A program made the position numbers and the translations under genes. Source: Candidatus Krumholzibacteriota bacterium (lineage in GTDB: Bacteria > Krumholzibacteriota > Krumholzibacteriia > LZORAL124-64-63). From it: a stretch of DNA of 41,472 bases. Within the stretch, counting starts at the first letter, position 1, and every line of letters begins with the position of its first letter. Shown here one piece after another: positions 1 to 41,472 of this stretch. Below the pieces are notes generated by a model. The model was not told where the DNA came from. It ran no database searches and saw only the letters and a list, made by a program, of their open reading frames with translations. The stretch is from positions 1 to 41,472 of the forward strand of contig JAJRZA010000094.1 in the NCBI GenBank assembly GCA_024275485.1. Reading direction: 5' to 3'.

Positions 1-1222
1 AGTCACAAACATCGACCTTGAACGCTTCGAAGAGCGCGAAGGCGATCAATGCCGTGTAGTAGAACGCGGTGTTCTGCCGAAATCCCTTGAACGGAAGTTG
101 TTCGGCCATGAAGTCCTTCAAGGCCCGGTGTACCAACTCGTTAAAACCCCGACCGTGATAGCATCCGATCAGAGATGCTGCATCCAGCAGGTTCTCATCT
201 CCCGCGTCACGCAACAGGGTGTCAATCCTGTCGCCGGTGCCGATGTTGGTGTAGATCAGCGTATCGGGCCGAGCGAACTCAAGCAGGCGCTGCCGGTCTT
301 CGTATACCGGGCGGCAGAAAAGGGCGCGTCGTATGCGTTTCCAACTTCCGCGTTTGTCGCCGAACTCGAGATAACCCCACTCCTGCTGTTTGTTCCGGTG
401 GGTGCGCCATTGCCCGGCAGGACACCGCCCTATGTACTGTTTGATGTCCTTGTACAACTTGCCGCCGCTGAGATAGCCGACATTGATCTTCTCGTACAGG
501 GCGAAGAGTTTTTGATCGAAATAGCCGGTGTCCTGCCGGATCACGATGGGCACGTTCTTGTCGTACCGGCGCCTGATCAGGCTGACCATGTACGCGACCA
601 TCTTCCCGGTCGAGTCTTTGTGATTGCTGTGGTGACGGCCGGCGCGCAGAACCGCGTCGATGATGGTTCTCTTGTAGACCATCTGCAGCGGGGCAAAACC
701 TTTGACCTTCTTGTATGTAGGTTCCACGCCCTCCCTCTTGGGTGCGTCGTCGTTGTCCAGAACCATGACGTCCAGATCCAGGATGATGATCTTGGGCTTC
801 TCGAGACAGAGCCGCCAGATGAAAATCTCCTGCAGCAGTTTGCGGAGCAGCCAAATCCTGCCGAAGGTGAAGTTGCCGATGAACCGCTTGACCGCGTGGG
901 AGGAAATCAGATCTTCAGGGCGCCGCTCAATAGTGGCGGCGTATCCTGGGTCCTGCTTGAGGTCGTCGAATCGGGTGAGGTGGCGACTGGTGCCATCGAT
1001 GAAAAATAGAAGGATCTGGCGCAGACACTCCGATGCGGAGGCGCCTTTGCTGTTCTTACGAACATCGGTAAACCAGCGATCGGTGAATCTGGCCAGTCCG
1101 ATCTTGTCGATATACCGCGCAAACAGGAGCATGCCGGCGCGACTGGTCAGGTTGTCGCCGGTCAACTCAATGGCGGAAATTTGGGGGTGATTTGAATCTG
1201 AGGGTCGGCTATAATGGCTCAT
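1..1222 (-). CDS. IS1380-type transposase, 3' end beyond window
   Basis: DDE-type transposase of an insertion sequence, catalysing cut-and-paste movement. I translated the minus strand by hand: the frame is open from the ATG at 1222-1220 to the window edge (at least 407 codons). Visible stretches include DNLTSRAGMLLFARYIDKIG, the acidic strand ILDLDVMVLD and the second catalytic region VIRQDTGYFDQ, all typical of IS1380-family (DDE_Tnp_1-like) enzymes; the family runs to roughly 430-500 residues, so only the C-terminal end is missing. The start is supported by GGTGGAG about six bases upstream. That ribosome binding site lies in one arm of an 11-bp inverted repeat (see separate entry). No frameshift or stop is visible, so it may be active. 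The family call is from remembered motifs and no database was searched; the left end of the element is not in view. Confidence 0.85.
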   Translation of the reverse strand, partial: MSHYSRPSDSNHPQISAIELTGDNLTSRAGMLLFARYIDKIGLARFTDRWFTDVRKNSKGASASECLRQILLFFIDGTSRHLTRFDDLKQDPGYAATIERRPEDLISSHAVKRFIGNFTFGRIWLLRKLLQEIFIWRLCLEKPKIIILDLDVMVLDNDDAPKREGVEPTYKKVKGFAPLQMVYKRTIIDAVLRAGRHHSNHKDSTGKMVAYMVSLIRRRYDKNVPIVIRQDTGYFDQKLFALYEKINVGYLSGGKLYKDIKQYIGRCPAGQWRTHRNKQQEWGYLEFGDKRGSWKRIRRALFCRPVYEDRQRLLEFARPDTLIYTNIGTGDRIDTLLRDAGDENLLDAASLIGCYHGRGFNELVHRALKDFMAEQLPFKGFRQNTAFYYTALIAFALFEAFKVDVCD

Positions 1223-1225
1223 GGA

Positions 1226-1312
1226 ATCTCCACCTGTTGGGTTGTTGTTGGCAACCCGGCCAGGTTGCCGTATTTGCTTCGTTACAAATACATTACCCCG
1301 GCAGGTGGAGAT
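1226..1312 (-). promoter_or_regulatory. Structured transposase leader hiding the ribosome binding site
   Basis: The arms ATCTCCACCTG and CAGGTGGAGAT (1302-1312 and 1226-1236, read on the minus strand) are perfect 11-bp complements. Between them sit two further hairpins: GTATTTG/CAAATAC (1270-1276 with 1285-1291) and GGCAAC/GTTGCC (1250-1255 with 1264-1269). In the mRNA the 3' arm contains the transposase ribosome binding site, so a transcript covering the whole leader can fold it away. Sequestering the start this way in read-through transcripts is known from other insertion sequences such as IS10 and IS50; applying it here is inference. Confidence 0.6.
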
Positions 1313-1350
1313 CTTCAATACTTGGAATCGCTCAGTTTAGGTGTGGATAA
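1313..1350. mobile_element. Probable right end of the IS1380-type element
   Basis: The outer boundary of the insertion sequence should lie shortly beyond the leader. A segment reading CCTAAACTGAGCGATTCC on the minus strand ends near 1346 and is a plausible terminal inverted repeat. Its partner lies outside the window, so neither the exact end nor a target duplication can be proven. Confidence 0.35.
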
Positions 1351-1482
1351 TTTTTAATTAAACTGATTTTGAAACGGTTTTTCCTTTTTACCCTTGAACG
1401 ATTTTTTGCCGCAATTGGATCCTAATTGTGTGTTACAATCCCAAAAAATATGATGCCCATTTCAACACCCACCGGAGGCAAC

Positions 1483-3183
1483 ATGCGTCACCTTATAATA
1501 GTTTTTTCAATCATCATTTCCACAGCCTCCTGGGCCACCGCCCAACAAACCTTCACTAATATCACAGCCAGCGCCGGCATCTACGGCCAAAACGGCCTCG
1601 GCCACGCAGTCGGCTGGTGCGACTTTGATGGTGATGGCGACGAAGACCTGGCCTTCTCCAACCAATCCGGCCCCGGTTTCTGGTTTTACCGGAACAACGG
1701 TGATGAAACCTTCACCGATATCACTTCCGCACAGGGCCTCGCCGGACTCAGTGCCCGAAAAATTCTCTGGGGCGAGTTGACGGGCGACGAGCGCCCCGAT
1801 CTCATCCTGAGCCACAGTGGAATAGAGTTTTACCGCAACAACGAATCCGGTTTTAACGACATCACAAATTTCTCCGGTCTTTCCGGCACACCCAAAGGTT
1901 TGCTCGATGTGGATCGAGATGGAAAGCTGGACGTGCTGACCGACCTGTCGGATCAATTGCGCTGGCACCGAAACATGGGCCTGGGTTCCTTCGCCGGTGC
2001 TCAAATTGTGGGTGCGGCTCCCGACACCTGGACCACGGTCTGTTTCGATTACGATCTTGATGGTGACGTGGACATCTATGTGGGCACGTATGGCACTGGC
2101 GTCAATCAGTTGTTCCGGAACAATGGTGACGGCACCTTTGCCGAAGTGGCTGCCAGTGCCGGAGTCGCCTTCAACAACGCAACCCACGGATTGGCGGTGG
2201 GCGACTATGACAACGATGGCTGGCCAGACCTTTATCTCGGCGGCTATTCCAGTTTGCGTTGCCGCCTCTATCGCAACCTGGGAGATGGCACCTTCGCCGA
2301 TGTCACATCTGCCACCGGAACCCAGGGCCACAACGATACCCGCACCGTCAGCTTTGTCGACTACGACAACGATGGTTTCCTGGACATATTCTCCTCCCAT
2401 CACGATTTCTATTCCTACAGCAACACTATGCAACACAACAACGGCGATGGAACTTTCACCGAAACTGCGGTCAGTCTTGGACTCTCCGGCGAATTCATAG
2501 GCGACTATTTCGGAGTGGGCTGGGCCGATTGCAACGGTGATGGTGCCATGGACCTTTTTGCCGCCGGGCACATCGACAAGTACCGGCTTTTCCGCAACGA
2601 TGAAAACCCCGGCAATTCATTTTCGCTCCGTTTGATCGGCACCGAGAGCAACTTCTCTGCTCATGGCGCCCGAGTTGATTTGTATGCAGGGAATACTCAT
2701 CTGATGCGCCAGGTCATAACCGACAGCGGTCGCAACGATGGCCATTCCGCGGTGCTGCATTTTGGCCTGGCCCAGGCTACTTTCGTGGACAGTCTGATTG
2801 TGCACTGGCCCAACGGGATGGTTCAAAAAACCGGGGGGTATGAAGCCAACCAGCTGATCGATCTGGTTGAAGATGATGGTCTCAGTCCGGTGCCCCCGGG
2901 GGCCCTCGCCTGGGATATTTCCAACAGCCCCAATCCCTTCAATCCAATCACGGTGATCAGGTGTGAATTCCCATCCCAAACATCCGTCGCTGTGGTGGAA
3001 ATATTTGACACACGAGGCAGCCTCATGCGCCGATTGGTCCCGCAAGTTGTATCTGAAGGCGTTGCCCAGGTAACCTGGAACGGAATGGGATCCCATGGCG
3101 AGGCCTTGCCCAGTGGCACCTATCTGGCGCGACTCACCGGAGGTCCGGAACAGGTGACCACCAAGTTGATGCTGTTGCAGTAG
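1483..3183 (+). CDS. Secreted FG-GAP/VCBS repeat protein with ASPIC domain and FlgD-like tail
   Basis: A 566-residue exported protein of unknown partner. MRHLIIVFSIIISTASWATA is a clear signal peptide; I start at the ATG at 1483 because GGAGG lies five bases upstream and the in-frame extension to 1426 has no signal-like features. At least six calcium-loop FG-GAP/VCBS motifs follow (DFDGDGDEDL near residue 47, then DVDRDGKLDV, DYDLDGDVDI, DYDNDGWPDL, DYDNDGFLDI, DCNGDGAMDL), predicting a beta-propeller. SLIVHWPNGMVQ near residue 437 is the ASPIC/UnbV signature. The C-terminus starts with NSPNPFNP near residue 481 and has WNGMGSHGEALPSGTYLARL, a FlgD-like/type IX-style tail common in FCB-group secreted proteins. 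It stands alone between an IS element and a convergent zinc transporter operon whose end is eight bases away. Adhesion or polysaccharide binding is possible, but no enzymatic residues are visible. Confidence 0.9.
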   Translation: MRHLIIVFSIIISTASWATAQQTFTNITASAGIYGQNGLGHAVGWCDFDGDGDEDLAFSNQSGPGFWFYRNNGDETFTDITSAQGLAGLSARKILWGELTGDERPDLILSHSGIEFYRNNESGFNDITNFSGLSGTPKGLLDVDRDGKLDVLTDLSDQLRWHRNMGLGSFAGAQIVGAAPDTWTTVCFDYDLDGDVDIYVGTYGTGVNQLFRNNGDGTFAEVAASAGVAFNNATHGLAVGDYDNDGWPDLYLGGYSSLRCRLYRNLGDGTFADVTSATGTQGHNDTRTVSFVDYDNDGFLDIFSSHHDFYSYSNTMQHNNGDGTFTETAVSLGLSGEFIGDYFGVGWADCNGDGAMDLFAAGHIDKYRLFRNDENPGNSFSLRLIGTESNFSAHGARVDLYAGNTHLMRQVITDSGRNDGHSAVLHFGLAQATFVDSLIVHWPNGMVQKTGGYEANQLIDLVEDDGLSPVPPGALAWDISNSPNPFNPITVIRCEFPSQTSVAVVEIFDTRGSLMRRLVPQVVSEGVAQVTWNGMGSHGEALPSGTYLARLTGGPEQVTTKLMLLQ

Positions 3184-3191
3184 AGTTGGGA

Positions 3192-4076
3192 TCAGCGCCT
3201 GCTGCGAACAAATGCGGTGACGAAATAGGCCATACCGGTCAACAAAATCGTCACCGCCCCACTGGGCAAGTCCGGGCCATAACTAAGGGCCAAACCACCG
3301 GTGGTCATGGCCAGGCAAATCAACACAGCCATACCCATCATCTTCCACAAATCCCGCGCAAATAGATTGGCCATGGCAGCAGGCAAAGTCAGCAAGGCAA
3401 TCACCAGAATAATCCCCACCACCGAGACAAGAAGCACTACCGTCAGCGCGGTTAATCCCAGCAAAAGGAAATGGAAGCGGTTGACATGCACTCCACGCAG
3501 GGTGGCGAATTCAGTGTCGAAACAAACGGCCAGCAATTGCTTGTGAAACAAGCCCACACAGATTATTACCACCACATCCAAGGCCAAGATCAGCCAGATG
3601 TCAGCCTGGGTCACCATCAGGATGTTGCCAAACAAATAGCTCATCAGATCGGTGGCGTAACCGGGGGTCATGCTGATAAAGACAATTCCCAGGGCCATAC
3701 CCATGGCCCAGACAGCCCCGATAACTGTGTCTTCACGCTGCTTCAAATTCAAGCTGACCCAACCGATGATGCCGGCAGCCAACAATGCCGCCACCACGGC
3801 TCCAATCATGGGCGAAAGCCAGGTCACTCCATGGACCACTTGCATGTAGTGCACAAAGCCCAGGCCAGCCAGGACCGTATGAGCAATGCCGCCGGCAATG
3901 TAACTGATGCGTCGGATGACAACGAAACTGCCAACAACTCCGCAAGGGATGCTCACAAGTGCCCCAGCCAATAGGGCCAGTTGCAGGAATTCATGTTGGC
4001 CCAGAGCCTGGAAAAAATCGCTCATGAGGGCAGGGAAGAGTGGAGGGATGGTGGCTGGCGATAATGCTAGGAACAT
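3192..4076 (-). CDS. znuB: Zinc/manganese ABC transporter permease
   Basis: Inner-membrane permease of an ABC-3 family metal importer, 294 residues with about eight hydrophobic segments. The stretch GVVGSFVVIRRISYIAGGIAH is characteristic of ZnuB/MntB proteins. The ATG at 4076 is preceded by GGAGGG at good spacing and overlaps the ATP-binding gene by 10 bp; the in-frame ATG at 4025 lacks such a site. It is the last gene of the minus-strand order substrate-binding protein, ATPase, permease. Zinc is favoured over manganese because of the His-rich loop in the binding protein. I see no regulator gene or convincing Zur operator nearby. Confidence 0.92.
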   Translation of the reverse strand: MFLALSPATIPPLFPALMSDFFQALGQHEFLQLALLAGALVSIPCGVVGSFVVIRRISYIAGGIAHTVLAGLGFVHYMQVVHGVTWLSPMIGAVVAALLAAGIIGWVSLNLKQREDTVIGAVWAMGMALGIVFISMTPGYATDLMSYLFGNILMVTQADIWLILALDVVVIICVGLFHKQLLAVCFDTEFATLRGVHVNRFHFLLLGLTALTVVLLVSVVGIILVIALLTLPAAMANLFARDLWKMMGMAVLICLAMTTGGLALSYGPDLPSGAVTILLTGMAYFVTAFVRSRR

Positions 4077-4828
4077 TCGTGCCCTCCATCACTGCAGCGA
4101 TGATCGTGCCGGACCAAGCGCATGTCGCTTCCATATAGGTCGGCGATGACCTCGCCGGTGATGGCGCTGGTGGGGTGGATGACCACATCGTGGCCCACGC
4201 AAATCACACTCTTGACAAATCCTGAGACAAAACCCAGGTCGTGGGAAACCAGCACGATGGTGCGGTCCTTGTTGAGTTCCTGCAGCAGCCGGTAGAAACC
4301 TTCTTCCACATGGGCGTCGAGCCCGGCAGTTGGTTCGTCCAGAAGCAGCAGATCAGGTTGCCCGGTCAGGGCTCTGGCAATGAGAACTCTTTGTTTTTGT
4401 CCGCCACTCAGGGAAGCAAAATGTTCATCGCGACGCTCGGATAAACCAACTTCATCGAGGGCCTTGATGGCAGCTTCCTTGTCCTTCCCCGACCAGAAGC
4501 CAAAAGGACGGGCATTGCCCAGGCGTCCCATCAGGGCCACATCGATGGCGCTGACAGGGAAAAGCGGATCCAGTTTGGGATGTTGGGGAACGTAGCCGAT
4601 GCGCCGACGACTGTGTTTGGGCGATTGTCCATAAACTTCAATTTTCCCCCTGGTTGGCTGCAACAACCCCAGGGCCAAACGCAACAGGGTCGTTTTGCCG
4701 CTGCCGTTGGGTCCTACCACGCAAACAAAATCACCTTCGGGAACCGCAATATTCACCCCACTGAAAACCGATCTGCTGTCGTAGCCGAAATGCAGGTCGG
4801 TGCATTGAATGACGGGAGCGGTTCTCAT
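4067..4828 (-). CDS. znuC: Zinc/manganese ABC transporter ATP-binding protein
   Basis: Cytoplasmic ATPase that powers the importer, 253 residues. Walker A GPNGSGKTT is at residues 39-47, the signature LSGGQKQRV near 141, and Walker B LLLLDEPTAGLD follows; the switch histidine is in VLVSHD. The start is supported by AGGAAAATGA just upstream and overlaps the end of the binding-protein gene by four bases, so the genes are translationally coupled. The short tail is rich in His and Cys (RHDHRCSDGGHEC), which could bind metal, although part of it is forced by the 10-bp overlap with the permease start. Confidence 0.93.
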   Translation of the reverse strand: MRTAPVIQCTDLHFGYDSRSVFSGVNIAVPEGDFVCVVGPNGSGKTTLLRLALGLLQPTRGKIEVYGQSPKHSRRRIGYVPQHPKLDPLFPVSAIDVALMGRLGNARPFGFWSGKDKEAAIKALDEVGLSERRDEHFASLSGGQKQRVLIARALTGQPDLLLLDEPTAGLDAHVEEGFYRLLQELNKDRTIVLVSHDLGFVSGFVKSVICVGHDVVIHPTSAITGEVIADLYGSDMRLVRHDHRCSDGGHECS

Positions 4829-5721
4829 TTCATTTTCCTGGATAAGGTGGCCGCCAAAGTCCTGGCAATGTGCAGCAGGTTTTCATCGTACTGAACGGCG
4901 AGCGGATCGAGAACCAAAATTTCCACACCGGTGGCCTGGGCGATGGCGCCGGCTGACTTTTTGCTGAACTGCGGTTGCACAATGATGGCCCGGGCGTGGT
5001 CCTGGTTGATTTTGTCGATGACCTGGGCCAGTTGCCGGGGACCGGGTTCGTGGCCATCGATTTCCACCGCAATTTGATGCAGACCGAAGGCCTTGGCAAA
5101 GTGCCCGTAAGCCGGATGGAAGACATAAAAGGTTTGTCCGCGCACCGGGGACAGAACTGTGGAGATTTCATTCTGCAAGGCCTGGAGCTTTATTTTGAGG
5201 GCGGACGTGCGGCTTTGAAAGAGTGCGGACTGTTGCGGCGCCAACTCGGCCAAGACGCGGCCGATGGTATCGGCCATGGCCATGGCTTGAGCGGGATCCA
5301 GCCAGGTGTGTGGGTCAAGTCCGTGGGAATGATCGTGGTTTTGGTGGTCGGGACCCTGGGGCCGGAGACCAAAAATAGGCGGAGAATCATGGGCCGCGGC
5401 AATGCGAGGCAACAATCCCCGCTCAAACGGCACCCCTGAACTGAAAAAAGCCGCTGCGCCCTGCAAGCGCGCCATTTGCTTGGCCGTGGGCTGGAAAGTG
5501 GCGGGAGAGTGCCCAGGGCCCACCAGGGCTTCGACGGAAACCTCGTTCCCCCCGATTTGCTCCACAAACCAGATCTGGGGCAGGATGCTGACCATCACCG
5601 AAAGCTTATTTTCGGCCCTGGCCGCAGTCACTGGCAGCAAAGATGACAAGAAGACCACCAACACCAACAGAACGCTGGCGCTGATTCGAGTCAAAACATT
5701 GAATGCCAAGGTTTTCTTCAT
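4825..5721 (-). CDS. znuA: Zinc ABC transporter substrate-binding protein
   Basis: Periplasmic metal-binding protein of the cluster A-1 (ZnuA/TroA) family, 298 residues from the ATG at 5721. An N-terminal hydrophobic signal ends in AARA/EN, a signal peptidase I site rather than a lipobox. Metal ligands are suggested by the His-rich loop NHDHSHGLDPHTWLDP and later by FHPAYGHFAKAFG; GPGHSPATFQP is the first ligand region. A longer TTG start at 5757 is possible but would bury the signal peptide. It is the first gene of the operon, with its promoter in the 190-bp region shared with the divergent aldolase gene. The His-rich loop argues for zinc. Confidence 0.92.
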   Translation of the reverse strand: MKKTLAFNVLTRISASVLLVLVVFLSSLLPVTAARAENKLSVMVSILPQIWFVEQIGGNEVSVEALVGPGHSPATFQPTAKQMARLQGAAAFFSSGVPFERGLLPRIAAAHDSPPIFGLRPQGPDHQNHDHSHGLDPHTWLDPAQAMAMADTIGRVLAELAPQQSALFQSRTSALKIKLQALQNEISTVLSPVRGQTFYVFHPAYGHFAKAFGLHQIAVEIDGHEPGPRQLAQVIDKINQDHARAIIVQPQFSKKSAGAIAQATGVEILVLDPLAVQYDENLLHIARTLAATLSRKMK

Positions 5722-5913
5722 GGAATGCCATGATAACCTTTCGACGGACCCGCGCAATCAGAATCCGCATTTCATTCTTTTTTTCGCTGGTACCGGACGC
5801 TCCCTTGGTTTAGCTTGGCAAGGTAGTATTTGCGTCCCAAATGGCGAACCGCCGGGTGTCTGAATTTTGCCCCACCGGCGCGGAGTTTAGTCTGTTCAAC
5901 AAAGGAGACAATC

Positions 5914-6930
5914 ATGCCTTTGATCCCCATGCGCGTCATGCTCGACCACGCCGCCGAAAATGATTACGGCGTCGGTGCCTTCAATGTCAATAATATGGAA
6001 CAGATCCAGGCCATCATGATGGCCGCCACCGAGACCAACAGCCCGGTTATCGTTCAGGCCAGTCGTGGTGCCCGTTCCTACTCCCAGGATAATTACCTGC
6101 GCCACTTGATGCTGGCTGCGGCCGAATTGAACCCCAACATTCCCATCGCCATGCACCAGGATCACGGCAACAGCCCCGAAACCTGCTTCAGCGCCATCGA
6201 CCAGGGATTCACTTCCGTCATGATGGACGGCTCCCTGCAGGCCGACGGCAAGAGCCCCAGCAGTTACGATTACAATGTCGACGTGACCCGCCAGGTTGTG
6301 GCCAAAGCCCATTCTCTGGGTGTGACCGTGGAAGCGGAGATCGGTTGCCTCGGTGGCATCGAAGACGGTCATGGCGCCGGTCTCAGTGAAGACGAAGCAG
6401 CCGATCACCTCACCGACCCCGATGAGGCCGAACGTTTTGTGGGTGACACCAATTGCGACGCCCTGGCTGTGGCCATCGGCACCAGCCACGGGGCCTACAA
6501 GTTCAAGGTCAAACCCACCGGCGACGTGCTGAAAATGAACCTCATCGAAGAAATCCATCGTCGTCTGCCCAACACCCACCTGGTGATGCACGGTAGTAGC
6601 TCGGTGCCTCGCGAATTGTTGGATATCATCAATAATTATGGTGGCGAGATGAAGGATAGTTACGGCGTGCCTGTGGAAGCCATTCAACGCGGCATCAAGA
6701 ACGGTGTTCGAAAAATCAATGTCGACACCGACAACCGGCTGGCCATTACCGGCGCCATCCGCAAGGTTTTTGCCGAGCAGCCGGACAAGTTCGACCCTCG
6801 CGATTACCTGAAACCCGCCCGCATCGCCATGGCAGAAGTGGTCAAGGCCCGCATGATTTCCTTCGGGCAGGCCGGCTGGGCGGACAAGGTGCCTACCAAA
6901 ACCCTTGAAGACATGGCCAAGCTCTACTAG
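5914..6930 (+). CDS. fba: Class II fructose-bisphosphate aldolase, Calvin-cycle subtype
   Basis: Zinc-dependent aldolase that interconverts fructose 1,6-bisphosphate with dihydroxyacetone phosphate and glyceraldehyde 3-phosphate; 338 residues. [12 protein letters not shown], the zinc-site stretch AMHQDHGNS, the acidic [32 protein letters not shown] and the phosphate-binding [12 protein letters not shown] are all present. The insert [19 protein letters not shown] marks the CbbA-like class II subtype, which does not by itself imply carbon fixation. The ATG at 5914 follows AAAGGAG by seven bases; upstream in-frame sequence looks non-coding. It is 21 bases upstream of glycine C-acetyltransferase and probably cotranscribed. 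Confidence 0.95.
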
Positions 6931-6951
6931 GAGCCATACCAGGAGAAATGA

Positions 6952-8151
6952 ATGTACGGAAAATTTGGTGAGACGCTGCGCCGCGAACTGGACAGCATTC
7001 GTGAGCAGGGGCTCTACAAAGAGGAACGCCTGCTCGAATCCCCCAAGGGGGCCGAGATCACCGTGGGCGGCAAGAAGGTTCTCAACTTTTGCGCCAACAA
7101 CTATCTCGGCCTGGCGTCGGATCCGAGGGTGGTGGCCGCCGCCCGCAAGACCCTCGACCAATGGGGATATGGCCTCAGCTCGGTGCGCTTTATCTGTGGC
7201 ACGACCACGCTGCACAAACAGCTGGAAGCCGAGCTCAGCGATTTCCTGGGCATGGAAGACACCATTCTTTACGCTGCCGCATTTGATGCCAACGGCGGGG
7301 TGTTTGAACCGCTGCTGGACAAAAACAGCGCCATCATCACCGATCAGCTGAATCACGCTTCGATCATCGATGGAGTTCGTCTGGCCAAGGCGCGTCGGTA
7401 CATTTATGACCATCTGGACATGAATCATCTGGAAAGCCAGCTGCGTGAGGCGGCCGATGCCGAGTTCCGGCTCATTGTCACCGATGGCGTCTTCAGCATG
7501 GATTGTGATCCCGCTCCATTGAACGACATCTGCGACCTGGCCGACAAGCACCAGGCCATGGTGCTGGTGGACGACAGTCATGCCACTGGTTTTGTCGGCC
7601 CCACCGGTCGGGGCACTCCCGAAGCCTTTGGGGTCACGGACCGGGTGGACATCATCACCTCGACCCTGGGCAAAGCCCTCGGTGGAGCCTTGGGCGGGTT
7701 CACCAGTGGTCGCAAGGAGATCATTGAGTGGCTGCGACAGAAGAGCCGGCCCTATCTGTTCAGCAATTCGGTGCCCATGATGATTTGTGGTGCGGCCATG
7801 GAAGTCTTGCGCATTCTGCGTGAAGATCCCGAGCCTTTGCAGAAGTTGAATAGCAACCAGAGACGGCTGCGTCAGGGATTGTGTGATTTGGGTTTCACGG
7901 TGAACAAATGCGATCACGCCATCATCCCGGTGATGTTCGGGCATCATGAAAATGACGCCGTGATGGCTCAGGGTATTGCCTCTGATTTGCTGGACGAAGG
8001 CATTTATTGCATTGGTTTCAGTTTTCCGGTGGTGCCCAGAGGCATGGCTCGGATTCGTCTGCAGGCTTCGGCTGCCCATTCGGATGAGCAGATTGATCGC
8101 TGTTTGGCGGCTTTCGAGAAGGTGGGCCGAAAACACGGGGCGCTCGGATAG
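6952..8151 (+). CDS. kbl: Glycine C-acetyltransferase (2-amino-3-ketobutyrate CoA ligase)
   Basis: PLP enzyme of the alpha-oxoamine synthase family that splits 2-amino-3-ketobutyrate with CoA into glycine and acetyl-CoA, the second step of threonine breakdown. Its 399 residues match the family length. The cofactor lysine is K241 in TSTLGKALGGALGG, and NNYLGLASDPRV, GLSSVRFICGT and DDSHATGFVGPTGRGT are diagnostic and favour Kbl over BioF or HemA. AGGAGA precedes the ATG. No threonine dehydrogenase gene is adjacent, so the substrate must come from a gene elsewhere. Confidence 0.94.
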   Translation: MYGKFGETLRRELDSIREQGLYKEERLLESPKGAEITVGGKKVLNFCANNYLGLASDPRVVAAARKTLDQWGYGLSSVRFICGTTTLHKQLEAELSDFLGMEDTILYAAAFDANGGVFEPLLDKNSAIITDQLNHASIIDGVRLAKARRYIYDHLDMNHLESQLREAADAEFRLIVTDGVFSMDCDPAPLNDICDLADKHQAMVLVDDSHATGFVGPTGRGTPEAFGVTDRVDIITSTLGKALGGALGGFTSGRKEIIEWLRQKSRPYLFSNSVPMMICGAAMEVLRILREDPEPLQKLNSNQRRLRQGLCDLGFTVNKCDHAIIPVMFGHHENDAVMAQGIASDLLDEGIYCIGFSFPVVPRGMARIRLQASAAHSDEQIDRCLAAFEKVGRKHGALG

Positions 8152-8211
8152 TTTGCCGGACTAAAATATATCCGGCAATTCATCCGGCAATTCATCCGGC
8201 AAATTCATCCG
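8152..8211. repeat. Tandem 12-bp repeat with competing hairpin partner
   Basis: The unit ATCCGGCAATTC occurs at 8170-8181 and 8182-8193, again with one extra A at 8194-8206, and as a partial copy at 8207-8211. TTTGCCGGA at 8152-8160, directly after the kbl stop, can pair with TCCGGCAA in any of the three copies, giving alternative hairpins. There is no T run, so it is not a standard terminator. Confidence 0.75.
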
Positions 8212-8227
8212 ACCATTGCACTCTTCT

Positions 8228-8255
8228 TTGCGTTTTAAGAATAAATGACTATACT
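8228..8255 (+). promoter_or_regulatory. Candidate sigma70-type promoter for fusA
   Basis: TTGCGT (8228-8233) and TATACT (8250-8255) are separated by 16 bp. A start near 8262 would leave a leader of about 115 bases before the EF-G start codon. Confidence 0.5.
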
Positions 8256-8376
8256 TCGCCCGAACCGCGTCTGTGAACCGCACCTTGGGGGTGAGGGCAG
8301 GCGTGTGTTTTTTATGCGTCGAAAGCGCGTTGACCAACGGCAGGGGCAGTAATCTGTCGCAAAAAGGATGAAGGCT

Positions 8377-10467
8377 ATGAGTGCAGACCTGAGCAACATC
8401 AGGAATATCGGGATCAGTGCCCACATTGATTCAGGCAAGACGACCCTGACCGAACGGATCCTCTTTTACACTGGGCGCATTCGGGCCATTCACGAGGTTC
8501 GCGGCAAGGACGGCGTCGGGGCCACCATGGATTCCATGGAATTGGAGCGCGAGCGCGGCATCACCATTCAGAGTGCAGCCACCCACACCTCCTGGGATGA
8601 TCACGAAATCAACATCATCGATACCCCTGGTCACGTGGATTTCACCATTGAAGTTGAACGTGCCCTGAAGGTGCTCGATGGAGCCATTCTTGTCTTGTGC
8701 TCGGTTGCCGGCGTGCAGAGCCAGTCCATCACCGTGGATCGGCAGATGAAACGCTACAACGTGCCCCGCATTGCCTTCATCAACAAATGCGATCGCAGTG
8801 GAGCCAATCCTGCCCGGGTTACCGACCAGCTCCGCGAAAAGCTCAAGCACAATGCGGTGATGATGCAAATCCCCATCGGCCTGGAGGAAGATCTCGAAGG
8901 CGTGGTGGATCTTGTCACCATGAAGGCCTACCGGTTTGAAGGCGACAGTGGCGATAAAATAGTCGTCAGTGAAATCCCCGAGAACATGATTATCGAAGCT
9001 GAGAGCCGTCGGGAGATGATGCTCGACGCAGTCAGCATGTTCAACGATGACCTGATGGAAGCCATTCTGGAAGATAAAGTTACCGAAGAACTGATTCATG
9101 ACGGCATCCGCAATGGTGTACTGGCCAATGAGCTGACACCGGTTTTCATGGGCAGTGCCTACAAGAACAAGGGTGTGCAGTTGCTGCTCAACGCAGTGAC
9201 GCGGTACCTGCCCTGTCCCACCGATATTGAAAACAAGGCCTTGAAGCTCCTTCCCGGAGGTGTGGAAGACGAATTCGTGTTGGCCAACAGCGATTCCGAA
9301 CCTTTGGTGTGCACCGCCTTCAAACTTGAGGAAGGCCCCTATGGGCAACTGACCTATGTGCGCATTTATGACGGTATCCTGAAAAAGGGTTCCGACATTT
9401 ACAACAGCCGGACCGGCAAGAAGGTCAAGGCGGGCCGTATCGGTCGCATGCATGCTGACCAGATGGAAGACATCACCCAAGCCCACGCCGGCGAAATCGT
9501 CGCCCTTTTCGGAATCGATTGTGCAAGTGGCGATACCTTCACCAGCGGCGAACGCATTGCCGTTTCAAGCATGCACGTTCCCGAACCCGTGGTGAGCCTG
9601 GCGGTCAGTCCCGTCGACAACAAGGCATCCAGCAACATGGCCAAGGCTCTCGGGCGTTTCACTCGCGAGGATCCCACTTTCCGTACCCACCATGATGATG
9701 AGACCGGCGATACCATTGTCAGTGGAATGGGCGAGTTGCATCTCGAGGTCTACATCGAGCGCATGAAGCGAGAGTTCAAGGCCGAGGTCACAACCGGAGC
9801 GCCCCAGGTGAAATACCGTGAGACCATCACCAAGACCATCGAATTCGACTACACTCACAAGAAACAGACTGGTGGTTCCGGTCAGTACGCCAAGGTTCAG
9901 GGCACCTTCGGTCCCAGTGACGATGGCGAGTTCCACTTCGAGAACAAGGTCGTTGGTGGCCGCATCCCTACCGAGTACATTGGTGCCTGTGAAAAGGGTT
10001 TTGCCACCTCTCTGGATGAGGGCCAATACATCGGCCATCCGGTTACCGGCATGACCGTGACTTTGAGGGACGGGGCCTTTCACGCGGTTGATTCCTCGGA
10101 CATGGCTTTCACAACCGCCTGTCGCGCCACGGTGCGCACCTTCTATCTGAAGGCCAAACCAGTGGCTCTTGAACCGCTGATGCTGGTCTCCATTGAAGGC
10201 CCCGGAGAGTTCCAGGGCGACATCATCAAAACCCTGATGCAGCGTCGTGGTGTTATCGTCGGTACCACCGAGGACGACGGATTCATCAGGGTCGATGCAA
10301 ATGTTCCCTTGGCCGAGATGTTCGGTTATGCTGGAGTTCTGCGGTCCTCGACCCAGGGCAAGGCCGAGTTCACCATGGAGTTTGCCCGTTACGCGCCGGC
10401 TCCCGGTGATGTGACCGAAGAGCTGGTCAAGCTTTACCAGGAAAAGAGGGCTGCGGGCAACAAGTAG
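8377..10467 (+). CDS. fusA: Elongation factor G, mitochondrial EFG1-like type
   Basis: Ribosomal translocase GTPase, 696 residues. G1 is AHIDSGKTT, the switch region has [14 protein letters not shown]3 is DTPGHVDFT and G4 is NKCD; domains II to V are complete, including [35 protein letters not shown] and [16 protein letters not shown] resemble the EFG1 of mitochondria, spirochaetes and planctomycetes more than the canonical bacterial protein (usually AHIDAGKTT and NKMD). I prefer the ATG at 8377, with AAAAGGA eight bases upstream, over the ATG at 8368, which overlaps that site. It is not in an S12/S7/EF-Tu operon here. Another EF-G for ribosome recycling would be expected elsewhere in the genome if the subtype is right. 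Confidence 0.94.
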
Positions 10468-10524
10468 TTGTCCAGGCACCATCTGAATGTTCACAGATAG
10501 TCCAGAAAACGAGTGAGGAATGAA

Positions 10525-11232
10525 ATGCCGTTGAACAAAATGATCCAGCGTAGCCCGGTTCGGGTTTTCGAAAAAGTCATTGGTGGTGGCTTGGGTGCCG
10601 GTAATCTGGGTGTGGTTTTGTCCCGCCCCGGTGTGGGGAAAACCGGTTTCCTGATCGGCCTGGCCGTGGACCAGCTGCTGCAGGGCCAAAAGGTTCTGTA
10701 CATTTCCACCAAGGAATCGGTGGATCACATCAGCACGTTTTTCGAGCAGATCTTCCAAAGCATGAGCCAGGTTCTTGATATGGACAATATGCTTCAGCGC
10801 CAGATGGAGATGGAGCGCAATCGCCAGATTCTGGTCTACAACCGCAAGTCCTTCTCTCTGGATAAACTGGCCGAGTCTACGGCCTTTCTGAAGGAATTCG
10901 CCGGCTTTGAGGCTGACATGGTCATCCTCGACGGAACCCCTCGTTTTGAAAGCACCGAAGAGTGGGAGATCAAGGGCGTCAAGGAGATGGGTGCCCAATG
11001 GGGTGCCGAAATCTGGGCCAGCAGCAATACCCACCGCGAAGGCCAGGAGATGGACGTCCGGGGAGTCCCCATGGATGTGGCCCGTTTCGAAGAACACCTC
11101 AATGTGATTGTGGCTCTTTGCCCCGAGAGCGAGCACATCAAGGTCAACACCATCAAGGAACACGGCAGCGAGGATATTGCCCAGGTCAGCCTGGAGTTGG
11201 ATCCCCGCACTATGTTGTTACGCTGGCGGTAG
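10525..11232 (+). CDS. Uncharacterised RecA/KaiC-like P-loop ATPase
   Basis: A 235-residue cytoplasmic protein with no signal or membrane segment. GGGLGAGNLGVVLSRPGVGKT carries a Walker A motif at residues 33-40 (SRPGVGKT), and ADMVILDGTPRF looks like the Walker B strand; GQKVLYISTKESVDHI fits the second strand of RecA/KaiC/RadA-type folds. A conserved-looking WGAEIWASSNTHRE may be the sensor region. I know similar proteins of unknown function from Deltaproteobacteria but no assigned role. The start at 10525 is chosen over the GTG at 10513 because GAGG sits eight bases before it. It lies 57 bases after fusA, ahead of a strong terminator, so it is probably cotranscribed with EF-G. Confidence 0.8.
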   Translation: MPLNKMIQRSPVRVFEKVIGGGLGAGNLGVVLSRPGVGKTGFLIGLAVDQLLQGQKVLYISTKESVDHISTFFEQIFQSMSQVLDMDNMLQRQMEMERNRQILVYNRKSFSLDKLAESTAFLKEFAGFEADMVILDGTPRFESTEEWEIKGVKEMGAQWGAEIWASSNTHREGQEMDVRGVPMDVARFEEHLNVIVALCPESEHIKVNTIKEHGSEDIAQVSLELDPRTMLLRWR

Positions 11233-11256
11233 ACCGACAGATCCTCAAATTTGCCT

Positions 11257-11289
11257 AACCCTCCTGGATTTCCGAGAGGGTTTTTTTTT
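11257..11289 (+). terminator. Rho-independent terminator after the ATPase gene
   Basis: AACCCTC pairs with GAGGGTT across a 12-base loop and runs into nine T residues. It ends the fusA-ATPase transcription unit. Confidence 0.85.
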
Positions 11290-11389
11290 ATCTTCCATAC
11301 ATTTGAGCTATATTTGAGCGGTAAGCGGGTCGCTTTGGCTTTGGATCGTCAGGCAAGCACCCTGCCCACCTCGCAGTCAGGAGAACCCA

Positions 11390-12112
11390 TTGACTTCCGC
11401 GATTGATGTACCCGGCCGGTTGGCCCAGGTTCAGGACCGGATCCTTGCAGCCTGCCGACAAGCCGGTCGCCCGGAAAATGATGTGCGGCTGGTCGCTGTG
11501 ACCAAGCGCGTCGACCTGGATCTGGTGCTGCAGGCCTGCGCTGCTGGACAGTGGGACCTGGGGGAGAATCGCGTGGGCGATGCGCTGGACCGGCAAGAAG
11601 AGTTGGCTGCCATGCTGAAGGTGGAGAATATTCCGGCCGAACGTCTTCGCTGGCACTTCATCGGTCATTTGCAAAGCCGCAAAGCTGTTGCAGCCAGTGG
11701 TAGTTTCTCTCTTTTGCACGGGATTGATTCCCTGAAACTGGCGCGAAAACTGAGTGTTCAGGCTTGTGCCGAAAATCGTCGCGAGCCCATCCTTGTGGAA
11801 GTCAATGCAGGACGGGAGCCCCAGAAAAATGGCCTCGATCCCGATCATGCCGTTGATATTATCTCGGAAATGGCCAATCTCAAAGGCCTGGACCTGCTGG
11901 GAACCATGACCATGGCCGCCCAAGGTGCTGACGAATCATCACTGCGAAAAACTTTTGCTCTTCTGCGAATTTTGAACGAAGATGCCCGACGTCAAACCGG
12001 CCTGCCGCTGCCCGAGTTGAGCATGGGCATGAGCGGTGATTTTGAACAGGCCATTGCAGAAGGTGCCACCCTGGTGCGGGTGGGGAGTGCCATTTTTGGT
12101 CCTCGAAGCTGA
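11390..12112 (+). CDS. yggS: YggS/YlmE-family PLP homeostasis protein
   Basis: PLP-binding protein of the COG0325/PROSC family, involved in vitamin B6 and amino acid balance; 240 residues, the usual length. The fold-type III barrel keeps the cofactor lysine in VRLVAVTKRVD, plus LGENRVGDA, WHFIGHLQSRK, GIDSLKLA, ELSMGMSGDFEQAI and RVGSAIFG. One oddity: the usual Asn-Val after QxNK in the barrel wall is less conserved here. The start is a TTG at 11390, with CAGGAGA five bases before it and no closer ATG. It begins a conserved division-type cluster with yggT and divIVA. Confidence 0.92.
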   Translation: MTSAIDVPGRLAQVQDRILAACRQAGRPENDVRLVAVTKRVDLDLVLQACAAGQWDLGENRVGDALDRQEELAAMLKVENIPAERLRWHFIGHLQSRKAVAASGSFSLLHGIDSLKLARKLSVQACAENRREPILVEVNAGREPQKNGLDPDHAVDIISEMANLKGLDLLGTMTMAAQGADESSLRKTFALLRILNEDARRQTGLPLPELSMGMSGDFEQAIAEGATLVRVGSAIFGPRS

Positions 12113-12168
12113 CAGTTGGTCCGCATTTTCGGCCCAGCCGGCCGAATTCATACCGGAAAGGTTGAAAA

Positions 12169-12405
12169 ATGGGCATTCGCCATATCCTGATCTCCATCCT
12201 GCAGGTTTATTCCTGGCTGCTCCTGATCCGGGTTATCCTCAGTTGGGTCAACCCGAATCCTCGCAACGAATTGTTATTGATGGTGATAAGAGTCACAGAA
12301 CCCGTTCTTGGACCATTGCGCGGTGTGGTCAACTTTGGTCGCTTTGACCTCTCGCCCATACTGGCATTGTTCTTGATCAGAATCCTCATGAGAATCATTG
12401 CCTAA
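12169..12405 (+). CDS. yggT: YggT/YlmG family membrane protein
   Basis: Small 78-residue membrane protein with two hydrophobic helices (about residues 5-25 and 58-77). The signature LRVILSWVNPNPRN-like stretch and EPVLGPLRGVV are typical of YggT/YlmG, a family linked to cell division, chloroplast nucleoid organisation and osmotic tolerance. GGAAAGG precedes the ATG. It lies between yggS and divIVA, the order seen in many bacteria; sepF and ylmH, common members of that cluster in Gram-positives, are absent here. Confidence 0.9.
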   Translation: MGIRHILISILQVYSWLLLIRVILSWVNPNPRNELLLMVIRVTEPVLGPLRGVVNFGRFDLSPILALFLIRILMRIIA

Positions 12406-12454
12406 ACCGGAATCCGACTGACTCCGGTGCCAGCTAGACCCGGAGGAACAAGTC

Positions 12455-13219
12455 ATGAGGATCACACCACTGGACATTCGAAAACAGGAATTCCGCAAAT
12501 CCGTGCGTGGTTTCGACTGTGATGAAGTTCGCGCTTTTCTGACCACCCTGGCCGACGAATACGAAGCGGTGCTGGTGGACAACAAAGTCCTGCGGGAAGG
12601 TCTCGAAGGTCAGGATACCCAAATCAGTGAATACAAGAACATGGAACGCACCCTGCGCGATACCTTGATGACAGCCGAGCGCGTCATGCAGGAATCAAAG
12701 GAAAACGCGGCAAGGGAGGGTGACCTGGTCATTCAGGAAGCCCACCTGAAGGCCCGGGGAATCCTGGAGGAATGCCGGGTTCGCACGGAAGAGCTGCGTC
12801 GGGAGTTGGTTTCACTGCACAGTGAAAAAGAAACCTACCTGGCACGATTCAAAGGTTTGGCGGAAGCCCAGATCAGCTTCATCGAATCCCATAAGGACGA
12901 TTTTGCGGATCTGGACCAACGTCTGATGGATATGGCAGACAGTGTGGTGGGTTCAGGGGTTGGAACCTTGAAAACGACCATTTCCGCCAAGGAATCGACC
13001 AGCATGACCTCCTCAAACACCTCTGATATCGACAGGTGGCGAGACTATAGCACAGTTTTGCCGAACAAACCCTCCACGGCCACAGCCACGGCTGCTTCGG
13101 TGGATTTTGCTGCCATGGGGATACCCGTTGCGGCCATTGCAACGGCAGAAACACATAATATTGACAGTGAAGCTGCAGCCGATGAATCGGAAATCGAATG
13201 TGATACAATGCTCACCTGA
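12455..13219 (+). CDS. divIVA: DivIVA-domain cell division protein
   Basis: Cytoplasmic coiled-coil scaffold, 254 residues. The N-terminus MRITPLDIRKQEFRKSVRG followed by FDCDEVRAFL is the DivIVA membrane-curvature-binding domain. Residues from about 30 to 165 are heptad-rich coiled coil, then comes a low-complexity Ser/Thr/Ala tail with no recognisable domain. CCGGAGG is about eight bases upstream. In Gram-positives DivIVA recruits pole and septum proteins; in Gram-negatives the role is less clear. A strong terminator follows within 40 bases, so the yggS-yggT-divIVA unit ends here. Confidence 0.9.
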   Translation: MRITPLDIRKQEFRKSVRGFDCDEVRAFLTTLADEYEAVLVDNKVLREGLEGQDTQISEYKNMERTLRDTLMTAERVMQESKENAAREGDLVIQEAHLKARGILEECRVRTEELRRELVSLHSEKETYLARFKGLAEAQISFIESHKDDFADLDQRLMDMADSVVGSGVGTLKTTISAKESTSMTSSNTSDIDRWRDYSTVLPNKPSTATATAASVDFAAMGIPVAAIATAETHNIDSEAAADESEIECDTMLT

Positions 13220-13254
13220 ACTCCGCCGACCTGAGGCGAATATAGCTGGAAAAG

Positions 13255-13282
13255 GCGGGAATCACCTGATTCCCGCTTTTTC
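13255..13282 (+). terminator. Rho-independent terminator after divIVA
   Basis: GCGGGAATCA and TGATTCCCGC form a perfect 10-bp stem with a two-base centre, followed by TTTTTT and preceded by an A run. This separates divIVA from the purine nucleoside phosphorylase gene. Confidence 0.9.
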
Positions 13283-13362
13283 CTTGGCGCTATCATCCAG
13301 CCATGTTACCTTGTCCCGTCGCATATTTAAACATACAGGCAACCAACAATCGGAGGCCGGTT

Positions 13363-14190
13363 TTGAGTCAGATGTGGACCCAAATCGAAGAAGCTGTCGC
13401 TTTTATCCGCACAAAAACGGATTTTCAACCGGAAATCGGCCTGATTCTGGGCACTGGTCTGGGTGAAATGGGCCAAAAAATCGACGCCGACTGTATCATC
13501 CCTTATGGAGATGTGCCTCATTTCGTCGAATCGACAGCCACCAGCCACGAAGGCAAACTGGTGCTGGGCAACCTGGCCGGTCGACGGGTCATGGCCATGC
13601 AGGGGCGTGTACATTTTTACGAGGGTTATTCCATGCAGGAAATTACCCTGCCGGTGCGAGTCATGAAAGCCCTCGGCGCCAGTTCACTGCTGATCAGCAA
13701 TGCCGTTGGTGGCATGAATCCACACATGGCCGCCGGTGACATCACCGTCATCACCGACCACATCAACCTGATGGGCGACAACCCCTTGATTGGGCCCAAC
13801 GACGACCGCATCGGTCCCCGTTTTCCCGACATGAGCGAGCCCTACCATCGAGGGTTTATCCAGACCATGGAAGAAGTGGCCCTGAGTGAAGGCATCGCGC
13901 TGAAGCGTGCGGTTTATGTGGCCGTGGCCGGACCCAACCTGGAGAGCGGAGCCGAATATCGGTTTCTGAGGGCCCTCGGTGCCGACACTGTCGGAATGTC
14001 CACCGTGCCCGAAAACCTGGTTGCAGTGCACGGCGGCATGAAAGTTGTTGCCCTGCAGGTCATCACCGACGCCTGTTTTCCCGATGCCCTCAAGCCTGCC
14101 AATGTGGAAGAAATCATCAAGGTTGCCAACGATGCACAACCCAGACTGGCGGCATTGGTCACCGGATTCCTGGCCAAGGCGGAGCTGTGA
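13363..14190 (+). CDS. Purine nucleoside phosphorylase
   Basis: Trimeric-type (PunA/NP-II) enzyme that splits guanosine or inosine with phosphate into base and ribose 1-phosphate in purine salvage. GLILGTGLGEMG holds the phosphate loop, RVHFYEGY the second phosphate-binding segment, SNAVGGMNP and the base-pocket GPNLESGAEYRFLRALGADT follow, then GMSTVPE. I choose the TTG at 13363 because CGGAGG lies six bases before it; the ATG at 13372 would be 15 bases away. That gives 275 residues, the family norm. Its TGA overlaps the ileS ATG by one base. It sits where divIVA and ileS are usually adjacent in Firmicutes. Confidence 0.92.
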   Translation: MSQMWTQIEEAVAFIRTKTDFQPEIGLILGTGLGEMGQKIDADCIIPYGDVPHFVESTATSHEGKLVLGNLAGRRVMAMQGRVHFYEGYSMQEITLPVRVMKALGASSLLISNAVGGMNPHMAAGDITVITDHINLMGDNPLIGPNDDRIGPRFPDMSEPYHRGFIQTMEEVALSEGIALKRAVYVAVAGPNLESGAEYRFLRALGADTVGMSTVPENLVAVHGGMKVVALQVITDACFPDALKPANVEEIIKVANDAQPRLAALVTGFLAKAEL

Positions 14191-17100
14191 TGCCCCTCTA
14201 TCCAGATCTGTTCAGCAAGTATCACGATTCGGCCAGCGAAGAACGCATCAGCAAATTCTGGCAGCAGAACAATACCTTTGCCCGCAGTATCCAGCAACGT
14301 GAAGGGTGCCCCGACTGGGTCTTTTACGAAGGACCGCCCACGGCCAACGGCATGCCTGGCGTTCACCATGTGATGGCTCGTCTCTGCAAAGACATCATGT
14401 GCCGATACAAAACCATGACCGGTCACCGTGTGGTGCGCAAGGCCGGTTGGGATACCCATGGTTTGCCCGTGGAACGCGCCGTGGAAAAAGGACTGAAAAT
14501 TCAGGGTGCCCAGGCCATCTAAGAGTTCGGCCTGGCCGCTTTCAATGAAAAATGTCGCCAAAGCGTCTGGACCTGCAAAAGCGACTGGGACGAGTTCACC
14601 CGTCGTCTCGGCTACTGGGTCGATCTGGAAGATCCCTATATCACCTACGACAACAACTATATCGAGACGGTTTGGTGGATTCTGGGCCAGTTTCATGAAA
14701 AAGGCATGCTCTACAAGGGTCACAAGGTTGTTCCCTACTGCCCGGTATGCGCCACTCCGCTTTCCACCAACGAAATCGCCAACAGTTATCGCGAGGTCAA
14801 CGAAGCCAGCATTTACGTGAAGCTGAAGGCCGCCGATGCCGACGAATTTTTTGTCACCTGGACCACAACCCCCTGGACACTGCCATCGAACGTGGCTCTG
14901 GCCGTGGGCAAGGATTTTGATTACGTGCGGGTGCGCCACGGTGATGATGTGCTGATCCTGGCCGAAGCCCGGCTGGGCCTGCTCGACCCCGAAGTGGATA
15001 CTGAAGTTCTGGAAACCATCAAGGGTGCCCAGCTGCTGGGCCGCCGCTACGAACAACTTTTGCCCTTCGTTTCACCAGGCCAGCAGAACGCATTTGTCGT
15101 GGTTGAGGCTGACTTCGTCACCTTGGATTCGGGCACCGGCATCGTGCACATGGCGCCCGCTTTTGGTGAGGACGATTACCAGGTGGGGCGTCGTGAAAAA
15201 TTGGCTTTCTTTCGTCCTGTGGATGGCAATGGCCGGTTCACCGGAGAGATCACACCCTGGGTGGGCCAACGGGTCAAGGAGGCGGACCCCCACATCATCC
15301 GCCACCTGAAGGAGCAGGGCAGGGTGCTGAAGGTTGAGAGCTACAACCACGATTATCCTTTCCACGACCGTTGCGACACCGCCTTGATCTATTTCGCCAC
15401 TCCCAGCTGGTTCATCAAAACCAGCGAAATGCGCGAACAACTGGTCAAGGCCAACCAGGAAATCATCTGGGCGCCCAGGGATGTGGGCATCGGCCGTTTC
15501 GGCAATTGGTTGGCCGGCAACATCGACTGGTCCCTCAGTCGAAATCGATTCTGGGGCACGCCCCTGAATATCTGGATCTGCCAAGAGTGCGATTATCGTC
15601 ATGTGCCCACCAGTCGGCAGGATTTGACCGAATTGACGGGCGCCGATCAATCCGAGCTGGATTTGCACCGTCCCCACGTGGACGATCTTGTTTTCGGCTG
15701 CACCAGAGAAGGTTGCGGCGGCACCATGAGGCGCACTCCTGAAGTGATCGACTGCTGGTTCGACAGTGGCAGCATGCCCTTTGCCCAATACCACTATCCC
15801 TTTGAAAACAAGGAACTCTTCGAGAGTCAATACCCGGCCGATTTTATCAGCGAAGGCATCGACCAGACCCGGGGATGGTTCTACACCATGCTGGTCATCA
15901 GTACCTTCCTGACGGGCCGCAGCAGTTACAAGAGTTGTTTGATCAACGAGCTGATTCTGGACAACAAGGGCAAGAAGATGTCCAAGAGTTTGGGAAACAC
16001 GGTGGATCCCATGGAGATCATGCGTCAGGAGGGTGCCGACCCCCTGCGTTGGTACATGCTGACCTGCAGTCCGGTTTGGGGCACCACCCGCTTCGATCGC
16101 GGCGGCGTGAAAGAGGCCCAGCGCAAGCTGCTGGCTACCCTGGAAAACACCTACAATTTCTTCACCCTGTATGCCAATCTGGACGGATTCGTCCCCGATA
16201 CCGGTACTGCAACCCATCCGGATCTGCTGGACAGCTGGATCCTCAGCCGTCTGCAAAGCGTCACCATTTCGGTGCGCGCTGATCTTGAGGCCCTGAACCT
16301 GACCCGGGCTGCCAAAACCATTGGAACTTTTGTGATGGACGATGTCAGCAATTGGTATGTGCGTTTGAGCCGACGACGGTTCTGGAAAGGCGAGATGACC
16401 ACGGACAAGGTCACCGCTTTTACCACTCTGCACACCGTGCTCGAAACCAGCTTGCGGTTGTTGGCTCCTTTTATTCCATTCACAGCGGAAGAAATTTTCC
16501 GTGGTTTGAATGCACCACTTGATGCCGACGCCTCGGTGCATCTGCACGACTTTCCGGTGGCTGATGAAAACCTGGTGGATGCAGAACTTGAAAACATGAT
16601 GAAAGTCAGCCAAACAGTGGTGGGTATTGGCCGCAGCCTTCGCCAGGATTCCGGCCTGAAAACCCGGCAGCCTCTGGGACGTCTGGTGGTTCACTCCCTG
16701 GACGACCGGGCGACCAAGTTGCTGAACAACGAACAACTGGTGGGCTATGTACGCGAAGAGCTGAACATCAAAGCCGTGGAAACGGTGGATGATCCGCGCA
16801 GCATCGCCACTTTCAGCGCCAAAGCCAATTTCCGGGCTCTGGGGCCCCGCTTTGGCAATAAATCGAAGGAAGCGGCCAAGTGCATCACCAGCATGACGCC
16901 GGCAGAAATCATGGAACTCAAAGAGAACGGCGCCGTACACCTTCAATTTGAGGGTGCTGCGACCAGTTTTACCTTCGAGGAAGTGATGGTTCAGGAAACA
17001 GGTACCGGATCTTTTGTGGCCGGCAGCGGACAGGGCTTAACCCTGGCGCTGGATACGGCCCTGGATGATGAGCTTCTGGCCGAAGGCCTTTGCCGGGAAA

Positions 17101-17330
17101 TCATCAACAAGGTGCAGAATCTTCGCAAGAAGAGTGGTCTGGAGGTATCGGACCGCATTGAATTGAGCATTGAAGGTCCACAATCGGTTCTGGAAGTGGT
17201 GGGAAGTTATTCCGATCGCATCATGACCGATACGCTGGCGGTTGGTATTGCCTCGCCAGGTGATATGCCTTATAAAGAATCATTCAACATCGATGGCATT
17301 GAAATTACCATTGCCCTGGGCAAGGTTTGA
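14190..17330 (+). pseudogene. ileS: Isoleucyl-tRNA synthetase (IleRS2-like), interrupted by in-frame TAA
   Basis: Class I synthetase that charges tRNA-Ile. The reading frame covers 1047 codons including the stop, the length of the eukaryote-like, mupirocin-tolerant IleRS2 type, but codon 111 is TAA (14520-14522). Frame and homology continue on both sides: GLKIQGAQAI, stop, EFGLAAFNEKC. The family usually has Glu there, so a single GAA-to-TAA change explains it. HIGH is represented by GVHHVMARLCKD in the first part; KKMSKSLGNT, WFDSGSMP and the anticodon domain are in the second. GGAG precedes the ATG, which overlaps the PNP stop. The gene should be essential, so this may be an assembly or sequencing error, read-through, or decay covered by another ileS. 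Restart at the ATG at 14706 would lack the HIGH region. TAA is a normal stop elsewhere in the window. Confidence 0.9.
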
Positions 17331-17351
17331 CCGTTTCACAGGAGGATAGTG

Positions 17352-17729
17352 ATGCGCAAGACAGAATTGCAACGGCTCCGGAAAAATCTTCTGGACGAAA
17401 AAGAGCGAGTGGGCGCCTCCCTGGCACGCCACGAAAAAATAATCGCTCATACCGACGACCAGTCGGGGCTGGAGACTGGAAAGGCCCACTCCAATCATAT
17501 GGCGGACCAGGGTTCGGATGAATTTCAATACGAGACCACCATCAAATTCGCCAATAAGGAAGGCCGTCACCTCTACAACATTGAAGAGGCGTTGGCCCGC
17601 ATCGAAGATGGCAGCTACGGCAAATGCCTGGAATGCGAACAACAAATCGGTCTGCCGCGCTTACGCAGTCTTCCTTATGCCCGCCTGTGCATCAAGTGCA
17701 AGGAAAAGGAAGAGGCCGGGAAGCTTTGA
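17352..17729 (+). CDS. DksA/TraR-family zinc-finger protein (YlyA-like position)
   Basis: A 125-residue regulator-type protein. An N-terminal coiled coil (RLRKNLLDEKERVGASLARHE) is followed by YNIEEALARIEDGSYGKC and a four-cysteine zinc finger, CLEC...CIKC. This is the DksA/TraR/YteA layout; classical DksA binds the RNA polymerase secondary channel with a DxxDxA tip, and that motif is not evident here, so ppGpp-dependent activity is uncertain. GGAGG is six bases before the ATG. It lies between ileS and lspA, the position of ylyA, a DksA-like gene, in Bacillus. Its stop overlaps the lspA start. Confidence 0.88.
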   Translation: MRKTELQRLRKNLLDEKERVGASLARHEKIIAHTDDQSGLETGKAHSNHMADQGSDEFQYETTIKFANKEGRHLYNIEEALARIEDGSYGKCLECEQQIGLPRLRSLPYARLCIKCKEKEEAGKL

Positions 17730-18238
17730 TGACATTCCGGTTTTTTCCACCCTGGCTTTGGGCCCCGTTGGTGCTGGTCCTGGATTTTATATCCAAGAGA
17801 CTGGTGCTGGCCAACGAAGCGCTTCTTCGTGGTCGCCTGGAAATTCTGGGCGATTTTCTGCGCTTTGTTTACGTTCGTAATCCCGGTTCAGCCATGGGAC
17901 TGTTCCCGGTGGGGCGTATCTTCTTGGTGGTCGTTAGTTTCGCGGCCTCGATTTTTCTGATCTATCTCTACCGAACATGCGACCCGCAGCTTCGCCTGCG
18001 CAAAGGGGCCATGGCCGCCATTTTGGGAGGTGCGTTGGGAAACCTTTTCGACCGGGTTTTCTACAATGGTCTGGTGGTGGATTTCATCGATGTGGGCCTG
18101 GGCAGTCAAAGATTCTACACCTTTAATATAGCCGACGTTGGCGTGAGTATTGGCGGCGCCATTCTTTTCCTGTGCATTCTCCTGGAAGGACGTCGCAAAA
18201 GCGTCGATGTTGAAAGTCCCGAGGCCCACCGTGAATAA
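17729..18238 (+). CDS. lspA: Lipoprotein signal peptidase
   Basis: Inner-membrane aspartic protease (signal peptidase II) that cleaves prolipoprotein signals before the lipidated Cys; 169 residues with four hydrophobic helices. YVRNPGSAMGLF, GALGNLFDRVFYNGLVVDFID and FNIADVGVSIG are the conserved boxes; the last two carry the catalytic Asp pair. The ATG shares one base with the preceding TGA. Substrates in the window include the SpoIID, M49-like and 34473-35708 lipoproteins. Confidence 0.93.
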   Translation: MTFRFFPPWLWAPLVLVLDFISKRLVLANEALLRGRLEILGDFLRFVYVRNPGSAMGLFPVGRIFLVVVSFAASIFLIYLYRTCDPQLRLRKGAMAAILGGALGNLFDRVFYNGLVVDFIDVGLGSQRFYTFNIADVGVSIGGAILFLCILLEGRRKSVDVESPEAHRE

Positions 18239-19214
18239 TTCCAACAAACCTCCATTCGTCTTTACTGTTGATAAAGCTGATGTCGGCATGCGTCTCGATA
18301 CTTTCCTGGTCGAACATTGTCCCGATTTCTCCCGCACCCGAATACAGTCCGATCTCGGCGAAGGTCGAATCCTGGTGGAGGGACGAAAGCGCCCCAAGGG
18401 ATTCAGGTTGAAAGCCGGCTGGCAAGTCAGCTTCGATCCCAGTCCGGTCAAAACCCTCCAGGCGGTGGCCCAGGATATTCCGTTGGATATCATATATCAG
18501 GATGAGGATATCCTGATTTTGAACAAGGCTGCGGGCATGGTTGTTCACCCGGCACCGGGTCACCCGGATGGCACGGTGGTCAATGCCCTCCTGCATCATT
18601 TCAAGGATTTGAATGCCGGGGGCGATCCCTTGCGACCGGGTATCGTTCACCGATTGGACCGTGATACTTCCGGATTGATGGCCATTGCGCTGAACGACCT
18701 GGCCCACAACCGACTGGCCGAGCAGCTGCGGGACCGTGTTATGGGACGCAATTACCGGACTTTCAGCTGGGGACAGTGGGATAAGGACAAAGGTACCTTG
18801 AAAGGTGATATTGGCCGTCATCCCAGGCACCGCGTGCGTATGGCCGTGGTGGAACAAGACGGCCGGACCGCCGTGACTCATTTTGAAGTGCTGGAAGATT
18901 TCGGATTTGTCCAGTTTTGCCAGGTCAAACTTGAAACTGGCAGGACTCATCAAATCAGGGCCCATTTTCATCATTTTCATCACCCAGTGGTTGGGGACCC
19001 CATCTATGGTGACGACCGCAGAGTTTTGGGTGTTCATCCCATGGATCGGGTCAAGGCCCAGGCCATGGTCAAGGCTGCAGGGCGTCAAATGTTGCATGCC
19101 TGGCGTTTGGATCTGGTTCATCCCCGTACCGGCAAAGCCATGACTTTCGAAGTGGACCTGCCGAAGGATATGGCTCATGTCCTGACGGGCCTGCACAAAG
19201 AAACCCGAAACTAG
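18231..19214 (+). CDS. rluD: RluD-family 23S rRNA pseudouridine synthase
   Basis: Converts uridine to pseudouridine in structured RNA, most likely 23S rRNA; 327 residues. An S4 RNA-binding domain (about residues 15-75, MRLDTFLVEHC) precedes the catalytic domain. The catalytic Asp is D143 in VHRLDRDTSGL; LNKAAGMVVHPAPGH and ETGRTHQIRAHF are also present. The start is GTG at 18231, with GAGG six bases before it, overlapping the lspA end by eight bases. The lspA-rluD (ylyB) pairing is widespread. The exact target (RluD or RluC class) cannot be settled from sequence alone. Confidence 0.9.
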   Translation: MNNSNKPPFVFTVDKADVGMRLDTFLVEHCPDFSRTRIQSDLGEGRILVEGRKRPKGFRLKAGWQVSFDPSPVKTLQAVAQDIPLDIIYQDEDILILNKAAGMVVHPAPGHPDGTVVNALLHHFKDLNAGGDPLRPGIVHRLDRDTSGLMAIALNDLAHNRLAEQLRDRVMGRNYRTFSWGQWDKDKGTLKGDIGRHPRHRVRMAVVEQDGRTAVTHFEVLEDFGFVQFCQVKLETGRTHQIRAHFHHFHHPVVGDPIYGDDRRVLGVHPMDRVKAQAMVKAAGRQMLHAWRLDLVHPRTGKAMTFEVDLPKDMAHVLTGLHKETRN

Positions 19215-19351
19215 GCTCTTGCGGGTCTGGACACGGATCAGGGCTTCGGCTATTGTGCCATGAGTTGAGGACACTGATTTTTCGACGGTTGTCAGCCGCA
19301 GTTGTCTCCGGTAACTATTTCCGGCAAAGCAAACCAACAAGTGAGTGATTC

Positions 19352-19690
19352 GTGAAGCTGAAAGAAAGAATCCGAGATGGTGTGGCCATTCTGGAAATGA
19401 GCGGCAAACTCATGGGTGGGCCCGATGCCGAAGCTTTCGATGAGGTTCTCAAAACCCTGATCCATGAGGGTACCTGCAACGTCATCGTCAGTCTGGACAA
19501 GGTGAAGTGGGTCAACAGCACGGGTCTGGGGATTCTGATTTCCGGTTACACCACCCTGCGGAAAAGTGGGGGAGAGTTGAAACTGCTGAAGGTTTCCGAA
19601 CGTATTGAAAACATCTTCATCGTCTCCAAGCTTTTTACGGTGTTTGAATCCTATCAGGATGAAGATGAAGCCGTGCAAAGCTTTTCCTGA
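19352..19690 (+). CDS. STAS-domain anti-sigma factor antagonist (RsbV/SpoIIAA-like)
   Basis: A 112-residue single STAS-domain protein. The phosphorylation site is S56 in WVNSTGLGIL, and the rest fits SpoIIAA/RsbV. In such systems the unphosphorylated form binds the anti-sigma kinase and frees its sigma factor or other target. GTG start; the ribosome binding site is weak (AGTGAGTG). The kinase partner begins 16 bases downstream. No sigma factor or PP2C phosphatase gene is adjacent, so the output is unknown. Confidence 0.88.
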   Translation: MKLKERIRDGVAILEMSGKLMGGPDAEAFDEVLKTLIHEGTCNVIVSLDKVKWVNSTGLGILISGYTTLRKSGGELKLLKVSERIENIFIVSKLFTVFESYQDEDEAVQSFS

Positions 19691-19706
19691 GCCAGGGCGG
19701 GTAGCA

Positions 19707-20129
19707 TTGACTTCCAGGGTTATTTTGAAACTTCCAAGCCAGATGCAGTTCCTCGGATTGCCGGATGCGGTTCTTATGGAAATCGGCAGCGACCTGGAAT
19801 GTTGCACCCGCTCCCTTGAAGAACTGGGAACTTCGGTCATTGAAGCCTGCACCAATGCCATGGAACACGGCAACAAGCTCGATGAGAAAACCCCCATCGA
19901 AGTCATCTTTGATGTGAATGATCTCACTATTTCCGTCACGGTCCTGGATCGGGGACCCGGTTTTGATTTTGACAGCTGGCGACCCTCCAATGAGCTGATG
20001 CGGGAGAGGGGCAGGGGTATTCTGATCATGCGCGAATTCTGCGATTCTGTGGAATTCAGCCGTCACGAAGATGGGCGCTTCATGATCGTCCTGGTAAAAA
20101 AGCTTGATCCCGATGATGACTGCGACTGA
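19707..20129 (+). CDS. RsbW/SpoIIAB-like anti-sigma serine kinase
   Basis: GHKL ATPase-type kinase, 140 residues. The N box is VIEACTNAMEHGNK, the G1 box VLDRGPGFD and the G2 region RGRGILIMREFCDSVEF. Partner switching with the STAS protein just upstream is the expected mechanism: the kinase phosphorylates STAS Ser and holds a target when STAS is phosphorylated. I choose the TTG at 19707, the first plausible start after the upstream gene, because an earlier in-frame start would overlap it by 86 bases; the start is uncertain. It overlaps ruvX. Confidence 0.85.
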   Translation: MTSRVILKLPSQMQFLGLPDAVLMEIGSDLECCTRSLEELGTSVIEACTNAMEHGNKLDEKTPIEVIFDVNDLTISVTVLDRGPGFDFDSWRPSNELMRERGRGILIMREFCDSVEFSRHEDGRFMIVLVKKLDPDDDCD

Positions 20130-20556
20130 CTCCCCTTCTGTTTTTCTGGGCCTGGACTACGGGTTGCGGCGCATTGGCCTGGCGGTGGGCGATGCTGACC
20201 AAAAGCTTGCTTTTGCCTGCGGCACCCATGTAGAGGGCCGCGATGGATCCATTTTCAAATATTTGTTGGGCATTATTGAGGAACGCGAGGTCACCGTCCT
20301 TGTGATGGGTCTGCCACTGCAAACCGACGGCACCGATGGTGAAATCACTGAAAAAACCCGTCGTTTTGCCAGTCGTCTCGAAGACGAGTTTGCTTTGCCG
20401 GTGATTCTCTGGGATGAGCGTTACAGCAGCCAGGAAGCAGACCGTTGGTTGCAGGCCAAACGCAAAAAATCCAAGGAAGACCGGGACTCACTCGCAGCAG
20501 AGATCATTCTCCAATCCTATTTGGACAGTCTTGATGCCGGAAAGTCACTACCATGA
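20113..20556 (+). CDS. ruvX: Putative pre-16S rRNA nuclease / Holliday junction resolvase YqgF
   Basis: RNase H-fold protein, 147 residues, of the YqgF/RuvX family, implicated in 16S rRNA 5' processing and earlier proposed as a resolvase. LGLDYGLRRIGLAVGD holds the first acidic residue, VMGLPLQTDGTDGE the loop, and LWDERYSS and DSLAAEIILQSYLD the others. ATGs at 20113 and 20116 and a TTG at 20104 are all possible; I use 20113. It overlaps the kinase gene by 17 bases, and its TGA overlaps mltG, so the four genes are probably one unit. Confidence 0.9.
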   Translation: MMTATDSPSVFLGLDYGLRRIGLAVGDADQKLAFACGTHVEGRDGSIFKYLLGIIEEREVTVLVMGLPLQTDGTDGEITEKTRRFASRLEDEFALPVILWDERYSSQEADRWLQAKRKKSKEDRDSLAAEIILQSYLDSLDAGKSLP

Positions 20557-21686
20557 AGCGCCTGATATTAGGCAGTTTTCTGATCATACTCGTGCTGGTC
20601 TCGGGCCTGGGTATTTGGGGATGGCAGCAATGGACCGGCCCCGGCCCTTCAGCCGGCCACAATTCAGAACCGGTCTTGTTGGAGATTCCCCAGGGCATGA
20701 CCTTGAGCGCTGCCGCCGATACTTTGGTCGGTCGAGGCTTGCTCCGGCATCGGCGTATTTTTTTGCTGGGAGCCAGGGCCGTCGGGCAGGATCGTGGTTT
20801 GCGCGCCGGGTTGTACCAGTTGCAGATGGGTGCATCCGCCCGGGATTTGCTTACCAACCTGACCTCTGGGCAAACGGTGCAGATTCGCTTGACCATAGCA
20901 GAGGGACTGGACGCTACTGAAGTTGCCCGGATCATGTCTCGGGAACTGGGATTTTCGTCCGCCCAATTCTTGGCCGCTGCAGACTCCCTGGTTCGGGCTG
21001 AAGCCTTGAACGGCACCCTGCTGGACGGGGCAAGGGCCATGGCTGTACTGAATGTGGCGGAACTGGATTCGATATTGTCTCTGGCTTCTCGGCAGGTGGT
21101 CCGTCATTTCCACTGGTGCGAAGGTTATCTGGCACCCGACACCTATCTTTTTTCCGCAGGAACCGAAGCCATCAAGGCTGCTGCCCACCTGATTGAAATC
21201 CAAATGGACCGTCTTGATTCGGCACTGGCCTTGGCATCCGGGAAAACAACCGTCTACAACTCTCCGCATCAATTGCTGACCTTGGCTTCAATTGTCGAGG
21301 CTGAAGCCCGCCGTCAGGATGAACGGCCCCTGATATCTGCCGTTTACAGCAACCGATTGCGTAGGAATTGGCGACTGGAGGCAGACCCAACAGTGGCCTA
21401 CATTCTGGAAAAGCGCGGCAAGAGAATGTTTTACAGAGACCTCGAAGTGGAGTCTCCATATAATGCCTACCGGGTGCGAGGGTTGCCTCCCGGACCCATT
21501 GGGAATCCCGGTCTGGCTGCCTTGTTGGCTTCGGCTCTGCCGGATTCATCCTGCGATGCCATGTATTTTGTTTCAGACGGCCAAGGTGGTCATATTTTTT
21601 CAAGTACTGCTCGGCAGCACCAGGAGGCTGTCCAGCGTTATCGCAAGTCCAAGGCCGCTGAACGTCGAAGGAATAAAAGTGAATAA
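20553..21686 (+). CDS. mltG: Endolytic peptidoglycan transglycosylase MltG
   Basis: Membrane-anchored lytic transglycosylase thought to cut nascent glycan strands and release their ends; 377 residues. One N-terminal helix (residues 4-23) leaves the rest in the periplasm. LysM-like segment VLLEIPQGMTLSAAADTL precedes the YceG domain: EGYLAPDTYLF, the catalytic Glu in LASIVEAEARR near residue 250, EADPTVAYIL, SPYNAYRVRGLPPGPIGNPG and YFVSDGQGGHIF. The ATG overlaps the ruvX stop by four bases. ruvX-mltG pairing is common across bacteria. Confidence 0.93.
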   Translation: MKRLILGSFLIILVLVSGLGIWGWQQWTGPGPSAGHNSEPVLLEIPQGMTLSAAADTLVGRGLLRHRRIFLLGARAVGQDRGLRAGLYQLQMGASARDLLTNLTSGQTVQIRLTIAEGLDATEVARIMSRELGFSSAQFLAAADSLVRAEALNGTLLDGARAMAVLNVAELDSILSLASRQVVRHFHWCEGYLAPDTYLFSAGTEAIKAAAHLIEIQMDRLDSALALASGKTTVYNSPHQLLTLASIVEAEARRQDERPLISAVYSNRLRRNWRLEADPTVAYILEKRGKRMFYRDLEVESPYNAYRVRGLPPGPIGNPGLAALLASALPDSSCDAMYFVSDGQGGHIFSSTARQHQEAVQRYRKSKAAERRRNKSE

Positions 21687-21703
21687 GGTTCAGGTTATCA
21701 ACG

Positions 21704-21732
21704 TTGACCAGATCGCTCGTCGGACTTATAAT
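21704..21732 (+). promoter_or_regulatory. Strong sigma70-type promoter for the small ORF and tRNA-Val
   Basis: TTGACC (21704-21709) and a consensus TATAAT (21727-21732) are 17 bp apart. It lies 48 bases before the small ORF and must also serve the tRNA, since nothing comparable lies between them. Confidence 0.8.
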
Positions 21733-21779
21733 TGTTTCAGCTAAATTGGAAGAATGCTCAGGAAGGAAATTGAAGCATT

Positions 21780-21956
21780 ATGGATTTTTTCCGCAAAACA
21801 ACCCTGCTTTGGCTGGCTTTGGCGTTCATTGTCATTGGCTTTGTAAGTCTGGCCGCCGGAAAGCTCTCGTTGGGGCCCCTGTTTTTGGTGGGAGGATATT
21901 GCGTATTGCTTCCCTTTTTCATCTGGCGTTCCTTCCGGAAAAGCGTGGGCGAATAG
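21780..21956 (+). CDS. Small two-helix membrane protein, stop codon inside tRNA-Val
   Basis: A 58-residue protein, MDFFRKTTLLWLALAFIVIG followed by a short polar link (AAGKLS) and a second helix LGPLFLVGGYCVLLPFFIW ending RSFRKSVGE. The two hydrophobic segments with basic ends predict an inner-membrane hairpin. AGGAAGGA lies 12 bases before the ATG, a rather long spacing, so initiation is plausible but not strong. I have no functional assignment; similar small proteins with an LxPxLLxxGYC motif seem to occur in related bacteria, but I cannot verify this. The last 10 bases, including the TAG, lie inside the tRNA. It is too short to be certain. Confidence 0.6.
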   Translation: MDFFRKTTLLWLALAFIVIGFVSLAAGKLSLGPLFLVGGYCVLLPFFIWRSFRKSVGE

Positions 21957-22023
21957 TTCAGTTGGCTAGAGCGCCTGCTTTACACGCAGGAAGTCGCAGG
22001 TTCGAGTCCTGCTTCGCCTACCA
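21947..22023 (+). tRNA. tRNA-Val (anticodon TAC)
   Basis: A 77-base cloverleaf: acceptor GGGCGAA/TTCGCCT with a G-U first pair, D stem GTTC/GAGC, anticodon stem CCTGC/GCAGG with loop TTTACAC, five-base variable loop, T stem GCAGG/CCTGC with TTCGAGT, and an encoded ACCA end. Anticodon TAC reads valine GUN codons. The G1-U72 pair is unusual for an elongator tRNA. Confidence 0.95.
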
Positions 22024-22036
22024 TAAATAAAAAAAT

Positions 22037-22076
22037 ACCCTTGGATCTAAAAAATTGGTCTGAGGGTTTTTTTTTT
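22037..22076 (+). terminator. Terminator after tRNA-Val
   Basis: ACCCTTGGATC pairs with GGTCTGAGGGT (including three G-U pairs) and is followed by ten T residues. Confidence 0.8.
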
Positions 22077-22144
22077 GCAGTTTCGATTAAGTGATTCGCA
22101 TTTTTTTTAGAATTTCCGTAGTTCTTAGGAAATATAGGGTTGCA

Positions 22145-22174
22145 TTGACTTCTGGGTTATGGTAACCTTATATC
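22145..22174 (+). promoter_or_regulatory. Candidate promoter of the dockerin-like protein gene
   Basis: TTGACT (22145-22150) and TATATC (22169-22174) are 18 bp apart. A leader of about 100 bases would precede the start codon. It contains GGAGGGCTC and a GGGGTTAGCC stretch, but I could not build a convincing riboswitch. Confidence 0.45.
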
Positions 22175-22284
22175 GTCAAGTGATGGATATGTGAGTGGGA
22201 AGGAGGGCTCAACGCAGTTGTCATTGTTTACGCTGGGGTTAGCCACCCTCGCTAGTACGTACCTTGTTTTTTGGAGGTAACCTA

Positions 22285-22926
22285 ATGGTTCTTAGGAAAA
22301 TCACGGGTCTCTTTGTTTGTGCCTTGATTCTCGGCAGCGTGGCTTTTGCTACTGCCGGAATCCCCGACCCTCTTGAAAGTCTCGCTACCATGCCTAACGG
22401 CGGTGGCAGCCCTCTTGCCCTGTTCAATTTGCCTAACGGCAACGGCAATGGTTTCATGAATGCTCAAGTCGTTGGTGTTGGTACCGAAGTGGACGCAACT
22501 ATTGACCTTACCGTCAATGATGCTTTTGGTGTCCCTGTCACTAACTTCCCCGCGGAAGATATGTGGCTGGAATCCACCGGTGGTGGTATGGTTCCTTGCA
22601 TCGGCGGAACTGCTGCTGATCAGGATACCGATGATCTCGGTTATACCACCTGGGCCAATCCCTTGCGGGCTGGCGGCTATGATGCTGGTACCTGTGAAGT
22701 CATGGTCAACGGTAACCCGCTGATCAGCGCTGGCGTGCCCTTCGCTCTGGCTTTCAATAGCTCCGACATCACCGGTGACGGTGTTGTTAATCTGGCCGAC
22801 GTGGGACTCTTCTCGGGCGTCCTTTTTGGTGCTTACGATTTTTCGGCTGACTTCTTCGCCGATGGCACCATGAACTTGGCCGACGTTGGCCGCATGGCTC
22901 TCGGTCTGGGTGCTGCTTGCCCCTAG
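22285..22926 (+). CDS. Secreted protein with dockerin-like EF-hand repeats
   Basis: A 213-residue exported protein. MVLRKITGLFVCALILGSVA then FATA gives a signal peptide. The middle (residues 50-155) is beta-rich with two Cys (MVPCIGG and GTCEVMV), perhaps an Ig-like domain. Residues 161-211 hold two dockerin-type repeats: DITGDGVVNLADVGLFSGV and a second, FADGTMNLADVGRMALGLG, where the first calcium ligand is less regular. Dockerins bind cohesins, but in FCB and related bacteria such repeats often close surface proteins without any cellulosome, and no cohesin is visible here. GGAGG is seven bases before the ATG at 22285. It sits first in a run of three separately controlled secreted-protein genes. 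Confidence 0.85.
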   Translation: MVLRKITGLFVCALILGSVAFATAGIPDPLESLATMPNGGGSPLALFNLPNGNGNGFMNAQVVGVGTEVDATIDLTVNDAFGVPVTNFPAEDMWLESTGGGMVPCIGGTAADQDTDDLGYTTWANPLRAGGYDAGTCEVMVNGNPLISAGVPFALAFNSSDITGDGVVNLADVGLFSGVLFGAYDFSADFFADGTMNLADVGRMALGLGAACP

Positions 22927-23209
22927 AGTGGTGAGACGGAAATCGTAAGATTGGTCTTTCGGTTTTTCGAAGTTATTCGAAAGATACAAAAAGATCTGGT
23001 TGAACTAAACGATTGACGCTGGCTGGATACAACACACTTGATGGGGTTTCCCCAAAGAGTCAGGGGAGCAACTAGGCTTTCCGCCGGTGATCAGATTCAG
23101 AGTGGTCCTGCCGATGCAGGAGGTGGGACCACACATCCAAACTCTCCGGAGTATTGGAAACAGCGGTATAACATCTGAGGTCCTGCTTCAATTTAGCTAG
23201 GAGAATGAA
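22927..23209. other. Structured gene-free leader region
   Basis: There is no gene here. TCTTTCG/CGAAAGA (22955-22961 with 22978-22984) can pair but lacks a T run. Further on two hairpins lie before the next gene: GTGGTCC/GGACCAC (23102-23108 with 23126-23132, with the alternative CCTGC/GCAGG inside) and CCAAACTC/GAGTATTGG (23138-23157). They lie in the likely 5' leader of the gene at 23210. No clear promoter was found; TTGACG at 23013 lacks a convincing partner. Confidence 0.55.
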
Positions 23210-23788
23210 ATGAAAAAGTTGGTAGTTCTGCTGATGGTCATGGTAATGGCCACCTCGGCTTTTGCCATTGTCGATCCCGACACTAACTCCATGGGGTTCT
23301 ACTTCGACACCGAGGCTGACATGCCTTGCAACGATGCCGTGACCCCATACGCGACCGTTCCTGTGGCCCTGACTCTGGTTAACCCCGACTTCGACGCCCT
23401 TTACGGTTTCGAAGCTGGTTACCACCTGGAAGGACCTGCCCAGGTTCTGAGTGTTGAATTTCTGAACCCCCAGGCCCTGAATGTTGGAAGTAATACCAAC
23501 ATGATCGTTGGATTCGGTTCCCCTACCGTTACATCCCCGATCACCACTGTTGCTATTGTCAACGTTCTGTACCTGTCCACCACCAACGAGCCTGTTGATT
23601 TCATGCTCCACGGCACCACCCCCAGCTCCATCGACCCGGCTTACCCCGTGTTCCTGCTGGCCGATGGTGTGCTTATCTCTGGTGGCATGAGTACTGTTGA
23701 TGGTCCTAATGCCCAGATCAACGGTGGTTGCCTTGTGGTAGCTACTGAAGAGATGAGCTTCGATAGCGTCAAGAGCCTTTACCGGTAA
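23210..23788 (+). CDS. Secreted protein with C-terminal SFDSVKSLYR tail
   Basis: A 192-residue exported protein of unknown function. MKKLVVLLMVMVMATSAFA is a signal peptide; the mature part begins near VDPDTNSMGFYFDTEADM and is beta-rich with few charges. It is a paralogue of the 24241 protein: both have N-terminal GFY.D.ADM, a central VG.G.P, and the same last 17 residues at 13 positions (VVATE..SFD.VK.LYR). The basic, aromatic end stands out from the bland body and could be a sorting or anchoring signal. AGGAGA is six bases before the ATG. A perfect terminator follows 45 bases downstream, so it is probably a single-gene, possibly abundant, transcript. Confidence 0.85.
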   Translation: MKKLVVLLMVMVMATSAFAIVDPDTNSMGFYFDTEADMPCNDAVTPYATVPVALTLVNPDFDALYGFEAGYHLEGPAQVLSVEFLNPQALNVGSNTNMIVGFGSPTVTSPITTVAIVNVLYLSTTNEPVDFMLHGTTPSSIDPAYPVFLLADGVLISGGMSTVDGPNAQINGGCLVVATEEMSFDSVKSLYR

Positions 23789-23832
23789 TTTGGTGCTACA
23801 GCTTTATGCTGTTCGCGGTTTTGCCGCAAAAA

Positions 23833-23864
23833 GCCCGGCTTTTTCAGCCGGGCTTTTTTTTTTT
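23833..23864 (+). terminator. Strong terminator after the 23210 gene
   Basis: GCCCGGCT and AGCCGGGC form a perfect 8-bp stem with a five-base loop, flanked by A and T runs (eleven T residues). Confidence 0.95.
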
Positions 23865-24240
23865 GATTGTCGAAATTTTCCGCAAAATGCATTGTTTCAT
23901 TTTTGTTTTTTCTGATTCCGACCTTTCAAACACTTGGAAAATTAACTATTTATAAGAAAATCTTGGATAAAGGCTTGAAAGGAACATAGCTTGCACGTAT
24001 TCTAATAATGTGAAAAATACCCACAACAACATTTTTTTGGTCAATTTTTTTTTGATTGGTCCGAAATCAATGCTTGTGGCCGAGGTTTTATGCGGGTATC
24101 TTTTCCACGACATAGTTGTGGCCAGGAATGACCGCTTGATCCCGCATCTGTAGGAACACACAACCACGGGGTCAGTGGCCAAATTGTGACTTCTGGACCC
24201 CAGGGCTGAAAATGGATTTTCCACGAAAGGGGAAATTAAC
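23865..24240. other. AT-rich gene-free region and long leader
   Basis: No gene is supported on either strand. The first 200 bases are AT-rich with several T runs. From about 24070 the region looks like a transcribed leader; TTGTGGCC occurs twice in direct orientation, around 24074 and 24115. AAAGGGGAAATTAAC provides the ribosome binding site of the next gene. Confidence 0.6.
23975..24003 (+). promoter_or_regulatory. Candidate promoter of the 24241 gene
   Basis: TTGAAA (23975-23980) and TATTCT (23998-24003) are 17 bp apart in an AT-rich setting; the resulting leader would be about 230 bases, unusually long. Confidence 0.4.
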
Positions 24241-24855
24241 ATGAAGAAAATGTTCTTTGCCGTCTCCGCGCTGGCGGCCCTCTCGCTGCTTGCTCCCACT
24301 ATGGGCTTTGCTCAAGGCGCTGACAATCAGCTGGGATTTTATTCAGACGCTGACATGAGTTCCTCTAGTTTGGATGCGGCTGCGTACTCCACTGTAGAGG
24401 TTTTCATGATAGTGACAAACCCCTACAATGATACCGAAAACCGCGCTATTGAATCCATCTTTGGCATTGAGTTTAGTGTCATGATACCTGCTGGTACGGC
24501 TCAAGTGATTAGTACAACTTGGACCAATAATGCAAATGCCATCGATGTTGATAATACCCCTGATAACCACATTGTTGGTTGGGGTCTTCCTGTTCCGACT
24601 GTTGGCGGTGTGATTCAATTGGGCACCAAGAGCGTCCTCTTGTTGACCGCTGATCCATTTGTGATCCACATTGCTCCCCACATCACAACTCCCAGCATTC
24701 CAGGTGCCATGGCTATCCTGGATTTCGACGGTTCGACCATTCAGCCCATCTATCCGTCTTCAGGCAGCTATGATAACCCTGTCTTTGGTTTCAACACCAC
24801 TGTTGTTGCAACCGAGCCTACATCCTTCGACAACGTGAAGGCTCTGTATCGGTAA
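24241..24855 (+). CDS. Secreted protein with C-terminal SFDNVKALYR tail
   Basis: A 204-residue exported protein, paralogue of the 23210 product. Signal peptide MKKMFFAVSALAALSLLAPT then MGFAQ; the mature part starts GADNQLGFYSDADM. It is beta-rich, with many Thr, Asn and Pro residues and no Cys in the mature part. The end VVATEPTSFDNVKALYR repeats the paralogue's tail. Identity in the middle is much lower than at the ends, suggesting the ends are under selection. GGGG precedes the ATG by about eight bases. It has its own terminator. Function is unknown; a structural or surface-layer-type role is only a guess. Confidence 0.85.
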   Translation: MKKMFFAVSALAALSLLAPTMGFAQGADNQLGFYSDADMSSSSLDAAAYSTVEVFMIVTNPYNDTENRAIESIFGIEFSVMIPAGTAQVISTTWTNNANAIDVDNTPDNHIVGWGLPVPTVGGVIQLGTKSVLLLTADPFVIHIAPHITTPSIPGAMAILDFDGSTIQPIYPSSGSYDNPVFGFNTTVVATEPTSFDNVKALYR

Positions 24856-24870
24856 GGGTAATGTTGATTT

Positions 24871-24907
24871 TTCCCTCCCGTTTTGCCACGGGGGGGAATT
24901 TTTTTTT
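24871..24907 (+). terminator. Terminator after the 24241 gene
   Basis: TTCCCTCCCGT pairs with ACGGGGGGGAA (one G-U pair) and is followed by nine T residues. Confidence 0.9.
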
Positions 24908-24956
24908 GTGCTGGTTGTATCTATCCGGTCAGGTCTTGTTCAGGTCGGAAGGACCA

Positions 24957-24985
24957 TTGACCCTTTCCGGCTTCGTACATATACT
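24957..24985 (+). promoter_or_regulatory. Promoter of the C25 peptidase operon
   Basis: TTGACC (24957-24962) and TATACT (24980-24985) are 17 bp apart, 71 bases before the peptidase start. It probably drives the three genes to 32321. Confidence 0.75.
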
Positions 24986-25055
24986 GAAAATGAAACGATA
25001 CCCTGCTGTCGGCCCCTGAATCAGCTTCCCAATTTCCCAAAGTATGGAGTCCACC

Positions 25056-28000
25056 ATGGGTCCTGTTGTAACGCCATTTTTAACCATAGCCGCCCTTTGT
25101 TCAGGTTTTTTCCGAACAGGGGCACATGGCAAGACCATTGTCCTGGTGGCTTGTCTTCTGTGGGCCACCATTTTTGCTGATCCATCTTTTGCTTTGGGCA
25201 TCAAGTTGGTGCAAAGTGATCGTAGTGGATTGCGTTTAACCTTGGACGATATCTCGGTTCAGTGGCGGGAAATCCAATTGCAGGCTGGGGCGGTTGTTCT
25301 TTTTAAACCTGAGGCTCCTGGATTTGCCGTGTCAGGTGAACCGGGTGAAGTCGGCATTCCGGTCACCGGCGGTTGGCTGGTTGTCCCACCGGGGACCCAA
25401 CCCAAAATAGTATCCAATCAGGAAAAATGGGAATCTGCGGGGAACCGGCCTTTGATGGTACAGCCGGTACCGCAGATGATTCAAGGTGAAGGATCTGATT
25501 TTGTTTCCATGTCCCAGTTTTTGCTCCTGCCCGGTGAAACTCCACCTGCGGATGCAGCCATTCCCGGTTTTATAAGAACTGAATTGGGTGGGCCAGCCAA
25601 GGTTGTCAACGGCCCCGCCCTGGAACTGGGTGAAATCACCTGGTGGCGTGGGCATCGCATTGTGGCCTGGCGGTTGAATCTGGTCAGGCATGATGGTCGG
25701 ATTGCCTCGGAATCGCTGGCGGGTGGCAGCTGGCAAATAGATTTTGAAACCGGCAAGCAGTCCAATGATCCTGTTCCCCTCGGACACCGAGGCAAATTTT
25801 CCAACTCCCACGATGGGCGGTTTTCAGGGAATTTCCTCAATGGAAATCTCTTGAAGGATATGCCCACCGAAGCCAGCTTCCGTGGTCTTTCGACACCTGA
25901 GATTGGCAATAAAACGGTTCGTGGCCAAAAAAGTGGGACCCTGTTGGGCAATGTCGAGGGTCGGCTTTCCGTACAGCAATCCAATCTTTACCGCGTGACC
26001 TATGACCGTTTGCGCACTCTTGGCTACTTGCCTGACCAAACCGTCGAAGAAAGACAAATCCGTCTTTACCAACGTCGGTATCTTGAGCGGTTGGATGATG
26101 GATCAGGCCAGGCCCCCTATGTGGAAATTGAAGTGCCCATCCACATGTACGGCGAGGGAGATGACTTTGACGGTGATGATTTCTTCGTCTTCTACGGGTT
26201 GCGCTTGCGGGACGATACCGACTTCATGGCAGATGTCGGCCAGGGGCCTGAATCAATTTTTGGGTGCGGCGACAACATGGAGATGAACAACGAGGGGAAC
26301 TTATATTGGGTTTCCGCTTCCGAGCCGGAGCAGGGTTTTAGCTGGGCTCGCATGGCCGAACAGACTTTGCCGCCTGCGTCTTCCACACCGTTGGCCAATT
26401 ACCGGAGAGTTCAACATTATGAAGAGAGAGTTGCCTATCGCCAGAATAACCCTTTAATCAGCAGTGACAGGATTTACTGGAACGAGCGGCGGTCCGCCGA
26501 GGTCTCGGTTGGGTTCAACCCTTTGTGGAGCCCTGATTCCAACGGTACTCAAGGAACTATTGATATTGAGATGACCGGTTGGGTCATCAGCCCCAGTCAG
26601 ACACTTCATTTTGAACTGGTGACCGACAATACCCTGGTTACGCCCATAGAGGATTATGTTCTCGGGTCGAATCTTCCCATTGAAAGAAGCAATGTGTTCG
26701 ATCCTGCCGCTCTTGATGGCAGTGCATCGAAACTTGTCATGACCAATACTTCCGGCGGCTACCTGAACTCCTACCTGAACTGGGTCCGGCTTGGTTACGA
26801 TGCTCTGTACCGGGCCATAGGAGGTACCTTGATCTTCCATGGGAACAGTGCATCCGGTGCTCGACCCATTGTGGTCACCGGGTTCACCACCAATGATCTT
26901 GGCATGGTGGAGATCACCGATCCCCGCAATCCGGTTTTCATCACCCTGGATGATAACAATATCCTCCCCGATGGCGACAATTGGAAAATCTCCATCGAGC
27001 CCGTTCAAACCGATGGTCAACGGGAATTTGTTGCCCTTAGAGACATGGACGGTGTCGGCGTGGGTGAGTTTTATTACTATTCTTCTTCATTGGCTGAAAA
27101 CCAGGTCAACCCTTTGGAACTTGATGGGCCCGATGAACCTGATTTGATTGTGATCACGCACTCGGAATTCCGTGAGGCCATTGAACCCTGGATTGCTCAT
27201 CGCAAAAATCGCGCAGGCGGCGACCTGAAAGTTCATGTGGTGGATGTTGAGGATCTTTACGACTGGTATTCCGGGGGATTGAAGGATCCCTGGGCCTTGA
27301 AACGATTCACCAACCATGCCATCAACCATTGGGGTAGTTGGGCCTTGATGTTGGTTGGAGACGCCAACGAAAATGTGCTTGGCCTGGGTGTCTTGCCTGA
27401 AGCGAGGGCCTGGTCCTACGATTGGGTGCCCACGCACTATCACATCCAGGATACTAGCCAGTACAAGCCTGAAGTTCTGGCTTCCGACAAATGGTACGCC
27501 ACCTTTGATTCGGGCATGAATTACCCGTTTGAAGATTTCCCTGGGGCAGTGCGATCTCCCTGGCAAATGTACGTGGGCCGTTTCCCCTGCAATTCGGTGG
27601 CTGAACTGAACGTCATGATCAACAAGGTAGAAATAGTTGAAAATGTCCAGGCGGGGCAGGATTGGCGCAAACGGGCCATTCTGTTTGCCGATGACCATTG
27701 GTCCGAAGGTGGTTATGGCGCCGAAGGAGCTGCCGGGCTGCAGTACCGTTCCTACGAAAAAGCGTTCGCCGATGTGGAGCGGGATATTATGGTGCCGTTA
27801 TGGAATGGAGGCACACCGGTAACCCTTGAAACTGATACCCTGTTCCTGGATAACTATCTTAAGCCGTATTGGTTGGAGAATGGGAGTCCCGAAACGCGAT
27901 CCGTCAGTGAATATCAGAATGAAGTTGAGAATGGTTCTGCCTTGAACGACCTTCTGCAATCCCTGAGCCGGGGTGGTTTGATGGCCCATTACCAGGGCCA

Positions 28001-29465
28001 TGCCAACAGTTCCCTGCTATGTTCCGAGCGATGGGTTGAAGATGTGGATCACCCGCTCCTGAGACAGGATGTTTCATATCTGGTAAATGCCGCCAGCCCC
28101 TGGGTGTTTTTTGGCATGGGCTGTCATATTGCTGATTGGGCCCAGGATCCGGTTAATGCTCAAACCCGTTCGTGGGAACCCGCTCTCGGTGAAAAGTTCT
28201 TGAGTCGCAATGGTGGTGGAGCCAGTGCGGTCTATGCGAGTTCAGGTTACGAGTACATTTCCCACAACGAGGTGTTTGGCGATCGCATCATTCGTCGTTG
28301 GATTCAATCACCTCCCAACCAGGTGCAAGTGCCTTCAAGCGGTGGCCCCATTGCCGTGCGCAGTCGCTGGATGCTGGGTGAACTGATGTGGTACTGCGAA
28401 GCGGATATCCTGGCTGCCTACACGGGACCAACCTGGGGCCGGATCTATCGGGAAATGGTTGCCCAGTATACTTTGCTCGGTGATCCCCTGATGATGTTGG
28501 ATGCGGGGCCACCCGAAGTCACGGCTGTTTTGAGCGGTGAGCCGGATGAAGAGATCTCCGGGGAGATTGATCTGGTGGGGGCTGATCCGGCCAATATGCG
28601 GACCATCAATATCGATGCTCGGGATGAAGCGGGTATTTCACGCTTGCGGGCCATGGATTCCACTGGAGCGGACCTCACCGAAAGCATCGTCGTCAGCGAA
28701 ACCCGCCCCGATGGTGAAACAGATGACCAGCAGGTCTATTACGGTTTGAGTGTGCCACTGCGGCCTTTTGATCATCAAATCCGGGTGGAGGTCTTTGATA
28801 CGGCTTCAGCCCAGAGTTCGGATTATCACTACACTCTGGTGCTGAATGTCAGCCAGGATGCTGTCTTCCTGGTGGAAGGCGAAGTGGTCGACCCTAATCA
28901 GTTTGAATTCCTTTTGGACGTTCCGGTGGATTTCCAGTGCGAAATAACCAGTGGAGCATGGTTGCACGATGGAATGACCTATGATGTACAAGGTGAAAAT
29001 CTGGGTCTGAGCAATGTTGTTGTGGGGACGGGAAAGTCCAATAATCTCAGCCTTTCATTCACTGCCGTGGCCACTTCCACCACCGATGAAAACCGATCGG
29101 TGGTTCTGGTGATAAACGGATATGAAACCACTTATGTCCTGGAAGTCAATGACAATGGCGCTGCGGATGCCAGCATCAGTCAGGTTCTGAACTATCCCAA
29201 TCCCATGCGTGACGGAACCCGCTTCCTCTACCAAACTTCAGCCTCTTCTGGAGAAGGCAAGGTTCGGGTGTTTGCAGTTTCCGGTCATGTGGTGGCCAAC
29301 ATTCCGTTCACCTACTCAGGTGGGAACGAGGGTGTCATCGAGTGGAACGGGCGGGATGATGATGGCGATGGTCTGGCCAATGGTACATATTTGTATCGCC
29401 TGGAGATGAATACTCCATCGGGTGTGTTGGTCAGTCCCATGCAGCGTTTGGTGGTCATGAACTAA
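25056..29465 (+). CDS. C25 (gingipain/PorU-like) cysteine peptidase with FlgD-like tail
   Basis: Large exported protein, 1469 residues. The start at 25056 is chosen because GGAG is six bases upstream; the ATG at 25044 lacks one. The hydrophobic stretch TIVLVACLLWATIFADPSFA is the signal, after an unusually long 25-residue n-region. The C25 domain spans roughly residues 690-1160: DEPDLIVITHSEFREAI opens it, the catalytic His is likely H982 in AHYQGHANSS and Cys C1023 in FFGMGCHIADW. Beta domains follow, and the C-terminus has YPNPMRDGTRF and IEWNGRDDDGDGLANGTYLYRL, a FlgD-like/type IX-style tail. C25 enzymes include gingipains and the sortase PorU, but this tail suggests a secreted client rather than PorU itself. 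The substrate is unknown. It begins a three-gene unit with a SpoIID lipoprotein 16 bases downstream. Confidence 0.9.
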   Translation: MGPVVTPFLTIAALCSGFFRTGAHGKTIVLVACLLWATIFADPSFALGIKLVQSDRSGLRLTLDDISVQWREIQLQAGAVVLFKPEAPGFAVSGEPGEVGIPVTGGWLVVPPGTQPKIVSNQEKWESAGNRPLMVQPVPQMIQGEGSDFVSMSQFLLLPGETPPADAAIPGFIRTELGGPAKVVNGPALELGEITWWRGHRIVAWRLNLVRHDGRIASESLAGGSWQIDFETGKQSNDPVPLGHRGKFSNSHDGRFSGNFLNGNLLKDMPTEASFRGLSTPEIGNKTVRGQKSGTLLGNVEGRLSVQQSNLYRVTYDRLRTLGYLPDQTVEERQIRLYQRRYLERLDDGSGQAPYVEIEVPIHMYGEGDDFDGDDFFVFYGLRLRDDTDFMADVGQGPESIFGCGDNMEMNNEGNLYWVSASEPEQGFSWARMAEQTLPPASSTPLANYRRVQHYEERVAYRQNNPLISSDRIYWNERRSAEVSVGFNPLWSPDSNGTQGTIDIEMTGWVISPSQTLHFELVTDNTLVTPIEDYVLGSNLPIERSNVFDPAALDGSASKLVMTNTSGGYLNSYLNWVRLGYDALYRAIGGTLIFHGNSASGARPIVVTGFTTNDLGMVEITDPRNPVFITLDDNNILPDGDNWKISIEPVQTDGQREFVALRDMDGVGVGEFYYYSSSLAENQVNPLELDGPDEPDLIVITHSEFREAIEPWIAHRKNRAGGDLKVHVVDVEDLYDWYSGGLKDPWALKRFTNHAINHWGSWALMLVGDANENVLGLGVLPEARAWSYDWVPTHYHIQDTSQYKPEVLASDKWYATFDSGMNYPFEDFPGAVRSPWQMYVGRFPCNSVAELNVMINKVEIVENVQAGQDWRKRAILFADDHWSEGGYGAEGAAGLQYRSYEKAFADVERDIMVPLWNGGTPVTLETDTLFLDNYLKPYWLENGSPETRSVSEYQNEVENGSALNDLLQSLSRGGLMAHYQGHANSSLLCSERWVEDVDHPLLRQDVSYLVNAASPWVFFGMGCHIADWAQDPVNAQTRSWEPALGEKFLSRNGGGASAVYASSGYEYISHNEVFGDRIIRRWIQSPPNQVQVPSSGGPIAVRSRWMLGELMWYCEADILAAYTGPTWGRIYREMVAQYTLLGDPLMMLDAGPPEVTAVLSGEPDEEISGEIDLVGADPANMRTINIDARDEAGISRLRAMDSTGADLTESIVVSETRPDGETDDQQVYYGLSVPLRPFDHQIRVEVFDTASAQSSDYHYTLVLNVSQDAVFLVEGEVVDPNQFEFLLDVPVDFQCEITSGAWLHDGMTYDVQGENLGLSNVVVGTGKSNNLSLSFTAVATSTTDENRSVVLVINGYETTYVLEVNDNGAADASISQVLNYPNPMRDGTRFLYQTSASSGEGKVRVFAVSGHVVANIPFTYSGGNEGVIEWNGRDDDGDGLANGTYLYRLEMNTPSGVLVSPMQRLVVMN

Positions 29466-29481
29466 AATTGAGGGGGCACCC

Positions 29482-30849
29482 ATGCAGAGACGGATCTTTG
29501 CCCGGGGTTGGTTTGTTTTTCTGATTCTCGCTGGACTGTGGTCCGGTTGCGCCCCCAAGAGATTGGCTCCTCTGGTGGCAGGGGAGCAGCCCTTTGTTCA
29601 GGGGGATGAGTTGCGGGCGCCGACCCTGCTGAATGTGGGATTGGCGCAGGGCAGGCAGAACCTGCTGGTTTCCGTCAACGGGCCCTGCCTGGTTTTGGAC
29701 TCCCAAAGTCGCAAGAAATTGTTTCGTCTGGAACAACAGGGTGGGCAATTGCAGTTTTCCCGTCAGGGAGATTTCGTTGTCTGGTTGCACGGCTCGGTGC
29801 GGGGAAAGCAAGCCGGGATTGTCCTGCAGCCCGTGGACCCCGATTACCGGCTGACCCACGATGACAAGGACTACCGTGGCGATTTCCTGATCATTCCCTC
29901 ACCCAAAACCAACGGGCTTACACTGGTTAACCAGGTGGACATGGAGTCCTATCTCAAGGGTGTTGTGCCCTGGGAAATCGGCCGCCACGGCCAAGAAGAA
30001 TTGGCCGCTTTGGCTGCTCAGGCGGTGGCTGCAAGAACTTATACCGTCAGTCATCTTGGGAGTCGGAAAAGTCTGGGGTTCGATGTTTACGCCAGTGTCA
30101 TGGATCAGGTCTACAAAGGCAGCCGCCATGAAGACCCTCTTTGCAATCAGGCCATAGCTGAAACCCATGGCCTGGTTCTGAAAAGCAATGGCCGCCTGGT
30201 GGACGCCTACTACAGTGCCTGCTGTGGCGGGTCCAGCAGTCGGGTGGAAAAAGTTTGGCCACGCAAGGGCGAATCGTATCTCGTCGATCATCCTGATTCT
30301 CCTGGTTCCGGCAAAACGGCTTTCTGTTCCGAGAGCAAATATTTCCACTGGGTTGAAACCTGGTCAGGCGATCGTCTGGAAGAAATCCTTCAGGAAACCT
30401 TGCCCGCCTACATTGATTACATGATCCAAGGTGATCGTCCAGCCTGGGCTCGACCCATGTTTTCCCCCAGTGGCAGTGGTGCCGATCCGAACCAACCGGG
30501 CCGGCTTCACGATCTGGAGATCTTGGCCTACACCCCTAGTGGTCGAATTGCCCAACTGATGATTTCCACCGAGGCGGGAACCTACCATGTGCGCGGCGAC
30601 CGGGTGCGCTGGGTTCTGGTGCCCCCATCCGGGCAGCCGTCGATTCTGCGCAGTGCTCGATTCGAACTGGAAAAAGTGCGGCGGGATGGCCGTTTGACAA
30701 AGATTTCCGCCAGGGGTGGCGGTTATGGTCATGGTATTGGACTTTGCCAGACCGGGGCCCTGGAAATGGCCCGGCAGGGGTATTCCGCCTCTAAAATTCT
30801 ATTGCATTATTATCCTGGTAGTGTTCTTCAACGGCTTGAGGCCCAATGA
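29482..30849 (+). CDS. SpoIID/LytB-domain lipoprotein
   Basis: A 455-residue envelope lipoprotein. The signal FVFLILAGLWSGC ends in a lipobox (cleavage before the Cys at residue 23). SpoIID is a lytic transglycosylase that cuts glycan strands lacking stem peptides; the domain covers about residues 150-455. VNQVDMESYLKGVVPWEIG holds the likely catalytic Glu, AAQAVAARTYT follows, YYSACCGGSSS resembles the SpoIID zinc/structural site, and the end GGGYGHGIGLCQTGALEMA is the family signature. GGGGG precedes the ATG. Its TGA overlaps the GH3 gene by four bases. No sporulation genes are visible, and LytB-type homologues are common in non-sporing bacteria. Confidence 0.92.
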   Translation: MQRRIFARGWFVFLILAGLWSGCAPKRLAPLVAGEQPFVQGDELRAPTLLNVGLAQGRQNLLVSVNGPCLVLDSQSRKKLFRLEQQGGQLQFSRQGDFVVWLHGSVRGKQAGIVLQPVDPDYRLTHDDKDYRGDFLIIPSPKTNGLTLVNQVDMESYLKGVVPWEIGRHGQEELAALAAQAVAARTYTVSHLGSRKSLGFDVYASVMDQVYKGSRHEDPLCNQAIAETHGLVLKSNGRLVDAYYSACCGGSSSRVEKVWPRKGESYLVDHPDSPGSGKTAFCSESKYFHWVETWSGDRLEEILQETLPAYIDYMIQGDRPAWARPMFSPSGSGADPNQPGRLHDLEILAYTPSGRIAQLMISTEAGTYHVRGDRVRWVLVPPSGQPSILRSARFELEKVRRDGRLTKISARGGGYGHGIGLCQTGALEMARQGYSASKILLHYYPGSVLQRLEAQ

Positions 30850-32321
30850 TGGCCCCACGCAATTCAGCCAATTCCGCTTTGGCTGGAAAACTGATTGTGG
30901 GGCTGGCTGGCTCCTGGCCAACGACACAGGAGTGGAACTGGTTGCGGCTCTGGCGTCCGGCCGGGGTCATTCTTTTTTCCCGCAACGTTAAAGACTATTC
31001 CCAGTTGAAAGCCCTATGTGCTGCACTGAAGCAGTGGGTTCCCGGACTGCAAGTAATGGCTGATCATGAAGGCGGCCCTGTTTCGCAGCTGGCCGTCGCA
31101 GTGGGCAGGCCGCCTGTGGCTTGGTCTCTCGGTGTTTTGGATGATGTGGAACTGACTCGAAGGGTCCATGAAGAAACTGGTCATCGGTTGAAAAGCGTCG
31201 GGTTGGACCGGGTGTTGGGGCCCTGTGCCGATGTCATGAGTGAACCACGAAATCCCGTAATTGGTGCGCGGGCTTTTGGAGCCCACGGGGAATTGGTTTC
31301 GCGGCATGTGACTGCTGCGGTGCAGGGTTTGACCTCCGCAGGATTGTCCTGTTGCCTGAAACACTGGCCCGGCCATGGCGGCAGTGGCACCGACAGTCAT
31401 CTTGAAACCACTGTTGTGGGTATTTCAGCGGAGGACGAAATACCTTTTTACAGCGGATTGCGGGCAGGAGCCGACGCAGTCATGGCGGGCCATTTGCTAT
31501 TCGATGACAGAGCCCTGCCGGCAACTCTTTCCAAAGCTTTCCTCCAGAATACCAAAATTACCTTGGGTGTTGATGGCGTTGATTTTGTATTGTTGGCCGA
31601 TGACGTGAGCATGGGAGGTTTGCGCGAACCCATGGCGCGGTTGGGTGTTGTCCTGGATGTAGATCTTTCCGGCGATGCCGCAGAAGCCATGGTTGAGGTT
31701 GCAGCCTTGACCGTTCCCTGGTTTGAGCTCCTGGTGGCTGCCGGTTGTGACCAGTTGTTGTTGCGTGGTATTCCTTTTTCGGCTTTTCCGGTTGAGGGTA
31801 TCGAAGAGAATGCAGGTTTGCAGCGGCTGCCCATAAACCCGGAATCGGTAAAAATGGAGGCCACCGGCTGGGGCGGTTCTGCTGACGAGGCCTATCGCGA
31901 AACCCGCCTGCGTTGCCGAAAGAATTTTTGTGACTCCCATGGTGATCTGGTTTTTCTGGATCTTGCTCGCCGGGATCGGTGGCAGATCGCAGGGGGATTG
32001 GGGCCTGCCCACTGGTCTCGGTGGGACAAGATGTTGGCCGCGAAATTCGGCAGAGTTTGGCGGGATGAACAATTGGATCAGGCCTTGCCCAATGGCGCTC
32101 CCGTTTCAAATCTTTTGATCACCAGCCACCGTCCTTTGCCGTTGCACTGGGAAGCCGGACTCTGGGCTCAAAGCCTCAAGAGTCGGTTGGCTTCGGCTGG
32201 GCGATGTTTGGTCATGGGGCATCCGTCCCTGGCCGGAAATTTGCTGAATTATCTTGGTGGGGACTGGGTTGTTGATGCGCTGTATGATGTTAGTTGTGAG
32301 GACTTTAGCCCGGTTGCCTGA
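30846..32321 (+). CDS. Glycoside hydrolase family 3, beta-N-acetylhexosaminidase (NagZ-like)
   Basis: Probable beta-N-acetylglucosaminidase, 491 residues, with a TIM barrel in the first 340. KHWPGHGGSGTDSH is the NagZ-type loop with the acid/base Asp-His pair, and LLADDVSMGGL carries the nucleophile Asp. ILFSRNVKDYSQL, DHEGGPVSQL and VLGPCADVM also fit. The remaining 150 residues form a second domain that shorter NagZ enzymes lack. No signal peptide is obvious, so a cytoplasmic muropeptide-recycling role is likely. It is translationally coupled to the SpoIID gene, suggesting joint wall turnover. Confidence 0.9.
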   Translation: MMAPRNSANSALAGKLIVGLAGSWPTTQEWNWLRLWRPAGVILFSRNVKDYSQLKALCAALKQWVPGLQVMADHEGGPVSQLAVAVGRPPVAWSLGVLDDVELTRRVHEETGHRLKSVGLDRVLGPCADVMSEPRNPVIGARAFGAHGELVSRHVTAAVQGLTSAGLSCCLKHWPGHGGSGTDSHLETTVVGISAEDEIPFYSGLRAGADAVMAGHLLFDDRALPATLSKAFLQNTKITLGVDGVDFVLLADDVSMGGLREPMARLGVVLDVDLSGDAAEAMVEVAALTVPWFELLVAAGCDQLLLRGIPFSAFPVEGIEENAGLQRLPINPESVKMEATGWGGSADEAYRETRLRCRKNFCDSHGDLVFLDLARRDRWQIAGGLGPAHWSRWDKMLAAKFGRVWRDEQLDQALPNGAPVSNLLITSHRPLPLHWEAGLWAQSLKSRLASAGRCLVMGHPSLAGNLLNYLGGDWVVDALYDVSCEDFSPVA

Positions 32322-32390
32322 TGAGCTGTGTTGCTGTCTTTTGGGCTGTTGTTTTTCCCATACATTATGACAATACCAGTCAACAAAAAT

Positions 32391-32419
32391 TTGACACTGC
32401 TGGCAGCTCCCACTATATT
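32391..32419 (+). promoter_or_regulatory. Promoter of tRNA-Asp
   Basis: Consensus TTGACA (32391-32396) and TATATT (32414-32419) with a 17-bp spacer, 27 bases before the tRNA. Confidence 0.85.
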
Positions 32420-32446
32420 GCTGGCCTTGTCAGAGACGATTCTGGT

Positions 32447-32524
32447 GGGGGCGTAGTTCAGTTTGGTTAGAACGCCGGCCTGTCAAGCCGGAGGTCGCGA
32501 GTTCGAGTCTCGTCGCTCCCGCCA
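32447..32524 (+). tRNA. tRNA-Asp (anticodon GTC)
   Basis: A 78-base cloverleaf: acceptor GGGGGCG/CGCTCCC (one G-U), D stem GTTC/GAAC, anticodon stem CCGGC/GCCGG with loop CTGTCAA, T stem GCGAG/CTCGT, discriminator G and encoded CCA. Anticodon GTC reads aspartate codons. Confidence 0.96.
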
Positions 32525-32532
32525 TTTTATTT

Positions 32533-32557
32533 CCGCGGCCCAGGCCGCGGTTTTTTT
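32533..32557 (+). terminator. Terminator after tRNA-Asp
   Basis: CCGCGGC/GCCGCGG forms a 7-bp GC stem with a four-base loop, followed by seven T residues. Confidence 0.92.
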
Positions 32558-32613
32558 ATGCCCCTGCTACACGCCTTCAGAACCAATTTTTCATTTTCCC
32601 TCAAGACAGCCGG

Positions 32614-32642
32614 TTGACGCAGACTGTCGCAGCTTGCACAAT
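32614..32642 (+). promoter_or_regulatory. Candidate promoter of the M49-like lipoprotein gene
   Basis: TTGACG (32614-32619) and CACAAT (32637-32642) with a 17-bp spacer, 65 bases before the start codon. Confidence 0.5.
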
Positions 32643-32707
32643 GCCGGTGTTGACGATTACTCGAGTGTGCCTCAGGCGCGAATTCAACCAACCTCCAAGG
32701 AGTCGCC

Positions 32708-34426
32708 ATGCAGATTAGAAAGCCGTTGGAAATCGTCATTTTGAGTCTTGTCCTGATGGTAGGATTGTTGGGTTGCAACGGCCAGGAGGAATCCGGCGTG
32801 AAAAGCCAATCGGCCATGGGTTCCTGCGACTGGGTTGGAGAAGGCCATGTCAGCGTGGTTGACGATTTGCAGGCCCGCCTTGAGGCCTACGTCCCCACCG
32901 AACTGACTCCCGACATCAGCCACCTCGATGCAACCCAGAATGAGGTCTTGAACAAACTTGTGGCAGCCAGCAAACTTATGAACGAGATTTTCCTGCTGCA
33001 GGCCACACCCTGCCATGAAGAATTGCTGGCGGTAATCGATGGATTTCCTGCCGATCAGCAGGCCGGTTTGCGGCGTTATTTCTCCATCAATGTCAGCCCC
33101 TGGGATCGACGTTTTCATCATGAACCTTTTTTCGGGTCCTGGAAGCATCCTGCCGGCGCGAACTACTACCCTCTGGATCTTACGGAGCAGGAGATAGCCC
33201 TGATTTCCGATTCGACCCAGGGTTTTGCTGGTCTGTTCACCATGATCCGTCGCGACGAAAACGGAGCCCTGAGGGCCATTCCCTATTCGGAATTTTTCAA
33301 ACCCCAGCTGGACGAAGCCGCCGGGTTGCTGCGTGAAGCAGCTGTTTTGACCGCCAACGAATCCCTACGGGCTTTCCTGAATTCCCGGGCCGATGCCTTT
33401 GCCACGGATGACTATTACGAATCGGATATGCTATGGATGGATTTGGACGGCGTGGTTGAAATCACCATTGGCCCCTATGAAACTTATGAAGATGGACTTT
33501 TCGGCTACAAGGCGGCCTTTGAAAGCTTTGTCACGGTGACAGACCCTGTAGAGTCGGCCCGTTTGGCCAATTTCAAGGATGAGCTGCCCTGGTTGGAAGC
33601 CCGGTTGCCTATCCCCGACGAAATGAAGAATACCAACCGTGGGGGCGAATCCCCCATTCGGGTGGTGGATGAAGTGTACAGTGCCGGTGATACCCGCACA
33701 GCAGTACAGACCATCGCCTTCAATCTGCCCAATGATGAGCGCGTGCGCGAGGCCAAAGGAAGCAAAAAAGTTCTTTTGCGAAACGTGATGAAATCGAAAT
33801 TCGACAATATCCTGATGCCCATCGCCAAGGTGCTGGTGGTGCCCGAGCAACTGGGTAATTTGACAGCCGAGTCTTTCTTCCTGCACACTTTGTGGCACGA
33901 AATGAGTCATGGTCTGGGCCCGGGAAAAATCACCATTGATGGCCGTCAGACCGAAGTCAGGTTGGAGTTGAAGGAAACCTACAGCACCCTGGAAGAGGCC
34001 AAGGCCGACGCCATGGGCGAATGGGATATCTTTGTTTTGACCCGGGCGGGCCGGGGGTATTTTTCCGAGAATATTCTCAATGAGCAGTCGGCCACTTATT
34101 TGGCTGGACTGTTCCGGTCCGTTCGATTTGGCATCGGCGAAGCCCACGGTCAGGCCAACGCCATTCAATACAATTACCTGTTGGAAAAAAAGGCCGTTCT
34201 CTTTCATGAGGACAGCGGCCAGTACAGTATAGATGTGCCAGTGTTTGAAAAGGCCATCGCTGATCTGGTGGCTGAAATTTGCGTCATCCAGGCCAATGGC
34301 GACTACCAGGGGTCAGTGGACTTCATCAAAAGGTATGGTGGTGTAACCGATATGCTGGCTGCTTCCCTGGCTAGACTGGACGGTATTCCGGTGGATCTGG
34401 AACCGTTGTTTCCCACTTACGAATAA
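32708..34426 (+). CDS. Dipeptidyl-peptidase III-like (M49-type) zinc lipoprotein
   Basis: A 572-residue predicted lipoprotein: the signal ends in VGLLGC, with Cys at residue 20. The zinc site is HEMSH at residues 397-401 within HTLWHEMSHGLGPG, and the second ligand region is EEAKAD at 429-434 after LKETYSTL. This HExxH plus EExxAD pair is the pattern of bacterial DPP III-family relatives, whose true M49 members carry HELLGH with an extra residue; the five-residue form here is typical of the shorter bacterial branch. Expected activity is removal of dipeptides from peptide N-termini in the periplasm or on the surface, inferred only. AAGGAG is seven bases before the ATG. It converges with another lipoprotein gene across a shared terminator. 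Confidence 0.85.
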   Translation: MQIRKPLEIVILSLVLMVGLLGCNGQEESGVKSQSAMGSCDWVGEGHVSVVDDLQARLEAYVPTELTPDISHLDATQNEVLNKLVAASKLMNEIFLLQATPCHEELLAVIDGFPADQQAGLRRYFSINVSPWDRRFHHEPFFGSWKHPAGANYYPLDLTEQEIALISDSTQGFAGLFTMIRRDENGALRAIPYSEFFKPQLDEAAGLLREAAVLTANESLRAFLNSRADAFATDDYYESDMLWMDLDGVVEITIGPYETYEDGLFGYKAAFESFVTVTDPVESARLANFKDELPWLEARLPIPDEMKNTNRGGESPIRVVDEVYSAGDTRTAVQTIAFNLPNDERVREAKGSKKVLLRNVMKSKFDNILMPIAKVLVVPEQLGNLTAESFFLHTLWHEMSHGLGPGKITIDGRQTEVRLELKETYSTLEEAKADAMGEWDIFVLTRAGRGYFSENILNEQSATYLAGLFRSVRFGIGEAHGQANAIQYNYLLEKKAVLFHEDSGQYSIDVPVFEKAIADLVAEICVIQANGDYQGSVDFIKRYGGVTDMLAASLARLDGIPVDLEPLFPTYE

Positions 34427-34441
34427 CACCAGGGTAGATAG

Positions 34442-34474
34442 AGCTCCCCGGTTGTGGGACCAGGGAGCTTTTTT
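34442..34474. terminator. Terminator between convergent lipoprotein genes
   Basis: AGCTCCC pairs with GGGAGCT across a 14-base loop, followed by six T residues on the plus strand. It ends the M49-like gene and reaches the stop of the opposing gene at 34473; no matching T run serves the minus strand. Confidence 0.8.
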
Positions 34475-35708
34475 ATTGATTGGGCGGAAAGATGTGGGAG
34501 AGGATTTCCTGAATACCGTCGTAGACATCATCGTCGAATGGCGGCATGCACCGATAGAGTTCCGTGGATACTTCATAGGGTTCAGGGGCCGGCGAGGCGT
34601 TCAAGCGGGCTGCCTCCTGATAGGCCGCCAGCCATGCTGAAGGCGATCCTGCAGTATCGCGCAGTCTTTGTCTCCCCAGGTGTCCTGCAATGGTGCTGCT
34701 CATGGAATAGCCACCTTGCCTCAATGAGCTCGAAGCGACGAGGGTTTTGGCCAGGTTGCGTCCGTTCTTTTGCATGACCGCCTCGTCGGCGAGCATTTTT
34801 GGCAGGTGGAAATTTATCAGGGAGATGGCTTTGCGCCCGTGGTCGAATACAAACTCCGGCACAATATTGACCTTCCCAAGTTTTGGGTGGTCGGGGCTGA
34901 AAAGGGTGCCTGGTTGATCCTGGATGAAATCGATGAGGCCCTCGTTCATCATCATCCGCACGCTGTTGGCCACGGCTTGCTCGCCTTCGCTGACGGTGGG
35001 CGATTCCCCGTCCAGCAGCATGGTGGAACGAAAGAGCATGCCCGCGAGTTGACGTTCCAACTGGTTCAGGTTGCCGGCCTGCAAGACACCGGTGTCCACA
35101 TAAAGGAAATTGTCCAATATGCGGATTTCTGGTTTACTGGGAAAGAAGGCTACGATCAGGGAATCTGGAAGGGCGTCGGGTGAAATCCAGAAATTGATCT
35201 TGTCCCGAAAACTGCAACAATGGCCATCGGTCCGGAATTTCAGGATCAAGCGGTCGATTTCCAGATAGTGTGCAATGGAATAGCGATAACTGTTGCTGAA
35301 GTTGCGGCGGTCCAGGTTGCGTTTTGCATCGGATTGGCGGTCGTCCTCGTCGGAAAAGGCAACCTCCAACCAGTTGACGATGCGAACGGAGGGTAGATTG
35401 CCCGCCATGCTTTCTTTCCATTGCGATATGATGGGCAGATCCGCAAAAATCTGGAATTCGGTTCTGGTCGGGGGCCCTTCTTCGCTTGGCCGGCGGCAGA
35501 AACCGGCGAAAACCTGCCAGGCGGTGTCGTCGATGTTGACCCCGCAGATATCATGGGCGGCCACGGATGTGTCGAGCACCTTTTGGGTTTGGTCGGTGTC
35601 GTCATTTCCACAGGATGAAATGAGCAGGGAAAAAGTAATGAGTAGGGCCGTAATGGTCATTTTTTTGAAATGAACAAAGTTGTTGGGGGTTGAATCTTGG
35701 CTTATCAT
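34473..35708 (-). CDS. Lipoprotein of unknown function, possibly an inactive DUF5700-like protein
   Basis: A 411-residue lipoprotein with signal KKMTITALLITFSLLISSC. I keep the ATG at 35708 because it includes the basic residues before the hydrophobic core; no good ribosome binding site is visible there or at 35660. No catalytic motif is seen. YVDTGVL followed by LERQLAGMLFRSTML, and then GYSMSSTIAGHLG with PSAWLAAYQEA, loosely recall DUF2268/DUF5700 gluzincin-type proteases with the HExxH replaced; this is a weak, remembered resemblance. Two Cys pairs (DICGV, DGHCCSF) might be disulfides. It converges with the M49-like peptidase, which is a plausible but unproven functional link. Divergent from queE with only 52 bases between start codons. 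Confidence 0.75.
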   Translation of the reverse strand: MISQDSTPNNFVHFKKMTITALLITFSLLISSCGNDDTDQTQKVLDTSVAAHDICGVNIDDTAWQVFAGFCRRPSEEGPPTRTEFQIFADLPIISQWKESMAGNLPSVRIVNWLEVAFSDEDDRQSDAKRNLDRRNFSNSYRYSIAHYLEIDRLILKFRTDGHCCSFRDKINFWISPDALPDSLIVAFFPSKPEIRILDNFLYVDTGVLQAGNLNQLERQLAGMLFRSTMLLDGESPTVSEGEQAVANSVRMMMNEGLIDFIQDQPGTLFSPDHPKLGKVNIVPEFVFDHGRKAISLINFHLPKMLADEAVMQKNGRNLAKTLVASSSLRQGGYSMSSTIAGHLGRQRLRDTAGSPSAWLAAYQEAARLNASPAPEPYEVSTELYRCMPPFDDDVYDGIQEILSHIFPPNQ

Positions 35709-35760
35709 TTGCAGTTCGTACTTTCAATAGCTTTGGGTTGAAGGACCAGGGAGACGGTGC

Positions 35761-36423
35761 ATGCTTAAGGTGAATGAAATATACACTGCAATCAGCGGAG
35801 AGTCACGCTACATGGGCTGGCCCTGCACTCTGGTTCGTTTGACGGGATGCCACATCCGTTGCTCCTGGTGCGATTCCGAGCACAGTTTTACCGGTGGGCG
35901 GAACCTATCGGTTCAGGAGATAGTGCAGCAGGTGCGCAACAATGGTTTCAAGACTGTTTTGCTCACCGGGGGCGAGCCTTTGCTGCAGGCCGAGAGCCGA
36001 CTGCTTATGGAAACTCTTTTGTCCGATGGACGTCGAATCTTGTTGGAGACCAGTGGCACCTTGATGGGGCCGAGGGCCCTCCCGTTGGCCGATGTCCCGA
36101 AAGGAGTTCACCGGGTGGTGGATCTGAAAGCCCCGGGCAGCGGCATCGGTTCCGAAATAATCGACTGGCAGGGGTTGGCGATGCTGTCGTCGGATGACGA
36201 AATCAAAGTCGTCTGTGCCCATCGCCAGGATTATGAATGGGCCAGGGATTTGGTGCTGGCCGCAGATCGTTGGGACAAGGAACTGCGCGTTTCGTTTTCT
36301 CCGGTGCAGGACAGCCTGCCCGCGCGCGATTTGGCCCAATGGATTTTGGAAGATGCTCTGGATGTTTGTTTCCAGATTCAATTGCACAAGTTTATTTGGC
36401 CCGATGTGGTGCGGGGAGTCTAG
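35761..36423 (+). CDS. queE: 7-carboxy-7-deazaguanine synthase
   Basis: Radical SAM enzyme that contracts 6-carboxytetrahydropterin to 7-carboxy-7-deazaguanine, the precursor of queuosine and related deazaguanines; 220 residues. The [4Fe-4S] cluster Cys are C30, C34 and C37 in GCHIRCSWCD. EIYTAISGESRYMGWPC is the QueE opening, TGGEPLL the SAM-binding GGE motif, and DLKAPGSG and HKFIWP later signatures. GGGAGA precedes the ATG. queC begins at the next base; queD and queF are not in the window. Confidence 0.94.
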   Translation: MLKVNEIYTAISGESRYMGWPCTLVRLTGCHIRCSWCDSEHSFTGGRNLSVQEIVQQVRNNGFKTVLLTGGEPLLQAESRLLMETLLSDGRRILLETSGTLMGPRALPLADVPKGVHRVVDLKAPGSGIGSEIIDWQGLAMLSSDDEIKVVCAHRQDYEWARDLVLAADRWDKELRVSFSPVQDSLPARDLAQWILEDALDVCFQIQLHKFIWPDVVRGV

Positions 36424-37116
36424 ATGAGTGAATCGAAGAAGGGTCTGATCATCGTGCTGGCCAGTGGGGGACTGGACTCGGCAGTGTGCCTGGCGGAAGC
36501 CAAGATGCAATACGAGGTGGCCCTGCTGCATGTCAACTATGGCCAGCGCACCGAAGAGCGCGAGCTGCAGGCTTTCATTGCCCTGGCCGATCATTACGAC
36601 GTCCAACAACGTCTGGTGGTGGATATTACCTATCTCAAGGAGATTGGCGGCAGCAGCCTGGTGGACGAATCCATGGCCGTTGAAACCGGACTGCCCAAGG
36701 ACGGTGCAACCGTGCCGTCGACCTATGTGCCTTTTCGCAACGCCCACATGCTCTGCGTGGGCATGAGTTGGGCCGAAGTGATCGGGGCCCGGGGTCTGTT
36801 CATCGGTGCGGTGGAGGAAGACGGCAGTGGTTATCCCGATTGCAGACAGGACTTCTACGACAAATTTGCCGCTGCCGCCGATGCGGGGACCAAACCGGAA
36901 ACGAAGGTGGTCATCCATACCCCGTTGATCAGGATGAACAAGGCGGCCATTGTGGCGCGTGGGATGGAGCTGAATGCTCCGCTGCACCTGACCTGGTCCT
37001 GTTATACCCAATCGGAAAAAGCCTGCGGTGTGTGCGAAAGCTGTCGCCTGCGTTTGCGGGGATTTGCCGCTGCGGGTGTGACAGACCCCATTGGGTATGA
37101 TGATGATGGCCGCTAG
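36424..37116 (+). CDS. queC: 7-cyano-7-deazaguanine (preQ0) synthase
   Basis: ATP-dependent ligase that converts 7-carboxy-7-deazaguanine and ammonia to preQ0; 230 residues. The PP-loop is LASGGLDSAV at residues 12-21; YGQRTEERELQA, the TYVPFRN stretch and the C-terminal zinc Cys set (SCYTQSEKACGVCESC) are all present. GGGGAG lies just before the start, within the end of queE, so the pair is translationally coupled. The TAG stop is formed by the first three bases of the inverted-repeat element downstream. Confidence 0.95.
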   Translation: MSESKKGLIIVLASGGLDSAVCLAEAKMQYEVALLHVNYGQRTEERELQAFIALADHYDVQQRLVVDITYLKEIGGSSLVDESMAVETGLPKDGATVPSTYVPFRNAHMLCVGMSWAEVIGARGLFIGAVEEDGSGYPDCRQDFYDKFAAAADAGTKPETKVVIHTPLIRMNKAAIVARGMELNAPLHLTWSCYTQSEKACGVCESCRLRLRGFAAAGVTDPIGYDDDGR

Positions 37117-37279
37117 CAGGCTGTTGAAAAACTCATTCTGGTGGCAGGTGCATCTCGCCGGGCCGCGATCAAGGCGCGGTTTCGCCGCCATAGCCGTAGC
37201 TACGGCAAGGAATCGCAACGTCGAGCTCGGATTGGCGAGATGTGCCTGACGCCGGGAGGGGTTTTTCAACAGCCTGCTA
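37114..37279. mobile_element. 166-bp MITE-like palindromic element between convergent genes
   Basis: The ends are perfect 19-bp inverted repeats, TAGCAGGCTGTTGAAAAAC (37114-37132) and its complement (37261-37279); with the flanking C and G this is 20 bp and gives CTAG at both ends. Inside, a second imperfect stem pairs CAGGTGCATCTCGCC with GGCGAGATGTGCCTG, and the centre holds the palindrome GCCGTAGCTACGGC. The layout (short, non-coding, terminal repeat GGCTGTTGAAAAA) matches a class of repeats I have seen in several bacterial phyla. CTAG ends fit YTAR-type targets of IS5-like transposases. It can fold almost end to end and may act as a terminator for both neighbours. Confidence 0.8.
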
Positions 37280-38218
37280 GATCTGTTCGAACTTGCTGAA
37301 ATCATAATCCTTGTAGGCGTTGCAGCGGCTGCACAGGTGGATCAGATCGCGCCGGCCGTCGTCCAGCAAATCACGCAGACAGTTGACGGCGTAACTTTCC
37401 CAGATTTCCATGACCGATTGCTTGTGAACGTTGCCAATCACGGCGCGTTCGTGTACATCCCAGCAGCAGATGGTGGCGTTGCCGTTGGAGTAGAAAAAAA
37501 GCTCGTCCAGGACCTTGAGGCAGGGCTTCATGACCACCTGGTGGCGTTGCTGTCCGGTCCAGGGCCACTGGTAGAGCTGGGTGACGAGTACTTCACTGCA
37601 TTTGGGCTCCCAGAAAGCGCGGTAATCCTGCACCTCGTGGGTGTTCTCGGGAACTTCGATCATGCGCACCTCGGTGAAGACCTTGTCGCGGTAGCCGCCT
37701 TCGTCCCACAGCTGCAGGAAGCGTTGGGTGCGCTCCATGACTCGGTCGTAATTGATACCCAGGCGCGATGGCTCGTAGGTCTCGCGGCTGAGTCCGTCGA
37801 TGGAAAAACGCATGATGTCCACGCCGGCTTCCAGCAAGTCGATGCTCATTTGTTCGGTGACCAGTTCGCCGTTGGTGTTGAACTCGACCTTGGCCGAAGG
37901 ATCATTGTCTTTGATGTAGCGCACGATTTCGGGCATGCGGTTGTCCACAAAAGGTTCGTTGGTCAGGAACGGTCGATAGGTGATGCCCAGTCCGCGGGTA
38001 TCATCAACAATTTTCTGCCAGGTCTCGGTGGGCATGCGGGCCGGATCGCGCACGATCTCGTTCTGTGGACAAAATGCACATTTTGCGTTGCATTTGGTGA
38101 CGGTCTCCAACTGGATGAAGCAGGGCTTTTCGGCGTAGGGCATGCTCCAGCGGGAGCCGGCGGCGTTCTTGTCCCGGCTGGCTGGTCGTTTGCTTTGGTC
38201 GGCCTGTTCAGGTCGCAT
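37277..38218 (-). CDS. Radical SAM/SPASM-domain protein of unknown function
   Basis: A 313-residue radical SAM enzyme. The cluster Cys are C43, C47 and C50 in TKCNAKCAFCPQNE. FSIDGLSRETYEPSR and NTNGELV mark the barrel, and the C-terminal Cys set (MKPCLKVL, ICCWDVHE, CSRCN) with IGNVHKQSVMEIW is the SPASM auxiliary-cluster domain. CAGGAGAG lies six bases before the ATG at 38218; the frame upstream of it falls inside waaA and is not coding. The substrate cannot be inferred; relatives include peptide-maturing enzymes and dehydrogenases in sugar or lipid pathways. It is last in a minus-strand lipopolysaccharide-type cluster. Its TAG stop comes from the MITE-like repeat. Confidence 0.88.
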   Translation of the reverse strand: MRPEQADQSKRPASRDKNAAGSRWSMPYAEKPCFIQLETVTKCNAKCAFCPQNEIVRDPARMPTETWQKIVDDTRGLGITYRPFLTNEPFVDNRMPEIVRYIKDNDPSAKVEFNTNGELVTEQMSIDLLEAGVDIMRFSIDGLSRETYEPSRLGINYDRVMERTQRFLQLWDEGGYRDKVFTEVRMIEVPENTHEVQDYRAFWEPKCSEVLVTQLYQWPWTGQQRHQVVMKPCLKVLDELFFYSNGNATICCWDVHERAVIGNVHKQSVMEIWESYAVNCLRDLLDDGRRDLIHLCSRCNAYKDYDFSKFEQI

Positions 38219-38234
38219 GGTTTTCTCTCCTGGA

Positions 38235-39560
38235 TTATTCCAAATAGGGTTCGATGGTGTGCAGACTGCGCTCGGTGGCGCCGCGTTGGTCCAGGACCAC
38301 CTCCCGGGCTTTGTGGCCCGTTTCGGCCAGCAATTTTTCATCGGACAACAGGCGCCGCACCTGGGCGAATGCCTCATCCGGCGTGCTGAGCACGAATCCG
38401 GCTTCGCGCGAGACCAGCAGTCCGGCTTCTTCGGCGTTTTGGATGCGGGGGCCGAACATCACCGGCATGGAGGCCACCGCCGGCTCCATGGTGTTGTGAA
38501 CTCCAGTGGTGAAGCTGCCTCCCACATAGGCAAGATGACCCGAACGGTAGATTTCCGCCAGTGCCCCGATGCTGTCCACCAGGATGATGCGGGTCTGCTG
38601 GTGGGCGTCGGCCCCGGCAACCAAAAATTGGGACAGGCGAGTGTGGACGATTTTGTCGCTGCCGAGTCGCTTTTCGAGTGATGCGAGGCGTTGTGGCAAA
38701 GGTTCGTGGGGGGTTAGCACCACTTTGAGGTCCGGGAACTCTTTCAGCAGTTCGGGCAGAATGGGCAGCCACAGCTTTTCATCCGGAGGCCAGGTGCTGC
38801 CTAGAATGAGCAAGCGACCGCCGAGATTTTTCAACTCGGTGGCGGTTGCTCCGTCGCGGGCGGCTTCGTAACGGAGGATGACCTGCTCCACCCGGGTATC
38901 ACCGGTGACGCTGACCGGACAGGAGACACCCAGCCCATGGACGAAGCGCCTGGCGTCGTCGGGAGTGCAAACGCCGATGCTGGCAAAATGATTGAATATT
39001 TCCCGGAACAGGCCTTTGGCTACGGGGTGCAGTCGGGAACTTTTGGGTTGCAGTGATCCCGCCAACAAAACCACCGGCACCTGGTGGCGCACGGCAGCGA
39101 GCACCTGGTTCGGCCAGCAATCGAATTTCACGAAAACCAGCAGTCGGGGTTGCCACAATTTCACCAGGCGATTCATGTGGTCCGGGTGGTCGAAGGGGAG
39201 GTACTCGTGAACATCTCCGCAGGGATTTTTGAGGGCAAAATCGTAACCCGAGGGTGAAAAATGGGTGACCATTACCGGGGGAGGGTCGGGCAATGTCTTG
39301 ATGGCGTCGATGATGGGCCGGGCCTGCTCGTATTCACCAACACTGGTAACATGGAACCAGACACCACCGCGCACCTCTGGAGCCATGTCGGCCAGTCGTT
39401 GCATCAGACCCCGGCGTCCCTGGACACCGGTGGCCAGTTTGGCGGAAAAGGGAGCCAGTTGGTTGGTCAGCCCCACCAGGGCAGGGCTGAAAGTTTGGTA
39501 GAGGCGCAGCATAAGACCCTTGGGTCGGGCGCGGTTTTCGGAAGAACTCTTCAGGTTCAT
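38235..39560 (-). CDS. waaA: 3-deoxy-D-manno-octulosonic acid (Kdo) transferase
   Basis: Membrane-associated GT30 glycosyltransferase that moves Kdo from CMP-Kdo to lipid A precursor, 441 residues. VTSVGEYEQARPII contains the acceptor-side Glu, FVKFDCWPN and AGSLQPKSSR the mid region, LILGSTWPPDE and VLTPHEPLP the donor domain, and YVGGSFTTGVHNTMEPA the nucleotide-sugar site. The ATG at 39560 overlaps the upstream glycosyltransferase stop by four bases; an earlier in-frame start at 39689 would lie within that gene. It shows that the host makes a Kdo-containing lipopolysaccharide. Confidence 0.93.
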   Translation of the reverse strand: MNLKSSSENRARPKGLMLRLYQTFSPALVGLTNQLAPFSAKLATGVQGRRGLMQRLADMAPEVRGGVWFHVTSVGEYEQARPIIDAIKTLPDPPPVMVTHFSPSGYDFALKNPCGDVHEYLPFDHPDHMNRLVKLWQPRLLVFVKFDCWPNQVLAAVRHQVPVVLLAGSLQPKSSRLHPVAKGLFREIFNHFASIGVCTPDDARRFVHGLGVSCPVSVTGDTRVEQVILRYEAARDGATATELKNLGGRLLILGSTWPPDEKLWLPILPELLKEFPDLKVVLTPHEPLPQRLASLEKRLGSDKIVHTRLSQFLVAGADAHQQTRIILVDSIGALAEIYRSGHLAYVGGSFTTGVHNTMEPAVASMPVMFGPRIQNAEEAGLLVSREAGFVLSTPDEAFAQVRRLLSDEKLLAETGHKAREVVLDQRGATERSLHTIEPYLE

Positions 39561-40573
39561 TGCGACGACTCCGAGGCTCGAGACATCTGGGCCAGGGTCT
39601 CGTGGACCAGGTCGGGACCCGTGTGCTTCAGGCAGGCCAGATCTCCCCGGTGGCAGTCTCGTTTGCCGTTGCGCGAGCAGGGGCGGCAATCAAGTTCCAC
39701 TTCCAAAACCCGACTGCCGGGCAGGTGGGGAAAGTAGCCGAATTGCCTGACCGTGGGGCCGAAGAAAGCGAGCACGGGTGTGCCCACCGCTTCAGCCATG
39801 TGCAGCAGTCCGCTGTCGTTGGTGACAACCATGGAACATTCTGCCAGGAGGCCGGCCACTTCAACGAGGGTGCGACCCTGAATGATTTCCACCTGCGGGT
39901 AGTTGGCGGCAACTCCTGCCAGGCCGCTTCCCGGGAACCAGTCATCTTCCCGGGGTCCAAGGAAGATGCGCACCGGGTCGTCATTCTTTTGGCAGTGCCT
40001 TTGCAGAAGATCCCGAAAATTTTCTTCCGGCCAGCGTTTACTGGTCCATTGGGCGCCGGGCGCCATGCCCAATAGTGGCATGGAGCCGGGATTGGGGTTT
40101 TTCAATGAGGCGAGTGGGGCACAGAATTCAGCTGCCGGGTTCACGACCAGGGAATCAAACAAGGCATCGAAACGCTGAATCATGGTTGTGTTCAAATGGG
40201 GGTGGCTTTTGCGGAAGCCAAGCAGGGCCAGGCGGGCGGTGGTGTGTTTCTTGAGTCGGCAGACGGGCCGCTTACCCATGAGCATCAGCAGAAGGTGGCT
40301 GCGCAGGATGTTGTGGGCGTCGACGATGGCGTCGAATTTTTGGGCACGCAATTGCGCAGCTAGGTGACGCAATTGGCTGAAGCCGCCAGTGGGCAGGGCG
40401 ATGACCTGGTCAATTCCGCGCACCTTTTCCATCAACGGGGCGAAAGCGGCTTTGGTTACCAATGTGACCCGGCAATTGCTTGCCTCGGTGCTTTGGGCAA
40501 ATCGCGACAGCGACCAGGCCAGCAGGCACAGGTCTCCGAGGGCTCCGAAACGGATGATGAGGATTTGCTTCAA
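39557..40573 (-). CDS. Glycosyltransferase family 9 (heptosyltransferase-type)
   Basis: ADP-heptose:LPS transferase-like enzyme of 338 residues for the lipopolysaccharide core. IIRFGALGDLCLLAWSL is the GT9 start, GMAPGAQWTSKRWP the donor-binding motif and NDSGLLHMAEAVGTPVLAFFGPT the C-terminal signature. A Cys-rich end (CRPCSRNGKRDC..GDLACL) is common in this family. The start is a TTG at 40573 with TAAGG about seven bases upstream. It is coupled to waaA by a four-base overlap. Whether the sugar is heptose is inferred from family only. Confidence 0.9.
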   Translation of the reverse strand: MKQILIIRFGALGDLCLLAWSLSRFAQSTEASNCRVTLVTKAAFAPLMEKVRGIDQVIALPTGGFSQLRHLAAQLRAQKFDAIVDAHNILRSHLLLMLMGKRPVCRLKKHTTARLALLGFRKSHPHLNTTMIQRFDALFDSLVVNPAAEFCAPLASLKNPNPGSMPLLGMAPGAQWTSKRWPEENFRDLLQRHCQKNDDPVRIFLGPREDDWFPGSGLAGVAANYPQVEIIQGRTLVEVAGLLAECSMVVTNDSGLLHMAEAVGTPVLAFFGPTVRQFGYFPHLPGSRVLEVELDCRPCSRNGKRDCHRGDLACLKHTGPDLVHETLAQMSRASESSQ

Positions 40574-40726
40574 AGCGGCCTTACGTTCGGGAAAGGGAAT
40601 GCAACGGATGCATCATGGAGCATTTTCCGTTCTGGGAAAATGGTTTTTTGGGTTTGATACCGCAAGGTTGTATCGATACAAGCCAGCAAGATGATGATCC
40701 TGCACTGATTATCGCACGGACTTGAT
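40574..40726. other. Gene-free gap with perfect palindrome
   Basis: TTGTATCGATACAA at 40668-40681 is a perfect 14-bp palindrome that could be an operator for the GT9-waaA-radical SAM unit. A hairpin CATTTTCC/GGAAAATG (40621-40628 with 40635-40642) followed by a T run on the plus strand is also present, but no plus-strand gene ends there. Confidence 0.5.
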
Positions 40727-41472
40727 CTACTCTCCTTGAGCACCGGGAACCCAACGCCAGGCCCACAACTCAAATTCCTGGAGTGCCTGCTCCTGGTCGG
40801 CAAATCGAAAGAGGAAATTCTTTTCGAGACGGCCGAAGGCTGGGCCGCTGAATTTTGACATCTGTGAGGTGAGCTCCTCGTCAACCTTGGAGGAGACGTA
40901 GCCGGTTCCACCGGCTTGCAACGTCTCCCACATGGATTTTACCGCAAAGCTCAAGGAGGTGTCGGCCGCTGCCCAGTCTTCGTTGAAATAGTTCAAAACC
41001 CCGGCAGACCGTATCTCGGGAAAATTGTAATCCACACTTTGCCATAGTCTGTCGGCCTGCATTACCAACAAGTCCCCTGTTTGAAAGGTTTCCAGAAGTT
41101 CGAGGGCCAGGCCCTGCTCGGTGTCCCGAGTCCTGTGTTTGTGCAGGATCCCACCCTGGAGGTTTCCTACCAACAAAACCAGAAACAGGCCAGCCAAAAT
41201 CGACTCCCCGAATCGAGGCGGAAAGTGACGCTTCCTGGTGATATTGCCCAATCCCACCAACCCCGATCCTGTCGGAAGAATCAGACCAGGGACATTGGGT
41301 GACCAGAATTTTCGATTGTCCGGTTGCCAGTAAATGGCCGATGTAATGAAGACGAGGGTGAAAATTCCCACCACCATCAATTTCTTTTTCTGGAGAGGTT
41401 CAAAGCTACGCCACCGGAGAAAAAATGACAGGATTCCGGTGGCAAGCATTCCCATGGTCAGCAACTGAATGG
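40727..41472 (-). CDS. C-terminal part of a membrane protein, 5' end beyond window
   Basis: The frame stays open to the window edge, so the true start is outside; the visible 248 or so residues are the C-terminus. Three hydrophobic helices are seen (about LLTMGMLATGILSFFL, LMVVGIFTLVFITSAIYW and ILAGLFLVLLVG), followed by a soluble domain of about 140 residues with LLETFQTGDLLVM and a Trp-rich end. This layout, several helices then a periplasmic tail, resembles polytopic sugar transferases (GT39/GT83-like mannosyl- or arabinosyltransferases), but no signature is visible. It lies upstream of the lipopolysaccharide genes on the same strand. Confidence 0.7.
   Translation of the reverse strand, partial: IQLLTMGMLATGILSFFLRWRSFEPLQKKKLMVVGIFTLVFITSAIYWQPDNRKFWSPNVPGLILPTGSGLVGLGNITRKRHFPPRFGESILAGLFLVLLVGNLQGGILHKHRTRDTEQGLALELLETFQTGDLLVMQADRLWQSVDYNFPEIRSAGVLNYFNEDWAAADTSLSFAVKSMWETLQAGGTGYVSSKVDEELTSQMSKFSGPAFGRLEKNFLFRFADQEQALQEFELWAWRWVPGAQGE

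Follow-up and report, generated by a model that had tools for sequence, protein, structure and literature searches.

A 17-residue C-terminal tail on unrelated secreted proteins of Krumholzibacteriota and other phyla, and its association with a PorU-type C25 peptidase

We found a tail of about 17 residues at the extreme C-terminus of secreted proteins that otherwise belong to unrelated families, in Krumholzibacteriota and in further phyla, and its genes recur beside a C25 peptidase that forms a PorU clade of its own, which we named PorU-T. We think it probable that the tail is a minimal C-terminal sorting or processing signal handled by PorU-T as a dedicated PorU-type enzyme. This reading explains the data best because the tail occurs on 76 host families, is terminal, follows genome-specific dialects, is swapped with the C-terminal domain (CTD) of the type IX secretion system (T9SS), co-occurs with SprA and PorU-T and is linked to the gene of PorU-T, which has an intact catalytic dyad.

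The window locus and its tail pair

The window, that is, the whole 41,472-nucleotide stretch of DNA that was analysed, contains the following features.

22264..22926, + strand: dockerin-like secreted protein, Ig-like module plus dockerin-like module at the C-terminus, tail absent (homologue profile against PDB and Pfam)
23210..23788, + strand: tail protein A, 192 aa, signal-peptide-like N-terminus (ORF, ends ...VVATEEMSFDSVKSLYR)
23735..23785, + strand: C-terminal tail of protein A, VVATEEMSFDSVKSLYR (sequence, pattern search)
24241..24855, + strand: tail protein B, 204 aa, signal-peptide-like N-terminus, distant paralogue of A (ORF, ends ...VVATEPTSFDNVKALYR)
24802..24852, + strand: C-terminal tail of protein B, VVATEPTSFDNVKALYR (sequence, pattern search)
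25044..29465, + strand: PorU-T, PorU-paralogue C25 peptidase, 1473 aa (PF01364, NF033707, tree, catalytic residues)
29482..32321, + strand: SpoIID-like and NagZ-like genes, named from resemblance (tblastn synteny)

An initial annotation had described two secreted proteins with 17-residue endings that match at 13 positions, and these endings are indeed present in both ORFs. Upon removal of the tails, the bodies of A and B showed only 30% identity across 125 residues (E 2.6e-6), in line with the strongly diverged middles noted there; judged by this alignment, the two proteins are distant paralogues. The C25 peptidase gene, placed about 200 bases downstream by the same annotation, starts at 25044, which is 188 bases past the second stop. 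The neighbouring protein encoded by ORF 22264-22926 was likewise found to be dockerin-like and to lack the tail. Its profile, built from 16 homologues, matched the PDB dockerins 2y3n_B (E 1.4e-6) and the scaffoldin X-dockerin 2b59_B (1.9e-4), and Pfam Dockerin_1 was detected in 4 of the 16 members of the homologue set; the prediction that this product is a dockerin is well supported. Its true start is probably the ATG at 22285, which matches the start of the homologue at locus L017.

The AlphaFold model of protein A was poor, with a mean pLDDT of 47.9, and a likeness to cohesin obtained with Foldseek (E 1e-3 and weaker) was dropped since a model of pLDDT 48 is too poor for it. Profile searches with 62 array proteins against PDB and Pfam gave no match, cohesin included.

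The tail: form, hosts, dialects and distribution

The consensus of 171 tails from at least 11 genomes was V/T-P/A-V/T-E-x-x-[ST]-W-[GS]-x-[IV]-K-x-L-Y-R, with W-[GS]-x-[IV]-K-x-L-[YF]-(R) as the core. In the 3.98 Mb genome of the window, the [VI]K-x-L-Y-R-stop pattern RTNAARNNNYTNTAYMGNTRR gave 16 matches and the reversed control none, and the tail is therefore not a product of chance. Positions outside the search pattern were also kept, namely T or S before the W (151/171), G or S after it (150/171), E four residues before and P or A six before. Among all ORFs in the collected DNA, 171 carried the motif within 12 residues of their end, whereas a lax form occurred internally in four and the strict form in none, so that internal occurrence of the tail was rejected. 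Few further sites appeared when no stop was required, and those inspected terminated 0-10 residues past the R. Additionally, codons for identical tail residues within the same genome differed in 61% of cases, compared with 65% for unrelated codons. This divergence indicates that no DNA cassette was copied and that selection acts on the peptide.

After trimming of the signal and tail regions, BLASTP (E<1e-3) placed the hosts of the 171 tails in 76 families, and the tail is thus carried by non-homologous secreted proteins which have just their last 17 residues in common. The hosts in the genome of the window comprise relatives of the A and B pair together with many unrelated secreted proteins. 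A simple heuristic predicted a signal peptide in 134 of 152 tail hosts. Pfam matches among the hosts included lamin-tail, NHL, FG-GAP propellers, glucose dehydrogenase (GSDH), redoxin, plastocyanin, cohesin and beta-helix, and the NCBIfam matches included choice-of-anchor J and X and ScyF. The initial annotation had cautioned that ancestry shared by the two paralogues might explain the tail, and A and B are indeed paralogues. We rejected paralogy alone and 3'-end gene conversion within one protein family as the origin, and consider them next to impossible in view of the 76 unrelated families, codons diverged to the unrelated level and occurrence in at least five phyla.

The tails were found to follow genome-specific dialects: VAT-E/D..W-D.VKSLYR in the genome of the window, PSATE.TTWG.IKALYR in G213, SPVEE.TWG.IKALYR in G288 and TPAR/T..TWGR.IK in G272. 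With each host family contributing a single tail in a given genome, the observed value was reached by 0/2000 label shuffles at positions -7, -6, -5, -4, -2, +1 and +3 and by 1/2000 at +5 (p<0.001 at most variable positions, -7 to +5). Unrelated proteins thus drift together within a genome, which implies a common trans-acting reader of the tails. Genome-wide base composition could contribute to the dialects, although it does not obviously predict the choices of P versus A and V versus T.

The distribution was scored with a pattern that requires W, F, L or C three residues ahead of [VI] and a stop directly after the R. Within Krumholzibacteriota, the tail occurred in 67 of 80 genomes, at 0-19 per genome, with 6 reversed matches in total. 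Outside the phylum, 209 genomes were sampled; six of them carried 11-35 tails (two families represented twice and two once), and nearly all of the remainder had 0-2, the same as the control. In a second phylum, 38 of 47 genomes were positive. The tail is present in at least three further phyla, hence at least five overall, and is nearly absent elsewhere.

Array genes of lineages negative for the strict pattern ended in variants such as SWGAIKSLF, SFGAVKARF, NVKALF and MYK, and we therefore attribute most apparent absences of the tail to drift. In some of these lineages the terminal basic residue is missing (SWGAIKSLF-stop), and the tail lysine was the sole invariant column across the 62 array proteins. 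At four loci (L181-L184, genomes G007-G010), the array tails have drifted to SFGAVKARF/GRF.

PorU-T, its gene linkage and the type IX secretion system

The C25 ORF at 25044..29465 matched Pfam PF01364 with E 1.5e-53. Its match to the PorU model NF033707 (163 bits, E 6.5e-48) lay under the 420-bit cut-off and spanned residues 307-1159, extending outside the C25 domain; from these scores we regard it as a PorU homologue and not an equivalog. Against PorU2 (NF052324), it scored 69.8 bits, under a cut-off of 450. An FlgD/T9SS-type-A-like C-terminal domain lies at about residues 1384-1473 (TIGR04183 20.8 bits, cut-off 23), and no Propeptide_C25 match was found in Pfam at the threshold used. A copy of the gene that is 79% identical is present in Candidatus Krumholzibacteriia.

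Phylogenetic analysis, performed with a quick method and containing some long branches and uneven composition, placed the PorU-T clade (SH-aLRT 100) apart from the canonical PorU clade (SH-aLRT 100). PorU-T took in every copy from Krumholzibacteriota as well as every second copy from the tail-rich genomes, while second C25 proteins of T9SS-positive, tail-less genomes branched outside it. The catalytic His and Cys were kept in 54 of 54 clade members. Tail-rich genomes contain two PorU relatives, one above or near the cut-off and a second that is closer to the window protein; the canonical copies adjoin PorV wherever positions were comparable. Among the 20 genomes outside the phylum that were scored, PorU-T was found in 14/14 tail-rich genomes and in 0/6 T9SS-positive, tail-poor ones. 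G181 and G182 each carry a single doubtful tail and possess canonical PorU copies only, and these candidate tails were rejected as a working system since both genomes are without PorU-T. The G182 candidate is a lone TSWGGIKKLYR tail on a beta-helix-like protein (locus L139, complement strand, G182:C68:81443-81472) and may reflect horizontal transfer or chance.

The gene order in Krumholzibacteriota is dockerin-like gene, one to seven tail genes, PorU-T, SpoIID-like gene and NagZ-like gene, and it holds from close relatives to other families of the phylum. Most loci with sufficient sequence have a homologue of the dockerin-like gene on the upstream side of the C25 gene, and according to tblastn the SpoIID-like and NagZ-like genes usually follow PorU-T at most loci of the phylum. 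With the motif fixed beforehand, a tail gene was present upstream of PorU-T at 19 of 30 Krumholzibacteriota loci, many of the others being truncated. Among 14 PorU-T genomes outside the phylum, 7 had a tail gene upstream of PorU-T in the same orientation and no more than about 10 kb away, compared with 0 of 6 canonical PorU loci. A relaxed motif gave 25/31 linked loci, but it was shaped after these genes had been seen, and the weight of the linkage rests on the counts with the earlier motif. The tail-rich genomes G144, G285, G292 and G301 have no tail gene beside PorU-T. The order of dockerin-like gene, tail genes and C25 gene is seen again in other phyla. Dockerin-like ORFs were found at the G303, G213, G144 and G285 loci, and in G144 and G285 the dockerin-like gene was kept at PorU-T with the tail gene absent. 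The initial proposal of a link between the tail and the C25 peptidase is thus borne out by gene linkage and by the separate PorU clade, while the enzyme-substrate relation suggested with it is one that we infer.

Clustering of neighbouring genes initially picked generic CTD-bearing proteins, and this led to evidence for a swap of signals. Homologous mature domains were found to end in the tail or in a T9SS type A CTD, never both: eight tail proteins have type A CTD-bearing homologues, and the type A CTD pattern was found in 0/165 tail proteins. Three tandem paralogues in G213 (L100:5152-8968) end in a T9SS CTD, a tail and a T9SS CTD, respectively; in this triplet, sorting signals have been exchanged naturally within a single domain family. 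TIGR04183 and PF18962 for type A, and TIGR04131 and PF13585 for type B, were not among the families listed for the 76 hosts, where for type A 1 and 9 single-member families lay outside the listing; type C was judged through NCBIfam comparison only. In the window itself, an FG-GAP/UnbV protein at 1426-3183 has an FlgD-like, T9SS type A-like CTD, and both signals are therefore used in one genome.

SprA was present in 6/6 tail-rich genomes outside the phylum, compared with 59/209 overall. In the second phylum, it was found in 25 of 26 good genomes; the tail-positive, SprA-negative genomes were all less than 90% complete, and SprA-positive, tail-negative genomes occur. This pattern indicates that tail presence is nested in T9SS presence, although shared phylogeny may explain part of the nesting: the tail-bearing phyla, all with T9SS, may be related to each other, and the co-occurrence is confounded accordingly. 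An apparent absence of SprA from the genome of the window was rejected as evidence against T9SS, because PF14349 has little power in this case and a more closely related query located the protein at G000:C15:12951-18989, with 75% identity to the SprA of a congener. PorV-family proteins are abundant, and with about seven candidates scored per genome their copy number was uninformative as a discriminator.

Comparison with known systems and alternative readings

The tail resembles the T9SS CTD/PorU system (types A, B and C; TIGR04183, TIGR04131, cl41395; NF033707) in combining a Sec signal with a C-terminal signal on many unrelated cargos, in its PorU-family C25 enzyme, in the presence of T9SS and in homologous domains that bear either signal. 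In contrast, it has about 17 residues, no folded domain and none of motifs A-E, and the enzyme linked to it belongs to a separate PorU clade under the curated score and is not the PorV-adjacent copy. The T9SS signals described so far are of types A, B and C, at about 43-100 residues (PMC10202324, PMC11969387). Since the known ones fold into domains 43 residues long or longer (PMC11969387), a peptide of 17 residues would be out of the ordinary as a signal for T9SS. With PEP-CTERM/exosortase, GlyGly-CTERM/rhombosortase and MYXO-CTERM/myxosortase, the tail shares a short tag on many unrelated secreted proteins and a co-distributed enzyme, and some hosts come from families tagged in that way elsewhere (choice-of-anchor J and X, ScyF). 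Unlike those tags, it lacks a transmembrane helix, and whereas their enzymes are intramembrane, its candidate enzyme belongs to the soluble, surface-type cysteine peptidases. No hydrophobic stretch of a PEP-CTERM-type tripartite tag was seen in the inspected tails, nor was such a model among the NCBIfam families listed. PorU-T shares the C25 fold and the His/Cys dyad with gingipains and other C25 peptidases, yet it branches apart and matches PorU beyond the C25 domain. The tail system thus appears to work like the PEP-CTERM, GlyGly-CTERM and T9SS CTD systems and to belong to none of them, as it has neither a membrane helix nor a folded domain. Of the initial annotation, the reading as a sorting or processing signal is supported, and the likeness to PEP-CTERM or T9SS tails is not. 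In the literature searched, the tail sequences were not found as a bacterial motif, and no paper joined Krumholzibacteriota with a C-terminal sorting signal; one secretome paper mentions the phylum without such a tail.

In the reading that we favour, tail proteins would reach the periplasm through the Sec signal peptide, and the 17-residue tail would then be recognised by PorU-T, itself probably exported via its own type A CTD. Export would follow the T9SS pathway through the SprA translocon. At the cell surface, PorU-T would remove the tail, as its analogy to PorU suggests, and the mature protein would be released or attached. PorU-T could instead be a neighbour that serves the dockerin/tail array only.

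It is also conceivable, though rather unlikely, that the tail serves T9SS as a minimal export signal to which a shuttle of the PorV/PorP type, or the translocon itself, binds, with PorU-T linked for another reason and the tail processed by canonical PorU or by nothing. The nesting within SprA-positive genomes, the alternation with type A CTDs on homologous domains and the abundance of PorV-family proteins would all suit such a signal, as would the fact that type B CTDs have their own PorP/SprF shuttles (PMC10202324). However, the tail is unlike CTD motifs B and D, some lineages lose its terminal basic residue, and the tail arrays are linked to PorU-T rather than to canonical PorU.

We consider it improbable that the tail stays uncleaved and serves for non-covalent docking, tethering its proteins to the surface or to a scaffold such as the adjacent dockerin-like protein. 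The dockerin-like gene does belong to the conserved locus, and the spacing of the core W, I/V and L/Y appears amphipathic-helix-like, but docking does not account for a C25 paralogue that is conserved at the locus with its catalytic residues intact, and the resemblance of the array proteins to cohesin was weak in the low-confidence model and absent in profile searches. Short hydrophobic-aromatic C-terminal tags are read by degradation and quality-control proteases in other systems, and a tag that marks proteins for degradation, chaperoning or quality control in the periplasm would be of this kind; we regard it as very improbable here, as the tail is a constitutive feature of dozens of secreted proteins of diverse type (NHL, GSDH, redoxin, plastocyanin and lamin-tail) and swaps with T9SS sorting domains.

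We see roughly even chances that these observations represent an undescribed, phylum-crossing sorting system, in which a helix-free, fold-free 17-residue tag is read by its own PorU-type C25 transpeptidase, beside or inside T9SS, in at least five poorly studied phyla, and in which dozens of unrelated surface proteins in each genome are covalently attached or released. Once a C-terminal sorting tag is known, every bearer can be listed and the whole surface proteome named; with this tail, 10-40 exported proteins could be annotated in each genome of uncultured phyla whose cell surface is almost uncharted. If this holds, a short-peptide branch with an enzyme of its own exists within the T9SS/PorU machinery, most work on which concerns Bacteroidota and large folded signals, and the minimal signal read by PorU-type enzymes and shuttles becomes directly testable.

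A further ORF of the window, at 32708-34426, encodes a secreted or lipoprotein-like product with the sequence HEMSHG, which may be an M49-type peptidase; it is kept at 48-68% near the locus in relatives.
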